Assembly (NCBI RefSeq): GCF_005502745.1
Contig: NZ_SCNL01000001.1
Location: 1 to 64,000 of the forward strand
DNA: 64,000 nucleotides
Reading direction: 5' to 3'
DNA from: Sphingomonas sp. 3P27F8
GTDB lineage: Bacteria > Pseudomonadota > Alphaproteobacteria > Sphingomonadales > Sphingomonadaceae
Part shown: piece by piece, positions 1-64,000 of the stretch
How positions within the stretch are numbered: the stretch's first letter is position 1
How the letters are laid out: each line of letters opens with the position of its first letter
Notes under the pieces: model-generated
Seen by the model: only the letters and a program-made list of their open reading frames with translations
Databases searched by the model: none
What the model was told of the DNA's origin: nothing
Position numbers and translations under genes: made by a program

Positions 1-114
1 CGCCCTGTGCCACCTGCCGACCCATCATGTCCGTGACCCCCTGCCGCCTTGCAGGAGTGAATCACGCCCTCGTCACCATCGCAAGCAGCCATTTTTCAAC
101 AGTCTCGTTCGGTA

Positions 115-1149
115 ATGGAATATCGGCAACTGGGATCGTCCGGCCTGCGCGTGCCAGCGCTGTCGTTCGGCGCGGGCACGTTCGGCGGTAAGGGCCCGCT
201 GTTCAGCGCCTGGGGCACAAGTGATGCCGCCGAGGCGCGGCGGCTGGTCGACATCTGCCTAGACGCAGGGATCACGCTGTTCGACACCGCGGACGTTTAT
301 TCAGATGGCGCGTCGGAACAGGTTCTCGGGGAAGCGATCAAAGGGCGGCGCGGTGCCGTCCTGATTTCGACCAAAACCGCCCTGCCGATAGGAGACGGCC
401 CGCAGAATTGGGGCGCGTCGCGGGCGCGGCTGATCGGCGCCGTCGAGGCGGCGCTGCGACGATTGGGCACCGACCATATCGACCTGCTGCAGCTTCACGC
501 CTTCGACGCCTCCACCCGGGCCGATGAGGTGATGGGCACGCTCGACCGGCTGATCGCCGCGGGCAAGGTCCGCTATGCCGGCGTCTCCAATTATCCCGGC
601 TGGCAGATCATGAAGGCGCAAGGTCTTGCCGATCGCCATGGCTGGCCCCGTCTGGTCGCGCATCAGGTCTATTATTCGCTGATCGGCCGGGCCTATGAAT
701 GGGATTTGATGCCGCTGGCGGCCGACCAGGGCGTCGGTGCTCTGGTATGGAGCCCGCTCGGCTGGGGCCGGTTGACCGGCAAGATCGGACGCGGACGACC
801 GATCCCGGCGGGCAGTCGCCTGCACGACACCGCGAAATTCGCGCCCCCGGTCGAGGACGAACACCTCTACCGCGTCGTCGATGCGCTGGAGACGGTGGCG
901 GGCGCGACGGGCAAGACCGTCCCCCAGGTCGCGATCAACTGGCTGCTGCGGCGGCCGACCGTGTCGTCGGTCATCATCGGCGCCCGCAACGAGGCGCAGT
1001 TGCGCGAAAATCTGGGGGCGGTCGGCTGGGCGCTGACGCCCGAGCAGATCGCCACGCTTGATGCAGCGAGCGACGTACTGCCGCCCTATCCGCACACCCC
1101 CTATCGGCAGCAGGAGGGTTTCGCCCGCCTTGCGCCGCCGATGGTCTGA
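115..1149 (+). CDS. Aldo/keto reductase
   Basis: A 344-residue NAD(P)H-dependent aldo/keto reductase, predicted cytosolic TIM barrel. The N-terminus MEYRQLGSSGLRVP is the usual opening strand of this family. The catalytic set is visible: Asp and Tyr in LFDTADVYSDGASE, Lys in LISTKTAL and His in LLQLHAF. The C-terminal part (SSVIIGARNEAQLRENL) carries the family's cofactor phosphate-binding signature. Length is normal. It ends 13 bases before an MFS exporter with a good ribosome site between them, so the two are probably co-transcribed and may detoxify and export a shared compound. The substrate cannot be told from sequence. The 114 bases upstream hold no convincing gene. Confidence 0.93.
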   Translation: MEYRQLGSSGLRVPALSFGAGTFGGKGPLFSAWGTSDAAEARRLVDICLDAGITLFDTADVYSDGASEQVLGEAIKGRRGAVLISTKTALPIGDGPQNWGASRARLIGAVEAALRRLGTDHIDLLQLHAFDASTRADEVMGTLDRLIAAGKVRYAGVSNYPGWQIMKAQGLADRHGWPRLVAHQVYYSLIGRAYEWDLMPLAADQGVGALVWSPLGWGRLTGKIGRGRPIPAGSRLHDTAKFAPPVEDEHLYRVVDALETVAGATGKTVPQVAINWLLRRPTVSSVIIGARNEAQLRENLGAVGWALTPEQIATLDAASDVLPPYPHTPYRQQEGFARLAPPMV

Positions 1150-1162
1150 GGGAGCCAGGATC

Positions 1163-2326
1163 ATGAAGTTCAATCTCGGGCTAATCTCGCTGGCGGTCGG
1201 CGCCTTCGGCATCGGCGTGACCGAGTTCGCGCCGATGGGCATGTTGCCGGTGATCGCCGGCGACCTGCGGGTGTCGATCCCCGCCGCCGGGCTGCTGGTT
1301 AGCGCCTATGCGATGGGCGTGCTGATCGGCGCGCCGCTGATGGCCCTCGCTACCGGGCGTATCGACCGGCGGACCCTCTTGATCGCGCTGATGGGCATTT
1401 TCACGCTCGGCAATGCCCTGTCGGCGGTGGCGGGCGGATATTGGATGCTGATGGCGGCGCGGGTCGTCACCTCGTTCAATCATGGCGCATTCTTCGGCGT
1501 CGGATCGGTGGTCGCCGCCAGCCTGGTGCCGCCGGACAAGCGCGCGGGCGCGGTCGCGGCGATGTTCACCGGGCTGACCGTCGCCACCATCGGCGGCGTG
1601 CCGGCGGCGACCTGGGTCAGCGAGGCGATCGGCTGGCGGACCGCCTTTGCCGGGATCGCAGGCGTCGGCGCGATCGCGATGCTGTCGCTTCGCCTCGCGC
1701 TGCCCCCGCTCCCCGCGACCGAGGGCGGTGACATGCGCACCGAACTGCGCGTGCTGACACGTGGGCCGGTGGTGATGGCGCTGACGCTGACCACGATCGG
1801 CTTTGGCGGCGTCTTTACCGTCTTCACCTATATCGTGCCGATCCTCCGCGATGTGACGCACGGCTCGAGCGGTTATGTCACCGCGATGCTGATGCTGTTC
1901 GGCGTCGGCGCGACGATCGGCAATGCGCTCGGAGGCAAGCTCGCCGACCATTCGGTCGACCGGGCGCTGATGACCATGCTCGCGGTCATGGCGCTGACGC
2001 TGCTGGCCTTTACGGTGCTGATGCAATGGCCGGTGACCGCCGCCGTCGCGATCCTGATCTGGGGCATCGCCAGCTTCGCGATCGTCCCGCCCCTGCAGAT
2101 GCGGGTGATGGATACCGCATCGGAGGCGCCGAACCTCGCCTCGGCGATGAACATCGGCGCGTTCAACCTCGGCAACGCGATCGGCGCGGCTCTGGGCGGG
2201 GCCGTGATCGGGGCTGGGCTTGGATTACCTGCTGTGGCGCTGGCGGGTGCCGTAATGACGGCGGTGGCGCTGGCGATGCTGCTCGCATTCCGGCGTCAGC
2301 CCCGTGCAAGGGCCTGTCCATTCTAA
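1163..2326 (+). CDS. MFS transporter, DHA1/AraJ-like exporter
   Basis: A 387-residue inner-membrane permease of the major facilitator superfamily with about 12 hydrophobic segments. The N-terminus (GVTEFAPMGMLPVIAGDL) matches the drug:H+ antiporter-1 group that includes AraJ and related sugar or arabinose-efflux annotations. The loop between helices 2 and 3 has the expected motif A-like pattern (ATGRIDRRTLLIAL). The reading frame is open further upstream, but ATG 1163 follows a GGAG-type site at 1151-1159 and starts right at the first membrane helix, so it is preferred. It lies just downstream of the aldo/keto reductase in the same direction. Substrate unknown. Confidence 0.9.
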   Translation: MKFNLGLISLAVGAFGIGVTEFAPMGMLPVIAGDLRVSIPAAGLLVSAYAMGVLIGAPLMALATGRIDRRTLLIALMGIFTLGNALSAVAGGYWMLMAARVVTSFNHGAFFGVGSVVAASLVPPDKRAGAVAAMFTGLTVATIGGVPAATWVSEAIGWRTAFAGIAGVGAIAMLSLRLALPPLPATEGGDMRTELRVLTRGPVVMALTLTTIGFGGVFTVFTYIVPILRDVTHGSSGYVTAMLMLFGVGATIGNALGGKLADHSVDRALMTMLAVMALTLLAFTVLMQWPVTAAVAILIWGIASFAIVPPLQMRVMDTASEAPNLASAMNIGAFNLGNAIGAALGGAVIGAGLGLPAVALAGAVMTAVALAMLLAFRRQPRARACPF

Positions 2327-2557
2327 TTGGTTGTGTCGATGCGGACGAACTCGGCCAAACAGGGAGGATGTTGATCGCCGCGATCCGGTTAACGCGAATA
2401 TCGGGAAACTTGCAACGAGGATTGGGCTACTTGATCAGGACGTTTCCACGCACTTCTGCCCTCACGGCGGCAAACACATCGACTCCGCGTTGGGCGCAGC
2501 AATAGTCGCAAGGGGCGATCAGCACGACGGCCCGAACGCTATGCAAGACGCGGTTCG

Positions 2558-3214
2558 CTACGCTTTGCCCGCCTTCGTTCGTCCCAAACGGCTCGGTATT
2601 CGACCCCCGAACTTTAGGCGGTTCGCGGGGCGGATACGGATCGGCAGGACCGGCGGGATATGTTCGGTCAGCGGCGTCAGATGTTTGAGCGCCTCCAGCT
2701 TGATCGACAGGTCCGCCTCGTCGTCAAAGGTGCGGGCCTTCTCGGTTTCGCCTTCATGCCCGAAGATGTTGCAGCGAACGCTGTCCGGCACGACGCCCTT
2801 TAGCATCGAGGTGGCGGTACGGCGGAAGCTGTAGACGTCCTTGTCCTTCCAGGCGCCGCCCACCTGATGCTGCTTTGAGAGAAAGGTCCACGCCTCGGCG
2901 TAGGGAGAGTTGAGGGAGGCATGGTCGACGGCGGCGGTGCTGCTGGCGAACTGATCCTCAAGGATTCGCTGCAATTGCCAGCGCAGCGCGTCGCTGAATA
3001 CCTTCTTGAGCTGGTCGGGGCTCACACCCGACGACGGACCGTAACCCATGCGCAAAGCTTCCTCCGCAGAACCGAGACGCAAGGCAGTAACCCGCGCGTC
3101 TGTGAAGTTCATTGCGCCCAACGGTAACCCCAGCGGTAACCGTACGCCGCCAACCGTCATTTTCTTGCGCCACCAATAGCGGCTGCCGCGCAAACACACG
3201 TTCGATAAGCCCAT
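2558..3214 (-). pseudogene. Decayed tyrosine integrase next to tRNA-Pro
   Basis: A 218-residue frame, roughly half the length of a phage-type tyrosine recombinase. Residues 1-95 look like the N-terminal part (LRGSRYWWRKK, then a helical SAM-like stretch). Residues from about 100 look like the C-terminal catalytic part (YSFRRTATSMLKG, then FGHEGE). The middle, with the first catalytic Arg, is missing. The position of the nucleophilic Tyr reads Phe (KARTFDDEADL), and the C-terminus runs into unrelated sequence. It starts 97 bases from the 3' end of tRNA-Pro, the usual attachment position, so this is probably the remnant of an element that used that tRNA. Judged inactive. Confidence 0.75.
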
Positions 3215-3228
3215 TCCGCCACCCCAGT

Positions 3229-3259
3229 GGGTACAGCAAGGGGTACAGTCGGGGGTACA
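3229..3259. repeat. Three GGGTACA repeats with 12-bp period
   Basis: GGGTACA occurs three times with the T at 3232, 3244 and 3256, exactly one 12-bp step apart. It sits between the start of the integrase remnant and the 3' end of tRNA-Pro. That location is where integrases of tRNA-targeting elements have arm-type binding sites, but this role is inferred. Confidence 0.6.
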
Positions 3260-3310
3260 ACCGTCTCTTATCGCCGTCGTTAAGACGCGAAATCAAGGAC
3301 TTGCGAGCGG

Positions 3311-3388
<78 letters not shown>

Positions 3389-3517
3389 ACGCGCGGATGC
3401 CCTTAGCTTTTCCGCCGATCACAGCGCAACAGGTTTGTCCGACACCGGCAAAACCGGGCGGAACACGGCAGGAACCAGCGACGATAGTCCCGGAACAGTC
3501 CCGGGCCTTGCCGCTGA

Positions 3518-3549
3518 TAAACTCGGACGCTCGTAAACTCGGACGCTCG
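3518..3549. repeat. Perfect 16-bp tandem duplication
   Basis: TAAACTCGGACGCTCG occurs twice back to back in the gap between tRNA-Pro and the acyl-CoA dehydrogenase. The 275-base gap (3389-3664) otherwise holds no convincing gene. It may be a recent slippage product or a paired protein-binding site; sequence alone does not decide. Confidence 0.7.
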
Positions 3550-3664
3550 CACAGGGCATGCCCGTCGGACGATCGCGATAGTCACCAACAATCTCCCTGG
3601 CAAGTTTCCAGGTCGGGGGTTACGCAAGCATTTCAAGCCAACGTTGAGAGCAGAACGAACCGAA

Positions 3665-4339
3665 ATGACGCTCGCGCGCACTGACGAGCAACGGATGCTC
3701 GCTGAAACCCTTGACGCCACCCTTGCACGCGGCGGCAACAATTGGGTGACCGCGATTGAGGAAACCGGGCTCGATACGCTCGGCGTCGCGGAGGAAGATG
3801 GTGGGCTAGGACAGAACCTTAGGGACGCAGCCGTAGTTGCAGCAGCATTGGGCCGCGCCAATGCCGAGTTCCCCTGGGCGGAGCATTGGGCCGCCAAGCG
3901 CGCCGCTGCTACTGACGCGACAGCGGAAATGCTCACCGTGTTGCATTGTGCCGAGATCGTCGGACTATGCCGTACAATGCTGCGCGACGCGGCGCTGTTC
4001 TCTCGCGAGCGGCGCCAGTTCGGCGTTTCGATCGCGAGCTTTCAGGTGCTGCGGCATCGCATGGCCGATATGGCGATGATCCTCGAACAGGCCGATGCGA
4101 TCACCAGTGCGGCGATCGACGCACTGGACTCGGCCGATCCACATTCAGCCCGCTTTGTCAGCGCGGCACGCGTGGTGTGTGACGATGCAGCGCGGATCGT
4201 CGGCGAGGGCGCGGTACAGATTCATGGCGCGATGGGGCTAACGGCGGAATTGAACGTCGGCGGATATTTTCGCCGCGCCCGTGCCCTGATGCAGGGCGAC
4301 GGTGGCGCCCGCACTCACCTCTCCCGCTACGCTGCCTGA
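3665..4339 (+). CDS. Short acyl-CoA dehydrogenase-like protein, central domain missing
   Basis: A 224-residue protein made of the two ends of an acyl-CoA dehydrogenase. Residues 1-75 match the N-terminal helical domain (LGVAEEDGGLGQNLRD, then AALGRANAEFPWAEHW). From about residue 105 the C-terminal helical FAD domain follows (SRERRQFGVSIASFQVLRHRMADM, then GEGAVQIHGAMGLTAEL). The central beta-domain of about 100-130 residues that holds FAD and substrate is absent, with no frameshift or stop. It is therefore either a clean in-frame deletion giving a dead gene, or a partner subunit of the convergent full-length dehydrogenase. Start ATG 3665 is chosen over the upstream ATG 3644 because homology begins there. 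Its 3' end overlaps the convergent gene by 13 bases. Confidence 0.7.
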   Translation: MTLARTDEQRMLAETLDATLARGGNNWVTAIEETGLDTLGVAEEDGGLGQNLRDAAVVAAALGRANAEFPWAEHWAAKRAAATDATAEMLTVLHCAEIVGLCRTMLRDAALFSRERRQFGVSIASFQVLRHRMADMAMILEQADAITSAAIDALDSADPHSARFVSAARVVCDDAARIVGEGAVQIHGAMGLTAELNVGGYFRRARALMQGDGGARTHLSRYAA

Positions 4340-5475
4340 TCTACCACCGCGCGCGCGATCAGATCGCGCTGGATCTCGTTTGATCCGGCATAGATGCTGC
4401 CAGCACGATTGTTGAGATAACGCGGCATCGCTACGGCGATCGCATCTGGCGCGTCCTCAATGGCGCCATCCCACAATGCCGCCATTTCCAGCGCGAGATG
4501 ATCGAGCCGCTGCGACGTTTCAGTTCCCAGAACTTTGAGCATCGAAGGCCGGATTGCGTCGGACGGCCCATCGCCCTCCAGCGCCGCAAACTCGATCGCG
4601 CGCAAGGCATCGATCGCGATCGCCTCACGCGCCAGCCGCTCGCGATTGCCCTCATGATCCAGCCAGCCCGTTCGCGCCGCCGCATCACGGATCGTGTCGA
4701 GATGCGCTGCAAGGCTGGGCGCATATCGGCCACCCCGTTCAAACGTCAGCAGATGCTTGGCGACCGTCCAGCCGTCATTTTCGGCACCTAGCCGACCGAC
4801 GACCGGCACGCGGGCATCGTCGAAGAACACCTGATTGAACTCATGCTCGCCGGCGAGCGTCAGGATCGGCGTCACGGTGATCCCCGGCGTGGCCATTTCG
4901 AGCAGTAGGAAGGTTATGCCGGACTGCGGCCGCCCTTCGGTGCTGGTCCGGACGAGGCAAAACATACGGTTCGCGAAATGCGCATGGGTCGTCCAGATCT
5001 TCGATCCGTTGAGTACATAGTCGTCGCCATCGCGCACCGCGCGCATGCGGAGCGCAGCCAGGTCCGATCCGGCGCCCGGCTCCGAATAGCCCTGGCACCA
5101 GTAATCCTGTCCCGACAGGATGCGCGGCAGCAGCGCCGCCTTCTGCTCGTCCGTGCCGTAGTGCATGATTACGGGTGCGACCATCTTCAGCCCCTGCGGC
5201 GGCAGCGAGGGCGCATGGGCGCGGGCGCATTCCTCGGCAAAGATATAGCGGCGGATGCCATCCCATCCCGGCCCACCATACTCCACCGGCCAGTCTGGAG
5301 CGACCCAGCCTTGCGCGTGCAATATGCTCTGCCAGGCCAGGGTGATATCGGGATGAAGGAATACGCTCGTCGCGCGTCGCGCCGCACGCGACAAATCGGG
5401 CGGAAGCTTCTCGCGCAGAAAGGTGCGCACCTCGTCCCGGAAAGCGCGCGTTTCAGAGGTCAGCAGGTGATCCAT
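4327..5475 (-). CDS. Acyl-CoA dehydrogenase family protein
   Basis: A 382-residue FAD-dependent acyl-CoA dehydrogenase of normal length, acting in fatty-acid, steroid or other acyl-CoA oxidation. It has all three domains: N-terminal helices to about residue 115, the central FAD and substrate part (CQGYSEPGAGSDLAAL, then NGSKIWTTHAHFAN), and the C-terminal helical domain ending in YAGSNEIQRDLIARAV, which matches the family signature. The open frame extends 35 codons upstream, but homology begins at Met 5475 (MDHLLTSETRAFRDEV). It is convergent with the truncated dehydrogenase. Genes for paired dehydrogenase subunits are often adjacent, but usually in tandem. Substrate unknown. Confidence 0.9.
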   Translation of the reverse strand: MDHLLTSETRAFRDEVRTFLREKLPPDLSRAARRATSVFLHPDITLAWQSILHAQGWVAPDWPVEYGGPGWDGIRRYIFAEECARAHAPSLPPQGLKMVAPVIMHYGTDEQKAALLPRILSGQDYWCQGYSEPGAGSDLAALRMRAVRDGDDYVLNGSKIWTTHAHFANRMFCLVRTSTEGRPQSGITFLLLEMATPGITVTPILTLAGEHEFNQVFFDDARVPVVGRLGAENDGWTVAKHLLTFERGGRYAPSLAAHLDTIRDAAARTGWLDHEGNRERLAREAIAIDALRAIEFAALEGDGPSDAIRPSMLKVLGTETSQRLDHLALEMAALWDGAIEDAPDAIAVAMPRYLNNRAGSIYAGSNEIQRDLIARAVVDQAA

Positions 5476-5560
5476 TCGCGCATCATGCGCGGAATGCAGC
5501 GCGTGTCCACCGAACAATAACGCGCCATTGCGGTATCGGCCAACCAATCGCTCCGCTATA

Positions 5561-5782
5561 TCAGAAGAAGCCCCCGCCAAGCGCGAGGCGCACGATCGCG
5601 ATAAGCAACACGAGCAGGTTGAAGTTGCGGCCCGAATCGCTCGACGAGATCATGCCGAACAGCGCGCCCACCGCCGCGATCGGCAATGCCGCCCAGTTGA
5701 GCCAGCCGAACAACGGCAGCACGCCGGGAATCGCAAACAGCAAAGCGACGAGGCCGATCAGGATCGAGAAGATATTGAACAT
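5561..5782 (-). CDS. Small conserved membrane protein
   Basis: A 73-residue, very hydrophobic protein with two or three membrane spans (FSILIGLVALLFAIPGVLPL, then ALPIAAVGALFGM, then LLVLLIAIVRLALGGG). The hydrophobic pattern resembles small uncharacterised proteins common in sphingomonads. The frame is open further upstream. Met 5782 is preferred because the preceding residues are polar and look like untranslated sequence; Met 5794 is also possible. No function is known. Confidence 0.6.
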   Translation of the reverse strand: MFNIFSILIGLVALLFAIPGVLPLFGWLNWAALPIAAVGALFGMISSSDSGRNFNLLVLLIAIVRLALGGGFF

Positions 5783-5877
5783 GGGCGGCAACATGGGTCG
5801 CGCCGCAGTGTAGTGCAAGTGCAATACGGCACGCGTGTCAACGCTTCGGCAAGCAAGATAGGGCAAGTATCTTCGCC

Positions 5878-6627
5878 ATGATCGAGCCGCGCCACCTCGC
5901 CAAGTTCCTCGCCCCGCTGCTGGCGATCACGCTAGCCGCGTGTGGCGACTCCCGCAGCGATACCGGCAACGCGGACGAACTCGACAATATGCTCGCCGCC
6001 ACGAACGAGGCGAGTGCGGCCAACGATCCCGCGCTCCGAACTGCGCTGCGCGATCCGATCATGGTCGATCCCGCGCTGGTGCAGCAGGCAAATGCAGATG
6101 TAGTCAGGCCACCGGCACAACCGGCCAGCGGCGCTTTGCCGCCAGACGATATCGCGGCGCGCGGCGGCCCCGCCGAAAGGGATAGGTTGCGGCCGGCACC
6201 GGCGCCCGGCCCGTGCCCGCAATGCGCCGCCGCGCGGCGCGCATTGACGCTGGGCGCGCTCGCGGAAGGGCAGCACGCCACCGGGGATTGTGTCGCCAAG
6301 GTAAGGTATTCGGCCGTCTGGGCGAACCGATTGCCACCCGCAACGCCACTTTATCCGGATGCACGGGTGATCGAAGCAGCTGGTGCGGACGGCAATGGCT
6401 GCGCGCTTCGCATCGTGAATTTCGCCAGCGGAGCGTCGCTGCAGCGCCTGCTGGCCTGGTATTACACCAAGGCCGGCGATGCCGGTCTTTCGGCACAGCA
6501 TGGCATGGATGGAGCGGATCATGTCCTCGCCGCCTCGACACCCGGCAAAGGCGCGCTGTTCGTGATGTTCCGGCCCCGGGCGGGCGGCGGCACCGAGGTC
6601 GATCTTATCGCCGACCGCGGCAACTGA
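5878..6627 (+). CDS. Hypothetical lipoprotein
   Basis: A 249-residue exported protein. The N-terminus has a signal sequence ending in a lipobox (LAITLAAC, cleavage before Cys at about residue 22), so it should be lipid-anchored in the envelope. The middle (about 40-115) is polar and Ala/Pro-rich. The C-terminal 130 residues look folded: LYPDARVIEAAGADGNGCALRIVNF, here only described, is followed by a helix WYYTKAGDAG and a strand-rich end. No named domain is recognised. It is followed 45 bases later by crcB in the same direction. Function unknown. Confidence 0.75.
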   Translation: MIEPRHLAKFLAPLLAITLAACGDSRSDTGNADELDNMLAATNEASAANDPALRTALRDPIMVDPALVQQANADVVRPPAQPASGALPPDDIAARGGPAERDRLRPAPAPGPCPQCAAARRALTLGALAEGQHATGDCVAKVRYSAVWANRLPPATPLYPDARVIEAAGADGNGCALRIVNFASGASLQRLLAWYYTKAGDAGLSAQHGMDGADHVLAASTPGKGALFVMFRPRAGGGTEVDLIADRGN

Positions 6628-6672
6628 TCCCCTTCCCTTCCGCCGCCGCGCCTTTCACGCTAGGGCGGCGCG

Positions 6673-7056
6673 ATGCAGAACCTACTCATTGTCATGCTTG
6701 GGGGCGCCTTCGGATCGGGCGCGCGGCATCTGACCGGCCGGCTGATGCTTGCGCTGCTCGGGCCAAACTGGCCATGGGGAACGCTGACGGTGAATATCGT
6801 CGGCGGACTGCTGATGGGCCTGCTCGTCGGCACACTGGCGCGCTTCCCCACGGTGAGCGGCGAAGGCTGGCGGCTGCTGCTCGGCGTTGGTGTACTCGGC
6901 GGATATACAACCTTCTCCTCATTCTCGCTGGACGTGGTGGCGATGATCGAGCGCGGGGCCTGGGCGGGGGCGCTCGCCTATGTCCTGGCGTCACTGTTCG
7001 GCGCGGTTCTGGCAGTGTTCACGGGTCTGTTCATCATGCGCGCGGTGACGGCATGA
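6673..7056 (+). CDS. crcB: Fluoride exporter CrcB/Fluc
   Basis: A 127-residue inner-membrane protein with four hydrophobic segments. It forms dual-topology dimers that export fluoride. Family marks are GGAFGSGARHLTGR at the N-terminus, the WGTLTVNIVG segment with the channel Asn, and GGYTTFSSFSLD, which carries the Phe box and polar track. Length is typical. Its stop overlaps the start of the downstream pseudouridine synthase as ATGA, so translation is coupled. The 45-base gap upstream is too short to hold a fluoride riboswitch, so expression is probably driven from the upstream gene or a minimal promoter. Confidence 0.95.
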   Translation: MQNLLIVMLGGAFGSGARHLTGRLMLALLGPNWPWGTLTVNIVGGLLMGLLVGTLARFPTVSGEGWRLLLGVGVLGGYTTFSSFSLDVVAMIERGAWAGALAYVLASLFGAVLAVFTGLFIMRAVTA

Positions 7057-8144
7057 ACGATGCCGTCCGCCAGTTCACGGTCGCGCCCGATGACGATGGC
7101 ATCCGCGTCGATCGCTGGTTCAAGCGCCATCTGCCCGATACGAGCTTCACCATCGTCGCCAAATGGGCGCGGACCGGGCAACTGCGGTTGGATGGCGCGC
7201 GCGTGGGGCCGGGCGATCGCGTCACCGTCGGTCAGGTGCTGCGCGTGCCGCCGGCCGAGCCGTTACGCGCCACGACACGCCCGGTGCGCCAGCGGGCGCC
7301 GCTGTCTGATGACGAGATCGCGTTTGCGCGCGAGATGGTGATCCACCAGGATGCCGCCGCATTCGTGCTCAACAAGCCCCCTGGCCTGGCCACGCAGGGC
7401 GGCACCAAGACCACGGCGCATGTCGACGGCCTGCTCGACGCGCTTCAGTTCGAGGCGGAGGGGCGACCCAAACTCGTCCACCGGCTTGACAAGGATACCT
7501 CGGGCGCGCTGCTGGTAGCGCGGACCGCGCGCGCCGCGGCGTTCTTTTCAAAGGCATTCTCGGGGCGTTCGGCCAAGAAGGTTTACTGGGCCCTGGTGGT
7601 CGGGGTGCCGTCGATCGAGGATGGCACGGTCGATCTGCCGATCGCCAAGCAGCCCGGAACTGGCGGCGAGAAAATGCACGTCGACGAGGCGGAAGGGCAG
7701 CCTTCCCGCAGCCGTTATCGGGTGATCGAGCGCGCGGGCAATCATGCGGCCTGGGTTGAATTGCAGCCATTCACGGGGCGTACCCACCAGCTTCGCGTGC
7801 ATATGGCGGCGATCGGGCACCCGATCGTTGGCGATGGCAAATATGGCGGCGCGGCGGCGTTCCTCACCGGTGGGATCAGCCGGAAGATGCATCTGCACGC
7901 GCGGCGCATCCGCGTCGATCACCCGGACGGCGACAAGATCGACGTGACCGCCGCACTTCCGACCCATTTTGCCGAAAGCCTGAAGAGCCTGGGCTTCGAC
8001 GAGGCGCTCGGCGACAACATGCCGGCTGACACACGCCCCCCGCCCAGCCGTGAGGAGAAAAAGGCGAAGGCGCGCGCCCATGCGAAAACGGTGCGCAAGG
8101 CCCGGCGCGGCGAACGGCGCGGACGTGGCACCGAGCGCGACTGA
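7053..8144 (+). CDS. RluC/RluD-family 23S rRNA pseudouridine synthase
   Basis: A 363-residue RluA-family synthase that isomerises specific uridines in 23S rRNA. Residues 10-70 form an S4-type RNA-binding domain (DDDGIRVDRWFKRHLPD). The catalytic domain follows, with HRLDKDTSG holding the nucleophilic Asp and the family segments NKPPGLATQGG and FTGRTHQLRVHMA. The last 40 residues are a lysine/arginine-rich tail likely to bind RNA. Start ATG 7053 overlaps the crcB stop. Whether it is RluC or another RluA-type enzyme cannot be settled from sequence alone. Confidence 0.92.
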   Translation: MNDAVRQFTVAPDDDGIRVDRWFKRHLPDTSFTIVAKWARTGQLRLDGARVGPGDRVTVGQVLRVPPAEPLRATTRPVRQRAPLSDDEIAFAREMVIHQDAAAFVLNKPPGLATQGGTKTTAHVDGLLDALQFEAEGRPKLVHRLDKDTSGALLVARTARAAAFFSKAFSGRSAKKVYWALVVGVPSIEDGTVDLPIAKQPGTGGEKMHVDEAEGQPSRSRYRVIERAGNHAAWVELQPFTGRTHQLRVHMAAIGHPIVGDGKYGGAAAFLTGGISRKMHLHARRIRVDHPDGDKIDVTAALPTHFAESLKSLGFDEALGDNMPADTRPPPSREEKKAKARAHAKTVRKARRGERRGRGTERD

Positions 8145-8417
8145 TGTATTCCGACACCCTATCCGCGCAACTGTAGCGGCGTCGCATCTCGTCACGGGGG
8201 AAATGCGACCGGCGCGGACGGGCCGGCGGTGGAGCATGCGCCGGTGACGATCGACACGGCGGGCAATTTCACCTTTCATCCGTCGTGCATCAACCGGGCC
8301 ATGCCGATTTCGGGCATCACGCGGGCAATCGCCAATTCTGGCGGATCAGATGGCGACATGCAGCTACGTCGTCGTCGAGGTAGGGTAGTGCTTCCGCTTT
8401 CGCTGCGCCCGCAAGGA
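8145..8417. other. Gap between rRNA-modification gene and small membrane gene
   Basis: About 270 bases without a convincing gene. A plus-strand frame from 8229 reads on for 186 codons, but it opposes the better-looking small gene at 8418-8618 and its composition becomes random after about 40 codons. No hairpin or RNA gene was recognised. Confidence 0.4.
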
Positions 8418-8618
8418 TCAGATGAGCGGCGCGCCGAAAAAGCCGAGCGCGGCGATCGCGAAGAGCATCGCAGAGAGCGCGCCGGTCAATCCGCACAACA
8501 CATAACCGGTATATTGCACCACCGGCGGGTTCGGACGCCGCATTTTCGCGTTGCGCGACGCGCCAGACAACACGAAGCTCATCAACAAACCATAAGTGAA
8601 TACCATCGGGCCGACCAT
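8418..8618 (-). CDS. Small hypothetical membrane protein
   Basis: A 66-residue frame with two clear hydrophobic spans (VFTYGLLMSFVLSG, then YTGYVLCGLTGALSAMLFAI) joined by a short basic linker (SRNAKMRRPNPP). The hydrophobic pattern and codon use suggest a real small membrane protein rather than a shadow. It lies alone between genes on the other strand. No family is recognised. Confidence 0.5.
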   Translation of the reverse strand: MVGPMVFTYGLLMSFVLSGASRNAKMRRPNPPVVQYTGYVLCGLTGALSAMLFAIAALGFFGAPLI

Positions 8619-8796
8619 CTGCCAGCGTCTCCATATCCAAATGTTGAAAGCCGGCGTGCCCCCCCGGCCCGTTCAGCCCATTGCTTAACCATAGCAGGAG
8701 GTACTTACCAAGCCGTTCACGCTACACCCGGCGTCCGCGCGATACGGTTCGTCGCGATGGCTGGCGCGCGCGTCGTCGATCGGTCATAGGCCTGCT

Positions 8797-9018
8797 ATGG
8801 CCGCCCCCAATCAAGATCCCGCCAAGGTCCGCTGGTTTTACATCACGCTCTCCCGCCTGGCCGCCTCGGGCGGAGCGGTGCTCGGCGTGATCCTCCTCGC
8901 AGAAGGCGACACTGTCTGGCGGAGGGTACTTGGCGGCGCGATCGTGCTTTCGGCGATGGCAATGATGGCAATCGTGCCGCGCAGCCTTGCGAAGCGCTGG
9001 CGGACACCGCCGGAATGA
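8797..9018 (+). CDS. Small hypothetical membrane protein upstream of ATP12 chaperone gene
   Basis: A 73-residue protein with two predicted membrane helices (LSRLAASGGAVLGVILLAEG and LGGAIVLSAMAMMAIVP) and basic ends. Its stop overlaps the start of the ATP12-family gene as ATGA, indicating a two-gene operon with coupled translation. The arrangement hints at a membrane role near ATP synthase assembly, but that is inference from position only. Confidence 0.7.
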   Translation: MAAPNQDPAKVRWFYITLSRLAASGGAVLGVILLAEGDTVWRRVLGGAIVLSAMAMMAIVPRSLAKRWRTPPE

Positions 9019-9704
9019 AGCGCTTCTGGAACGAGGTGTCGCTGGACGAGGGCGGCGGCGTGCTGCTTGACGGTCGGACGGTGCGCACGCCGGGCCGCGC
9101 GCGGCTCGCGCTACCCACAGCGGCCTTGGCGGAGGTGATAGCCGAAGAATGGCGCGGAGTTGCCGAAACCCTCGATCCGCGCTTGATGCCTCTGACCGGG
9201 CTCGCCAACGCAGCGATCGATCGGATCGCACCGGATCCCGCTCCATTCGTCAAAGATATCGCGCGATATGCAGAGAGCGACCTCACCTGCTATCGAGCGG
9301 AGACGCCAGCCGAGCTGGTGGCGCGCCAGAAGGCGGCATGGAATCCGCTGCTCGACTGGGCGCGGCGTCGCTACGACGTGCATTTTGAGACAACCGCTGG
9401 CGTGATGCACGTCGATCAGCCCGAGGCGACGCTCGCACGGATCTCCGACGCTGTCGCGACGTATGATCCGTTTGCGCTTGCGGCCTTGCAAACGATCGTT
9501 GGAGCGACCGGCACGATCGTAGGCACGCTGGCGCTGGCGGAAGGTGTGATCGATCCCGATGCGTTGTGGCGCGCCGCGCAGATTGACGAAGACTGGCAGA
9601 TCGAGAAATGGGGTGACGACGAACTCGCCACCCGCGCTCGCGAGGCGAAACGTGCGGACTTTGATGCGGCGACAAGGTTTCTCGCTGCGCTCACGCGGCG
9701 CTAG
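9015..9704 (+). CDS. ATP12 family F1-ATPase assembly chaperone
   Basis: A 229-residue homologue of the ATP12 chaperone that helps fold the alpha subunit of F1-ATPase, found in alphaproteobacteria and mitochondria. The N-terminal part (FWNEVSLDEGGGVLLDGRTVRTP) and the central EEWRGVAETLDPRLMPLT are diagnostic, followed by the helical domain with DLTCYRAETPAELVARQ. Length is typical. It is translationally coupled to the small membrane gene upstream and convergent with gmk, their ends overlapping by 4 bases. Confidence 0.92.
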   Translation: MKRFWNEVSLDEGGGVLLDGRTVRTPGRARLALPTAALAEVIAEEWRGVAETLDPRLMPLTGLANAAIDRIAPDPAPFVKDIARYAESDLTCYRAETPAELVARQKAAWNPLLDWARRRYDVHFETTAGVMHVDQPEATLARISDAVATYDPFALAALQTIVGATGTIVGTLALAEGVIDPDALWRAAQIDEDWQIEKWGDDELATRAREAKRADFDAATRFLAALTRR

Positions 9705-10357
9705 CTGGCGCGGCGCAACTTGCGAATGAAGCCGATCAGCCCGGTCTGTCGCGATCGCTTCAGGCGCTCCGCCGCCAGGATCGTGCGGACATGCTGGAAG
9801 CATTGCTCGACATCGTCATTGACCAAAACATAGTCATAGCCGTCCCAATGGCTGACCTCATTCGCGGCCCGCGACATGCGCCTGTCGATGATCTCGGTCG
9901 AGTCGGTCGCGCGCTTCAGCAGGCGCTGATGCAATTCCTCCATCGATGGTGGCAGGATGAATACCCGCACCACATCGCCGCCTGCGATCTGATAAAGCTG
10001 CTGCGCTCCCTGCCAGTCTATATCGAAGAGCACATCCTTGCCGGCCGCCAGCATCTTCTCCACCGGCGCCTTGGGTGTGCCATACCGTTCATCGAAAACA
10101 TGCGCCCACTCCAGGAACTCGTGGGAGTTCGCCATTTCCCGAAAGCGATCTAGCGAAACGAAATGATAATCCGTCCCATCAACCTCGCCGGGGCGCATCG
10201 CGCGTGTGGTAGCGGAAACCGACATACAAAGATCGGCATCGTCCGCGAGCAATTTGCGCGCGATAGTGGACTTGCCCGCGCCCGATGGCGAGGACAGCAC
10301 AAACAACACGCCGCGGCGCTTGAAACCGTGCGGATCGGGATGTGGGGAAGCGGCCAT
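9701..10357 (-). CDS. gmk: Guanylate kinase
   Basis: A 218-residue enzyme that converts GMP and ATP to GDP and ADP. The P-loop SSPSGAGKSTIARKL lies near residue 22. The GMP-binding segment TTRAMRPGEVDGTDYHFVS and the later DIDWQGAQQLYQIAGGDVV match the family. The first 15 residues (MAASPHPDPHGFKRRG) are a short extension before the first strand, common in alphaproteobacteria. The C-terminus is basic. Convergent with the ATP12 gene; upstream lies the small gene at 10418-10633 on the same strand. Confidence 0.96.
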   Translation of the reverse strand: MAASPHPDPHGFKRRGVLFVLSSPSGAGKSTIARKLLADDADLCMSVSATTRAMRPGEVDGTDYHFVSLDRFREMANSHEFLEWAHVFDERYGTPKAPVEKMLAAGKDVLFDIDWQGAQQLYQIAGGDVVRVFILPPSMEELHQRLLKRATDSTEIIDRRMSRAANEVSHWDGYDYVLVNDDVEQCFQHVRTILAAERLKRSRQTGLIGFIRKLRRAS

Positions 10358-10417
10358 GCGCGCTACTGCCGCGCGCGCAGGGCATGCGTCAAGACGACAT
10401 GGCGCGGCGCGGCGCGT

Positions 10418-10633
10418 TTAGGCGACGGTCGAGGCACTCCCAGTCTGCCGCGCCTTGTGCCGGTCGTAAGCCTTTTTCGCGACATAGGCCCCACCAACCG
10501 CCAGCCCAAGCGGACCCATACGCGTGACCGCGCGAGTCATAAACGCGCCGAGAATTGCACCTTTGACGCCACTTCCGCCTTCGCGGCGCTGTAGCTCGCT
10601 ACCAACTAGTGCGCCAATAATAGAGCGAATCAT
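10418..10633 (-). CDS. Small hypothetical protein
   Basis: A 71-residue protein beginning MIRSIIGALVGSELQRREG with a Gly-rich hydrophobic middle (GAILGAFMTRAVTRMGPLGLAVGGAYVAKKAYD) and a basic tail. The pattern resembles small uncharacterised proteins found in sphingomonads. It is between gmk and fumC on the same strand, with gaps of 60 and 51 bases. One amphipathic or membrane-inserted helix is likely. Function unknown. Confidence 0.6.
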   Translation of the reverse strand: MIRSIIGALVGSELQRREGGSGVKGAILGAFMTRAVTRMGPLGLAVGGAYVAKKAYDRHKARQTGSASTVA

Positions 10634-10684
10634 TCGAATAACCCCTTAGAACTGCCTTGGAGCGAACAAGCGCTTCAGGCGCGT

Positions 10685-12076
<1,392 letters not shown>

Positions 12077-12130
12077 CCGTGCTCCACGATGCACGGCCGC
12101 ATGGCGCAGGTCTGTCCCGCCGCGGCCGGT

Positions 12131-12619
12131 CTATTTCTTGCGCTTGAAATCGACCGCCACGACGTTCGATCCATCCTCGACCGGCGTTGCGGTCGGGCCG
12201 TCGTTCTCCGCCGGATCGTGGCCCCCCGGACCGTCCTCCGGTCCTTCGGCCGCCTGGAAGCGCAATTCGAAATTCACCGCCGGATCGTGAAAGCCGGTGA
12301 CCGCCGAATACGGGATCAGCAGCTTCGACGGCACCTGGTTGAAGCTTAGGCCGACCGAGAATTTCGTGTCGTCGACGGTCAGATCCCAAAAGCGGTTCTG
12401 CATGACGATCGTCATCTCGTCAGGGAAGCGCTCGATCAGACGCTTCGGGATATCGACGCCCGGCGCCTGTGTCTTGAACGTGATGTAGAAATGATGCTCG
12501 CCCGGCAGCGTGCCGCCGTTCTCCGCGACCGAGCCGAGCACGCGGCCGACCACAGCGCGAAGGGCTTCCTGCACGATCTCGTCGTAAGGTATCAGGCTAT
12601 CAGGCGCGGAATCATCCAT
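12131..12619 (-). CDS. sspB: SspB-family ClpXP adaptor
   Basis: A 162-residue alphaproteobacterial SspB. In better-studied relatives this protein delivers ssrA-tagged polypeptides to the ClpXP protease. The conserved core spans residues 5-115 (LIPYDEIVQEALRAVVGRVL, then LPGEHHFYITFKT, then FPDEMTIVMQNRFWDL). An acidic, Pro/Gly-rich linker follows, ending in the basic tip VVAVDFKRKK, where other SspB proteins carry the ClpX-docking tail. Met 12619 is chosen because the preceding 22 codons are not conserved in pattern. It shares strand with fumC and is divergent from hisB. Confidence 0.9.
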   Translation of the reverse strand: MDDSAPDSLIPYDEIVQEALRAVVGRVLGSVAENGGTLPGEHHFYITFKTQAPGVDIPKRLIERFPDEMTIVMQNRFWDLTVDDTKFSVGLSFNQVPSKLLIPYSAVTGFHDPAVNFELRFQAAEGPEDGPGGHDPAENDGPTATPVEDGSNVVAVDFKRKK

Positions 12620-12705
12620 ATGGCGGCTATGGGTAGCGCGGTCGCGGGCGTGGTCAAGCAAAGCTTTCCTTCCCAAATGCCGCACGCGCGCTATGGAGCG
12701 CGGCC

Positions 12706-13293
12706 ATGCGCACAGCGACCATAACCCGTGCCACCAGCGAGACGGACATCGCCGTCACCGTCAATCTCGACGGCAGCGGCCAGTATGACGTGGAAACCGG
12801 CATCGGCTTTTTCGATCATATGCTGGAGCAGCTCGCTCGCCATTCGCTGATCGATCTTTCCGTACGCACGAAGGGCGATCTGCACATCGACCAGCACCAT
12901 ACGGTCGAGGACACCGGCATCGCGATCGGCCAAGCCATTGCTCAGGCGCTCGGCGACAAGCGCGGCATCCGCCGATACGGCGATGCTTTGTCGCCGATGG
13001 ACGAGACGCTGACGCGCGTCGCGCTCGACATTTCCGGGCGACCGTGGCTGGTGTGGAATACGGAGTTCACCCAGAAGCGCCTGGGCGAAATGGATACCGA
13101 GATGTTCAAACACTGGTTCCATTCCTTCGCACAGGCCGCCGGGATCACGCTCCACGTCGAGACCCTGCATGGCGAGAACAATCACCATATCGCCGAAAGC
13201 GCTTTCAAGGGCCTCGCCCGCGCGTTGCGTCAGGCGGTGGAGATCGACCCGCGCAAGGCGGATACCATCCCCTCGACGAAAGGCATGTTGTGA
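12706..13293 (+). CDS. hisB: Imidazoleglycerol-phosphate dehydratase
   Basis: A 195-residue monofunctional HisB that converts imidazoleglycerol phosphate to imidazoleacetol phosphate in histidine synthesis. The manganese-binding histidine motifs [10 protein letters not shown] and [13 protein letters not shown] are present, as are [16 protein letters not shown] near the N-terminus and the C-terminal SIPSTKG-like end (here TIPSTKGML). It is the first gene of hisB-yciI-hisH-hisA-hisF, all joined by 1-4 base overlaps, so the five genes form one translationally coupled operon. Confidence 0.97.
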
Positions 13294-13610
13294 TGCCGGC
13301 CGGAAAATATCGCGCGGAGGGGCACCTGAGCCTGATCCTGCTCGATTACGTAAAGCCGCTCGAAGATGTCGATGCGCAGATGGAGGCGCATGTCGCCTTT
13401 CTCGAACAGGGCTTCGAGCAAGGCGTTTTCGTCGTGGCTGGTCGTCGTGAACCGCGTACTGGCGGGGTGATCCTGTGCCGCGGCGTTGCAGAGGATATCG
13501 AGGCGCTCGCGCAGACCGATCCGTTCGTCGTCAGCGGCGTCGCGACCGCCGAAGTGGTTGAGTTCAAGGCTAGCTTCGCGGTCGATGCGGTCGCCCGCCT
13601 CGCACGATGA
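13293..13610 (+). CDS. YciI family protein inside the his operon
   Basis: A 105-residue YciI-like protein with the ferredoxin-like alpha/beta fold of this family. The motif region LILLDYVKPLEDVDAQMEAH contains the conserved Asp and His proposed as active site, followed by GVFVVAGRREPRTGG. YciI proteins are poorly characterised; some act as hydrolases or chlorohydrolase-associated domains. Start ATG 13293 overlaps the hisB stop by one base (TGATG), and its own stop overlaps hisH. This tight insertion in the operon suggests a role linked to histidine synthesis or simple co-expression; neither is proven. Confidence 0.88.
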   Translation: MPAGKYRAEGHLSLILLDYVKPLEDVDAQMEAHVAFLEQGFEQGVFVVAGRREPRTGGVILCRGVAEDIEALAQTDPFVVSGVATAEVVEFKASFAVDAVARLAR

Positions 13611-14212
13611 CGCTGGCGTTGGTCGATATCGAGTCGGGCAACCTCCGCTCGGTGGAGAACGCGCTACGGACGGCCGGTGCACGGGACGTGGTGATCACCG
13701 CCGACCCGGACGTTATTGTGCGCGCGGAACGCATCGTCCTGCCCGGAGTCGGCGCATTTGGCGCGTGCGCGGCGAATTTACGCAAGGTCGATAGTCTGCA
13801 GGCGGCGCTGACGCAGCGCGTGCTGAACGACGGCGCGCCGTTCCTCGGCATCTGCGTCGGTATGCAACTGATGGCGGAGACCGGCGAGGAAATGGGCACG
13901 CACCAAGGCCTCGGATGGATCGCGGGCCAGGTCCGCCGGCTCGCCCCAGAAGACCCGGCCGCGAAAGTGCCGCACATGGGGTGGAACGATGTAACCCCGC
14001 TCGCCTCGACGGGGTTACTGGAGGCAGGCGAAGCGTATTTTCTGCACAGCTACGCGTTCGAGGGCGAGAATGTCCTCGCGCGCACCGATCACGGCGGGCC
14101 GGTGACGGCGGCGATCGGCCGGGACAACATGCTCGGCGTGCAATTTCATCCCGAAAAGAGCCAGCGCTACGGCATCGCGCTGCTCGAACGATTCCTAGCG
14201 TGGCGCCCATGA
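13607..14212 (+). CDS. hisH: Imidazole glycerol phosphate synthase, glutaminase subunit
   Basis: A 201-residue class I glutamine amidotransferase that releases ammonia from glutamine for HisF. The nucleophile Cys lies in FLGICVGMQLMAE, preceded by the oxyanion strand LPGVGAFGA. The catalytic His and Glu are in GVQFHPEKSQ. Length is typical. Overlaps yciI (ATGA at 13607) and hisA (ATGA at 14209), indicating coupled translation in the his operon. Confidence 0.97.
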   Translation: MTLALVDIESGNLRSVENALRTAGARDVVITADPDVIVRAERIVLPGVGAFGACAANLRKVDSLQAALTQRVLNDGAPFLGICVGMQLMAETGEEMGTHQGLGWIAGQVRRLAPEDPAAKVPHMGWNDVTPLASTGLLEAGEAYFLHSYAFEGENVLARTDHGGPVTAAIGRDNMLGVQFHPEKSQRYGIALLERFLAWRP

Positions 14213-14946
14213 CCCTGATCGTTTTTCCTGCCATCGACCTCAAGGCTGGTCAGGTCGTTCGCCTCGCCGAAGGCGATATGGATCGCGCCACCGTCTACGG
14301 CGACGACCCTGCTGCGCAGGCGATGCAGTTTGCGGACGCCGGCGCACAACATCTCCATGTCGTCGATCTCGACGGCGCTTTCGCGGGAGAATCCGTGAAT
14401 GGCGCGGCGGTGCGCACGATCGTCGAACGCTTCCCCGGTCACGTCCAGCTCGGCGGCGGCATCCGTACACCCGGCGCGGTGGAGGCGTGGTTCGATCTCG
14501 GCGTGGCGCGGGTGGTGATCGGGACGGCGGCGCTGGAGAAGCCACAATTCGTCCGCGACATGGCCAAAGCCTTTCCCGGTGGGATCGTGGTCGCGGTCGA
14601 CGCGCGCGACGGCATGGTCGCAACGAAGGGCTGGGCCGAGGTTTCCGATGTCCGCGCCACCGATATGGCGCGCCGCTTCGAGGATGCCGGGGTGGCCGCG
14701 CTCCTGTTTACCGATGTGGGGCGCGACGGGCTGCTCAAGGGGTGCAACGTCGAGGCCACCGTCGATCTCGCACGATCGGTCAACATTCCGGTGATCGCCA
14801 GCGGCGGTGTGAAAGGCATCGGCGACATTCACATCCTTGCGCTTCATGCGCGCGATGGTGTGGAAGGCGTCATCACCGGCCGTGCGCTCTATGACGGAAG
14901 GCTCGATCTCTCGGCCGCGCTGTCTGTTGCGAGCGCTGCCGGATGA
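14209..14946 (+). CDS. hisA: ProFAR isomerase
   Basis: A 245-residue TIM-barrel isomerase converting ProFAR to PRFAR, the substrate of HisHF. The N-terminal [19 protein letters not shown] carries the catalytic Asp. Phosphate-binding loops are visible in QLGGGIRT and in [12 protein letters not shown], and the second catalytic Asp is in LFTDVGRDG. Start ATG 14209 lies inside the hisH stop. The longer open frame upstream is a hisH shadow. It overlaps hisF by 4 bases. Confidence 0.97.
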
Positions 14947-15710
14947 CCGTTCGTGCCCGTGTCATCCCGTGTCTCGATGTGGCGAACGGCCGTGTGGTGA
15001 AGGGCGTGAACTTCGTCGATCTGAAGGACGCAGGCGATCCGGTGGAGCAGGCGCGCGCCTATGATAGTGCGGGCGCGGACGAGCTCTGCTTCCTGGATAT
15101 AACGGCCAGCCACGAGGGGCGCGACACGATCCTGGACGTGGTACGGCGCACGGCGGCGGTGTGTTTCATGCCGCTCACCGTCGGCGGCGGGGTGCGGACA
15201 GCGGAAGATGCGCGCGCCTTGCTGCTGGCGGGCGCGGATAAGGTGGCGGTCAACTCCGCTGCGGTAACACGGCCGGAAGTGGTGTCCGACATTGCGAACC
15301 GATTTGGAAGCCAATGCTGCGTGGCAAGCGTGGACGCGCGCCGAAGCGGCGATCGCTGGGAAGTGTTCACGCATGGCGGCCGCCGTGCGACCGGGATAGA
15401 TGCGGTGGAGCACGCATTGCGCCTCGCCGGTCTGGGCGCGGGCGAACTGCTTATCACGTCGATGGACCGCGATGGCACCCGCGACGGCTACGAGCTGGCG
15501 CTGATCCGCACGATCGCGGACCGGACGAAAGTGCCCGTCGTGGCCTCGGGCGGCGTTGGCAGCCTGAAGGATCTCGTCGCCGGCGTGACGGAGGGGCACG
15601 CCTCCGCCGTGCTGGCCGCATCGATCTTCCACTTCGGCGACGCTACGATCGCGCAGGCACATGCTGCGCTGGCGGCGGCTGGCGTGCCGGTGCGGACATA
15701 TGCGGGCTGA
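14943..15710 (+). CDS. hisF: Imidazole glycerol phosphate synthase, cyclase subunit
   Basis: A 255-residue TIM-barrel cyclase that joins ammonia from HisH to PRFAR, giving imidazole glycerol phosphate and AICAR. Catalytic Asp residues are in [17 protein letters not shown] and in [11 protein letters not shown]. Phosphate loops are in [10 protein letters not shown] and [11 protein letters not shown]. It is the last gene of the operon in this window; the hisE and hisI genes that often follow are not present here. Confidence 0.97.
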
Positions 15711-16068
15711 TTGACCCCCACTCCTGGCCGAGAGGGGCGTCCCAGCCGCTGTCCGCAGGCTGACGAAGCTTGAAACGACCTGATCCAGTTTATCAGCGCA
15801 TTTGTCGCCCGTCCTACGAACGCGCAAAGCGCCCTAGCTGCGCTGAGGAAGAGGCGCTTGGATAATCTCCCCACTCACTGTGCATGATCGTGCTGAGCCA
15901 ATGTCGCACATGCGCTCCGCTACCATGTAAAACGCAGAAGCCGGCAAGGCGAACAACACGAACGGCGCCGAGCCGAAGACGTGCCCCGGCCAGCGGTTAG
16001 GTCGTGACGGGTTATCCACGCACATGTGGTCGGGCCGCATTAGCTGTCCACAACTGTGGCGACGCCCG
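15711..16068. other. Intergenic region downstream of hisF and mutL
   Basis: A 358-base stretch between the convergent ends of hisF and mutL with no convincing gene; short frames in it overlap mutL and have no recognisable protein. Near its right end are a DnaA-box-like TTATCCACG at 16012-16020 and CTGTCCACA at 16044-16052. No strong terminator hairpin with a T-run was seen. Confidence 0.45.
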
Positions 16069-17838
16069 TCACCGTCGCCCAAACAGCTTCTCGATATCGC
16101 CATGCGCCAGCTTCACCCAGGTCGGTCGCCCGTGATTGCATTGCCCGGAGTGCGGCGTGACTTCCATCTCACGGAGCAGCGCGTTCATCTCCGCGACCGA
16201 AAGCACCCGCCCCGCCCGAACCGAGCCGTGGCATGCCATCGTACCGGCGACAGCATCGAGACGTTCGCGCAATGACAGCGCCTCGTCGAATGCGGCGAGT
16301 TCGTCGGCAAGGTCGCCGACCAGTCCCGACGGATCGCCGGCGCCCAACAACGCGGGCATCGCGCGCACCAGGATCGCGCGCGGCCCGAAGCGCTCGAGCT
16401 CCAACCCCAGTTCGGCAAGTTCCGTCACCCGCGCCTCCAGCCTGTCGCACGCCGGCTCGTCCAGTTCGATGACCTCGGGGATGAGGAGCGCCTGCGATGC
16501 GACCCGCCCGTCCGCGAGCGCGCGGCGCATCCGCTCCAGCACCAGCCGCTCGTGCGCCGCATGCTGATCGACGATGACGAGGCCGTCCTCCGCCTCCGCG
16601 ACAATGTAAGTTTTGGCGACCTGCCCACGCGCCACGCCCAACGGATGATCCTCGCGCTCCGGCGGCGGTGCCCACGCCGGCTCGGCACGCGCCTGTGGCG
16701 GCGGCGCGGCGAAGCTCGTGCGCCGATCCGCGACCGACATCCCCGCGGGTTGGGGCGGCGGAGCCCAGATCGTTTGCTGATACTCTGCCGGGCGCGCGAT
16801 CGGCTCGCTCCGCCACATCGCCAGCGCATCCTCCGCCGCGCGGTTCGACACGCGATGCCCCGCGCCATCGAGCGCACGGCGAATGCCGCTGACGATCATG
16901 CCCCGAATCATTGCGGGATCACGGAAGCGCACTTCTGTCTTGGCGGGATGTACGTTCACGTCGACCTGATCGGGCGGCACCTCGAGAAACAGCGCCACCA
17001 CCGCATGGCGGTCCCGCGGCATCATTTCTGCGTAAGCGCCGCGAATCGCGCCGATCAGCAGCCGGTCCTTCACCGGACGCCCGTTGACGAACAGATATTG
17101 GTGGTCGGCGACACCGCGATGGAAGGTTGGCAGCCCTGCGACGCCACCCAGCACGACACCCTCGCGCTCCAGATCGACCGCGACCGAATTCTCCGCCAGC
17201 GCGCGATCGGTCAGCAGAGCGACACGGCCGGGGCGGCCCTCCGCCTGCAATGCGGCGAGCGCGCGGCGGCCATCGTGCTCCAACGTAAAGGCGATATCCG
17301 GCCGCGCCATCGCCAGCCGCCGCACCACATCGAGGCAGGCGGCATATTCGCTCCGGGTCGAGCGCAGGAACTTTCGTCGCGCCGGCACCCGCGCGAACAG
17401 GCCGTCCACCACGATCCGCGTGCCGAGTGGCAGGGCGGCTGGCCCTTCGCGCACCAGATCGCCATTATCGATCGTGCGCGCCCAGCCGTCGCTGCCGCGC
17501 GGGCGACTCTCCAGCGTCAACCGCGCGACGCTGGCGATAGAGGGCAGCGCCTCTCCGCGAAAACCGAGCGTTGAAACCGCATCGATATCGTCGTCGGGCA
17601 GCTTGGACGTCGCATGGCGTTCGCAGGCCAGCGCCATTTCCCCAGGCGTCATCCCGCAACCATCATCGGCTACCTCGATCCGCTCCGTCCCGCCGGCGGC
17701 GAGCGCAACACTCACGCGCGTCGCACCGGCGTCGATCGCGTTCTCCACCAGTTCCTTCAACGCGCTGGCCGGTCTTTCCACCACTTCACCGGCAGCGATG
17801 CGGTTGACCAGGTGCTCGGGTAAACGTCGTATTGACAC
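16069..17838 (-). CDS. mutL: DNA mismatch repair protein MutL
   Basis: A 589-residue MutL that couples MutS mismatch recognition to strand removal. The N-terminal GHKL ATPase has RIAAGEVVERPASALKELVE, ENAIDAGA, DDGCGM and GFRGEALPSI. A Pro-rich linker spans about 350-410. The C-terminal dimerisation domain carries DQHAAHERLVLE, which fits the DQHA(x)2E(x)4E endonuclease motif, so this MutL probably nicks DNA itself, as expected in bacteria without MutH. The start is GTG 17838, giving VSIRRLPEHLVNRI, with GGGGAG just upstream; the frame is open further but without homology. Divergent from mreB. Confidence 0.95.
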   Translation of the reverse strand: MSIRRLPEHLVNRIAAGEVVERPASALKELVENAIDAGATRVSVALAAGGTERIEVADDGCGMTPGEMALACERHATSKLPDDDIDAVSTLGFRGEALPSIASVARLTLESRPRGSDGWARTIDNGDLVREGPAALPLGTRIVVDGLFARVPARRKFLRSTRSEYAACLDVVRRLAMARPDIAFTLEHDGRRALAALQAEGRPGRVALLTDRALAENSVAVDLEREGVVLGGVAGLPTFHRGVADHQYLFVNGRPVKDRLLIGAIRGAYAEMMPRDRHAVVALFLEVPPDQVDVNVHPAKTEVRFRDPAMIRGMIVSGIRRALDGAGHRVSNRAAEDALAMWRSEPIARPAEYQQTIWAPPPQPAGMSVADRRTSFAAPPPQARAEPAWAPPPEREDHPLGVARGQVAKTYIVAEAEDGLVIVDQHAAHERLVLERMRRALADGRVASQALLIPEVIELDEPACDRLEARVTELAELGLELERFGPRAILVRAMPALLGAGDPSGLVGDLADELAAFDEALSLRERLDAVAGTMACHGSVRAGRVLSVAEMNALLREMEVTPHSGQCNHGRPTWVKLAHGDIEKLFGRR

Positions 17839-17889
17839 GACAACTCCCCTAGCCCAAGCGGCGGCATCCCGCGACCCCGTGAGACGTAG

Positions 17890-19035
<1,146 letters not shown>

Positions 19036-19066
19036 ACAGAGGCGGTTTTCTCAAGAGGAATAGGTG

Positions 19067-19951
19067 ATGGCGCCGACGCGGGATCGGCGCCCGGGTTTCT
19101 CGCGTCGGGCGCAATATTCTCTTTTCCTCACCTACATTCTGGCGATCGCGGGCGCGATGGTCGGCGCGGTGCTGCTCGCCCTTTCCGCGATCGATCCCAC
19201 CGCATTCGCGTCACTGCGCGCGACGGTGCGCGAAGTGACGACGCCGGTATCGTCCGGCGTCTCCGCCGTGTTCGGTACGATCGCGGACGTACCGCAAACG
19301 ATCGGCACCTATTTCCGCGTCCATGGCGAAAATGAGGAACTGCGCGCCGAGGTGAAGCGCAGCCGCGCGGCGTTGATACAGGCGCAGATCATCGTGCATG
19401 ACAATCGCCGGCTGCGCGGTCTTCTCAAGTTGCGCGACGGTGCATTCAACCCAATCATAACCGCACGCATCGTCAGTTCCACCGCATCGAGCACGCGGCG
19501 CTTCGGGGTGCTCAACGCCGGTAGCTGGCAGGGCGTTCGCGACGGGCAACCGGTGCGCGGGCCGGACGGACTACTTGGTCGTGTCACGGAAACCGGGCCG
19601 AACACCGCCCGCGTGCTATTGCTCACCGATCCCAGCAGCATTGTGCCGGTCCGCCGCATCGGGGACGGACTGCCCGCCCTCGCCGCCGGACGCGGCGACG
19701 GAATGGTCGATATCCGCTCTGTCGAAACCGCCGACGCGAAACTGCGCCCGGGCGATCGCTTCGTCACGTCAGGCACCGGCGGCATATACACGCCGGGCGT
19801 GCTCGTTGCCCGTGTGGTGCGCCCGGGCAGCGATACTGCGCCCGCCCAACCGTTTGCCCGCCCCGACACGTTCGATTTCGCGCTCGTGAGCGAGGTATTC
19901 GTCCCGCCGCCCCCGCCGCCGCGTCCGCTATCCGCCAAGGGTAGGAAATGA
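19067..19951 (+). CDS. mreC: Rod shape-determining protein MreC
   Basis: A 294-residue bitopic inner-membrane protein that scaffolds the elongasome in the periplasm. It has a basic cytoplasmic N-terminus, one membrane helix (LFLTYILAIAGAMVGAVLLAL), a coiled-coil segment around residues 75-110 (ENEELRAEVKRSRAALIQAQ), then a beta-rich domain with LLLTDPSSIVPVR. A Pro-rich end follows (VPPPPPPRPLSAKGRK). Start ATG 19067 is preferred over GTG 19064 given the AGAGGAA site at 19054-19060. Its stop overlaps mreD as ATGA. Confidence 0.94.
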   Translation: MAPTRDRRPGFSRRAQYSLFLTYILAIAGAMVGAVLLALSAIDPTAFASLRATVREVTTPVSSGVSAVFGTIADVPQTIGTYFRVHGENEELRAEVKRSRAALIQAQIIVHDNRRLRGLLKLRDGAFNPIITARIVSSTASSTRRFGVLNAGSWQGVRDGQPVRGPDGLLGRVTETGPNTARVLLLTDPSSIVPVRRIGDGLPALAAGRGDGMVDIRSVETADAKLRPGDRFVTSGTGGIYTPGVLVARVVRPGSDTAPAQPFARPDTFDFALVSEVFVPPPPPPRPLSAKGRK

Positions 19952-20460
19952 GCCAGGCTCCGCGCAAACCGTTCGTTTCGGCGTTGCCGGCGGCCCGTGC
20001 ACGCGCGATTCCATGGATGACGGTGATGACGGGCTCGCTCGTGACCGTGGCGCCGTTCGGGGCGACACTGGGGCTCTTGCCGCCTTGCGGGCTATTGATG
20101 ATGCTGGCGTGGCGCCTGCTCGCTCCGCTCGCGCTGCGCCGCTGGTCCCCGCCGCTGCTGGGCCTCTTCGACGATCTGTCGAGTGGCCAGCCGCTCGGCA
20201 GCGCGATGATATTATGGACGCTCGCCTTCTTTCTGATCGACCTCTTTGACCAGCGCACGATGTTTCGCGCATTCTTTCAGGACTGGCTGATCGCCGCCGC
20301 CGCGATCGCCTTTTGCCTCGCCGGCGGCAGGATCGTCGCGTCGCCGCTTAGCGCGCACGTCGATGAGGTGCTAGTGATACAGATCGTCGTGTCGATTCTG
20401 CTCTTCCCCCTTGCTGCGCGCATCGTCGCCTGGATCGATCGAAAGCGGGCGATCGAATGA
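19948..20460 (+). CDS. mreD: Rod shape-determining protein MreD
   Basis: A 170-residue multi-span inner-membrane protein that links MreC to PBP2 and RodA. Five or six hydrophobic segments follow a basic N-terminus. The segment PPCGLLMMLAWRLL and then LLGLFDDLSSGQPLGSAMI fit the MreD pattern, whose conserved G-x-x-x-D region is visible in GLFDD. It overlaps both neighbours by 4 bases. MreD sequences diverge quickly, so the assignment leans partly on operon position. Confidence 0.9.
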   Translation: MSQAPRKPFVSALPAARARAIPWMTVMTGSLVTVAPFGATLGLLPPCGLLMMLAWRLLAPLALRRWSPPLLGLFDDLSSGQPLGSAMILWTLAFFLIDLFDQRTMFRAFFQDWLIAAAAIAFCLAGGRIVASPLSAHVDEVLVIQIVVSILLFPLAARIVAWIDRKRAIE

Positions 20461-22553
20461 GCCGCGCGCCCCGGATCGCAACCGAGGCGCAGCAGGGCTA
20501 CACCTTCTCGCGCCGCGCCTGGCTGCTCGGCTCCGCGCAGATCGGGGTCGGCGCGCTGCTCGCAGGCCGCATGGGCTGGCTGGCGATCGCCGAGAACGAG
20601 CGCTACAGTTCGCTGTCGGAAAGCAACCGCGTCAACAACACGATGATTCCCCCGCGCCGCGGCTGGATCGTCGATCGCGGCGGCCATCCGATCGCCGACA
20701 ATCGCACCGATTTCCGCATCGACATAATCCCCGACCGTGTCGAGGATCTCGATCGCACGCTGGCACTGCTCCAGAAATTGCTTGATCTCACGCCCGAGGA
20801 TCTTCTGCGCGTACGCGCGGACCTGAAGCGCGCGGCCGGATTCCAGCCCGTGCAGGTTATCGACGGCATTTCATGGGAGCGCTTCGCCGCGGTTCAGGTC
20901 CGCCAGCCCGAACTTCCGGGCGTTTCGCCTACCCGTGGTTTCGCGCGCAACTATCCGGCTGGCGCGGCCGTTGCGCATCTTACGGGCTATGTCGGCACGG
21001 CGACGGCCGAACAGTTCAAGGCGACGAAGGAACAGCTCCTCGTCACCCCTGGCTTCAAGCTTGGCAAGGACGGGCTCGAAAAGACACTGGAGAAAGAACT
21101 TCGCGGCACGCCCGGCGCAAAGCGGGTTGAGGTGACGGCGCGCGGCAAGCTCGTCGCTGAGCTGGCCACGCGACCTGATATCCCCGGCAAGACGCAGAAG
21201 CTGACGATCGACGCAGGGCTGCAGGAATATGCGGCACGCCGCCTCGGCACCAATTCAGGTTCGGCGGTGGTGTTCGATTGCATCACTGGCGAGATGCTCG
21301 CGATGGTATCGGTGCCAGCCTATGATCCCAACAGCTTTTCCGCCGGCATCAGCCATCTTGAATGGGAAATGCTGAGCGCCAACGATCACGTGCCCCTGAT
21401 GAACAAGGTGACGCAGGGCCTGTATCCACCCGGCTCGACCGTCAAGCCAATGAATGGTCTGGCGCTGTTGGAGGCGGGCGTGGGCGCGGATGAGCGCATA
21501 TCATGTTCCGGCTCGCTGCGCGTGGGGACCGGCGTGTTCCACTGCCACAAGCGCGGTGGCCACGGCCCGCTCGATCTGCGCGGCGCGATCGCGCAAAGCT
21601 GTGACATCTATTTCTACGAGATGGTGCGTCGGCTCGGCTACGATCATGTCGCGCCGATCGCCCGGATGGTCGGCCTGGGGCAGAAATATGATCTGCCCCT
21701 TGCCACGCAGCGTTACGGCACCGTCCCGGATAGCGCGTGGAAGCGCCGCAAGTACAAAAGCGACTGGACGGTCGCGGACTCGCTAAACGCCTCGATCGGC
21801 CAGGGCTATGTGCTGGCGAACCCGCTTCAGCTTGCGGTGATGGCCGCGCGAATCGCCTCTGGGCGGATGCTGCGGCCGAGCCTGCTGATGAGCCACGTGC
21901 ATCGTGAGGCCGCGGCGCTTCCGGTAAACCCCGACCACCTGCGCATTGTCCGCGAGGGGATGTGGAAAGTTGTCAACGGCGGGGGCACCGGGGGCGCGTC
22001 GCGCATGTATGTCCCAGGCGTGGAGCTTGCCGCCAAGACCGGCACTGCGCAGGTTCGCCGTATCACCATGGCAGAACGAAGCTCGGGCGTGCTCAAGAAT
22101 GCGAGCCTGCCGTTCAAGCTTCGCGACCACGCCCTGTTCGTCTGCTTTGCGCCTGCCGACAATCCGCGTTATGCCGCTGCGATCGTGCTCGAACACGGCG
22201 GCCATACCGTGCGCAATCTCGATACGCCTATGATGGGGCGCGATATCATGACCTATCTCTTCGATCGCGATCGAGCGTTGAAATCGCTGGCCGAGATCGA
22301 GCCGACTTGGGGCGGCGACATACGGACCCGCATGGCCGCGGAGGCTGCAGCCTATCGCAGCGCAACCAGCGCGGCGGCGAATGAGGAGGGTTTGGCGACC
22401 GAGACGGACGCCCCCGCTCCTACCGACGCGCCCGCCGTTGAAGCGGCGACAAGAGCAAGCAACGCCAATGCCGACGCAATCCCGGGTGACATCGCCAATA
22501 CAGGTGGCGTCGCCGGAACGACCGGGTCTCCCGATCCGGGAACGCCGGATTGA
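20457..22553 (+). CDS. mrdA: Penicillin-binding protein 2
   Basis: A 698-residue class B transpeptidase that cross-links peptidoglycan during elongation, paired with RodA. It has one N-terminal membrane segment (about residues 21-45), the non-catalytic pedestal domain to about 230, then the transpeptidase domain. The SxxK motif is in PPGSTVKPMNG, the second motif in AQSCDIYFYE, and KTG in LAAKTGTAQV. The last 75 residues or so, after the transpeptidase fold, are Ala/Thr/Pro-rich and likely disordered (ETDAPAPTDAPAVEAATRAS); longer than in E. coli PBP2. Overlaps mreD and abuts rodA. Confidence 0.96.
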   Translation: MSRAPRIATEAQQGYTFSRRAWLLGSAQIGVGALLAGRMGWLAIAENERYSSLSESNRVNNTMIPPRRGWIVDRGGHPIADNRTDFRIDIIPDRVEDLDRTLALLQKLLDLTPEDLLRVRADLKRAAGFQPVQVIDGISWERFAAVQVRQPELPGVSPTRGFARNYPAGAAVAHLTGYVGTATAEQFKATKEQLLVTPGFKLGKDGLEKTLEKELRGTPGAKRVEVTARGKLVAELATRPDIPGKTQKLTIDAGLQEYAARRLGTNSGSAVVFDCITGEMLAMVSVPAYDPNSFSAGISHLEWEMLSANDHVPLMNKVTQGLYPPGSTVKPMNGLALLEAGVGADERISCSGSLRVGTGVFHCHKRGGHGPLDLRGAIAQSCDIYFYEMVRRLGYDHVAPIARMVGLGQKYDLPLATQRYGTVPDSAWKRRKYKSDWTVADSLNASIGQGYVLANPLQLAVMAARIASGRMLRPSLLMSHVHREAAALPVNPDHLRIVREGMWKVVNGGGTGGASRMYVPGVELAAKTGTAQVRRITMAERSSGVLKNASLPFKLRDHALFVCFAPADNPRYAAAIVLEHGGHTVRNLDTPMMGRDIMTYLFDRDRALKSLAEIEPTWGGDIRTRMAAEAAAYRSATSAAANEEGLATETDAPAPTDAPAVEAATRASNANADAIPGDIANTGGVAGTTGSPDPGTPD

Positions 22554-23665
22554 TGGCGCGCGCGTCGATCATTCCCGCCCCGCTCACGCGGCTCCCTTGG
22601 CGCATTCTGCTGACCGTCACGGCGATCGGGTGTTTCGGACTTGTCGTCCTGTTCTCCGCCGCCGGCGGCAGTATCCGGCCCTGGGCGCTCCCGCAGGGCG
22701 TGCGGTTCTTCGTTTTTCTTGCCGCTGCGATTGGCGTGAGCGGAGTGCGTGAGGATGTATGGCGTCGTGCCGCGATCCCGGCCTATGTCATATTGGTAGT
22801 GCTGCTGTTCGCGGTCGAATTGCTTGGCGCGGTGCGCGGCGGCAGCCAGCGGTGGCTGGATCTCGGCTTTATCCGGCTCCAACCGTCAGAGTTGATGAAA
22901 CCGGGCATCGTGCTTGCCTGCGCACGCTTTTACGAGATGCTCCCGCCTTCGGAGACACGGCGGTTCGGCGCGATCTGGCCGCCGTGCGTTCTGATCGGCG
23001 TGCCTGCCGCGCTTGTGATGTTGCAGCCGGATCTTGGTACCGCGCTGATGATCTGTGCCGGTGGCATCACGGTGATGTTCCTCGCCGGAATCCCGTTGCG
23101 GCTGTTCGTCGGCGGCGCGCTGGCACTTGCGATCGCCGCCCCGCTCGCCTTTCATTTCGTGCTGCACGATTATCAGCGCAATCGTGTGCTGATCTTCCTT
23201 GACCCGGAGAGCGATCCGCTTCGAACCGGCTATCACATCACCCAGTCCAAAATCGCGATCGGCTCTGGCGGAATCCTCGGCAAGGGTTTCCTCAACGGCA
23301 CACAGAGCCACCTTGACTATCTGCCGGAGGGGCAGACCGATTTCGTCTTCGCCACCATGGCGGAGGAATGGGGTCTCGCCGGCGGGCTGTTCATCATAGC
23401 CGCCTATCTATGGGTGATCCGATGGGGCGTGAATGTCGGGGTGCGGGCGAAATCGCGCTTCGCCAAGCTCACCGCAGCCGGACTTTCGACGACGATCTTT
23501 TTCTATGTCGCGATCAATCTGATGATGGTGATGGGCCTTGCGCCGGTTGTCGGAATCCCGCTGCCGCTGGTCAGCTTCGGTGGTTCGGCGCAGATGACCG
23601 TTTTGCTGTGCCTGGGCATCCTTATGTCGATTGATCGCGAAAGCCGAAGAAAAACGGGCTGGTAG
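22553..23665 (+). CDS. rodA: SEDS peptidoglycan glycosyltransferase RodA
   Basis: A 370-residue polytopic SEDS protein, the glycosyltransferase of the elongasome that works with PBP2. About ten membrane spans are seen. Family marks are GSQRWLDLGFIRLQPSELMK, QPDLGTALMI, QSKIAIGSGGILGKG and PLPLVSFGGSAQMT. ATG 22553 overlaps the mrdA stop (TGATG); a TTG at 22550 in frame is the alternative. Last gene of the mre operon; a tRNA-Lys gene follows 90 bases later. Confidence 0.96.
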   Translation: MARASIIPAPLTRLPWRILLTVTAIGCFGLVVLFSAAGGSIRPWALPQGVRFFVFLAAAIGVSGVREDVWRRAAIPAYVILVVLLFAVELLGAVRGGSQRWLDLGFIRLQPSELMKPGIVLACARFYEMLPPSETRRFGAIWPPCVLIGVPAALVMLQPDLGTALMICAGGITVMFLAGIPLRLFVGGALALAIAAPLAFHFVLHDYQRNRVLIFLDPESDPLRTGYHITQSKIAIGSGGILGKGFLNGTQSHLDYLPEGQTDFVFATMAEEWGLAGGLFIIAAYLWVIRWGVNVGVRAKSRFAKLTAAGLSTTIFFYVAINLMMVMGLAPVVGIPLPLVSFGGSAQMTVLLCLGILMSIDRESRRKTGW

Positions 23666-23755
23666 ACAAAAAGGTGTTTGCAAACCGGAATGCGCCTGCT
23701 AACCGCGCGCTTCCGATCGCGAGGGCGACCACGAAGTCGCCTCATACGCCGGAAT

Positions 23756-23831
<76 letters not shown>

Positions 23832-23864
23832 TTTTCTTCCAGTTAAATCAACGTGTTGAAGCGC

Positions 23865-24263
23865 TCAACGCACCACATAGAGCCGGGGCTTCGCCGGCCT
23901 TGTGGGTGATTTTGTGTCATCGGCTCCCACCGATTTCTGCGGCTTTGCGCGTGTCTCCACAATGGGCCGAACAATCAGCGGGTCGGCATAAGGCTGAAGG
24001 TGCTTCACCGACATGTGGGCATAACGCCGCACCATCGCTTCGCTCTTCCAGTCGCCCAGCTCCTGAAGCACCCAGGTGGGTAAGTCATTCTGCCGGAGCC
24101 AACTCGCCCAGGTATGCCGCAAATCGTGCCAACGAAAATTGGTGATGCCGCTTTCCGTCAGCGCCTTGCGCCACGCCCGCGTGCTCGCATTACGAAGCGG
24201 ATTGCCTCGAAAGGTGAACACATGAGATTCATGTTTTCCCCGCGTCTGCGGACGCCTGACCAC
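23865..24263 (-). pseudogene. C-terminal fragment of a tyrosine integrase at tRNA-Lys
   Basis: A 132-residue frame covering only the C-terminal catalytic part of a tyrosine recombinase. It shows the HxxR box (FRWHDLRHTWASWL), the second His/Trp region (VLQELGDWKSEAMVRRY) and the nucleophile in RRYAHMSVKHL. The N-terminal half and the first catalytic Arg are missing, and the 300 bases upstream give no continuation in any frame. It ends 34 bases from tRNA-Lys. Most likely the stub left after loss of an integrated element. Confidence 0.8.
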
Positions 24264-24563
24264 GGATGTCGACTTGTAAGAGATTTTGCTGTTCTCGGAA
24301 TCAAGCGGGTGAGCCAGACCGACCGGAAAAAGAGCGCCTAAACGTCAGCTATCGGGATCGCGACAAAGGGGCTGAACGTCTGATGTTAGGGCGCCTTGCT
24401 GCCGCAGCAGCACGAGCGGATCAAGCAATCAATACGGTGGCGATGTATCTTGACGCTGGCGGCGCGCAGCGGCCCTCCACCACGCGAGGTCGTCTACCAA
24501 TGCCTGTGAAACGGAACGAAACTATGTTTCCCGATGCGAGCGGGTCTGAGCTGTGGACCAGCG
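24264..24563. other. Non-coding remnant next to integrase stub
   Basis: About 300 bases between the integrase fragment and the HTH regulator. No convincing gene, hairpin or RNA was seen. Short open frames have no family resemblance. It is likely degraded mobile-element sequence. Confidence 0.4.
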
Positions 24564-25454
24564 TTACATCGTGATGCGCATCACGTCGCGCAACATCTGC
24601 CGCATGTTGCGCACGATGATCGCGTTATTCTCTTGAAAGCGCAGGCGGGCCAGCGTTGCCGCCGGCACGATCAGTCCGGCGGGTAGCACCACAATATCGC
24701 CTGCCGCGCGCATCGCCTCGACCCGGCGGCGCACCGTAACGAACGGCGCATCGATCTCGCGCGCCAACTGACGTAGCGGGATCGGACGGCGCAGATGGTC
24801 GGGCGGCGGCACATCATGATCGGCATAGCGTCGGGCAAAGCCGGCGTCGGCCATCAGGTCGCGGATGTTTGCGGTGATGATGCCGCCGATAATTGCGCTA
24901 TTCAGGATATCGCCGTGCATCTGCCGCGCCGTTTCCAGCGACCGCAGCATGAAGTCGAGCGCAAGTCGCGCCGCGATTGCGGTCGGCAACCGCTCAACCT
25001 TCGCCACCGTCAGACGGGCAGGCAGCGGATAGCCCGCCAGCACCAACAGGCCTACCATCTCTGCCAGCGCGTCATGATCGCCCCGCTGCGCCACCTGCAT
25101 TGCCGGCCGGCCCAGCACCGCCGCTGGCACGATCAGGCCACCGGCCGCGTGCTCCACCAGCCCGTCGGCCACCAGCGCCGCCACACGCCCGCGGGCGGTC
25201 TGATACGGCATGCCGAAAGTAGCCGCGACCGACAACCGGCTTACCCCACGACGGTCGGCATCGGGCGCATCCAGACCGGCGACGGTCCCGTCGTCCCGGC
25301 GATAGGGCAGATGCGCGAGATTGCCGCCCAGCACCGACCAGACCAGCGCCGTTCCTACCCGGTCGCTGCTACAGGCGATCGCCCAGCGCCGTCCTTGGCT
25401 CGCCAGCATCGCCACGGCCGGACGGATTGCAATCCTGATGCCCGACAACGGCAC
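24564..25454 (-). CDS. Predicted transcriptional regulator with two winged-helix segments
   Basis: A 296-residue protein with two stretches that look like winged-helix DNA-binding units. One is around residues 70-110 (GVSRLSVAATFGMPYQTARGRVAALVADGLVE) and one around 225-265 (RPIPLRQLAREIDAPFVTVRRRVEAMRAAGDIVVLPAGLIVP), each described here only in part. Both have the recognition pattern followed by a short wing and LIVPAAxL. The central 100 residues are helical and may bind a ligand or another subunit. Not assigned to a named family. It stands alone, with a 183-base gap to the divergent PEPxxWA gene. Confidence 0.65.
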   Translation of the reverse strand: MPLSGIRIAIRPAVAMLASQGRRWAIACSSDRVGTALVWSVLGGNLAHLPYRRDDGTVAGLDAPDADRRGVSRLSVAATFGMPYQTARGRVAALVADGLVEHAAGGLIVPAAVLGRPAMQVAQRGDHDALAEMVGLLVLAGYPLPARLTVAKVERLPTAIAARLALDFMLRSLETARQMHGDILNSAIIGGIITANIRDLMADAGFARRYADHDVPPPDHLRRPIPLRQLAREIDAPFVTVRRRVEAMRAAGDIVVLPAGLIVPAATLARLRFQENNAIIVRNMRQMLRDVMRITM

Positions 25455-25637
25455 GAATCAAGCCGGATCAAGTCCCGTCATCATCGTACCGTAATAGGAC
25501 AGGTGCGCGATGGACAGCCGGTGTGATCCATTTCCGTCACCTAAATCGCCCGCGCCGGCCACGATTCCGGTATCTGCCCGTCATCGGCAAGGGATCGCGG
25601 GGCGACACCGGGCCACAGGGATTTCAAGGGGACACGC

Positions 25638-26231
25638 ATGACCATTCGATCCACGCTTCTCGCCGCTGGCGCGCTCGTCGGTGCCACCCTCGCCGTCACA
25701 CCGGCAGAAGCAGCAGTGACGCTCTATTCCTTCACCGACACGCTGAGCAACGGTTGGAACGTGAGTGGCTCGTTCACCGTCGACGATACGGTGAGATACG
25801 CGGTCAACGACGTCGCCGTGACGATCGATGGCACGGCGATGCACGGGGCCACGATCTATAACTATGGCCCCACCCGTGGTGCCAGCACATTCGACGTCGG
25901 TTTTAGCTTCAGCAACGCGCCAACAAGCGTCGAGGATCTCGTGAACGTCCCCGGTTCCAGCCTGCTGCTTCGGATCGACGGGACCCGAACGACAAGCGAC
26001 GGACATACGAACCTGAGCGGCCTGCGTTCGGGGGCGCTGCGCACGGCTGTGTATTACGACGGTGGTTTTTCACGCTTCTCATCGGCGAGCACCACCAGTG
26101 GCAAGGTCACCGCACGCCCCTTCGTCGCCGCAGTGCCGGAACCGGCGACCTGGGCGATGATGATCGCCGGGTTCGGCCTGACTGGCGCGGCGTTGCGCCG
26201 TCGCCGGCGGACGCGTGTCGTCTTCGCCTGA
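25638..26231 (+). CDS. PEPxxWA-CTERM sorting domain protein
   Basis: A 197-residue exported protein. Residues 1-25 are a signal peptide ending AEA. The mature part is Ser/Thr/Gly-rich and beta-strand-like. The C-terminus has the sorting signal VPEPATWAMMIAGFGLTGAA followed by a basic cluster RRRRRT. Proteins of this kind are thought to be recognised by an exosortase system during envelope transport. PEPxxWA variants are common in sphingomonads. A GGGG-type ribosome site lies before ATG 25638. Specific function unknown. Confidence 0.88.
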   Translation: MTIRSTLLAAGALVGATLAVTPAEAAVTLYSFTDTLSNGWNVSGSFTVDDTVRYAVNDVAVTIDGTAMHGATIYNYGPTRGASTFDVGFSFSNAPTSVEDLVNVPGSSLLLRIDGTRTTSDGHTNLSGLRSGALRTAVYYDGGFSRFSSASTTSGKVTARPFVAAVPEPATWAMMIAGFGLTGAALRRRRRTRVVFA

Positions 26232-26558
26232 TCGGCTCTGTCAGACGAGTGGGTCTGGTGGGCGCGGCTCGGACCGGTGTTGTCGGCGCGATGTGGTTCG
26301 ATGCGCCCCGGTGGTGCTGTCAATCTAATCCGAAACCGTCTCTGGTGGATGGTATCCCATTTTTGAGGGCCGCCACTTAAATCGCGAGCAAACCCCACTC
26401 GGAGTTATTGAGGCTGCGCAGTTAGATTGTGTCGCCGCCGCCGGGTCGCGGGCGCGCCGATCACCTCGGCACGCGCCTTTACCACTAAAAAATTTGATAC
26501 GGCTAATATTCCGCCGATGATTATTCTGGATTGGTATCGCTGAGCCCAAACTGGAGCA
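26232..26558. other. Intergenic region upstream of the MBL-fold gene
   Basis: About 330 bases with no convincing gene. The right part (about 26480-26530) is notably AT-rich for this genome and may hold the promoter of the downstream gene. A short frame near 26350 vaguely resembles an insertion-sequence fragment but is too short to call. Confidence 0.4.
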
Positions 26559-27539
26559 ATGTCGATCAAGAACCCATATTATCAAGGCGTCGTCACCGAC
26601 CATTTCGACGGGGTGCGCTTCCACAATCCCGGTGAGCCGGATACCGATCGCGGGCTGGCCGACATTCTCCGCTGGAGGCGAGAGGCACCTCGCACGGCGT
26701 GGCCCTCGTTCGTTGCCGTCGAGCAGGCGAAACCTGCCCAACGTGTTGACGGGTTGCGCATCACCATGGTCGGGCACGCCACGCTTCTGGTGCAGGTCGC
26801 CGGGCTTAACCTTCTGACCGATCCGGTCTGGTCGGACCGAGCAAGCCCCTTGTCCTTCGCCGGGCCGAAACGGGTCGCCGCGCCGGGCGTTGCCTTCGCC
26901 GACCTGCCGCCCATCGATGCGGTGCTGCTGTCGCACAACCACTATGACCATCTCGATGTCGCGACACTGAAACGACTGCAAGCCGATCATCGGCCGCTGA
27001 TCATCACCCCGCTCGGCAACGATACCATCATCCGCAAGCACGTCCGGGGCGCGCGGGTCGAGGCGGGTGATTGGGGTGACGTCATCGCTGTCGCGGCTGG
27101 CGCGAGAACGCACGTCGTGCCCGCCGTCCACTGGTCGTCACGCGGCGTCCGTGATCGCAGGATGACGCTGTGGGGCGGATTCATGCTCGAAGCTGCAGGT
27201 CGGCTGATCTATTTCGCCGGCGACACTGGATACGGAACCGGTGCCATCTTCCGTGCGATGCGCGAACGCTACGGATCGCCGGACGTGGCCCTGCTGCCGA
27301 TTGGCGCATACGATCCGCGCTGGTTCATGTCAGCGCAGCACGTCGATCCGGCCGAGGCGATCCGGATCATGCAGGATCTGGAAGCCGGCGCCGCGGTGGC
27401 GATGCACTGGGGCGTGTTCAAGCTCACCGACGAACTGCGGGAGGATCCGGTGGAGCAACTTGCGAAGGGTCTCGCCGCGCGAGGAATTGCTCCGAAGCGA
27501 TTTATCGCCTTGAAGCCAGGAGAAACTGCCGACTTCTAA
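26559..27539 (+). CDS. MBL-fold metallo-hydrolase, NAPE-PLD/UlaG-like
   Basis: A 326-residue zinc hydrolase of the metallo-beta-lactamase fold. The metal motif HxHxDH is clear in LLSHNHYDHLD. Further ligands lie in PAVHWSSRG, in the FAGDTGYG strand and in AMHWGVFKL. The layout (HATLLVQVAGLNLLTDPVW, then IGAYDPRWFMSAQHVDPAEA) fits the NAPE-phospholipase D/UlaG-like group, which acts on phosphodiesters or lactones. No signal peptide, so probably cytosolic. Stands alone; substrate unknown. Confidence 0.88.
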   Translation: MSIKNPYYQGVVTDHFDGVRFHNPGEPDTDRGLADILRWRREAPRTAWPSFVAVEQAKPAQRVDGLRITMVGHATLLVQVAGLNLLTDPVWSDRASPLSFAGPKRVAAPGVAFADLPPIDAVLLSHNHYDHLDVATLKRLQADHRPLIITPLGNDTIIRKHVRGARVEAGDWGDVIAVAAGARTHVVPAVHWSSRGVRDRRMTLWGGFMLEAAGRLIYFAGDTGYGTGAIFRAMRERYGSPDVALLPIGAYDPRWFMSAQHVDPAEAIRIMQDLEAGAAVAMHWGVFKLTDELREDPVEQLAKGLAARGIAPKRFIALKPGETADF

Positions 27540-27640
27540 GCTCGCCGCCAACGATCAATGAGCCGTAGGCGAGCGTTGAAGATGTCGGAGGTCTGCACCA
27601 AAGATGCGCGCATCTAGCGACTTATGACCTGCGCCCTTGA

Positions 27641-27665
27641 GCCGCCCTGCATTCAGGCAGGCGGC
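27641..27665. terminator. Hairpin downstream of the MBL gene
   Basis: A strong GC stem, GCCGCC(C)TGC with GCAGGCGGC, closing a six-base loop ATTCAG and one bulged C. No T-run follows, so it may be a weak terminator or an mRNA-stabilising hairpin. A second, perfect hairpin (GTTGCG/CGCAAC, 5-base loop) lies at 27699-27715. Confidence 0.35.
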
Positions 27666-27781
27666 GAACGACAGTAACAGGGTTTAGCGCCCGGCCTGGT
27701 TGCGGAAATCGCAACGGCGATAGCCGGATGAAGAATACGATCCGGGTTGCGGCCATACTTCGATGTCGCTAGCTGTTGCAC

Positions 27782-28867
27782 ATGAGTAATACAGTGAGTG
27801 TGGTGAGACGGCTAGGTCGCAGCGGTTTGGCCGCGCTGGTGGCTTGCGCCTCCATGGCGGACGCCAAAACGAACAACGCGCTGCCCGATATGACCGTCAT
27901 CCTTCGCGAACAGCATGTGGAGAGTGCGTCGATCGCCCTGATCCGCAACGGACGGATCGTCTGGACCGGGGCATGGGGCATCGCGGGGCCAAACCGCGCG
28001 GCGACCGTCTCGACGCCCTACAATCTCGCCTCACTGACGAAGCCGCTCACGGCCGAAGTCATCCTGCGACTGGTATCGGCCGGCAAGCTGTCGCTCGACG
28101 AGCCGATGGATCGCTACTGGAGCGACCCCGATCTGTCGCGCGATCCCCGGCGGATGAAGCTCACAGTCCGCATGGCGCTGAGCCATCGCAGCGGGTTGCC
28201 GAACTGGCGCGACGTGAAAGGACTGGCCTTCGATCATGATCCCGGCACGGCCACCGGCTATTCGGGCGAGGGATATCAATATGCAGCGCGCTACGCCGAG
28301 CGTCGCACCGGGCAGCCGTTCGAGGCGCTGGCCGCGCGCTGGCTATTCGCCCCGGCCCACATGCGCGCTTCGGGCTATGTGTCGGCGCAAGGCAGGACGA
28401 CGCCGATCGCCACGCCATATGACGCAGCGGGCAAGCCGCTGCGGGTCGATCGAGTGACGCGATACAATGCTGCCGATCTGGCTCACGCGACGGCGCGCGA
28501 CTATGCGCGATTCCTTATCGAGGCGCGCAATGACCGGGCCCTGGTCGCGTCGGTCGCGGCGGAGCGCAGCAAATTACAGGCCGACCTGAAGGCGAACATA
28601 TGCACCGGAACGAAAGCAACGACTTGTCCACCCTGGACAGGTTTCGGCCTGGGTTGGCAGCTCCTCGGCTTTCCCGCGGGGACGACGATGCTTCACACCG
28701 GCAAGGATGCCGGGGCCTTCACATTTGCTGCGATCGATCGTCCGAGCGGTGATGGGATCGTCATCCTGACCAACAGCGACAACGGGTGGCGGATCATCCT
28801 GCCGGTCCTTGAACGCACCGGAAGCGATCCGAGGCTGATCGCGTTCCTTCGCGGTCAGATGGACTGA
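27782..28867 (+). CDS. Serine hydrolase, beta-lactamase/class C-like
   Basis: A 361-residue serine hydrolase of the beta-lactamase superfamily (class C/EstB/D-aminopeptidase group). A short hydrophobic N-terminus (GLAALVACASMADA) suggests export. The SxxK nucleophile motif is in NLASLTKPLTAE. The Tyr motif is in GYSGEGYQYAARYAE, and the third motif region is HTGKDAGAF in place of the KTG box. Members act on beta-lactams, esters or D-amino peptides, so the substrate is open. ATG 27782 is chosen over TTG 27776. It is not in an operon with clear partners. Confidence 0.85.
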   Translation: MSNTVSVVRRLGRSGLAALVACASMADAKTNNALPDMTVILREQHVESASIALIRNGRIVWTGAWGIAGPNRAATVSTPYNLASLTKPLTAEVILRLVSAGKLSLDEPMDRYWSDPDLSRDPRRMKLTVRMALSHRSGLPNWRDVKGLAFDHDPGTATGYSGEGYQYAARYAERRTGQPFEALAARWLFAPAHMRASGYVSAQGRTTPIATPYDAAGKPLRVDRVTRYNAADLAHATARDYARFLIEARNDRALVASVAAERSKLQADLKANICTGTKATTCPPWTGFGLGWQLLGFPAGTTMLHTGKDAGAFTFAAIDRPSGDGIVILTNSDNGWRIILPVLERTGSDPRLIAFLRGQMD

Positions 28868-28955
28868 CAGACGGGGCCATAATTATGGTGACCGCCATCG
28901 CCATTGCCGTGCGACAAGGGGCTCCGGCTCCCATGCCTCAAGTCTGTTCAAGGAG

Positions 28956-29552
28956 ATGCCCGTGGCTGACCGCATTCTCGTGTTATATGGTTCTTACCGC
29001 TCCGATCGTCAGGGCATACGTTTGGCGGAGTGGCTGGTCGGTGCCTTGCGCAAGCGCGGCGCCGATGCCGAACTGATCGACGCCAAGGCGGTCGACCTGC
29101 CGATGCTGGACCGCATGTACAAGGAGCATGAGGCGGGCGAAGCGCCGCCGAGGCTGGAGGAGCTTGCCTTGAAGATACGCAGCGCCGACGCCTTCGTCTT
29201 CGTAACCGGCGAATACAATTGGGGAATCCAGCCAGGCCTCAAGAACCTGACCGACCATTTTCTCGAGGAATGGTTTTGGCGGCCGGCCGCGATTGTCAGC
29301 TATTCGGCAGGTCGCTTCGCCGGCGCACGATCGGCCTTGCAGTGGCACGGATCATTGTCGGAGATGGGAATGGTCGTCGTATCCAGCACGATCGCTGTCG
29401 GCGGCATCGGCCATGCCTTCGATCACGCCGGCGAGCCATCCGGCGAGGGAGGTACGGCGCTGGTCCGCGCCTTTTCACGCTTCGCCGACGATCTTGCGTG
29501 GTGGACCGAAGCGGCGCGCAACCAGCGGGCGCTTCGCGACCCGCCATACTGA
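28956..29552 (+). CDS. NADPH-dependent FMN reductase-like protein
   Basis: A 198-residue flavodoxin-fold oxidoreductase. The FMN phosphate loop is near the N-terminus (LVLYGSYRSDRQGIRLAEWL), and the second FMN contact is the conserved FVTGEYNWGIQPGLKNLTDH. Such enzymes reduce FMN, quinones, azo dyes or chromate using NAD(P)H. The start ATG 28956 follows AAGGAGA at 28948-28954. It is 88 bases downstream of the serine hydrolase and upstream of the amidohydrolase, all on the same strand, but the gaps suggest separate transcripts. Confidence 0.88.
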   Translation: MPVADRILVLYGSYRSDRQGIRLAEWLVGALRKRGADAELIDAKAVDLPMLDRMYKEHEAGEAPPRLEELALKIRSADAFVFVTGEYNWGIQPGLKNLTDHFLEEWFWRPAAIVSYSAGRFAGARSALQWHGSLSEMGMVVVSSTIAVGGIGHAFDHAGEPSGEGGTALVRAFSRFADDLAWWTEAARNQRALRDPPY

Positions 29553-29639
29553 TGGCCGAAGCTCAGTTGCAGACGTGATCCCACACTTTCGAAATGGCCG
29601 CTACGCCGGCGTCACCGCTTGCCAACCACTCAGATTTGC

Positions 29640-30656
29640 ATGAAGCTCCAGCAAATACTGAAGGGGGCTGAATTGCGGATCCGTCATGCATTGGCCGTCG
29701 CCAGCCTGCTTATCCCGTCCGTTGCGTTCGCGCGTCCGCAGTTCGACATTATCGATATGCATTTCCACGCTGATCTTCCCGACGCGGAAGGGCCAGCGGG
29801 CGGCAAGGTTTGCGCTCCATACAGCACCTGGGCGCCACGCGACCCCGCAAAGCCGATTGATGAATATCTCGATTGGTTCACGATCAATCCAACCTGTCCG
29901 AACATCCTAACGGCACCGACTGGCGCTGCTGATCTGCGCGATCGCGATCTGGCCGTTTTGAAGCGCTACAACATGCTCGCTCTGGCTGGCGGGGCTTCAG
30001 ACACGGTCGAAGATTTTCGCGCCCACGCGCCAGACCGCATTCTTCCGGCGGCGGGGTTCGGCAGCGATGGCAATTTCCCCAGTATCGCCTCGCTCCGGGA
30101 ACTTCATAAGGAAGGCAAGCTAAGGGCGCTCAGCGAGATCACCACCCAATATGCGGGTATCGCCCCGGATGACCCCCGGCTCGAACCCTATTTCGCGCTG
30201 GCCGAGGAACTCGACATTCCAGTCGGCATTCATCTCGGTCCCGGTCCTCCAGGCACGACGTATTTTGCGACGCCTGGTTACCGCGTGAGCGTCGGCGATC
30301 CGATGCGCTTGGAGAGCGTGCTTATCCGTCATCCCCGACTGCGCGTTTATGCGATGCATGCGGGCTGGCCGCTGGGCGACGCGATGATCGCGATGATGTA
30401 CGCACACCCACAGCTATATGTTGACGTGGCAATAATAGACTACGCTCATACCGAAAAATCGTTCTATTCCTATCTCAAGCGCCTGATCGACGCGGGCATG
30501 GAAGAGCGAATCATGTTTGGCTCAGACAACATGGTCTGGCCCGATGCGATCGCAGTGGCGATTGAACGGATCAAGCGCGCGCCGTTTCTTAGTAAGCGCC
30601 AGAAACGGCTTATTTTACATGATAATGCGGCCCGATTCCTGCGAATCGAAAATTAA
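29640..30656 (+). CDS. Exported amidohydrolase-family protein
   Basis: A 338-residue amidohydrolase-like TIM-barrel protein with an N-terminal signal peptide (hydrophobic ALAVASLLIPSVAFA). Metal-binding positions visible are HxH in DMHFHADLPD, His in GIHLGPGPP, His in AMHAGWPLGD and Asp in MFGSDNMVWP. These fit the amidohydrolase_2 group, whose members include decarboxylases and lactonases. Met 29640 starts the signal peptide and is preferred to the upstream Met 29619. Likely periplasmic. Substrate unknown. Confidence 0.83.
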   Translation: MKLQQILKGAELRIRHALAVASLLIPSVAFARPQFDIIDMHFHADLPDAEGPAGGKVCAPYSTWAPRDPAKPIDEYLDWFTINPTCPNILTAPTGAADLRDRDLAVLKRYNMLALAGGASDTVEDFRAHAPDRILPAAGFGSDGNFPSIASLRELHKEGKLRALSEITTQYAGIAPDDPRLEPYFALAEELDIPVGIHLGPGPPGTTYFATPGYRVSVGDPMRLESVLIRHPRLRVYAMHAGWPLGDAMIAMMYAHPQLYVDVAIIDYAHTEKSFYSYLKRLIDAGMEERIMFGSDNMVWPDAIAVAIERIKRAPFLSKRQKRLILHDNAARFLRIEN

Positions 30657-30903
30657 GCCCCAACTGATAGTTCGAATATCGCCGAACTAGCGGCGGTGAA
30701 GCCCAGTGCTGCCTTCCGGGATACTGCTCATTCGAGCGATTTCTACCAGCGACAGGGGCGCGGGCGATATTTTTTGTCGATAGATCGCACTAAGTAGCTT
30801 CGACTTATTTTCGGGAAATAGTCACCAGGTTCGCGGCACGGCAAATCTGCTGTCATCGAGCGGCAAAAGCGTCTAACTTAAATCGAAGCTTTGGGGGAAG
30901 CTG

Positions 30904-31752
30904 ATGCCATACCGACATGCGCACTGGTGGATAATAGCGCTCTTTCCGCTGATCGCCGTGGCATTTTGGCCCGGCTACCTGGGACAGCTTCGCAGCGCGC
31001 CGTTCGCGCTCCATGCACATGGCATTACCTCCGCGATATGGTTGGCGCTTCTGTCGGTGCAGTCGTGGTCAGTGCACCGCAGTAAACTGGCTTGGCACCG
31101 CACCGCCGGTCTCGCTACGTTTGTCGTCCTGCCATTGTTTGCCGCAGCCGGGCCTTTGGCGCTTCAAGGCATGGCAATGCTTTGGCGTTTGCAAGCTGAT
31201 CCTTTTCATGCCGAATTCGGGGCTCGTCTCGTGGCCGCCGACATGATCGCGGGTCCGTCCGTGGTCGCCATGGTCGTCTACGCTTTTCTGAGCCGGCGCA
31301 GGGTCATGGCGCATTCGTCAGCGATGCTCGCCACGGCGCTACTGGTTCTTCCACCGATCACTGGTCGACTACTGCCCGCTATACCGGGATTTCCGCGTGA
31401 TGGCTGGGCGGGGTTGGGCGGGTTCAGGCTCTCGTTTCATCTTGCTGAGGGCTTCACGCTGGTTCTCGCGGTTTTGCTCGCAACCCGGATGATGGATGCG
31501 CGCATCGGATTTGGATTGGCCGCCGCGGCAACAGCCGCTCAGATGATTGGTTTCGAGGTCGTGCCGAATATCTCGTGGTGGAATGGTTGGGTTATCGTCC
31601 TGACCGACCTGCCAGCGGGGTGGATGGCGCTCGCAGCGGGGTGCATTTCCGTTTCGCTTCTTGCGTGGGCGTGGAAAAAGGTTCCGCCTCGCAAAACGCT
31701 GCGAGATCCGGCAGCGTCGCATCATGGCGGTCCCGCGCCGGTTTCGATCTAA
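30904..31752 (+). CDS. Hypothetical integral membrane protein
   Basis: A 282-residue polytopic protein with about seven hydrophobic segments. Several His residues fall in or near the spans (FALHAHGITSAIW, VHRSKLAWHRTAGL, LSFHLAEGF), which could bind heme or metal. The paired HxH and WHRTxG pattern resembles small di-heme or DUF2306-like membrane proteins, but that is a loose match. GGGGGAAG sits just before ATG 30904, a strong ribosome site. The 247-base gap upstream has a quasi-palindrome GACTTATTTTCGGGAAATAGTC-like at 30802-30823 that could be an operator. Confidence 0.7.
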   Translation: MPYRHAHWWIIALFPLIAVAFWPGYLGQLRSAPFALHAHGITSAIWLALLSVQSWSVHRSKLAWHRTAGLATFVVLPLFAAAGPLALQGMAMLWRLQADPFHAEFGARLVAADMIAGPSVVAMVVYAFLSRRRVMAHSSAMLATALLVLPPITGRLLPAIPGFPRDGWAGLGGFRLSFHLAEGFTLVLAVLLATRMMDARIGFGLAAAATAAQMIGFEVVPNISWWNGWVIVLTDLPAGWMALAAGCISVSLLAWAWKKVPPRKTLRDPAASHHGGPAPVSI

Positions 31753-31857
31753 ATCGAGGCGTGGCGGATTATCGAAAGGCCGGGGGCGCGAAGACATCGC
31801 ATGATGGCCTATCCTCCGGGGGCCAATGCCCCGCCTGCCCCGATTGAGCGTTGCGGC

Positions 31858-32601
31858 CTAAGAGTTGTCGTAGTCGATCAATATCAACGACACATTGTCG
31901 CTGCCGTCACGCCCCAACGCATTGGCGAGCAGCCGATCTGCCAGCTGGTCGAGGGCATCGCGATCGGCGTCCCCGGTGGCCAGCGAGCGTGACAGACCAT
32001 CCGAACACAGCAGCAACCGATCGCCGGGCAGCAGGTGGACACTCGTCGTCTGAAGGCGCGGATCATCCTCGACACCGAGCGCGCGCGTTACGACATGCGA
32101 TTGGGGATGGCGCTCGACGCGATCCGGCGTCAGCAGCCCGGCATCGACCAGTTCCTGCACGACGCTGTGATCGTGGGTCAGCAGATCAAGGGCACCGTCC
32201 CGCAAGCGATAGGCGCGGCTGTCCCCGGCCCAGGCGATATGGCCTGTGCTACCGTCGATCATCGCAGCTACCACTGTCGTACCGGCGGCGGCGGCGAACC
32301 GCTCGTTGCGCGCACGAATGTCGCCATTCGCTTGGCCGAGCGCCACGAGCATGTCGGCAAAGCGGACGACACGCTCATCCGAGGTCAGGATGCGGAGCCG
32401 ATCAATCACCGCTTGCGCGGCAAGATCGCCGCCGGCGTGCCCGCCCATACCGTCGGCGACCGCCCAGACGCGGCGCTCGGGGCAGTCGAACACGCGATCC
32501 TCGTTGATGACGCGCACAAGCCCGACATGGGTGCGCGCAACCGAATGGACCGTCGCGAGGTTCGAAGCAGTGGCGAAGCGGCCGAACGACATCATGGTCA
32601 T
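31858..32601 (-). CDS. PP2C-type serine/threonine protein phosphatase
   Basis: A 247-residue metal-dependent phosphatase of the bacterial Stp/PppA group, cytosolic. Motifs: RTHVGLVRVINEDR at the start of the domain, then AVADGMGGHAGGDLA, then AWAGDSRAYRLRDG, LTHDHSVVQEL, then CSDGLSRSL, and the terminal GSDNVSLIL. The metal-ligand Asp residues are all present. Its start overlaps the stop of the FHA gene as ATGA. It should remove phosphate from targets of the kinase two genes upstream in the same operon. Confidence 0.93.
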   Translation of the reverse strand: MTMMSFGRFATASNLATVHSVARTHVGLVRVINEDRVFDCPERRVWAVADGMGGHAGGDLAAQAVIDRLRILTSDERVVRFADMLVALGQANGDIRARNERFAAAAGTTVVAAMIDGSTGHIAWAGDSRAYRLRDGALDLLTHDHSVVQELVDAGLLTPDRVERHPQSHVVTRALGVEDDPRLQTTSVHLLPGDRLLLCSDGLSRSLATGDADRDALDQLADRLLANALGRDGSDNVSLILIDYDNS

Positions 32602-33620
32602 CGCACGCCACTCGCACCGGCCCGCGCTTCGGCCGCGTCATATGCGGCAACGAAGGCGCGGTCGAGCGATCCCCCCTCGCCATCGGCCAGTTGCTTCGCC
32701 AGGTCAGCGTGGCGGGCAGCGACCTCCTCGGCCTGCAATGAGACGCGGCTTTTGAGCAGCGACACCCGCGGCTCGACCGCGGCATCGAGCGACTTTGGAT
32801 CGAAGCTGCCGATCGCGGCGCGGAGACTCCCGTGCAGCCCCGCGAAGGTCGCGATCAAGTGGCGTTTGATGTCACGGAACGAAGCCTGCAACGCCGCCGG
32901 CCCTGACAGGAAGCTGCCCGATCCGGCGAGAAGAAGATCGATCGCAAGTCGCTGCGTCGGCGCCCATTTGAACGGGTTGTTGTTCGCCCCGCCAATCGTC
33001 GTGCGTGACAATTTGTATTGCCCGCGAGCCCGATCGCGCTCGGCCATCAGATCGCCTATTCCAAGCACCATCTGGCGATAGACGGCCCCGGCGCGACGCA
33101 TGATTTCGGTTGGATCCTCGCTCGAAAGCAACGACGCATCCAGCCCGGCTCCCTCGCAGAACGCCTCCAGCAGCGAGCCTGTGCCGCTCGGCAGGATAAC
33201 GCACGCGTCGCTCCAATCGTCAGGCACCGCGGTCGAATTCCCGAGCGGTGGCGTCATAACCATCGTGCGCGCAGCGTCGACCGGCTCGTCGCCGTGCGGC
33301 GCGCGGCTTGCCTTCAGGCGAAACCGGCCGAACCGCAGCGTCGATGGAATTGGCATCGCCACTTCGACCGCGTCGGGGAAGCGCGTGCCCGTCGCGTCAT
33401 CGAACACACCGTTGGCGCCCAGCGCACGCAACGTCAGCGCGCCGTCAGCGACCGTTAACTCGCAATGCGCGCGTGACAGTTCACAATCGGGGTCGGCGAT
33501 CGACCAGTCCGCGGCGCTGTCGCGACCGATCCGCATCAGGCCGTCGCGGATCAGGCGCGCGTCAATCGGCTGGACCTCGTTCGCCGTATCGAAGAGTTGG
33601 AGCATGAACACAGGCTTCAC
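32598..33620 (-). CDS. tagH: FHA-domain protein, TagH-like (T6SS-associated)
   Basis: A 340-residue protein with an N-terminal FHA domain (about 20-105; MRIGRDSAADWSIADP, then LSRAHCELTV) that binds phosphothreonine peptides. The C-terminal domain matches that of TagH, the FHA protein of type VI secretion: EAFCEGAGLDASLL, then RAGAVYRQMVLGIGDLM, then RTTIGGANNNPFKWAP. In known T6SS, such a protein is phosphorylated by the kinase PpkA and activates the apparatus. Here it sits between a kinase and a phosphatase gene but with no secretion genes in the window. Confidence 0.85.
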   Translation of the reverse strand: MKPVFMLQLFDTANEVQPIDARLIRDGLMRIGRDSAADWSIADPDCELSRAHCELTVADGALTLRALGANGVFDDATGTRFPDAVEVAMPIPSTLRFGRFRLKASRAPHGDEPVDAARTMVMTPPLGNSTAVPDDWSDACVILPSGTGSLLEAFCEGAGLDASLLSSEDPTEIMRRAGAVYRQMVLGIGDLMAERDRARGQYKLSRTTIGGANNNPFKWAPTQRLAIDLLLAGSGSFLSGPAALQASFRDIKRHLIATFAGLHGSLRAAIGSFDPKSLDAAVEPRVSLLKSRVSLQAEEVAARHADLAKQLADGEGGSLDRAFVAAYDAAEARAGASGVR

Positions 33621-33625
33621 TCCGG

Positions 33626-35311
33626 TCAGGCGGCCAAGCGCGACGAGATCACCGTCGCTCGAACCTGTGCGTCCTTGTCGTCGGTCTGACCGTTGGCAAG
33701 CAGTGGTTCGACCGCCGCCGCCGCGCGATTGAACGAATCGAATGCGGCGCCGAGCTCGTCAGACCGATGATGCGAGATTCGCATTGCGAACCCGGCCTCG
33801 GGCGCCGCATCAAGCGCCTTGCGCAACCGCGCGAGCGGCCGCGCGACCATTGCGCCGCTGAGATAGCCGATCAGCAGCACGACGAGCATCACCACCGCTG
33901 ACAGAATGACCAGCGAGGTCAGCGTGCTTGAAAGCGCCGCGTCAAGCGAGGCGCGCTTCACGACCAGATCGACCCGCCCGAAATCGGCACCGGCGTATCG
34001 GATCGGTTGCAGGAAGCGGATACCCGCGCCGCGGCCGCGATCGGCGGCAGACGCCACCTGCGTGCCATCGACAGGTTCCATCAGCGGCTCACCGACCGGC
34101 TGTGCATAGCGCTTGCCGATCAGGCTGGCATCTCCGGCAGCGCGGACAATCCCGCCCATGTCGACGACGACAAGATCACGGATCGCCGGGTCCTTGCTGG
34201 CTGATACCGCGAACGCCTGGAGCGCCGACCAATCCTGCTGGTTGGTGGGCAGGCCGGCATTCTCCGCCGCCAAGACCGCCGCATTGTTCGTGACGAACGT
34301 CGCCGTCGATTTGCCCGCCACTATCGCCAGATGTTCGAGTGTCTGGCGCTCGCGGCCAAGTGTCGTGGTCACGCAGATAGCGAGTGCCGCCGCAGTAACG
34401 GTGGCGAGCGCCAGGGGAAGCTTCATCCGCAGGGGCAATCCCCGCTTACCCGCCGGCGCCTCGCTGTGCGCGGCGATTTCTCGCGCCAGCGCGGCGGCGA
34501 GCGCATCGCCGTCGGCAAAGCGCTGCTCCGCTTTCTTGGCGAGCAGCTTGTCGATGATGAAGCGCAGCCCCGGCGGGCAATCACCCACGCTGCGATCGAT
34601 CGGCTCCACCTTTTCCTGGGCAATCTGGATCGCAAGGGTTGCGAGCGCCGTACCGGGGAAGGCGACCTTGCCGGTGATCATTTCGTAGAGCACCACGCCG
34701 AGCGAAAACAGGTCTGATCGCTGATCGACTGGCAGGCCGAGCGCCTGTTCGGGGCTCATGTAACGCGGTGTGCCGACCAGCTGGCCAACCTGCGTCTGCG
34801 CAAGCTTGCGGTCCGCAGCGGCAGCGTCGGCCTCGCCAACCCGCGCAACGCCGAAGTCGAGAAGTTTGGCGGTTTTGCCGTCCGCCGACAGCAAGATGTT
34901 TGATGGTTTGATATCACGATGCACGACGCCGCAGCGATGCGCATACGCAACCGCGGTGGCGAGCTGCGCGCCGATCGCCAGCACCCGTTCGTAAGGCATG
35001 CGGCCCTGCTGTTGCAGCGCCACGTCGAGCGGCTGTCCGTCGATCAGTTCCATTGCGATATAGGCGGCACCCTGCGCTTCACCGACGTCGTAGATCGTCG
35101 CGATATTGGCGTGGCTGAGCGCTCCCGCCGCGCGCGCCTCTCGCAGGAAGCGGGCGGCGATTTCGGGATCGCAGGCGAATTCGGGCTTGAGCACCTTGAT
35201 GGCGACCGTCCGGTCAATATCAGGATCATGCGCGCGATAGACGTCAGCCATCGCGCCTTCGCCCAGGCGGCCGTCGATGCGGTAGCGGCCAAGCATGCCC
35301 TGCGCCATCAT
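33626..35311 (-). CDS. Membrane serine/threonine protein kinase (PpkA-like)
   Basis: A 561-residue Hanks-type kinase. The cytosolic kinase domain is residues 9-270: glycine loop LGEGAMADVY, catalytic Lys in VAIKVLK, HRDIKPSN loop and LDFGVA. A membrane helix lies near 300-320, a periplasmic sensor-like region follows to about 460, a second helix is near 475-500, and then a HAMP-like cytosolic end. The two helices and sensor suggest it reads an envelope signal. ATG 35311 overlaps the LysM stop (GTGATG); GTG 35314 is possible. Same operon as the FHA protein and PP2C. Confidence 0.92.
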   Translation of the reverse strand: MMAQGMLGRYRIDGRLGEGAMADVYRAHDPDIDRTVAIKVLKPEFACDPEIAARFLREARAAGALSHANIATIYDVGEAQGAAYIAMELIDGQPLDVALQQQGRMPYERVLAIGAQLATAVAYAHRCGVVHRDIKPSNILLSADGKTAKLLDFGVARVGEADAAAADRKLAQTQVGQLVGTPRYMSPEQALGLPVDQRSDLFSLGVVLYEMITGKVAFPGTALATLAIQIAQEKVEPIDRSVGDCPPGLRFIIDKLLAKKAEQRFADGDALAAALAREIAAHSEAPAGKRGLPLRMKLPLALATVTAAALAICVTTTLGRERQTLEHLAIVAGKSTATFVTNNAAVLAAENAGLPTNQQDWSALQAFAVSASKDPAIRDLVVVDMGGIVRAAGDASLIGKRYAQPVGEPLMEPVDGTQVASAADRGRGAGIRFLQPIRYAGADFGRVDLVVKRASLDAALSSTLTSLVILSAVVMLVVLLIGYLSGAMVARPLARLRKALDAAPEAGFAMRISHHRSDELGAAFDSFNRAAAAVEPLLANGQTDDKDAQVRATVISSRLAA

Positions 35312-36051
35312 CACTTCCGTGCCCGCACGGTCGCCGCAATCCGCTCGGCGCGGGTCAGGTCGCGGGCGATCAGCGGATTGGCGGGGTCGAGCTGCTTCGC
35401 GCGGCGCAACAGGCCGACTGCACGATCGACACGGCCCTGGTTGAGCGCGGCAAGGCCTGCCGTTCGCAACTGACGCGCTGCGGTCGGGTTGGTGCCCGCG
35501 CCTGCCGCTGGCGCGGCTGGCTTGGGCACGGCGACCTTTGACCTGGGCGTCGCGACAGCAGTGGCTGGCCTAGCAGGCTCAGGCTCCACATGGCGCAAAG
35601 GTTCGGGCCGCGGCTGTTCGCCGGGAATGCGAAGCACCTGCCCCGGCGACAGGGTCACCGGCGCCTTGAGGGCGTTATACCTAACCAGCTGATACGCCTT
35701 GAGCCGGTTACCAAGGAAACGCTGCGCGAGCTCTTCCATAGTGTCGCCGGCGCGGGCGGTGTAGAGATAGCTCTGCGGGCCTAGCAGCTTTTTGGGATCG
35801 TCCTTGATCGATCCGGCAAGCATGGCCGCCGCCGGGTTCATCGGGTCACGTTTCAGGATGGACTTTAGCTTGCCGGCCGCCGCGCTCTCCTTGCCCTGCA
35901 TCAGCAAATCGAACGCTACCTCGGTATCGATCGCGGGGCTGACCGCGCTCTTCGGCGGCGGCGGCGCGGACTTCACGCCGCCCGATCCACCGCACCCGGC
36001 CAGTAGCAGCGCGCTCAATCCCGCTGCTATTATCTCGATACGCATACTCAT
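35311..36051 (-). CDS. LysM-domain lipoprotein
   Basis: A 246-residue lipoprotein. The signal ends in lipobox LLLAGC (Cys at about 22). After a Pro-rich spacer, residues 45-85 look like a helical repeat pair. A LysM domain follows near 105-155 (YTARAGDTMEELAQRFLG, then PVTLSPGQVLRIPG), which binds peptidoglycan. A Pro/Ala-rich linker leads to a C-terminal TPR-like unit (GLAALNQGRVDRAVGLLRRA). Met 36051 is used because it begins the signal peptide and overlaps the EAL gene stop (ATGA). It probably places a sensor or scaffold at the cell wall for the kinase encoded next. Confidence 0.86.
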   Translation of the reverse strand: MSMRIEIIAAGLSALLLAGCGGSGGVKSAPPPPKSAVSPAIDTEVAFDLLMQGKESAAAGKLKSILKRDPMNPAAAMLAGSIKDDPKKLLGPQSYLYTARAGDTMEELAQRFLGNRLKAYQLVRYNALKAPVTLSPGQVLRIPGEQPRPEPLRHVEPEPARPATAVATPRSKVAVPKPAAPAAGAGTNPTAARQLRTAGLAALNQGRVDRAVGLLRRAKQLDPANPLIARDLTRAERIAATVRARK

Positions 36052-37649
36052 GCCCTCAACTTCTCTTCGATCTGGTTCGGCGTCACGCCGAGCCGCAGCA
36101 TCTCGGTCAGCCGCGCGCTGTCGCGGACGAAGGCAACGAACGCCTCGCTTCGCATCGGTCGCGCGAAATAATAGCCTTGAAAGTGCTGGCAGCCGTGGCG
36201 GCGCAGCCACTCATATTCTTCGCGCCGCTCGACACCCTCGGCGAGAACGCGGATGCCAAGCCCTCGGCCAAGTGCGATGATCGACTGGCAGATTGCCTGG
36301 CTATCCGTGCGCGTATCGACACCGGTGACAAACTCGCGGTCGATCTTGATCTTGTCGAACGCCAGCGTGCGTAATGAACTGAACCCCGAATAGCCGGTGC
36401 CGAAATCGTCTACGGCCAGCTTCACGCCTATCGCGCGCAACCCCTTGAAGATTTGGCGGCAGTGCTCTGCATCGCTGGTCGCGACGCTTTCGGTGAGCTC
36501 GATCTCGAGCGCGCTCGGGCCGAGCTCATGACGCTCCAGCGTGCGCTGCACCAGGATTGGCAGATCGTCGCGCTCCAGCTGCAGACCCGATACGTTGACC
36601 GCGACCCGAACATGTTCGAGCCCATGCGTCGCCCATCGCTGCGCCTCACGCGCTGCGGCGTTCAGCGCCCACATGCCGATTTCGCTGGCCATCCCCATCG
36701 CCTCGACGATCGGGATGAAGCGTGCCGGGGGGACCGCACCACGTTCGACATGGTTCCAGCGGATCAGCGCCTCGGCCCCGCACACGCGACCCGCGCCAGC
36801 ATCGATCAGTGGCTGGAATTCGAGCCGCAGTTCGCGCCGCGATATCGCCTGCCGCAAATCCTGCTCGAGCGCGTAGCGATCGCGCGCGAGGTCCGCATAG
36901 TCGACGGCGGGCTGGTCCGGCTTTGGTATCGCCCCTGCCGGCAAAGCGAACAAAGCAAGAGTTCGCGCGATCAACGCGCCGGGTTCGATCTCATCGGCCT
37001 CATCGAAGCGCGCCTGACGAATGCCAATCTGGGGAATGATCGTAGTGCCGTTGTCTTCGATCGCCTCGCCCAGCGCGTAGCCGATCGCTTCTAGTTCAGC
37101 TTGCGCGGTCGCTACGGCGACCGCGCCGCCGAACCACAGCCCGACGTGGCCACGATCGATCTGCGCGATAAACCGGTCAGGCGGCAGCATGCTACGTAGC
37201 CGCGCCGCCGAGGCAGCGAATATGCGCTCGCCAAGCGCAGGATCGAACGCCGTGAGACGATCGAAATCGGTGAATGCGATCACGCCGAGCATGCCGGTGC
37301 GGTCGGAGTTCATCTGCGCGAGCAAGGCCTCGCGCACCGGCAGGCCACTGATCGGGTGCGCGGCCGCCATTCGGTGATTGAGCGCCGCCATCTTCCGCTC
37401 GATCGCTGCGAGGCCGTCTTCCAAACTGTCCGAAGACGACGCGTCGCCGCGTACAGCGTCGATGCGTTGCGCCGCGTTGTCGACTTTGCGCAGCAGTCGC
37501 CACGCCCAGGCGAGCAAGCCGATTGCTGTCACCGCGAACAGGACGGCGGCGCTGATACTGATTGTCGAGGCCGCTAAAACCGCGGCCGCCACCATCGCGG
37601 ACGGCAATGCCATGCGAATTGCGACGGAGGGTTTAGTCGAACGGTCCAC
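36048..37649 (-). CDS. Cyclic-di-GMP phosphodiesterase (EAL) with degenerate GGDEF
   Basis: A 533-residue membrane protein. Two hydrophobic segments lie at about 15-50. A GGDEF-fold region follows (about 100-240) in which the signature is not GGDEF (it reads IDRGHVGLWFGG), so it is likely inactive as a cyclase. The EAL domain (about 270-515) keeps the catalytic set: EALIRW, NVSGLQL, ELTES, DDFGTGYSGFSSL, KIDREF, AEGVE and QGYYFARP. It should hydrolyse c-di-GMP. It is the first gene of a five-gene overlapping cassette ending in PP2C, which would link c-di-GMP to threonine phosphorylation. Confidence 0.92.
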   Translation of the reverse strand: MDRSTKPSVAIRMALPSAMVAAAVLAASTISISAAVLFAVTAIGLLAWAWRLLRKVDNAAQRIDAVRGDASSSDSLEDGLAAIERKMAALNHRMAAAHPISGLPVREALLAQMNSDRTGMLGVIAFTDFDRLTAFDPALGERIFAASAARLRSMLPPDRFIAQIDRGHVGLWFGGAVAVATAQAELEAIGYALGEAIEDNGTTIIPQIGIRQARFDEADEIEPGALIARTLALFALPAGAIPKPDQPAVDYADLARDRYALEQDLRQAISRRELRLEFQPLIDAGAGRVCGAEALIRWNHVERGAVPPARFIPIVEAMGMASEIGMWALNAAAREAQRWATHGLEHVRVAVNVSGLQLERDDLPILVQRTLERHELGPSALEIELTESVATSDAEHCRQIFKGLRAIGVKLAVDDFGTGYSGFSSLRTLAFDKIKIDREFVTGVDTRTDSQAICQSIIALGRGLGIRVLAEGVERREEYEWLRRHGCQHFQGYYFARPMRSEAFVAFVRDSARLTEMLRLGVTPNQIEEKLRA

Positions 37650-38201
37650 CCATTCGACCTAAGCGCAAAAAGATACGATACTCTTAATTGAAACTTGATG
37701 TAAATCAGTCTCTTGCCGGATTGTGTGGGCTCCGAAAGACGTCTGCCGCGCCGAACCGAGTTGTATGTGTCAATTGCTCATGACGCCCGCTTTTGAAAAT
37801 GCATTTGAGCTGGCCAGCGATCGCACCGGCGGGCGCCGCAGCCCCCTTTCTGTCTCCAACATTATGTGACGAGGCAGACGAGCTTGCCCGAGCAACTGAT
37901 CCTCGATTGCGGATATTGTGGCGCCTTCGCGGTCGGATTCATCCACCCTTGGAACTAATGCACCAGTGCGCGGTTGGCGGCTGACATCGCGGGGCAACAC
38001 GTCCGGCGGAATAGCTCTGCGGGATGTCCATGACGGCAAGTATGTCCACCTTCTCGCTTGGGTATTGTTCCACGAGCCTCTCTTCGTTTGATGGCGAATC
38101 CGCGATCATTCCGGCACTCTCGAAATCCTCGGTGGCTCCCGTAAATGCCTCGCCACGCACAGTCGCCCGGCAAGCGATCAAAACCTCAGCGGAGATCGAC
38201 C
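37650..38201. other. 552-base intergenic region
   Basis: The left 70 bases next to the EAL gene start are AT-rich (around 37665-37715) and probably hold the promoter of the signalling cassette. The rest has no convincing gene. Minus-strand frames of 80 and 89 codons (37939-38181 and 37770-38039) overlap each other in different frames and resemble no family. Confidence 0.45.
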
Positions 38202-38969
38202 ATGTTCAACGGTAGCGTAGCGATCGTAACCGGCGGCGAATCGGGTATCGGTGCGGCATGCGCCAAAGCACTGGGCAATGCTGGCGCGCACGTAGTAATC
38301 ACCTACTTTCGTGACGCGGCGGCAGCGCAGCAGATATGCGCATCGATCGGCGATGCCAGCCGCGCCATGGCTGTCCAGACGGACGTCGGCGACGAAGCGG
38401 CTGTTACCGCTCTTTTCGCAACTACCGAAAAAGCGTTCGGCACGGCCACCCTCCTGGTCAACTCCGCCGGTTTGAACATGAGCGGCGTTCTCCTCGCCGA
38501 CATGGAACTTGCTCAGTTTGACCGTGTGATGCGTTCGGACTTGTATGGTCCATTCCTCACCTGCCGCGCTTTTGTCCGCGGCTTGGAAGCAGCGAACTTG
38601 AAGGGGCGGATCGTCAACATTTCGTCGATCCACGAACGTGCTCCCCGACCCGGGGGCGTCGATTATGACTCGGCGAAGGGCGGCCTTTCGCAACTCACGG
38701 CGACGCTCGCGCTCGAACTCGCGCCGAAGGGTATCGCGGTCAACGGCGTCGCGCCTGGCATGATCCTCACGCCGATGAATCAGTCGGCGCTCAGCCATCC
38801 AGCGGAATTAAGGGCAAAAGAAGCGGCGATCCCGTGGGGACGCGCCGGACAGCCCGATGAGGTCGCGTCGCTCGTTTCATATCTCTTGTCGCCGGCGGCT
38901 GACTATATCACCGGCACCACGGTGACGATCGACGGCGCATTGTCACTCACCGTAGCGCAAGGCGCCTAG
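38202..38969 (+). CDS. SDR family oxidoreductase
   Basis: A 255-residue classical short-chain dehydrogenase. The cofactor loop TGGESGIGAACAKAL is near residue 9. NSAGL follows the fourth strand. The catalytic Ser, Tyr and Lys are in NISSIHE and DYDSAKGG (YxxxK here is Y-D-S-A-K). The C-terminus GTTVTIDGALSL is typical of glucose/sugar 1-dehydrogenase-like SDRs. Start Met 38202 follows a GGAGA site. The next gene, a glycosidase-like protein, starts 5 bases after its stop, suggesting joint sugar metabolism. Confidence 0.92.
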   Translation: MFNGSVAIVTGGESGIGAACAKALGNAGAHVVITYFRDAAAAQQICASIGDASRAMAVQTDVGDEAAVTALFATTEKAFGTATLLVNSAGLNMSGVLLADMELAQFDRVMRSDLYGPFLTCRAFVRGLEAANLKGRIVNISSIHERAPRPGGVDYDSAKGGLSQLTATLALELAPKGIAVNGVAPGMILTPMNQSALSHPAELRAKEAAIPWGRAGQPDEVASLVSYLLSPAADYITGTTVTIDGALSLTVAQGA

Positions 38970-38974
38970 AGCCG

Positions 38975-39886
38975 ATGCCCACCAAGATCGATTTCGACGT
39001 CGAGCAAATCGATGCAGCCACAGTCGCCGGCCCACCCGCCGTCTCTCAGCGCGATCTGATGAGTCCCTATGTCTGGCAAAGGCCCGACGGCAAGTTCGCG
39101 ATGCTCGTGCGCGCTGTCCCGCGCGCGGACTATGATCATGGTGCCGCCGGTGACACGGGCACGATTTGGCATGCGCTGTCCGATGATGGCCTTAGTTTTG
39201 CCGTGGAAGGTGGAGCGGTGCTGAGCCCGGGGCCGGGCCCGGATGACATCGGCGGCTGTGAAGATCCCACTCCCGTGGTGATGCCCGACGGCAGCCTTGT
39301 GGTATATTACACCGGGGTCGATGGAACGCGGGCGCATGCCCAACTGCTCTACGCAACCGGGGACTCGCTCTCGACGCTGTCAAAACAAGGCGTCGCCATG
39401 CTGAACTCCGGCAGCGAGGGCAATATCAAGGAGGCGACGGTCGATCGCACGAAAGCGGGCAAATGGCGTCTGTTCTTCGAATACGCGCATGCCGAAGCCT
39501 CGCTTGTCGGCCTGGCTATCGGTCAAACCGTGTCGGGGCCCTGGGACAACCAGGCTCAACCGTTCGCGCCGCGCACTGATAGCTGGGATAGCTGGCATCT
39601 GTCGACTGGTCCGCTGCTGACGGCGGACAAAGACACCCCCGTGATGTTCTACAACGGCGCCACGCGCGACGCACATTGGCGAATCGGGTGGATCGCTTTC
39701 GACGCGGAATACGAAAACGTGGTCGATCGCTGCATCGAGCCACTGATAACGCCACCGCCGACATCGCAGCAGAATGCCAAGGACATCGCATTTGCAGCCT
39801 CCGTCGTGGTCGTCGATGGTGCGATCTGGCTCTATTATTCGTTAGAGGACTCCAAATTGTATCGGGCGATCATCCGCCGGTCTTGA
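38975..39886 (+). CDS. Five-bladed beta-propeller glycosidase-like protein
   Basis: A 303-residue protein with repeated strand pairs typical of the five-bladed propeller glycosidases and GH130-type mannoside phosphorylases. Motif-like parts are GGCEDPTPVVMPDG, LVVYYTGVDG, EYAHAEASLVGLA and VMFYNGATRDAHWR. Acidic residues in CEDP and the later YENVVDRC are candidate catalytic residues, but the exact family is not certain. No signal peptide. It is 5 bases downstream of an SDR dehydrogenase gene, likely co-transcribed. Confidence 0.75.
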   Translation: MPTKIDFDVEQIDAATVAGPPAVSQRDLMSPYVWQRPDGKFAMLVRAVPRADYDHGAAGDTGTIWHALSDDGLSFAVEGGAVLSPGPGPDDIGGCEDPTPVVMPDGSLVVYYTGVDGTRAHAQLLYATGDSLSTLSKQGVAMLNSGSEGNIKEATVDRTKAGKWRLFFEYAHAEASLVGLAIGQTVSGPWDNQAQPFAPRTDSWDSWHLSTGPLLTADKDTPVMFYNGATRDAHWRIGWIAFDAEYENVVDRCIEPLITPPPTSQQNAKDIAFAASVVVVDGAIWLYYSLEDSKLYRAIIRRS

Positions 39887-39991
39887 GCTTCTGCGCCTGG
39901 CGGACAAGGATCGTCCGAGGGGCGCCGCGACACAAACGTGAACGGCGGGAACAAGACACTTCGCTGCCGCGACAGCCATTCCTTGACGCTG

Positions 39992-42199
39992 TCACATTGA
40001 CGGCAAGCGATCGATGAGGCGGTCGAGTGTTAGCGGATAATCCCTGATCCGCACGCCAGTCGCGTTGTAAACTGCATTGGCGATCGCCGCCCCGACGCCG
40101 CACAGCCCGAGCTCTCCCACGCCCTTCGCCTTCATCGGCGACGATTTGTCATCAGGGTAGTCCAGGAAAATCACCTCCTGGTGAGGGATGTCGGCATGGA
40201 CCGGCACCTCGTAGCTCGCGAGGTCGTGATTGACGAAGAAGCCGAATCTTTTGTCGACCGCTAGCTCCTCCATCAGCGCGGCGCCCACGCCCATCGTCAT
40301 GGCGCCGATCACCTGGCTGCGGGCAGAGATCGGGTTGAGGATGCGCCCCGCGTCGCACACCGCGAGCATGCGCCTGATGCGGATCTCGCCGGTGTAGCGA
40401 TCGACCCCTGCTTCGCAGAAATGCGCGGCGAAGGTCGATTGCTGGTACTTCTTGTCGAGGTCGCCGTATTCGATCGCGTCCTCGGCGACCAGCTCGCCAT
40501 CGCGTGCGGCGTCGCTCAGCCTGGCCGAACGATTGCCGGCGTGTACCTTCCCGTCGCCGAAGCTGGCGTCGGCCGAATTGAACCCGAGCTTTTGCGCGAC
40601 CTGCTCGCGCAGCTTGACACACGCCGCATAAACGCCCGAGGTGGAATTGTTCGCACCGAACTGCCCGCCCGATCCGCACGACGTTGGGCTAGCGGAATCG
40701 CCCAGCCGAACCACGACGCCATCGAGATCGACCCCCATCATCTCCGCCGCCGTCTGCGCGATGATCGTGTAGCTGCCGGTGCCGATGTCGGTCATATCGG
40801 TCTCAACCGTGATGACGCCGCGCTTGTCGAGCCGCACGCGCGCGGCCGATTTCTGCAAGAGGTTGTTGCGAATACCCGCCGCTACGCCAATCCCGACCAG
40901 CCAACGTCCATCGCGCACCTGCGCAGGCTTGGCATTGCGCCTGGCCCAGCCGAAGCGATCAGCCCCGGTCTTCAGGCATTCGACAAGATGGCGCTGGGAA
41001 AACGGCCGTTCGGGCTTTTCCGGATCGACCTGCGTATCGTTCTTGATGCGGAACGCGATCGGGTCGATCCCGAGCTTCTCCGCCATCTCGTCCATCGCTA
41101 TCTCGAGCACCATCAGCCCCGGCGCCTCGCCCGGTGCGCGCATGGAGTTGCCCTCCGGCAGATCGAGTTCGGCGAGGCGCAATTCGGTCAGCCTGTTCGC
41201 GCCGGCGTAGAACAGCTTCGACTGGCTGACCGAGGTTTCCGGCCCGCCATCGGGTAGGTTGCCCGACCAGCCCTGATGCGCGATCGCGGTAATCGTTCCG
41301 TCCTTCTCGCAGCCGATCTGGACGCGCTGGATTGTCGCTGCTCGATGGGTAGCGTTGTTTATCATCAACGGCCGCTGCATCGCGATCTTCACCGGCCGCC
41401 CGCATGCCTTTGCTCCGAGCGCCGCCATGATCGCGTCGGCGCGGACGAACAGCTTGCCGCCGAATCCCCCGCCGATGAAGGGAGACGACAATTCGACCTT
41501 ATCCTTGGGCAGATTGAGCGTCTTCGCGACGTCGCCGACGCCCCAGCCGATCATCTGGTTCGATGTCCACAACTTAAGTTTGTCGCCACGCCACTCGGCC
41601 ATCGAGGCGAACGGCTCCATCATCGCGTGGCTTTCGTCGGGCGTCGTGTAGGTCGCGTCGAGCGTGACTGGCGCCTTGGCGAAAGCAGCCTCGAAATCCC
41701 CCGCTGTGGTGCGCGCCGGCCCGCCAAGCCCGTCGTCCTTCGGAACAGGCGCGTTAGCCCGTTCGGCAGCGAGATCGTATTTGCCCTTCGCGCGAGCATA
41801 GTCGATTTTCAAAAGCCCGGCTGCCGCACGCGCCTGTTCGAACGTTTCCGCGACGACCACCGCTACGGCCTGATGATAATGATCGATGTCCGGCCCACCA
41901 AGCAGCTTGGCGGTGTTCATCTCGCCTTTGCCAAGCTTGCCGGCATTCTTGTATGTCACGACCGCAAGAACCCCCGGCGCCGCCTCAGCCGCTGCCGCAT
42001 CGATCGCGTTGATCCGGCCCTTGGCGACCGCGGCACCGACGATATAGCCGTAGGCTGGGTCGGCGATCTGATCGTGGCGCTCGTAGGCGTAGCGCGCGGT
42101 TCCGGTCGTCTTGAACTTTCCGTCGATGCGCGGGATCGGACGGCCGACGTGCTTGAGCTGGTCGATCGGGTTGGCGCCCGCAGGCTCGGTGAATTTCAT
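39992..42199 (-). CDS. paoC: Aldehyde oxidoreductase molybdenum subunit, PaoC-like
   Basis: A 735-residue molybdopterin-binding subunit of the xanthine oxidase family. Cofactor contacts appear in [11 protein letters not shown] and in [16 protein letters not shown]. The catalytic Glu is in [15 protein letters not shown] at about residue 696. With the FAD and 2Fe-2S subunits it should oxidise aldehydes using water, passing electrons to FAD. Gene order (2Fe-2S, FAD, Mo) and details of the partners match PaoABC, the periplasmic enzyme of E. coli. Overlaps the FAD gene by 4 bases. Confidence 0.9.
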
Positions 42200-43155
42200 G
42201 CCGTTTGCTCCCGGGCCTCATCAATGACGCTGGCGAGCGCGCGTTCGGCGAGCGTCAGCTTGAACGCATTCTCCTTGGTCGGGCGCGCGTCGGCGAAGAC
42301 CTGCGCCGTTACCGCCTTGGCGCCGCGTGCCGCCTCTTGCTCCGCCGCCTCGACGCGCCACGGCTTCGGCGCGACGCCGCCGAATGCGAAGCGACCGGAG
42401 CCGTCCTTGGCCACGACGGCCGCGACCGACACGAGCGCGAACGCATAGGACGACCGGTCGCGTACCTTGCGATACAGGTGCACGCCGCCGGGCGGCTTCG
42501 GCAGCGTGACCGCGGTGATCAACTCGCCGTTCTCAAGCACAGTGTCGCGTTCGGGATGGTCGCCCCACAAACGGTGGAAGTCTGCGATTGGAATGGTCCG
42601 TCGCCGCCCATCGCCACGCACCGTTTCAACGCCCGCGTCGAGCACCCGTAACGCCACCGCCATGTCGCCGGGATAGGTGGCGATGCATGCGTCCGAGGTT
42701 CCGATCACGCCGAGCTGGCGCGAATAGCCGCCGATCGCGGCGCAACCCGACCCAGGCTTGCGCTTGTTGCAGGCCATGTTGGTATCATAGAAATAGGGGC
42801 AGCGCGTTCGCTGGAGGAGATTGCCCGCCGTCGTCGCCTTGTTGCGCAACTGGCCAGACGCGCCCGCGACGATCGCGCGGGTGAGGACCGCGTAGTCGCG
42901 ACGCACGCGCTTGTCAGCGGCGAGCCGCGTGTTGCTGACCAGCGCGCCGATCCGTAACCCGCCATCATCGGTCGCATCGATCGTGTCGAGCTTGAGATCC
43001 TGCACATCGACCAGAACCGACGGCGTCTCGATCTCCAGCTTCATCAGATCGAGCAGATTGGTCCCGCCGGCGATGAATTTGGCGCCGGGCTCTCTCGCGA
43101 CGATCTGTGCCGCTTCGACCGGATCCTTTGCGCGGGTATAGGTGAACGCCCTCAT
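42196..43155 (-). CDS. paoB: Aldehyde oxidoreductase FAD subunit, PaoB-like
   Basis: A 319-residue FAD-binding subunit. The FAD segment is near the N-terminus ([16 protein letters not shown]), followed by [15 protein letters not shown] cluster of Cys residues with spacing C-x9-C-x8-C starting at CPYFYD fits the extra iron-sulfur cluster known from E. coli PaoB and related 4-hydroxybenzoyl-CoA reductases. Start ATG 43155 overlaps the stop of the 2Fe-2S gene; the frame open upstream is its shadow. Middle gene of the paoABC operon. Confidence 0.9.
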
Positions 43156-43784
43156 GCCTTGTCCCCAACGATCTCGGCCATGGCTTCGGCGATGTTCGAA
43201 TAGGCTCCGCAGCGGCAGATATTGCCGCTCATCCGCTCGCGCATCTCGACCGCGGTAAAGCCTGGTTCTTGAAGCAGATCGTCCTGCACGTGGCTTGGGA
43301 TGCCGGCCCTGATCTCGTCCAGCACCGCGACCGCAGAACAGATCTGGCCCGGCGTGCAATAGCCGCATTGGTAACCGTCGTGCTTCACGAAAGCCGCCTG
43401 CATCGGGTGCAGCTTGTCGGCGGTGCCCAGCCCCTCGATCGTAGTCACCTTGTCGCCCTGATGCATGGCGGCGAGCGTAAGGCAGGAGTTGATCCGCTCG
43501 CCATTGACGATGACGGTGCACGCGCCGCACTGGCCGTGGTCGCACCCCTTCTTGGTCCCGGTCAGATGCAGATGCTCGCGCAGCGCGTCGAGCAGGGTCG
43601 TCCGCGTATCGAGCGTCAAATCGTGGCGCTTCCCGTTCACTGTCAGGCTGATCGGCAAACGCGGCGGAGCCACCGCCTTTGCCGTGACGGGCGCAGCCTC
43701 GGCCGCCGGCACCACCGCCAACGCGGCCGCTGCGCCGCCGCTCGCCAATACGTTTCGTCGTGTCACATCCAGCCCTTCGCGCAT
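43152..43784 (-). CDS. paoA: Aldehyde oxidoreductase 2Fe-2S subunit with Tat signal, PaoA-like
   Basis: A 210-residue electron-transfer subunit with two 2Fe-2S clusters. An N-terminal twin-arginine signal is present ([19 protein letters not shown]), so the enzyme is exported folded to the periplasm. The plant-type cluster motif is [12 protein letters not shown] with a later Cys in INSCLTL. The second cluster uses CGYCTPGQ and ICRCGAY. ATG 43784 has GAAGGG 8 bases upstream and is preferred to ATG 43808. First gene of the operon with paoB and paoC. Confidence 0.92.
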
Positions 43785-43900
43785 TGCCGAACCCTTCAGA
43801 TTTGACACGACAACGCCCGTCGACGCTTTTCGATGCTATCAGATGGTCGTCTTGTCAGGCGTCGAACGCCCCACAGATTTTCGGGGCGCCGCACGCATGG

Positions 43901-44572
43901 CTAGGCGCGGAACAAGATCCCTATTGCGACGAGCAATATGAAGCCTTCGACCAGGCCGAGAATGGCCGACAAGAGCGCCAAGCCGAGTCCAGTCGGTCGT
44001 TGTGCCCGGAACCATCTGGTTTCGACCATGACATAATAGAGCAGTGCGGCAGACGTAATTATGGCCCCCGCCGTTCGAGAGGTCTGCCAGTGCGACGTCC
44101 CGATGGCGGTTCCGATGCTGAGGCCCAGGGCGAATATGCTTGCGGGGTAGCATTGCGCGTAGAATGGCATACGCAGGGTTGACCGGTTCAACGGCTGCTT
44201 GCGCCCGCGCACCAGGCGCACCGACATGACCAACGGAAAGATGGCGAAGACGATCAACCTGAACACCAGGGCAGTGCTGTCGTCCGATACGAGACCAGCC
44301 AAGCCACGGTGGCTGGCTTCGATCTCATCCGTCTGGCCGAGTGCCACAGCAAAGCCGTGCGACAACGCGAGCGTCAATGCGAGAAACAGCGGGGGGCTGA
44401 TCGCATCCGCATATTGCTCCGCATCGGGGAGAGCGAGTTGCTGATCGGCATAATTCATCGTCGACAGCGGACGAGATAGCGTGCGCCATAGTGTCAATGG
44501 ATAGAAGATCAGCCAGCTCATCACCTCGTACAGAAGCTCGTCGAGCGAGTTGAGCCATTTCATGAAGTCCAT
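43901..44572 (-). CDS. Hypothetical integral membrane protein
   Basis: A 223-residue protein with five hydrophobic segments after an amphipathic N-terminus (MDFMKWLNSLDELLYEVMSW). A polar stretch near residues 35-60 (RPLSTMNYADQQLALPDAEQ) lies before the second span. No named domain is recognised; it resembles uncharacterised membrane proteins of alphaproteobacteria. It lies between paoA and a secreted hypothetical gene on the same strand, with gaps that do not indicate an operon. Confidence 0.65.
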   Translation of the reverse strand: MDFMKWLNSLDELLYEVMSWLIFYPLTLWRTLSRPLSTMNYADQQLALPDAEQYADAISPPLFLALTLALSHGFAVALGQTDEIEASHRGLAGLVSDDSTALVFRLIVFAIFPLVMSVRLVRGRKQPLNRSTLRMPFYAQCYPASIFALGLSIGTAIGTSHWQTSRTAGAIITSAALLYYVMVETRWFRAQRPTGLGLALLSAILGLVEGFILLVAIGILFRA

Positions 44573-44632
44573 GGCACACCAATGATTCGCAGTAAGGGGA
44601 TGGGCTGGACGGCGTTTTCCGTCCGCGCGCGC

Positions 44633-45511
44633 TTAAAAGCGTCGGCTGTCGTTCGCTCCGACAAGGTCGCATTCGCCCCGGAACGCATAGCTGGCCATTC
44701 CGACAATGCTGATTTGCCCCGAGCGCCGATTGATGGTCAATTCCGGCTTGTTCAGGCCGTTGAGCCGGTAGCGGCCTGAGATCATATCCGGTCCGATGGA
44801 CACATTATAAAGATCCCACCAACCATCGCTTCCCCGCGTATTAAGCGGAGGGATGAGCTTCTTGGGCAAACGGATGCGTCCGCCTCCAGGCCAGACCTGT
44901 ACCATGACCGAAGCGTCGAACTGCTCTGCGGTCAGTTCGGTGTGATTGCCATATACGTAGCGATCCCGTCGATCGTCCCACGTGTAGCCGTAGGTGGTTG
45001 CCGCCCGGGGCCTCTGGCCACCGCCGTAACAGACCAGCCCAAGGCGACCCTGTGATCTTCCATCATACTGCCCGGATGCGTCGCGTTCGGGCGCGTATGT
45101 GTCCGACGCTGTCGCGTAGCTCGGCGTTCCGGTACGCGGTAGCGCTGGCTGATAGCCGAGGTCGGGATGATAAGCCGAGCCGGAGCGCCGATCTTTGTCA
45201 CGCCGATCTTCTCCAGCGCTTTGTCGCTTGCCGCAATCGGGCGCGGGCGATGATGTAATCGAGGCGAAGCGACCATCCATGGTTGCGACCGTCACGCATT
45301 GCCTCGACCGCTCGTTCCACCAATAGGTATAGGAACGATCGTCGCCTTTCCGACCACCGACATCTTCATAACCACGCCGTTGCAGCTCGCTCTCGCCGCT
45401 CGACCCGCGCGCGCCCACAAGGTCGCCGAGGCCGACCGGCATTTGCGCCAAGGATATCGAAGCCCAGCCAATGCAGCACGTCGCTGCACATGCACATAGA
45501 ACGCTTCTCAT
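44633..45511 (-). CDS. Hypothetical secreted protein
   Basis: A 292-residue protein with a signal peptide (CACAATCCIGWASISLAQ). Residues 30-100 form a small domain with the pattern ELQRRGYEDVGGRKGDDRSY then WWNERSRQCVTV, seen in other secreted proteins of unknown function. A polar, charged linker follows. The C-terminal half is strand-rich and ends ASYAFRGECDLVGANDSRRF, possibly a stabilised secreted domain with a Cys pair. No enzyme motif is visible. Function unknown. Confidence 0.7.
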   Translation of the reverse strand: MRSVLCACAATCCIGWASISLAQMPVGLGDLVGARGSSGESELQRRGYEDVGGRKGDDRSYTYWWNERSRQCVTVATMDGRFASITSSPAPDCGKRQSAGEDRRDKDRRSGSAYHPDLGYQPALPRTGTPSYATASDTYAPERDASGQYDGRSQGRLGLVCYGGGQRPRAATTYGYTWDDRRDRYVYGNHTELTAEQFDASVMVQVWPGGGRIRLPKKLIPPLNTRGSDGWWDLYNVSIGPDMISGRYRLNGLNKPELTINRRSGQISIVGMASYAFRGECDLVGANDSRRF

Positions 45512-46275
45512 GATGCCGCTCCCCCGTTTCTAAGGTTCCGCCGCCAGCTTATTCTAACGGCGGCTTGAACGCCATGCATCCGCTTGGTGAAGGCAAACGT
45601 TAACCGGCCACGAGACCGGCGCAGCGTATACGTTCGGAGGGAACGCCGCTGCGCGGTTTGCCCTTTTTATCGCCGGGCAGCTGCGAATGGCGGTGTCGAC
45701 GATAGCGTATCTCGAGCTGGTGGCGACGAGACAACGTCCGGGTTTCAAACACAGCAGCTGATCGACGCCGGCTCAAAGTGACCATTGATCGGCTGGCGGC
45801 CCGCCGCGAATGGGCGGCATCGTCCGCTCCGGCATCGAGCCTCGAGGCGCTCGCGCGGCCCGCATGGTCATGCGCCCGCGCTCGGTGATCCTCGCAATCG
45901 GTAAGCCCGGCACAGACGCAAACTTGATGTGACTTGATGGAGCGCCTTGATTTTACAGGGTTCACGTCAAACCCACGACGTCAAGTCAATCTGACGGAGA
46001 AGGCTGCCACGTGTGGAAGGCCGCAGAAATGCTGGATTTGCGCCTGCGATTTGTCGCGTACGGTGTGTGCCCCTGTTCACAACTTTGGCGTCGCCGCCTG
46101 AAGGCGATCCCATCTTGAACAACCATCATGGCATCCACTCCGGCAGGGAGGTGCGGCAGCGCCTTTCGAGCGGAATTGTCCCGTGGTGTCCGGCTTCAAG
46201 CGAGAGCGCAATTGGGGAGCGATTGTGGGAACCGGGGATATATCTTGGATTTTATCAAACAAAATCAATGGTTTT
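45512..46275. other. 764-base intergenic region left of the ICE border
   Basis: No convincing gene on either strand. Short frames here have skewed composition and resemble no family. Small repeats are visible (ACTTGATG twice near 45926-45940). The region between the secreted-protein gene and the ICE border may be degraded remnants of earlier insertions. Confidence 0.4.
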
Positions 46276-46301
46276 TGGCGGAGCGGGAGGGATTCGAACC
46301 C
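46276..46301 (-). other. Detached tRNA 3' end, probable left attachment site of the ICE
   Basis: The minus strand reads GGGTTCGAATCCCTCCC followed by GCTCCGCCA. This is the T-loop, T-stem, seven-base acceptor strand, discriminator G and CCA of a tRNA, with no tRNA body. Upstream of it the T-stem breaks at one position (GTGGG against CCCTC), and no D-arm or anticodon arm can be found. Discriminator G fits tRNA-Ser. The integrase starts 188 bases to the right. This is the pattern left when an element inserts into a tRNA 3' end; the intact tRNA should lie at the other end, outside the window. Confidence 0.75.
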
Positions 46302-46488
46302 ACCCCTGGCATCGCTTTCAAATTCCACCGTTTTCTGCTACCTATCCCTTGGAAAATCAAGGGTTTTAAGTCGCTCGAAGCAGTTTGGCAGATCGCTCCA
46401 GTTCGCTGCGTTCCGCCCCATTCCGCGACTCAAACCCGGACGCAAACCCGGACGGAAGGACGGCTTCGACGGGCGAAGGAGGATTCGA

Positions 46489-47796
46489 ATGTCTCGCGCA
46501 ATGCACAAGCTGAGCGCCCGTCGCGTGGAGACGATCAAGGCGTCAGGCTGGCACGGTGACGGCGGCGGGCTTTGGCTGCGCATTGACAACGGCGGCTCCC
46601 GGAAATGGGTGTTCGCCTGGGAGCGATCCAAACGCCGCCGAGAGATGGGGCTGGGTGCCGCCTCCGATATAACACTAGCGACGGCACGCGAACTCGCTGC
46701 CGAGGCTCGTGCCTTATTGGCGCAGGGTCTTGATCCAATCGAAGAGCGTCGTGCGAAAGAGGCTGAGCAGGAAGCTCCCGCAGCCACTGACGATGCCGCG
46801 GACGAAATTCCCAGCGTCCCGACCTTCGGCCAGTTCGCCGATACGTACATCGATGCCCACGAGGACGGCTGGAAGAATCCCAAGCATCGGCAGCAGTGGC
46901 GCAACACGATCAAGACGCATGCCAAGTCGCTTCTGAACATGCCTGTAGACACGATCACGTCGGATGACGTGGTTGCCGTCCTTCGTCCCATCTGGCGCAA
47001 GGTTCCCGAGACGGCCGGTCGCCTTCGAGGCCGGATCGAGAACATCCTGGATGCGGCAAAGGCGTCCAAGCACATCGTCAGCCCTTGGGAGAACCCTGCG
47101 CGGTGGCGTGGTAATCTGATACATCTCCTGCCCCGCCCGCCCAAGAAATCCCAGGTCAAGCATCACGCGGCGATGCCGTTTGATGATCTGCCTGATTTTT
47201 TCGGCAAACTGCGGCGGCGTCCCGCAACGGCTGCGCGGGCGCTCGAACTGACGATATTGTGCGCAACCCGGACCAACGAAACGCTGCAGATGACGTGGTC
47301 GGAGGTTGATCTCGAACAGGCCGTGTGGACGGTGCCGGGCGAGCGGATGAAGATGGGGATAGAGCATCGCGTGCCGTTGCCCAGCCACGCCGTCGAACTC
47401 ATCAAGGCACAGGCTCGAACGTCAAACCAGGCACCGGGTACTTATGTCTTCCCAGGTGAAAAGCCGGGGAGGCCATTGTCGCAGATGGCGATGACGATGG
47501 TGCTGCGCAGGATGAAGCTTGGGCAATTCACTGTCCATGGCATGCGAAGCTGTTTCCGCGATTACATGGGGGACATGACCGATCATCCGGAGTCGCTCGT
47601 CGAGCAGGCGCTGGCCCACCAGATCGGTGATGAGACGACCCGGGCCTATCGGCGCGGCGACGCGTTCCTCAAGCGACGCGCGCTTATGCAGGAATGGCAG
47701 GATTATCTGATGCCCGTCCAGAAACGAAATGCCCGTGCGAAGCGCAGTAATGCCGGGCGTGCTAGCTCTGATGTCGCCATGCTGGAGGCCGCCTGA
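46489..47796 (+). CDS. P4-type tyrosine integrase of the ICE
   Basis: A 435-residue tyrosine recombinase. The N-terminal arm-binding domain (DUF4102-like) is seen in KLSARRVETIKASGWHGDGGGLWLRI-type sequence, residues 1-100. A SAM-like core-binding domain spans about 105-200. Catalytic residues are Arg in CATRTNETLQMTWSEVD, His and Arg in VHGMRSCFRDYMGD, and Tyr in TTRAYRRGDAFLKRR. The frame is open 102 codons upstream through the tRNA fragment, but GAAGGAGG at 46475-46482 sets the start at ATG 46489. Intact, so the element may still excise. Confidence 0.92.
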   Translation: MSRAMHKLSARRVETIKASGWHGDGGGLWLRIDNGGSRKWVFAWERSKRRREMGLGAASDITLATARELAAEARALLAQGLDPIEERRAKEAEQEAPAATDDAADEIPSVPTFGQFADTYIDAHEDGWKNPKHRQQWRNTIKTHAKSLLNMPVDTITSDDVVAVLRPIWRKVPETAGRLRGRIENILDAAKASKHIVSPWENPARWRGNLIHLLPRPPKKSQVKHHAAMPFDDLPDFFGKLRRRPATAARALELTILCATRTNETLQMTWSEVDLEQAVWTVPGERMKMGIEHRVPLPSHAVELIKAQARTSNQAPGTYVFPGEKPGRPLSQMAMTMVLRRMKLGQFTVHGMRSCFRDYMGDMTDHPESLVEQALAHQIGDETTRAYRRGDAFLKRRALMQEWQDYLMPVQKRNARAKRSNAGRASSDVAMLEAA

Positions 47797-47802
47797 CGGC
47801 GA

Positions 47803-48018
47803 TCAGTTTGCCCGAGAGTCGCGAACGACGCCCTCGATCCACGCTTCGACCTCGCGTTCGCTCCATCGTGCGGCGGCGGCGGTGATCTTGTATGGTTTCG
47901 GGAAGCGCCCATCGCCGATCATGGCGTAGATCATGGTCTTGCCCAGACCTACACGGTGGCGAACTTCCGCCAGCCTGAGCAATCTCTCCGGCTGCGCTGC
48001 ATCGGCGTCGGTCGTCAT
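47803..48018 (-). CDS. AlpA-family excisionase/regulator
   Basis: A 71-residue MerR-like helix-turn-helix protein. The core LLRLAEVRHRVGLGKTMIYAMIGDGRFPKPYKI, here only partly cited, with the ARWSEREVEAWIE end is characteristic of AlpA regulators. These control integrase expression or act as excisionases in P4-like elements. It is convergent with the integrase (7 bases apart) and downstream of the DUF2274 gene in the leftward transfer operon, overlapping it by 4 bases. Confidence 0.9.
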   Translation of the reverse strand: MTTDADAAQPERLLRLAEVRHRVGLGKTMIYAMIGDGRFPKPYKITAAAARWSEREVEAWIEGVVRDSRAN

Positions 48019-48245
48019 TTGCGCCGCTCCGCTAGCCTTTCACGCGCTTTTGCAAAGGCGCGGTCACTCGCAAGGAAGGCGGCCAGCATGTGCGGGACCA
48101 GATCAGCAATCGTTTGCTCTTCGCCATAAGCTTGCTGATAGATCGCGGCGTAGTCCGCCAAGGCTCGTTGAAGGTCCGGCGCGACACTGATGGTCAACTT
48201 GATCGGCGTCCTGTCTGGCAGTCGTGCGAGCTTGAGGTCTGTCAT
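48015..48245 (-). CDS. DUF2274 family protein
   Basis: A 76-residue protein matching the small DUF2274 family that regularly follows trbI in Tn4371-like and sphingomonad conjugative elements. The pattern LARLPDRTPIKLTISVAPDLQ then LADYAAIYQQAYG and LVPHMLAAFLASDRAF is typical. The N-terminal strand followed by helices suggests a ribbon-helix-helix-like DNA-binding fold; function unproven. Overlaps the AlpA gene and follows trbI by 9 bases. Confidence 0.85.
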   Translation of the reverse strand: MTDLKLARLPDRTPIKLTISVAPDLQRALADYAAIYQQAYGEEQTIADLVPHMLAAFLASDRAFAKARERLAERRK

Positions 48246-48254
48246 ATCGGGCTC

Positions 48255-49475
48255 CTATTCCTTCCAGGGCACGAGAATGAGATCGCGATGCACCACTAGC
48301 CGGACGGGCGCGCCGGGCCGGATCGTGATGGTCGGTTGGATCTGAAGGTTGCGGGACGTGATCTGGTCGCCGGCGCGCGACACGTTCTGCTGCGTCGATT
48401 CCCGGATCGCCTGGACGAGATCGCTCTCCCCGGAGAAGGTCACGTTCGCGCCCACGCCCAGCAGCGTCGAGATCGCGACGCCCTTGAGGAGGGTCCAGGT
48501 GTGGAAATCGACCTTGTCGGCGAGCCCGGCATAGCCAGATGGGTCCGTCGCGGGCACGTTGTCGAGCCGAATCGAGCTGCCGTCCGGCAAGATGATCCGC
48601 TGCCACACCACAAGCGCGCGCTTCTGTCCGAAGGCGACTACGCTATCGTAGCTGCCGATCAACCGCGCGCCCTGCGGAATGAGAAGGATGTTGCCCGTTG
48701 CGCTGTCGAAGACGCGTTCGGTCACTTGAGCGGTGACGAGGCCAGGGAGGTCGGATCGAAGCCCGGTGATCAGGCTCGCCGCGAGGACACTGCCGGCGGA
48801 TAGCATGTTCGGCGACGCCGGCGGGCTCAACCGATGCTCGTTGACGTCGCCGCCGGTGTCGCGCGCCGCGACGAAGTCGGCCTTGCGCTGCTGGGCATTG
48901 GGATCGCGATCAGGATCGATAGCGATCCGCGACGCATCGGTGGCTGCGACCGGTGGCGAGGATGGCGTCGCAGCGGCGTCGCGGCTCGGATCGGTGCGAT
49001 TGCCGGATTGCACCAGCAATCCCGACTCGCGCGCCGCCTTCAGCTCCGCCGCGCGCCGATCGCGTTCGGTCGCGGCGGCCTGTTCCGCGCGACCGGTTTC
49101 GCCGCTCGCCGGCGCGACGCCCATCGCGCGCTGATGATCGAGGATCGGCCGGCCGAGATCGCCCGGCAATGGCGGTCCCAGCTTGGGCACGTCGCCATAG
49201 CTCCCCGGCAGTCCGCTCAGCGTATCGGCCGGCGCCTTCGCCGCGACCGTCTGGTCATCGGCTTGTCCAGCGAGGTGCAATGCGGATGGCCGCAGCGCGA
49301 CCCAGGCTGTCGCGATCAGGCTGACGGAGCCGAGTGCTGCGATCGCCACCACGGCGCCCCGCTTGAAACGGATCGCGCGCGCCGGTTGGGCGCGAAGCGC
49401 GAGCGTTTCCGGGTCCAGCTTGCCCGGTGCGGCGGGGGCCTCGGGCGCCGGTGGCGCTGCCGCTTCGACGGTCAT
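48255..49475 (-). CDS. trbI: Conjugal transfer protein TrbI (VirB10-like)
   Basis: A 406-residue VirB10 homologue that spans both membranes and gates the type IV secretion channel. The N-terminus is cytosolic and Pro/Ala-rich, with one inner-membrane helix (GAVVAIAALGSVSLIATAWV, residues 41-60). A long periplasmic linker is followed by the C-terminal VirB10 domain (about 210-400), with LIPQGARLIGSYDSVVAFG and WQRIILPDGSSIRL. Near-complete length. Overlaps trbG by 4 bases. Confidence 0.94.
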   Translation of the reverse strand: MTVEAAAPPAPEAPAAPGKLDPETLALRAQPARAIRFKRGAVVAIAALGSVSLIATAWVALRPSALHLAGQADDQTVAAKAPADTLSGLPGSYGDVPKLGPPLPGDLGRPILDHQRAMGVAPASGETGRAEQAAATERDRRAAELKAARESGLLVQSGNRTDPSRDAAATPSSPPVAATDASRIAIDPDRDPNAQQRKADFVAARDTGGDVNEHRLSPPASPNMLSAGSVLAASLITGLRSDLPGLVTAQVTERVFDSATGNILLIPQGARLIGSYDSVVAFGQKRALVVWQRIILPDGSSIRLDNVPATDPSGYAGLADKVDFHTWTLLKGVAISTLLGVGANVTFSGESDLVQAIRESTQQNVSRAGDQITSRNLQIQPTITIRPGAPVRLVVHRDLILVPWKE

Positions 49476-50314
49476 GATCCCCTCCGCTTGGGCGCGCCGT
49501 CCGCTACCCGACTGATGCGGACGACCTGCTGGTGCTTCGTGCCGAGGCGAAGCTCGGCGACGTCGAAGATGCGATCGACGACATAGAATCGCCCCTTCAC
49601 GCGATAGTTGACGAGCTGGGCCTCGCCTTTCCCGTCCACCAGGAAAATCGGCGGCGCCTCGACGACGGCGAGCGTTGCCGGGAACTCGATGAAGGTCTGG
49701 CGCCCGTCGTCGAAAGCACGAAATGGTCGCCAGGCCGGTCGATCACCGGAGATGGCATAATTGAAGTGAAGCTGCTCGACCTCGATCCCGGCCGCCACCG
49801 GAGCCGCCGCCTCGGTCGCCGCTGCGGCGCTCTTCAATGCGATCAGCGCATCCTGGGGATAGGTCCAGGAGAGCGCGGCCATCGCTGTCTTCGCCATGCT
49901 GGTCAGCGCGATATGATAGCTGCGCCGGTCGGTGGTGATGACGAGATTGGTGGACAGGCCGGCGCTGAACGGCTTGACCAGCACATGGGTTCGCTTCTCC
50001 GCGCCCGATCCGCTGGTGGTATCGCCGATCACCCAGCGCACCGTGTCGCCGCTTGCCACGGCAACCAGCGTTTCGCCCGGCTGGAGCGCGATGTCGGTCA
50101 CCCGCTCGGGCGCGGTGATGACGTGATAGATGGCGCCATCGGCGAACGGATATACCTGCACGGCGTTGATGAAGCCTTGCGCGACCGGCTCGATCGTCGC
50201 CGCGCGGTTGGCCGCGGCGACCGGCGTGGTTTTGTGTGTGGTCGCCTCCGCGGGTTGGGCAGCAAGGATCAGGCAAGGCGCCAGCAGCGCGGCGGCTGCG
50301 AGAGTTCTAGTCAT
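49472..50314 (-). CDS. trbG: Conjugal transfer protein TrbG (VirB9-like)
   Basis: A 280-residue periplasmic VirB9 homologue that forms the outer-membrane core with TrbI. A signal peptide is present (LAAAALLAPCLILAAQPAEA). The N-terminal domain has VQVYPFADGAIYHVITAPERV-like sequence and LQPGETLVAVASGDT. The C-terminal domain (about 175-270) has LHFNYAISGDRPAWRPFRAFDDGRQ-type sequence and ends with GTKHQQVVRISR. Overlaps both trbF and trbI by 4 bases. Confidence 0.94.
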   Translation of the reverse strand: MTRTLAAAALLAPCLILAAQPAEATTHKTTPVAAANRAATIEPVAQGFINAVQVYPFADGAIYHVITAPERVTDIALQPGETLVAVASGDTVRWVIGDTTSGSGAEKRTHVLVKPFSAGLSTNLVITTDRRSYHIALTSMAKTAMAALSWTYPQDALIALKSAAAATEAAAPVAAGIEVEQLHFNYAISGDRPAWRPFRAFDDGRQTFIEFPATLAVVEAPPIFLVDGKGEAQLVNYRVKGRFYVVDRIFDVAELRLGTKHQQVVRISRVADGAPKRRGS

Positions 50315-51111
50315 GGCTGGGTCTCCGTATTGACGGTCGGTTGAGCGGCAAGGTTCGGGTCGAGCGGCGAGCCGAGCGGCACGTTGCTGGGCGGCTGAGT
50401 GGTGCGCGCGGGAGCAGTCGACGCCGCGGGCTCGAGTTCGCGGCTCCAGTCGATCGCGTCGATGTAGATGCCGAGCGGGTTCTTGCGGAGTGTGTCGGCG
50501 GATGCCGGTGGCTTCGTTAGGATCGTCAGGATGCCGGTCCAGTGGGAGGAGCCAGCCGCGCTCCCACGCTCATAGGCCGTCTCGGTCCATTTGACCTGGA
50601 ATGAGCGGTCCGATGCCCGGACGACGCTGGTCACCTGGACCGACACGGTGCGCTCGCCGATTTTGGCGAAGGGGTCAGCAGCACGGGCATAGTCGCCGAG
50701 GAACTGGCTTCCCCGCGTGGTGGTAAAGTCATAGGCGGACAGCCAGTCGCGGCGCATCAGCACAGGATCGAGCGAGACCCCGCGGACATTCTCGATGAAC
50801 TTCGCCAGATGCCAGGCGATCTGGGGGTCGGTGGGGTGATAGCCCGCTTCGGCTTCGGTCACCGCCCGGGCCTCGCCCAGGCGATCGACCTCGACGACAT
50901 AGGGCGTGACACGGCTCTGCAGCGATTGCCAGATGAGCGCGCCCGACATGGCGGTCGACAGCGACAGCGTGCCGAACGCCATCAGGCGCCAGTTGCGGGC
51001 CTGGACACGGGCCGACCCGATGCGGTCATCCCAGGCCTGGCCGGCGCGTTGATAGGGCGTCTCGGGCTCGGGCGTCTGCGCGTAGCGCTGGACGGCGCGC
51101 TTAAAGAACAT
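50311..51111 (-). CDS. trbF: Conjugal transfer protein TrbF (VirB8-like)
   Basis: A 266-residue bitopic VirB8 homologue of the inner-membrane complex. A short cytosolic N-terminus (FFKRAVQRYAQTPEPETPYQ) is followed by one membrane helix (LMAFGTLSLSTAMSGALIW), then the periplasmic NTF2-like domain with YVVEVDRLGEARAV and the conserved VQVTSVVRASDRSFQVKW. The last 40 residues are Pro/Thr-rich. It lies 19 bases after trbL and overlaps trbG. Confidence 0.94.
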   Translation of the reverse strand: MFFKRAVQRYAQTPEPETPYQRAGQAWDDRIGSARVQARNWRLMAFGTLSLSTAMSGALIWQSLQSRVTPYVVEVDRLGEARAVTEAEAGYHPTDPQIAWHLAKFIENVRGVSLDPVLMRRDWLSAYDFTTTRGSQFLGDYARAADPFAKIGERTVSVQVTSVVRASDRSFQVKWTETAYERGSAAGSSHWTGILTILTKPPASADTLRKNPLGIYIDAIDWSRELEPAASTAPARTTQPPSNVPLGSPLDPNLAAQPTVNTETQP

Positions 51112-51130
51112 GGGGCTTGAAGATCATGGC

Positions 51131-52435
51131 TCAATCTTCCCTTTCCTTGATGTCGGGGGTGGCGGATGCGCCGCCGCGATCGCCCTGCTGGAGAGTGTGC
51201 AACGCGACTTGACGGTGGTGGCGAGAGGTCTGCTGCGCGCGCAGCGAGCGTGCCCAGGACGGCGCACCATCGCTGCCGGCATCGGGAGCTGATCCTTTAG
51301 AACCGGTGCCGCCATTGAGAGCGGACCAGGCGGCGTCGCGGCCGCGCTCGGCGGCTTCTGACAATCCCAGCGCCGCCGATGCTTTCTGGCGGACTGCGTT
51401 GCCGGCCGCCTGCGCCATGCCGCCAATCCCGGCGCCCACGCTCGACGATCCGGCCGCAGTCTGGCCGAGCTGGTAGGAAGCCGAAGCCGCCGAACCCATG
51501 GTCGTGCCGGCCCGGATCGCACCGAGCGCAGCACCGCCGACCGCACGAGCCGCGCCGATCGTTGCGCCGCCTGCAAGCATGGTAACGCCCGCCGCGCCGA
51601 CGGCTGTACCGAGCGCGGCGCCTGCGCCCAATTGCGGCGCGCCAGCCACGAGGCCCGAGGCGATGCCGGGACCGAAGATACCGAGGCCGAACAGCGAGAG
51701 CGCGCCGAGCGTCAGGCTCATCGCGGCGCCGAGATCGGGTTCCTGCCCCTGCATCGAGGTCGTGAACTCGGCGAAGAAATTGGAGCCGATGCCGACGATC
51801 ACGGCGAGCACCATGACCTTGATACCCGACGAGACGACGTTGCCGAGCACGCGTTCGGCGAGGAAGCTGGTGCGATTCCAGAGCGCGAAGGGCACGAGGA
51901 TGAAGCCGGCCAGCGAGGTCAATTTGAACTCGATGATCGTCACGAACATCTGCACGGCGAGGATGAAGAAGGCGAGGATGACGATCACCCAGGCGAACAG
52001 CAGCACCGCGATCGTCAGGAAATTCTCGAAGAAGCTGACGAACCCCATCATGCTCGATGCCTGCTGGAGCAGCGGCCAGGCGGCCGAGAATCCGGTCGAG
52101 GCGACGCGGCCGGGCCTGAGCAGATCGTCCGCCGATAGGGTCCCGCCCCCGGCGGTGAGGCCGGCCTGTGCGAATGACTTGAAGATGATGTCGGCAAGGG
52201 TCGAGAAGCTGTTCAGGATGAACGCAAACGCGCCGATGTAGAGGATCTTCTTGATGAAGCGACCGATGACATTGTCTTCGCCGCCCATCGCCCAGAACAG
52301 ACCGGCCAGCGTGATGTCGATGCCGATCAGCGTGACGGTCAGGAAGTGGACGTCGCCGCCCAGCAGCCCAAACCCGCTGTCGATGTAGCGGATGAAGGCC
52401 TGCATGAACCGGTCGATGACGCTGAGGTCGTTCAC
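51131..52435 (-). CDS. trbL: Conjugal transfer protein TrbL (VirB6-like)
   Basis: A 434-residue polytopic protein, the VirB6-type inner-membrane channel component. The start is GTG 52435 (MNDLSVIDRFMQAFIRYI). Six or more membrane spans lie in residues 25-275. The C-terminal third is Gly/Ala/Ser-rich and probably disordered, as is common in TrbL, and ends in a charged tail (TPDIKERED). It follows trbJ after a 108-base gap with two inverted repeats. Confidence 0.92.
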   Translation of the reverse strand: MNDLSVIDRFMQAFIRYIDSGFGLLGGDVHFLTVTLIGIDITLAGLFWAMGGEDNVIGRFIKKILYIGAFAFILNSFSTLADIIFKSFAQAGLTAGGGTLSADDLLRPGRVASTGFSAAWPLLQQASSMMGFVSFFENFLTIAVLLFAWVIVILAFFILAVQMFVTIIEFKLTSLAGFILVPFALWNRTSFLAERVLGNVVSSGIKVMVLAVIVGIGSNFFAEFTTSMQGQEPDLGAAMSLTLGALSLFGLGIFGPGIASGLVAGAPQLGAGAALGTAVGAAGVTMLAGGATIGAARAVGGAALGAIRAGTTMGSAASASYQLGQTAAGSSSVGAGIGGMAQAAGNAVRQKASAALGLSEAAERGRDAAWSALNGGTGSKGSAPDAGSDGAPSWARSLRAQQTSRHHRQVALHTLQQGDRGGASATPDIKERED

Positions 52436-52458
52436 ATGACTTTTCCATCAAGAGGGGT

Positions 52459-52529
52459 GCCGCGGGGAGCGCAAGGGGAGCATCACGCCCCCCGCGGCGA
52501 CGGCGGCGGGAGGCGAAACCGCCGCCGCC
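52459..52529. other. Two GC-rich inverted repeats between trbJ and trbL
   Basis: GCCGCGGGG at 52459-52467 pairs perfectly with CCCCGCGGC at 52490-52498. A second arm pair, GGCGGCGG and CCGCCGCC, lies at 52502-52509 and 52522-52529. This is the only sizeable gap in the trb operon. The stems may cause partial termination or protect mRNA; a very short trbK-like gene here was not found. Confidence 0.5.
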
Positions 52530-52543
52530 TGTCCGGCGTCCGA

Positions 52544-53290
52544 CTACTGGGGCGTGTAGGCGGTGCCGGTACCGAGGAACTTCGTCGTGGCGGCGCGTCC
52601 TTCGGCCTCGGCCTGGGCACGGCGGGCCGCTTCCGTGGCTTCGGCGCGGTATTGGGCCGCCATCAGGTTCTGGATCTGAAACTGCTGCTTGGCGGTCAGC
52701 GCGAGCAACTGGTTGGTCGCCTGTTGCGCTTGCAGCGCGCCCTCGGCGCCCTGGCTTCGCGAAACGATGCCATTGAGGGTCTGCGCGTCAGCCTGGACAT
52801 TCTCGACGACCTGCGCCTGTACACCCATCGTCTGTTTGTAGGCCGCCATCTCGGTGTCGAGCCGGGTCCGAGCGGCAACAACCTGGCCGTTCATGGTCAG
52901 CGCCTGATTGAAGCTCTGGGGAAAGAGCTGGCGGAATTGCTGGTCGAGACCGTCGACACGGAACTGGATGCCCTGCGCCTGACCCATCAACTGGTCGATC
53001 TGCTGGAGCGTGCTCGTGATCGCCTGGATCTCGGGAAAGCCGATCGTCGTGAGATTCTTCGCCTGGTTGACCAGGCTCTGGGCCTGGTTCTGAAGCGAGC
53101 GGATCTGGTTGTTGATCTGCTGGAGGGTTCGCGCGGCGGTGAGCAGGTTCTGGCTGTAGTTGCTGGGATCGAACACGGTGAACTGCGCATGGGCGGGCGC
53201 ACTCGGCACGATCAACGCGACTGCGAGCGAGCCGATGGCGCCGGCGCCGAGCGCGGTCGCGATCAGATATTTGCGGGTTGGGAAACGCAT
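52544..53290 (-). CDS. trbJ: Conjugal transfer protein TrbJ (VirB5-like)
   Basis: A 248-residue exported protein, the VirB5-type minor pilus or assembly component. A signal peptide ends near AHA (ALIVPSAPAHA). The mature protein is mainly helical: TAARTLQQINNQIRSLQNQ, then AITSTLQQIDQLMGQAQG and long Gln/Ala-rich helices. ATG 53290 follows AAGGAG at 53300-53305; GTG 53293 in frame is the alternative. It follows trbE by 6 bases. Confidence 0.92.
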   Translation of the reverse strand: MRFPTRKYLIATALGAGAIGSLAVALIVPSAPAHAQFTVFDPSNYSQNLLTAARTLQQINNQIRSLQNQAQSLVNQAKNLTTIGFPEIQAITSTLQQIDQLMGQAQGIQFRVDGLDQQFRQLFPQSFNQALTMNGQVVAARTRLDTEMAAYKQTMGVQAQVVENVQADAQTLNGIVSRSQGAEGALQAQQATNQLLALTAKQQFQIQNLMAAQYRAEATEAARRAQAEAEGRAATTKFLGTGTAYTPQ

Positions 53291-53296
53291 CACACT

Positions 53297-55735
53297 TTAC
53301 TCCTTGGCTTGGGGGACGGGAAAATCGGCGAGGAGATTGGCGGCCCAGTCGAGGCCGCTTCCTTCAAGGAAGCGGGCCGCGAAATTCTCGGGGCCGTGCT
53401 CGGCCAGCAGAGCGTCGATCCGCGCCTGGGTCGCGGGATCGGAGGCGCCGCACAGCGCCAGCGCGATCGGGCCAAGGCCCAACTCAAACAGGCGATTGCC
53501 GCGTGCGGATTGCAGATAATAATGCCGCTTGGGGGTGGCACGGCTGACCAGCTCGATCTGCCGCTCGTTGAGGCCGAACCGCTCATAAGCGGCGCGTGAC
53601 TGCGGTTCGATCGCCCGGTCGTTGGGAAGCAATATGCGCTGCGGGCAGCTTTCGATGATGGCCGGCGCAATGCTGCTGTCTGCGATGTCCGCCAGACTCT
53701 GCGTTGCGAACAGCACCGCGACATTCTTCTTGCGCAGCGTCTTCAGCCATTCACGGATGCGCGCAGCGAAGAGCGGGTGATCGAGGAAGATCCAGGCCTC
53801 GTCGAGCACCAGCAGCGTTGGCCGGCCGTCAAACCGCTCCTCGAGGCGGTGGAAGAGATAGGTCAGTACCGGGGCGACGACGCCGGCCTGTCCCATCAGC
53901 GACTCGGTCTCGAAGCACTGGACGTCGGCGAGGGCGAGATGCTGCTCGGCGGCGTCGAGGAGCCGGCCATAGGGGCCGTCGAGCGTGTAGGCGGTGAGCG
54001 CGACGCGCAGCGCATTGGACTGGAGCAGCATGGCGAGCCCGGTCAGCGTGCGCTCCTCCGGGGGTGCAGATGCGAGACTGGCCAATGCCGACCAGACGGC
54101 ATCCTTCACTTCGGGGGTGACGATGACTTTCTCGTGCGCCAGCAGCGCCGCGATCCATTCCGCTGCCCAACTCCGCTCGCTCGCATCGTCGATCCGGCGC
54201 AGCGGCTGGAACGCCAGGGTTTCGCCGCTGTCCGCGCCGAGCCCCAGCGCATGATGAGCGCCGCCCATCGCCAGCACCGCCGCGCGCGCCGAATAGCCCT
54301 TGTCGAAGATATAGAGCTGGGAACCGCCGTAGCGCCGGAACTGCAGCGCGATCAGCGCCAGCAGAACGGACTTGCCCGCACCGGTCGGGCCGACGACGAG
54401 CATGTGACCGACATCGCCGACATGGGTCGAGAGGCGGAATGGCGTCGATCCGCTGGTCTGGGCGTACAGCAGCGGCGGCCCGCCGAGATGCCGGTTTTCC
54501 GTTGGTCCTGCCCAGACCGACGACAGCGGCATGAGATGGGCAAGGTTGAGGGTATGGACCAGCGGCTGGCGCACATTCGCGTAGGCCTGGCCGGGCAGCG
54601 ATGACAGCCACGCCTCGACCGCGTTGACGCCCTCGCGCTTGGCTGTGAACCCGAGGCCATTGACGATCCGCTCGACGGCGCGGACCTTGTCCTCGGCGCG
54701 GGCACGATCGGTATCGGCGACGGTGATCGTCGTCGTCAGATAGCCGAAAGCCACATGATCGCCGCCGAGCGCCTGCAGCGCGAGATCGGCATCGACCACC
54801 TTGTTGTCGGCGTCGGTGTCGAGAAGCTGGACCGGCTGATTGTACATCACCTCGCGCAGCAACGCGGTGATCGACTTACGCTTGTTGAACCATTGCCGCC
54901 TGATCTTCGTCAGCGCCTTGGCCGCGTCGGTCTTGTCGAGCGCGATGAAGCGCGTGACCCAGCGGTAGCCGAAATCCTGATGGTTGAGCGCATCGAGGAT
55001 GCCCGGTCGGCTGAGGTTCGGGAATCCCAGCACCGTCAGCGTGCGAAGATGGTTCGCTCCGAGCATGGGCTCCAGCCCGCCGACCAGCGGTGTATCGGCG
55101 AGCAGCGCGTCGAGATAGATCGGTGTCTCCGGCACCGCGACCGGATGACGGCGGCTTGAAACGGTGCCGTGGAGATAGGTCAGCGTCTCGGCGTCGCTTA
55201 AGGGGCGCACCTCGGGCATGAATCCCGACAGGAGATCGAGCACGCGATCACTCTCGGCGATGAAGCCGGCGAGGCTGGCGCGCCAGTCCCGGCCCTTGGC
55301 GTCATCCGGCCGCTCGACCAGTGTCCGTCCCGCCGCGTCGCTGCTGTCGGCGGGTGGCAACCAAACCAGCGTGCCGTGGAACAGGCTTTCGAAATGCTGC
55401 CCCTCGGCTTCGAACCCGGCACGCCGTTCCTGCTCGACCATCCAGGACGCCGCGTCGGGAAAGGCGCCATCGGGATAACCGAGTGCCTCGCGCCGTTCGG
55501 CCTCGAAGAACAAGGCCCAGCCCGAGCCGAGACGTTTGAGGACATTGTTAGCCCGCGCGCAGGCCGACACCAGTTCCGCCTCGGTCGCGCTTTCGAGATC
55601 GGGACCGCGAAAGGCGAAGCTACGCTGGAAGCTGCCGTCCTTATTGAGGACGACGCCGGGCGCGACCAAAGCTGCCCAGGGCAGATGGTCGGCGAGCCGG
55701 TCCGCGCGCGAGCGATATTCGGCAAGGTTCAACAT
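53297..55735 (-). CDS. trbE: Conjugal transfer ATPase TrbE (VirB4-like)
   Basis: An 812-residue cytosolic ATPase that powers pilus assembly and substrate transfer. The N-terminal domain is residues 1-430. The C-terminal RecA-like domain has Walker A VVGPTGAGKSVLLAL near residue 455 and Walker B LLVLDEAWIFLD near 635, followed by ATQSLADI and the arginine region. Start Met 55735 (MLNLAEYRSRADRLADHLPW) overlaps the trbD stop by 7 bases; the open frame above it is a trbD shadow. Full length for the family. Confidence 0.95.
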   Translation of the reverse strand: MLNLAEYRSRADRLADHLPWAALVAPGVVLNKDGSFQRSFAFRGPDLESATEAELVSACARANNVLKRLGSGWALFFEAERREALGYPDGAFPDAASWMVEQERRAGFEAEGQHFESLFHGTLVWLPPADSSDAAGRTLVERPDDAKGRDWRASLAGFIAESDRVLDLLSGFMPEVRPLSDAETLTYLHGTVSSRRHPVAVPETPIYLDALLADTPLVGGLEPMLGANHLRTLTVLGFPNLSRPGILDALNHQDFGYRWVTRFIALDKTDAAKALTKIRRQWFNKRKSITALLREVMYNQPVQLLDTDADNKVVDADLALQALGGDHVAFGYLTTTITVADTDRARAEDKVRAVERIVNGLGFTAKREGVNAVEAWLSSLPGQAYANVRQPLVHTLNLAHLMPLSSVWAGPTENRHLGGPPLLYAQTSGSTPFRLSTHVGDVGHMLVVGPTGAGKSVLLALIALQFRRYGGSQLYIFDKGYSARAAVLAMGGAHHALGLGADSGETLAFQPLRRIDDASERSWAAEWIAALLAHEKVIVTPEVKDAVWSALASLASAPPEERTLTGLAMLLQSNALRVALTAYTLDGPYGRLLDAAEQHLALADVQCFETESLMGQAGVVAPVLTYLFHRLEERFDGRPTLLVLDEAWIFLDHPLFAARIREWLKTLRKKNVAVLFATQSLADIADSSIAPAIIESCPQRILLPNDRAIEPQSRAAYERFGLNERQIELVSRATPKRHYYLQSARGNRLFELGLGPIALALCGASDPATQARIDALLAEHGPENFAARFLEGSGLDWAANLLADFPVPQAKE

Positions 55736-55989
55736 GCCAGATATCCCTTCTGGCGCAGATGGCGGAGCAGCACGGGCACGAAGTCCGGGTCGCGGCGGGC
55801 CGCGAAGACGGCGATGCTGTGGCCGATCGCCCAGATCGCGATACCGACCAGCCACTGCTGGAGACCCAGACCGACCGCGGCCGCGATCGTGCCGTTGACG
55901 ATCGCGATACCGCGCGGCGCACCACCCAGCAGGATGGCTTGCCCCAGGCTGGCGTGGATCGGCGCCTCGAATCCCTCGATGTGGCTCAC
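55729..55989 (-). CDS. trbD: Conjugal transfer protein TrbD (VirB3-like)
   Basis: An 86-residue inner-membrane protein with two hydrophobic segments (GAPRGIAIVNGTIAAAVGLG, then LVGIAIWAIGHSIAVFAA) and the VirB3 ending DPDFVPVLLRHLRQKGYLAC. The typical N-terminal motif GFEAPIHASLGQAIL is present. It overlaps trbC by 4 bases and trbE by 7. Confidence 0.93.
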   Translation of the reverse strand: MSHIEGFEAPIHASLGQAILLGGAPRGIAIVNGTIAAAVGLGLQQWLVGIAIWAIGHSIAVFAARRDPDFVPVLLRHLRQKGYLAC

Positions 55990-56321
55990 GCGACGAGCGC
56001 CCCGCCGCCGAAGCTGAAGAAGGACAGGAAGAAGCTCGAGGCGGCGAACGCGATCGACAGGCCGAAGATGATCTGGATGAGCTTGCGGAAGCCGCCGGCG
56101 GTCTCGCCGAACGCGAGCGCGAGCCCGGTGGAAATGATGATCAGCACCGCGACGATCTTGGCGACCGGTCCCTGGACCGATTCCAGCACCTGCTGGAGCG
56201 GCTGTTCCCAGGGCATGCCCGCGCCGCTGGCATAAGCGCGGCTGGTCATGGTGATCGACAGGCCGAGCATCAGCCCGGTGACGAAGAAGCGGTCGCGGTT
56301 GGGAATACGAACGGTGGTCAT
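55986..56321 (-). CDS. trbC: Conjugal transfer pilin TrbC (VirB2-like)
   Basis: A 111-residue prepilin. A long basic N-terminus and signal-like helix (FFVTGLMLGLSITMTSRAYA) precede the mature pilin with two hydrophobic segments (IVAVLIIISTGLALAFG, then IFGLSIAFAASSFFLSF). Start ATG 56321 is preferred over 56336 because AAGGAG lies 8 bases upstream, inside the end of trbB. Pilin subunits are often short and Gly/Ala-rich, as here. Confidence 0.92.
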   Translation of the reverse strand: MTTVRIPNRDRFFVTGLMLGLSITMTSRAYASGAGMPWEQPLQQVLESVQGPVAKIVAVLIIISTGLALAFGETAGGFRKLIQIIFGLSIAFAASSFFLSFFSFGGGALVA

Positions 56322-56322
56322 G

Positions 56323-57321
56323 TCAGTCTCCTTCATGGTCAGGGGTCAGGGTTGGGGTGAGATCCACGACGACGTAGTCGCCCTGCGGGTCGAGCCCGGC
56401 GACGCGGACGATCGTCTCGATGCGCCGCGCGGTGCCGCGCCCGGCGATGAAGACGATCATGTCGATTGCCTCGGCGACCAGGCGGCGCGGCACGGTGACC
56501 ACGGCCTCCTGGATGAGCTGCTCGATCCGGTAGAGCGCGGACGCGGCGCTGTTGGCGTGGACGGTAGCGATCCCGCCGGGATGGCCGGTGTTCCAGGCCT
56601 TGAGCATGTCGAGTGCCTCGCCGCCGCGCACCTCGCCGACGATGATTCGATCGGGCCGAAGCCGCAGCGTCGAGCGCACGAGATCGCCCATGGTGACGGC
56701 GCCGGGCCGGGTCCTGAGCGCCACCGTGTCGCGCGCCGGCGATTGCAGCTCGCGGGTATCCTCGATCAGGATCACCCGTTCGTCGAGATGCGCCATCTCG
56801 GCGAGCAGCGCGTTCGCGAGCGTGGTCTTGCCCGAACTGGTCCCGCCGGCGACGAGGATGTTGCGGCGATCGACGACGGCGAGCGACAGCAGGCGCGCGG
56901 CCTCCGCCGACATGATGCCGTCGGTCACATAGTCCATCAGCGTGTAGATCCGGGCTGCGGGCTTGCGGATCGAAAAGCACGGAGCCGTCGAAACGGGCGG
57001 GAGGATTCCCTCGAACCGCTCGCCCGCGCCGGTGCCGAGCGGTGGCAGTTCGGCAGACACGATGGGCTTGTCGCCGTGCACCTCGGTTCGGACATGGGAC
57101 GCGACCAGCCGGATGATCCGCTCGACCTGGGGCGCATCGAGCTTCACGTCGGTATCGACACGGCCCTCGCCGAGGATATCGACGCGAAGTGCGCCGTCGG
57201 GATTGACCATGATCTCGATCACCCGCGGGTCGGCGAGCGCGGCGGCAATCGCCGGCCCCATCGCGGTGCGCAGCATGGCGCGGCGGCGTTCCGCGGAGAC
57301 GCTTGTCGTCTGGGCGGACAT
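56323..57321 (-). CDS. trbB: Conjugal transfer ATPase TrbB (VirB11-like)
   Basis: A 332-residue hexameric VirB11-type ATPase. The Walker A is AGGTSSGKTTLANALL near residue 155. The Asp box is LIEDTRELQSPARD, Walker B-like is RIIVGEVRGGEALDML, and the His box is GGIATVHANSA. ATG 57321 overlaps the copG stop (TGATG), with GGAGG 9 bases upstream. First secretion gene after copG. Confidence 0.95.
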   Translation of the reverse strand: MSAQTTSVSAERRRAMLRTAMGPAIAAALADPRVIEIMVNPDGALRVDILGEGRVDTDVKLDAPQVERIIRLVASHVRTEVHGDKPIVSAELPPLGTGAGERFEGILPPVSTAPCFSIRKPAARIYTLMDYVTDGIMSAEAARLLSLAVVDRRNILVAGGTSSGKTTLANALLAEMAHLDERVILIEDTRELQSPARDTVALRTRPGAVTMGDLVRSTLRLRPDRIIVGEVRGGEALDMLKAWNTGHPGGIATVHANSAASALYRIEQLIQEAVVTVPRRLVAEAIDMIVFIAGRGTARRIETIVRVAGLDPQGDYVVVDLTPTLTPDHEGD

Positions 57322-57725
57322 CACGATGCGCCTCCAGCGGGGTCGATAGGCGCCAGCGTGCGGGTGCCGCCGGCGATGTGGCGGCCGACCTGCGAGACGA
57401 ACGCCTCGAAACGATCCCGACCGATGGCGCGGGCTGCGGCATCGGCTTCGGGCAGCGGCGCCGTCACCATCAACTGGTAGCGGACGAACAGCGACAGGCT
57501 TTCCAGCAGCACGTCGATGTCGCGCCGCGCGCCGGCGAGTTCGCGTGTCAGGCGGTCGAGGCGAACCTTGAGGAGGTCGTCGATTTCCTTGGTCCCCCGG
57601 CGCGCCAGCCAGTCTTTCAGCGCATCGTTGACGAGGTGGCTCTTGTTGCCGCGCGGACCGGCAGCGAGCGCTTCCAGCGCATCGCTGAGTTCGCGGTCGA
57701 TATAGAGGTTCTGGCGGATCTTCAT
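57321..57725 (-). CDS. CopG/RHH-like transfer regulator
   Basis: A 134-residue protein with an N-terminal ribbon-helix-helix fold (KIRQNLYIDRELSDALEALA, then NKSHLVNDALKDWLARRG), expected to bind DNA as a dimer. A helical, coiled-coil-like second half follows (RLTRELAGARRDIDVLLESL), then FVRYQLMV, which is typical of the CopG protein found between traG and trbB in Tn4371-type elements. Start Met 57725 is chosen; the open frame above it is a traG shadow. It may regulate the transfer operon. Confidence 0.88.
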   Translation of the reverse strand: MKIRQNLYIDRELSDALEALAAGPRGNKSHLVNDALKDWLARRGTKEIDDLLKVRLDRLTRELAGARRDIDVLLESLSLFVRYQLMVTAPLPEADAAARAIGRDRFEAFVSQVGRHIAGGTRTLAPIDPAGGAS

Positions 57726-57732
57726 CGCGACC

Positions 57733-59757
57733 TCAGAAATCCGGTATGAGGTCGCGCTTCGCGCCCTCGTTGATGGCATGCCCCCGGACGACGGCGTTTT
57801 GCCCTTGCGCCTGGTCCATGGCGCGCTTGTCGGCGGCGACATCGTCGTCGTCGGGCACGATCTGGGGATCGCGCGTTTCGGCGGCGTCGGTCGCCTTGGA
57901 AACCTGCTCGGGAAGGCCGGGATGGCGCTGCTGCTGCATCCCGCCATCGTCCTCGCCGCCGGCGGCGTCCTCCGCCTGGTGCAGTCGGTCATCGGTGCTG
58001 CGCACCTGGTTGGACCAGTCGTCGCCGCGCGACTTCGGGCGGTCGACATATTGGCCCGATGCCAACACCGGCGCGGGTGCCACGCGCGCGGCAAAGTTGC
58101 GATCGCGGAAGTAGCGCAGCTTGCGCGCCCGGATCGGCGCGAGCCCCGATACGAGCACGAGTTCCTCGTCGGGCGAAAGCTGCATCACCTCACCAGGCGT
58201 CAGGAGCTGGCGGGCGGTCTCCTGGCGGCTGACCATGACGTGCGCGAGCCAGGGCGCGAGCCGGTGACCGGCATAGTTGCGCATGGCGCGCTGCTCGGTC
58301 GCGGTGCCGAGCGCATCGGAAATGCGCTTGGCGGTCCGCTCGTCATTGGTCGCGAAGGCGACGCGGACATGGCAGTTGTCGAGGATGGCGTTGTGGTCAC
58401 CATACGCCTTCTCGATCTGGTTGAGGCTCTGCGCGATCAGGAAGGCGCGGATGCCGTAGCCGGCCATGAAGGCGAGGCTGGTCTCGAAGAAATCGAGGCG
58501 GCCCAGTGCCGGAAACTCGTCGAGCATCATCAGAAGTTGGTGCCGGCGCGAGGATGTGCCGGGCTGGTCGAGTCGCTCGGTGAGCCGACGGCCGATCTGG
58601 TTGAGCACGAGGCGGATCAGCGGCTTGGTGCGGCTGATGTCCGATGGCGGGATGACGAGGTAGAGCGACAAGGGGCGCTCGGCCTCGATCAGGTCGGCAA
58701 TTCGCCAGTCGCAGCGCGAGGTGACCTCCGCGACGGTCGGATCGCGATACAGGCCGAGGAAGGACATGGCCGTCGACAGCACGCCCGAACGCTCGTTCTC
58801 GCTCTTGTTGAGCAGTTCGCGCGCGGCGGAGGCGACGACGGGATGGACCCTCGGGTTCTTGTCGTCGCCGAGATGATTGGTGGTCATCATCCGGCGGAGC
58901 GTGGCGACGAAACTGCGCTGCGGATCGGAGAGGAAGGTCGCGACGCGCGCGAGCGTCTTATCCTCCTCGGCATAGAGGATGTGGAGGATCGCGCCGACCA
59001 GCAGCGAGTGGCTGGTCTTTTCCCAATGGTTGCGGCGTTCGAGCGCGCCTTCGGGATCGACCAGGATATCGGCGATGTTCTGGACGTCGCGCACTTCGTC
59101 GATACCGCGCCGGACCTCGAGCAGCGGATTATAATGCGCCGAGGCGGCGTCAGTCGGGTTGAACAGCAGGCAGTGCGAGAACCGCGCGCGCCAGCCCGCG
59201 GTCAGCGTCCAGTTCTCACCCTTGATATCATGGACGACGGTTGAGCCGGTCCAGGACAGCAAGGTAGGGACGACGAGGCCGACGCCCTTGCCCGATCGCG
59301 TTGGCGCGAACGCCATGATGTGCTCGGGGCCGTCATGGCGCAGATAACGGCCAGCGAGCGTGCCGAGCATGACGCCAGCGTCGCGATGCAGCCCGGCGCG
59401 CTCGACCTCGCGGGGGCTTGCCCAGCGAGCCGAACCATAGGTGGTGACGTTGCTCGACTGGCGCGCGCGCCACAGCGATCCGAAGATTGCCGCCGCACAG
59501 CCGACGAAGCCGCTGGCGCCGGCGAGCATGCCCGCCTTGTCGAAGACGATCGGGGCGTAGGCATCATAGTGATACCACCAGCCGAATAACGCCCAGGGAT
59601 GATAGACCGGCACGCGACCGAGCCGGAACCACGGCAACCCCAGTTCGGGTTGATAGGCCAGCATCGCCGCCGCCCACTGTGTCGCCGCCCACACCCCCGC
59701 GATGACGATCGCGAAGACGACAAGGATCTGGCCGATGAGCAATTTGGTGGGTGTCAC
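57733..59757 (-). CDS. traG: Conjugal transfer coupling protein TraG (VirD4-like)
   Basis: A 674-residue type IV coupling protein that docks the relaxase-DNA complex to the channel. Two N-terminal membrane segments (about 10-30 and 75-95) precede the cytosolic ATPase domain. Walker A is FAPTRSGKGVGLVVPTLL near residue 155, and Walker B-like LLMMLDEFPALG lies near 415. The polar tail (about 575-674) is Asp/Gln-rich. The start is GTG 59757. Usually the relaxase gene adjoins this gene on the same strand; here it does not. Confidence 0.95.
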   Translation of the reverse strand: MTPTKLLIGQILVVFAIVIAGVWAATQWAAAMLAYQPELGLPWFRLGRVPVYHPWALFGWWYHYDAYAPIVFDKAGMLAGASGFVGCAAAIFGSLWRARQSSNVTTYGSARWASPREVERAGLHRDAGVMLGTLAGRYLRHDGPEHIMAFAPTRSGKGVGLVVPTLLSWTGSTVVHDIKGENWTLTAGWRARFSHCLLFNPTDAASAHYNPLLEVRRGIDEVRDVQNIADILVDPEGALERRNHWEKTSHSLLVGAILHILYAEEDKTLARVATFLSDPQRSFVATLRRMMTTNHLGDDKNPRVHPVVASAARELLNKSENERSGVLSTAMSFLGLYRDPTVAEVTSRCDWRIADLIEAERPLSLYLVIPPSDISRTKPLIRLVLNQIGRRLTERLDQPGTSSRRHQLLMMLDEFPALGRLDFFETSLAFMAGYGIRAFLIAQSLNQIEKAYGDHNAILDNCHVRVAFATNDERTAKRISDALGTATEQRAMRNYAGHRLAPWLAHVMVSRQETARQLLTPGEVMQLSPDEELVLVSGLAPIRARKLRYFRDRNFAARVAPAPVLASGQYVDRPKSRGDDWSNQVRSTDDRLHQAEDAAGGEDDGGMQQQRHPGLPEQVSKATDAAETRDPQIVPDDDDVAADKRAMDQAQGQNAVVRGHAINEGAKRDLIPDF

Positions 59758-59918
59758 GTCGAAGCTCCCGCCCGCCGAACAGGATCGGCTGGGGCGGTCT
59801 CAGACTCGGTGACAGGCTCGAAAAACGGAACGGCGCTGATGGGCGCTGATGGGCTCGCGTCGGCCTGCTTTGGCCGAAAGGTGGAACCGGAAGCTATCCG
59901 GCAGGCGTCGTCCGGCGG
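59758..59918. other. Junction between transfer module and cargo
   Basis: A 161-base stretch where a relaxase gene would be expected to adjoin traG. No gene is seen. A 10-base direct repeat GGGCGCTGAT-like (GCGCTGATGG twice, about 59834-59852) marks the spot, as could happen at an insertion edge. No relaxase fragment can be recognised. Confidence 0.4.
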
Positions 59919-60824
59919 TTAGAGGCCTGCGTCTGTTCGGAGCGTTTCGATGCGTTCGCGCGAAACGGTCTCGACGATGTCGCGAAGGTCGCGGACCGAC
60001 TGTGAGAGGGCGCAGAGGTCGTCATTGCCGATCTCATAGCTCGCCGAATAACGCGCCTCGACATAGGCGCGCTTCAGAAGTTCAAAGCGGCGGCGGTCGA
60101 CCCGGGTCGCACGCGGCCATGCCTCGATCAGGCGGGGTTCGCTATCCTCAGCGAGCGAGCGCAGGAATTTGATGTTGTGCGAGCGCGGAAAATACAGGGT
60201 GCGAACAAGCAGGAAGCAAATATAGGCCCGCTCGGTCGCTTGATGGAGCAGGAAAGCCGCATCTTTCAATTCGCCCTCCTGAAGTGCGAATGCTGCCAGT
60301 TTGATCCCGCTGTCGATCTTGGCGAGCCAGTCTTGGAAGTAGGTGGAGGCCATCTCATAAGCATCGGCGGCCGTCAGTGGCTGCGGGGTGGCAAGTGCGC
60401 TCCCGGGCAATTCGTAGAGAACGATCCCGTCGCGGGCGATATCAACCCAGAAATATTCGCCCCGGCTTAGCGCTTGGTTCACCTCCTCCAGCGTGTGGAC
60501 GATGATATTCACGGGTCGCGCGATTGCGGTGTCGCGCAGGATCTTGTCTTCGGCAACGTACCAGTAATCGGCGATATCAGTGAGATCGGGATGGCTGACG
60601 ATGACCAGCAGATCATAGTCGGACTGGTAGCCATTTTCGGGTTCATCAACCCAATCGTCCCGCGCATAGCTGCCGAACAGGACGACTTTGAGGATGCTCC
60701 CGTTTTTCTTCCAGGGCTGGGTCGCGCGCGCCGTCGCCTCGGCAAACTCGCCCATCAGCAATTGCTTCACCCGATCCAGTTCGCCTTGCTGGACCGAGGG
60801 CAGATGATCAACATCAGAGCGCAC
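59919..60824 (-). CDS. Nucleotidyltransferase-HEPN fusion protein
   Basis: A 301-residue protein. Residues 40-75 carry the minimal nucleotidyltransferase motif FGSYARDDWVD...SDYDLLVIV, with the GS and paired Asp metal residues. A HEPN-type helical domain fills about 160-290. Its most conserved segment reads RTLYFPRSHNIKFLRSL, in which Arg and His are separated by seven residues rather than the usual four to six. The two domains are fused, as in known MNT-HEPN proteins. Start GTG 60824 fits family N-termini (VRSDVDHLPSVQQGELDRV). Possibly a toxin or regulatory protein; divergent from a Fic gene. Confidence 0.82.
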   Translation of the reverse strand: MRSDVDHLPSVQQGELDRVKQLLMGEFAEATARATQPWKKNGSILKVVLFGSYARDDWVDEPENGYQSDYDLLVIVSHPDLTDIADYWYVAEDKILRDTAIARPVNIIVHTLEEVNQALSRGEYFWVDIARDGIVLYELPGSALATPQPLTAADAYEMASTYFQDWLAKIDSGIKLAAFALQEGELKDAAFLLHQATERAYICFLLVRTLYFPRSHNIKFLRSLAEDSEPRLIEAWPRATRVDRRRFELLKRAYVEARYSASYEIGNDDLCALSQSVRDLRDIVETVSRERIETLRTDAGL

Positions 60825-60958
60825 GGCGACGATTCTCGCGAGAGACCAGGCGCTTGGCAAGCCTTGACCGCGTGCATGGACACGTCGATGGTCCCGCCTC
60901 ACGCACGAGCACAGCCTCGTAGATATCGTACACGCCTGCGCATCGCCCCGTCGTCTCC

Positions 60959-61023
60959 CTTATTTAAGCCCGCTTACCTTAGCTTGTTTGCTAATTAAGC
61001 CAAGTGCCAGTTGCTTAAATAAG
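60959..61023. promoter_or_regulatory. Perfect 11-bp inverted repeat in the HEPN-Fic divergent region
   Basis: CTTATTTAAGC at 60959-60969 is the exact reverse complement of GCTTAAATAAG at 61013-61023, with a 43-base centre. A further TTAAGC half-site is at 60995-61000. The stretch is AT-rich in a GC-rich genome and sits 25 bases before the Fic start, so an operator and divergent promoters are likely. Which protein binds is unknown. Confidence 0.7.
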
Positions 61024-61047
61024 AGGTTTTCCGCATATTGGGTCCGC

Positions 61048-62229
61048 ATGGTCGATCCTGAACCGAATCTGCGGCTGGGCCGCTTCGTCGAGACCCCCGT
61101 TGCGGGCGAGGTTGTGCGAGCCTTCGTGCCACCACCGCTTCCACCAGCGCCACCCATCGACGTGCTGGGCCTCCTCGACCGTCTCAGTCTGGCCGAGCGC
61201 GCCTTGGGGCGCCTCGACGGTATCACCATGCTGCTGCCGCGCCAGGAACTCTTCCTCTACATGTACGTGCGAAAGGAAGCGGTGCTGTCCTCTCAGATCG
61301 AGGGCACGCAATCGACCTTGTCGGACCTGCTCCGCTTCGAAACCGAGGCGCAGGCTGGCCAGCCGATCGACGATATCCGCGAGGTCTCGAACTATGTCGA
61401 CGCCATGATGTACGGGCTCGATCGGCTGGAAGAGCTGCCGCTGTCGCTCCGTCTCATCCGAGAGATGCACGAACGCTTGCTGCAAAGCGGCCGGGGCGGC
61501 ACCAAGAGCCCCGGCGAATTCCGCCGTTCGCAGAATTGGATCGGCGGCACGCGCCCAGGCAACGCGCTGTTTGTGCCACCGCCGATTACGGAACTCGATG
61601 GCTGCCTGGATGCTCTCGAACGCTTCATGCACGAGAGTGAATCTCGCCTGCCCGCACTGATCAAGGCGGGCCTCCTCCACGTCCAGTTCGAGACAATTCA
61701 CCCGTTCCTTGATGGCAATGGCCGCATCGGCCGTCTGCTGGTGACGCTGTACCTTTGCGTCAACGGCGTCCTGCGCAAGCCGCTGCTCTATCTCAGCCTC
61801 TATCTGAAAACCCACCGAGCCGACTATTACAGGCTGCTGCAGGAGGTGCGGGAGCATGGAGCATGGGAGGCGTGGCTTGATTTCTTTCTCGCCGGCGTTG
61901 CCGACACTGCCAACCAGGCCTTCGATGCGGCCACGCGCATCGTCGAGCTCTTCAAGGAGGACCGGGAAAACGTCACTGCGAACAGCGATCGCGCCGGGTC
62001 AGCGCTGCGTGTTCACGACCTTTTCCAACAGAATCCCTTTCTCAGCGCCAATCAGTTGGTTCAGCGGACCGGCCTATCCGCCCCGACCGTCAATGCTGTC
62101 CTTGCTGATCTTGAACGGCTGGGTGTGGTCGAAGAGATCACGGGCAAAAAGCGAAGCCGCGTCTTCGGCTATCGAAGGTATTTGGCTATATTGAGCGAGG
62201 GCACCGCGCCCCTCCCGGCCGTCGGCTGA
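61048..62229 (+). CDS. Fic-domain protein (AMPylase-type) with winged helix
   Basis: A 393-residue Fic protein. An N-terminal inhibitory helix is predicted from S81-S-Q-I-E85-G86, matching the (S/T)xxxE(G/N) motif, so the enzyme is likely auto-inhibited (class II). The Fic core has HPFLDGNGRIGRL at 218-230, the complete catalytic loop. The C-terminus (about 325-390) is a winged helix (FLSANQLVQRTGLSAPTVNAVL). The usual activity is transfer of AMP from ATP to a protein. Start ATG 61048 is chosen because the 20 residues before it are unlike family members. Divergent from the MNT-HEPN gene. Confidence 0.9.
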   Translation: MVDPEPNLRLGRFVETPVAGEVVRAFVPPPLPPAPPIDVLGLLDRLSLAERALGRLDGITMLLPRQELFLYMYVRKEAVLSSQIEGTQSTLSDLLRFETEAQAGQPIDDIREVSNYVDAMMYGLDRLEELPLSLRLIREMHERLLQSGRGGTKSPGEFRRSQNWIGGTRPGNALFVPPPITELDGCLDALERFMHESESRLPALIKAGLLHVQFETIHPFLDGNGRIGRLLVTLYLCVNGVLRKPLLYLSLYLKTHRADYYRLLQEVREHGAWEAWLDFFLAGVADTANQAFDAATRIVELFKEDRENVTANSDRAGSALRVHDLFQQNPFLSANQLVQRTGLSAPTVNAVLADLERLGVVEEITGKKRSRVFGYRRYLAILSEGTAPLPAVG

Positions 62230-62330
62230 TCGGCCGGCCATTGGATAATCGACGGCCACCGCAATTGTACCTCATCTCGCGAAACGTGCGACTGTGTGTT
62301 ACCTGACAGCATTCGAAAAAGAGGGCGGCA

Positions 62331-63602
62331 ATGGGTGTGATACGCGGCGATTCTAGCAAAGACCGTGTTGGAACAATCTCGCTGGATTACCATGCCACGA
62401 CGCCGGTCGCGCCTGAGGTCGTCGCCGCGATGATCCCATTCTTCTCGGACACCTCTTGGAACGCCCATTCTGCACATGCGGGCGGCGCGATCGCTGCGAG
62501 CGCCGTCGCCGTCGCCCGCGCGCAGGTGGCAGACCTGGTTGGAAGTGCTCCAAGCGAGATCATCTTCACCTCTGGTGCCACCGAAGCGAATAATATCGCC
62601 ATTCTTGGTACGGCAGCCGCCGCGACCCATTCCGGGTCTATTCGGCGACGCATCCTCACCTCGACAATCGAACACAAATGCGTTCTCGAAGCGGCTGGCC
62701 ACCTGTCGAGTGTTGGCTTCGTACACGAACTGATACCCGTAACCGCAGAAGGGCTTATCGACCTCGCCGTCCTGAGCGAAATGCTCGATGAGGAAGTCCT
62801 CCTCGTCAGCGTGATGGCGGCGAGCAACGAAATCGGCGTCATCCAGCCTCTGGCTCAAATTGGCGAACTAGCTGGGGATTATGGAGCAATTTTCCATGTC
62901 GATGCCGCGCAGGCGGTGGGACGCGTGCCGTTTGACGTATTTGCCCTCCGCTGCGACCTCGCGAGTTTCTCTGGCCACAAAATGTACGGCCCCAATGGGA
63001 TCGGGGCGCTCTTTGTGTCATCCGCAGCCGAGCTAAAGCCTCGACCGATCATGTTTGGAGGGGGACAGGAGCAAGGACTCCGACCGGGTACGCTGGCCGT
63101 CCCTTTGATCGTCGGCTTTGGTAAAGCTGCAGCGATCGCGGCGGAACGGATGGAGGCAGACGCCAGGCATCTTACCGAAATCGCTCATCTTTTTGTGAGC
63201 AATCTCAGATTGCTGGGGATCGCGGCGCGCCTCAATGGTGCTCCTTCACCCCGTTTGCCAGGCAGTCTGAACCTGCTGATTGACGGCGTCGACGCTGACG
63301 ATGTCGTTCTGCGCCTTGGCGATGATCTGCATCTGTCGACCGGATCGGCCTGTCAATCGGGCGAGCTTCAAGGATCCCATGTGTTGCGGGCGCTCGGTCT
63401 GTCGGATCAAGACGTTGCTTCTTCGTTCCGCATATGTTTTGGGCGTGAACATACCGAATCAGACGCGATTGTTGCCGCCAAACTGCTTGCAGAAGCAGTA
63501 GCCTCATGCGAGAAGCCCACTGGAGGAGGCGTCCAGCAGCGGGGTAGCGACGGTGGAAAGGTTCACGGCGAAAGATTTTCGCCCGCAATTTGCGGGACAT
63601 GA
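62331..63602 (+). CDS. Cysteine desulfurase, IscS/DndA-like
   Basis: A 423-residue PLP enzyme that takes sulfur from cysteine. His115 (TIEHK), Asp191 and Gln194 (HVDAAQAVG), PLP-Lys217 (FSGHKMYGP) and the persulfide Cys341 (STGSACQSGE) are all present, the last in the short active-site loop of the IscS group. In phosphorothioation systems such an enzyme (DndA or SspA) supplies sulfur to DNA. The next gene, a DUF4007 protein, begins within its last 50 bases. No iron-sulfur assembly genes are adjacent, which favours the DNA-modification role over housekeeping IscS. AGAGGGC lies before ATG 62331. Confidence 0.88.
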   Translation: MGVIRGDSSKDRVGTISLDYHATTPVAPEVVAAMIPFFSDTSWNAHSAHAGGAIAASAVAVARAQVADLVGSAPSEIIFTSGATEANNIAILGTAAAATHSGSIRRRILTSTIEHKCVLEAAGHLSSVGFVHELIPVTAEGLIDLAVLSEMLDEEVLLVSVMAASNEIGVIQPLAQIGELAGDYGAIFHVDAAQAVGRVPFDVFALRCDLASFSGHKMYGPNGIGALFVSSAAELKPRPIMFGGGQEQGLRPGTLAVPLIVGFGKAAAIAAERMEADARHLTEIAHLFVSNLRLLGIAARLNGAPSPRLPGSLNLLIDGVDADDVVLRLGDDLHLSTGSACQSGELQGSHVLRALGLSDQDVASSFRICFGREHTESDAIVAAKLLAEAVASCEKPTGGGVQQRGSDGGKVHGERFSPAICGT

Positions 63603-64000
63603 AACCTTTCCTCTCAGAACGCTTTGGCTAAAAAAGGCGTTCGAGGCCGTAAAAGACGGTGCCGATCGTAATATCTTCGTTGCCGCTGACGCAATCGTTC
63701 GATTTGGTGTGGGTAAAAACATGGCGCAAGCAATGCGTCATTGGAGCGTGGCGACTGGTATTATTGAGGATGTGGAGACGCAATGCCTCCCATCACCGCT
63801 CGGATCAGCAATCTTTGCTAATGACGGCGGTCTCGATCCCTATCTCGAGCACCCGGCCACGTTATGGCTGATCCATTTGGCGCTCGCCGGATCGCCTGAA
63901 ATGTCCACAACATGGTATTGGGCATTCAACGTCTTCGGGAGCCTCGCATTCGACCGCGAGGCACTGACGCGCGGTCTGCTTGATATTGCCCAAGAACGCG
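63553..64000 (+). CDS. DUF4007 family protein, partial (cut by window end)
   Basis: The first 149 residues of a protein that continues past the window. It starts at GTG 63553, inside the desulfurase gene, and overlaps it by 50 bases. The segments FAGHETFPLRTLWLKK, VRFGVGKNMAQAMRHW, DPYLEHPATLWLIHLAL and TTWYWAFNVF form the DUF4007 pattern. This family is found beside cysteine desulfurase and PAPS-reductase-like genes of DNA phosphorothioation loci. The role is not established; it may act in modification or in sensing. Confidence 0.8.
   Translation, partial: MERFTAKDFRPQFAGHETFPLRTLWLKKAFEAVKDGADRNIFVAADAIVRFGVGKNMAQAMRHWSVATGIIEDVETQCLPSPLGSAIFANDGGLDPYLEHPATLWLIHLALAGSPEMSTTWYWAFNVFGSLAFDREALTRGLLDIAQER

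Follow-up and report, generated by a model that had tools for sequence, protein, structure and literature searches.

A ten-gene SspABCD-PbeABCD locus with a DUF262-SIR2 gene pair in Sphingomonas sp. 3P27F8: a candidate phosphorothioation-linked defence system

Introduction

To which system do the cysteine desulfurase gene and the overlapping DUF4007 gene belong that stand at the end of the analysed DNA of Sphingomonas sp. 3P27F8? The window, i.e. the whole stretch that was analysed, comprises the first 64 kb of the 521,813-base contig NZ_SCNL01000001.1, and the locus was read onward past its right edge. The first-pass annotation of the window had suggested the start of a DNA-phosphorothioation (PT) locus whose remaining genes lie past that edge. 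In the papers cited here by PubMed Central number, which were available in part only, the PT-linked effectors (SspE, SspFGH, DndFGH, DndI and PbeABCD) are described as damaging DNA or blocking its replication. The locus described below is, on balance, probably a PT defence locus that a conjugative element carries and that combines a marking module with two effector modules, one of them a predicted SIR2 NADase controlled by a DUF262 protein; no experiment supports this reading as yet.

Gene order and genomic setting

Ten genes in the same direction occupy 62331-75516 on the plus strand, with overlaps of at most 50 bases and gaps of at most 6 bases. Their order is sspA-sspB(DUF4007)-sspC-sspD-pbeA-B-C-D-DUF262-SIR2. 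The contig coordinates continue those of the window; the region was handled as locus L002 (contig 60000-79999), where the window coordinate equals the L002 coordinate + 59999.

62331-63602, plus strand: sspA, the first gene, cysteine desulfurase, 423 aa (PADLOC SspA 1.2e-127; Pfam Aminotran_5)
63553-64476 (window part 63553-64000; L002:3554-4477), plus strand: sspB, DUF4007 protein, 307 aa, GTG start (PADLOC SspB 8.1e-103; PF13182 3.3e-82)
64473-67802, plus strand: sspC, 1109 aa (PADLOC SspC 1106.9 bits)
67799-68635, plus strand: sspD, PAPS-reductase-like protein, 278 aa (PADLOC SspD 8.1e-132)
68623-70806, plus strand: pbeA, 727 aa (PADLOC PbeA 7.5e-187)
70813-71040, plus strand: open reading frame in the place of pbeB, 75 aa (by position only)
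71044-73122, plus strand: pbeC, 692 aa (PADLOC PbeC 6.9e-46; CIC motif)
73122-73577, plus strand: pbeD, 151 aa (DndE-like predicted fold)
73580-74656, plus strand: DUF262 gene, 358 aa (PF03235 3.0e-15)
74656-75516, plus strand: SIR2 gene, 286 aa (Pfam SIR2_2 4.5e-28)

The desulfurase frame at 62331-63602 and the DUF4007 frame from the GTG at 63553, with their 50-base overlap, have the coordinates that the first-pass annotation gave. Its expectation that the rest lies past the right edge is met by eight further genes on the same contig and strand, and the proposed PT locus is borne out by the next 13 kb, which hold SspC, SspD, PbeA-D, DUF262 and SIR2. The suspicion that the composition might be a variant of known phosphorothioation loci was justified as well, as SspABCD, PbeABCD and DUF262-SIR2 stand together here.

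To the left of the locus, on the minus strand, lie T4SS genes (coupling protein, TrbL, TrbE/VirB4-like and VirB11-type ATPase), and to the right, also on the minus strand, a relaxase gene (DUF3363 + MobA/VirD2), with an IS66 transposase gene farther to the right. Because the locus sits between the T4SS genes and the relaxase gene, its genes fit a reading as cargo of a conjugative element. This agrees, as far as it was tested, with the earlier assignment to an ICE, and rests on the T4SS genes and the relaxase only, without integrase or attachment-site data. Two other likely defence genes are found nearby on the element, encoding a SoFic-type Fic protein and a nucleotidyltransferase-HEPN protein.

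The SspABCD marking module

All four members of the SspABCD module are present: the SspA desulfurase, SspB (DUF4007), the SspC ATPase and the PAPS-reductase-like SspD, the last being a gene type that had been predicted downstream. The identity of the first four genes as the known SspABCD phosphorothioation module, part by part, is well supported. For the desulfurase, the PADLOC matches are specific (SspA 1.2e-127, DndA 3.3e-124), and the context of the PLP-lysine (SGHKMYGP) as well as the loop of the catalytic cysteine (STGSACQSGE) are evident from the translation, as had been noted before. SspD matches its own family and has no DndC match at 0.001 in PADLOC. SspC outscores BrxC and SspD outscores BrxP in the PADLOC scan of the operon proteins, and PglZ and BrxL of Type 4 BREX are not among the matches listed for the nine operon proteins and the Fic protein (for one protein, P0006, the best 25 of 59).

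A role in iron-sulfur assembly or ordinary metabolism is ruled out for the locus, with 0 isc/suf or metabolic genes in PADLOC and Pfam among the nine operon proteins scanned.

The first-pass annotation was mistaken in one respect, namely that no DUF4007-led arrangement was well described: the available part of PMC12839542 identifies DUF4007 as the SspB protein of Ssp systems. The excerpt of PMC8092258 likewise gives sspBCD, with sspA adjacent or elsewhere, as a known layout. The DUF4007 gene beside a desulfurase gene is thus the known start of sspABCD, and the novelty sits downstream, in the SspABCD-PbeABCD hybrid and the conserved DUF262-SIR2 pair. That the DNA of Sphingomonas sp. 3P27F8 would actually be marked with sulfur is inferred from the homology to characterised Ssp systems, in the absence of chemical PT data.

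The PbeABCD-type cassette

The four genes after sspD form a cassette of the PbeABCD type (CxC ABC-ATPase/DndE), with pbeB assigned by position alone. PbeA contains a helicase motif and an HxK...GSxNxT (HKD) nuclease motif, its PLDc_2 match being below the Pfam cut-off. The CIC motif of PbeC is the CxC form, a Zn-hook that marks this ATPase clade according to the part of Rakesh et al. 2024 (PMC10853773) at hand. The 75-aa frame between pbeA and pbeC has no family match, and its relatives occupy the same place in other loci.

For the pbeD product, too, no family was matched. Among solved structures, its model is best matched by three DndE structures (Z 8.8, 8.2 and 7.7, rmsd 2.8-3.8 over 98-109 residues), and Z falls to 5.0 for the match after them. 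The model is the best of five (mean pLDDT 72, from four sequences), and the other four were poor, with pLDDT from 54 to 35. As PbeD is the DndE cognate in the accessible text of Rakesh et al. 2024 (PMC10853773) and the model is DndE-like, the PbeABCD cassette would be complete, with pbeB placed by position only.

PbeABCD has been named as a partner of Dnd, as far as the consulted part of PMC6459918 goes. The cassette shares the pbeA-B-C-D order, the CxC motif and the DndE-fold PbeD with the DndCDEA-PbeABCD systems (CxC ABC-ATPase systems); however, its companions here are SspABCD and not dndCDEA. It takes the place of sspFGH in comparison with SspABCD-SspFGH, which has the same marking module; no sspF, sspG or sspH was found in L002 at 1e-12 with profiles of the proteins of locus L013, themselves SspF/G/H in PADLOC.

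Hybrids of Ssp and Pbe recur beyond this locus. Among 296 genomes of the same order, PbeA relatives at E <= 1e-40 occur in six, Sphingomonas sp. 3P27F8 included. SspC and SspD are likewise present in five of the six neighbourhoods, all of which were read. Three of these five have relatives of PbeA, B, C and D, and the remaining two have PbeA and PbeC alone, both diverged. L012, a plasmid from Sphingomonadaceae, carries SspABCD and then PbeABCD but lacks DUF262-SIR2. The SspD profile gives a further view. At E <= 0.001 it is loose, matching 47 of 385 alphaproteobacterial genomes and 7 of 14 controls, and therefore only the nine genomes above 360 bits were followed and one partial match at 153 bits was left aside. 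These nine include Sphingomonas sp. 3P27F8 and leave eight other loci with full-length SspD, and Pbe genes occur in two of these: L234 has the whole set of PbeA, B, C and D, and L236, which the contig end truncates, has PbeA, B and part of C. L235 and L236 are short contigs, where effectors may be missed. No published description of a joint Ssp-Pbe system was found in open-licence PubMed Central, where SspBCD and PbeABCD are mentioned together once, as separate systems.

Distribution of the DUF262-SIR2 pair

The last two genes of the locus recur as a pair, and specifically beside Ssp genes. Contigs of GTDB species were surveyed with a DUF262 profile built from four sequences, and profiles of all parts were applied to the neighbourhoods of the best 80 of 110 relatives. 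Ssp genes are linked to 29 of these 80 DUF262 loci. SIR2 lies directly downstream of DUF262 in 22 of the 80, and every one of these 22 is Ssp-linked: 21 have SspC or SspD, and L023 is linked through SspFGH. SIR2 stands beside DUF262 in none of the 51 loci without Ssp genes among the same best 80 of 110. In four of these 51 the sequence after DUF262 is shorter than 1 kb, and just 29 extend for 5 kb or more in both directions, so the absence of SIR2 is partly untested there.

Besides the present locus, a tblastn search of plasmids with the DUF262 protein pointed to two Ssp loci with the pair. In Sinorhizobium americanum the pair adjoins sspFGH, a further likeness to SspABCD-SspFGH, and in a Hymenobacter plasmid it directly follows sspBCD. 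Altogether six plasmid records match the DUF262 protein; two of the three opened are Ssp-linked, and the third, Rhizobium p7, has methyltransferase and helicase genes instead of Ssp. A second Sinorhizobium and two Sphingopyxis records make up the rest of the six.

In the 24 loci whose gene order was compared (L013 and L023 carrying identical DUF262 and SIR2 proteins) the two genes share a strand, and the distance from the last DUF262 codon to the first possible SIR2 start is -34 to +16 bases. The order sspB-C-D-DUF262-SIR2 is found in 15 of the 24, mainly in Bacteroidota, and in 10 of these 15 stretches neither Pbe nor SspFGH is matched. Among the short loci L038 ends soon after SIR2. The flanks of the short Bacteroidota loci were searched with Ssp, Pbe, DUF262 and SIR2 profiles only, not with the whole PADLOC library. 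A convergent GHKL-type gene follows SIR2 in many of the shortest loci, so that their status as minimal remains unproven. Elsewhere the pair precedes sspA-D (L024), follows Pbe genes (the present locus and L022), is convergent with Pbe and Ssp genes (L027) or adjoins sspFGH (L013, L023).

The module is rare yet wide-ranging, being present in Pseudomonadota, Bacteroidota and Candidatus Binatota. The SIR2 of this clade is found in one of 398 Pseudomonadota genomes, namely Sphingomonas sp. 3P27F8 (394 bits vs 132 for the next best), and in one of 395 genomes of a Bacteroidota class, namely the centre genome of that set (420 vs 116 bits). The pair is present in none of the eight other alphaproteobacterial loci with full-length SspD. 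Viral contigs yielded 66 SIR2 loci, the best with 30% identity and none near the clade. Of ten plasmid records matching SIR2, the best three (two from Sinorhizobium, one from Hymenobacter; 44-56% identity) fit the clade, and the other seven have 24-30% identity; the two clade-type plasmids that were opened, one from each genus, are both Ssp-linked.

Inheritance of the pair

A DUF262 tree of 77 proteins was built, omitting L026 (part of L016), L023 (the same proteins as L013), L016 and rows shorter than 220 residues. All 23 SIR2-paired rows fall into one clade of 24 (support 99/100). The exception is L025, whose DUF262 has neither Ssp nor SIR2 genes nearby and whose matches are split over two overlapping frames. 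The sister clade (joint clade 91/94) consists of six proteins that are Ssp-linked and lack SIR2; a seventh such DUF262 (L095) sits on a long branch elsewhere in the tree. Within the sister clade, the DUF262 domain of L046 is fused to an HNH nuclease, and a DndB-like gene follows about 300 bases after DUF262 in L036 (by Pfam) and L037 (by eye) or one gene later in L034 (by eye). SIR2, the HNH fusion and the DndB-like neighbours mean that the partner varies within one Ssp-linked sensor family.

The distance matrices of DUF262 and SIR2 correlate at 0.898 over 23 loci, and those among SspB, SspC and SspD at 0.90-0.93. Across the two groups the values are 0.63-0.67 for DUF262 and 0.55-0.59 for SIR2 with SspD/C/B. 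Two loci lack SspB, which leaves 21 wherever SspB is involved. Since shared descent alone yields positive correlations, it is the contrast between the values that carries the argument. As judged from these distances, SspBCD and DUF262-SIR2 are two modules, each inherited as a unit and joined less tightly to each other. Both the clade and the correlations stem from shared descent, and the 22 loci are therefore not independent events. A link between the DUF262 and SIR2 proteins, up to physical coupling, is inferred from gene order, correlated distances and partner exchange, without binding data.

The looser joint between the modules is one argument for regarding SspABCD-PbeABCD as the working restriction system and DUF262-SIR2 as an independent passenger of a defence island. 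The two other likely defence genes of the element point the same way, as does L012, which has SspABCD-PbeABCD without the pair. We nevertheless consider a mere passenger unlikely: among the best 80 of 110 relatives, 22 of 22 SIR2-paired loci are Ssp-linked and none of the 51 non-Ssp loci has SIR2, and in ten of the 24 loci compared the pair is all that follows SspBCD, judged by the Pbe and SspFGH profiles.

The DUF262 protein

Pfam detects GmrSD_N only in the 358-aa DUF262 protein and no DUF1524/HNH domain; in the model (mean pLDDT 87, 26 sequences) the C-terminus is helical. A Foldseek search with this model gave no match at E <= 0.001, and structural re-alignment was used with that caution. 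The top structural match is BrxU, covering nearly the whole protein (290-297 residues, Z 8.8-8.9, rmsd 11.5-11.7); the aligned part of BrxU is residues 1-422, and its nuclease end is uncovered. The N-terminal part of SspE aligns over 141-143 residues (Z 8.2-8.6, rmsd 3.4-3.6), ParB-type CTPases reach Z of about 7-8, and DndI gives Z 5.7 with rmsd 9.9 over 272 residues. The Z values for BrxU, SspE and ParB are similar, and at such a level a common arrangement alone can match. In the PDB sequence search the DUF262 profile finds weak matches only (YheS E 0.079; the DUF262 protein 7p9k E 0.19).

Both a P-x-[Y/W]-Q-R and a DGQQR motif are conserved in 26 of 26 rows, including four of the sister clade, with W replacing Y in the protein studied here and its close relatives. 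In the accessible part of PMC9646914, SspE requires Y30 and Q31 to respond to PT, and its NTP pocket is formed by D96GQQR100. An E. coli protein uses Y63 and R133 (PMC13251355, in part), and the residue used by DndI is Y25, part of a P23/Y25/Q26 patch (PMC11662687, in part). By motif, and without an alignment to those proteins, P24, W26 and Q27 of the present protein may be the equivalents of the SspE and DndI residues.

As proof of PT sensing, the aromatic-Q-R motif is ruled out: it also occurs in 42 of 51 non-Ssp DUF262 loci (DGQQR in 50 of 51), which had been chosen in part by patterns of this kind. Since DUF262 proteins generally have the motif, PT sensing is permitted by it, not shown. 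That the protein is a DNA- or PT-responsive NTPase is an inference without NTPase or PT-response data.

One of the closest known arrangements is SspABCD-SspE, with the same marking module and, in the DUF262 NTPase with DGQQR, a candidate reader. However, SspE combines DUF262 and DUF1524 (HNH) in one protein, whereas here a separate SIR2 protein is present and no nuclease was found on the DUF262 protein. IscS-DndBCDE-DndI also has a DUF262 protein beside PT genes, with the P23/Y25/Q26 patch matched at motif level, but DndI is part of a Dnd system and has an HNH nuclease of its own.

The nearest named family by sequence is neither of these. All 26 rows are nearest to NsnA of Menshen in PADLOC (3.1e-27 for the protein of this locus), and SspE is not among the PADLOC families matching them. 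In Menshen, NsnA (DUF262) occurs together with NsnB and NsnC, and these two are not among the matches listed for the scanned operon proteins (for P0006, the best 25 of 59).

The nearness to NsnA, the BrxU match, which spans almost all of the protein (290 residues at Z 8.9, rmsd 11.5), and the generality of the aromatic-QR motif would suit a DUF262-SIR2 pair that senses some cue other than PT, be it base-modified phage DNA, as with GmrSD/BrxU, or phage nucleotides, with Ssp as an independent layer. This leaves the linkage to Ssp across Pseudomonadota, Bacteroidota and Candidatus Binatota unexplained, and we regard it as improbable.

The SIR2 protein

The SIR2 profile matches a structure named 'USG protein' best in the PDB (6e-29), followed by ThsA (3.3e-28), KomC (5e-24) and DSR2 H171A (3e-22). 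N122 and H164 are invariant in 22 rows and aligned to the TTNYD and HGD motifs of ThsA, whose corresponding Asn and His are required for its NADase activity. NADase activity of the present protein is accordingly only predicted, by inference and with no activity data.

Besides these residues, the protein resembles KomC in being a small SIR2-only chain. It has no second domain in Pfam. In Thoeris, ThsA combines SIR2 and SLOG domains and is accompanied by a TIR protein, ThsB; the present protein comprises SIR2 only, with 286 aa vs the 478 positions of the ThsA profile, lacks the SLOG domain, and has a DUF262 protein as its partner.

Proposed mechanism

SspA would take sulfur from cysteine, and SspD, SspB and SspC would, by homology, insert it into the DNA backbone at a short motif, CpsCA or another, thereby marking self DNA. 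The PbeC/PbeD pair (ABC ATPase/DndE) may then scan the DNA, with the PbeA helicase-nuclease acting on invading, unmarked DNA; this part is taken from the Pbe literature, which is divided on DNA cutting. The DUF262 protein seems to resemble the front half of SspE and DndI, with the nuclease half absent, and the separate SIR2 protein would fill that place. Once triggered, DUF262 would cause SIR2 to destroy NAD+, the infected cell would arrest or die, and phage growth would stop.

The polarity of this switch is a matter of inference. The two DUF262 effectors of PT systems that have been characterised react oppositely to the mark, as far as the partial sources tell: SspE needs PT (PMC9646914), and DndI is restrained by it (PMC11662687). 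DUF262-SIR2 could be PT-licensed as the former or PT-restrained as the latter, and the anatomy of the locus does not discriminate.

A further possibility is a back-up suicide device, set off by a phage that blocks or strips the PT system. Such effectors have been proposed at the boundaries of Dnd loci (the seen part of Rakesh et al. 2024, PMC10853773), DndI is toxic without PT (PMC11662687, excerpt), and a device of this kind would account for the lack of orphan pairs in the survey. That lack is equally expected if activation requires PT, however, and in ten loci the pair is the sole effector recognised by the profiles used. We give the back-up role little credence.

For the preferred reading, a PT defence locus with a marking module and two effector modules, a broader proposal may be made, though tentatively and at somewhat less than even confidence: DUF262-SIR2 would represent a third class of Ssp effector. 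In this class PT would control the destruction of NAD+, the DUF262 reader being uncoupled from a nuclease and combined with a SIR2 NADase that stands alone, so that infection would be aborted with the DNA left uncut, here layered on an SspABCD-PbeABCD hybrid. The pair seems to be a kind of PT-linked effector not described so far. No published description of SspBCD and SIR2 together was found in open-licence PubMed Central, searched without supplements, and a description elsewhere is possible. The literature on PT-linked SIR2, NADase or DUF262 yielded, in the parts available, reviews and other systems only, e.g. PMC10952713, where Menshen is treated, and PMC12948488.

Biological meaning

Judging from the Ssp-Pbe hybrid, PbeABCD is not restricted to partnership with Dnd marking. 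If the PT-linked SIR2 is true, the sulfur mark would be a general self-signal into which varied weapons plug, including one that hits metabolism. The short five-gene strings, with three marking genes, one sensor and one effector, make this idea directly testable.

Genes beside sspA

The sspA gene lies immediately downstream of a gene for a SoFic-type Fic protein, which itself has a second gene on its far side. In the window, the two read as follows:

60988-62229, forward strand: SoFic-type Fic protein (PADLOC SoFic, 1.3e-124)
59919-60902, reverse strand: 327-aa protein that combines nucleotidyltransferase and HEPN domains in one chain

The 327-aa protein is likely a toxin-antitoxin or defence protein.

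Variants of the DUF262 arrangement

Among the loci surveyed on other genome contigs (L numbers), seven stand out for their DUF262 or SIR2 genes:

L028, 7045-9910: three unannotated genes (382, 206 and 363 aa) between sspD and DUF262-SIR2
L016, 14572-15437: SIR2 gene of a close relative, broken across two frames near codon 38
L025, 9950-11040: a member of the SIR2-paired DUF262 clade that has no Ssp or SIR2 neighbour
L029, 7816-9964: DUF262 gene, then a protein kinase gene (Pfam Pkinase), adjoining sspBCD
L095, 10001-12007: the same order, also adjoining sspBCD (kinase recognized by eye)
L046, 9860-11248: DUF262 from the sister clade (Ssp-linked), with an HNH nuclease fused on at the C-terminus
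L052, 1504-3479: Ssp-linked DUF262 gene, then a 254-aa protein, then sspABCD (Mycobacterium)

The last of the three unannotated proteins in L028 (363 aa) gives a weak AAA match. The frame split in the L016 SIR2 gene can be either an assembly error or decay. In L025, neither an Ssp gene nor a SIR2 gene was found within 10 kb on each side of DUF262, and the DUF262 matches are spread over two overlapping frames. The L029 kinase is closest to mad6 of MADS. The 254-aa protein of the Mycobacterium locus had no Pfam match.

GHKL-type proteins in Ssp loci

In the loci L232, L233, L237 and L239, sspABCD is adjoined by a weak PbeA-like match and by a protein of ~590-660 aa whose N-terminus appears GHKL-like by eye. 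A PLD-like protein (~300-317 aa, likewise read by eye) also adjoins sspABCD in L232, L237 and L239.

A GHKL-type protein of ~820 aa was present in 12 of the 95 surveyed loci (L036, L039, L040, L041, L043, L045, L046, L047, L048, L095, L014 and L238), for example:

L036, 12842-15301: ~820-aa GHKL-type protein (HATPase_c_3, slightly under the Pfam cut-off)

A PADLOC scan of a single copy returned no match. All 12 of these loci are Ssp-linked, and the protein is a candidate additional Ssp component.
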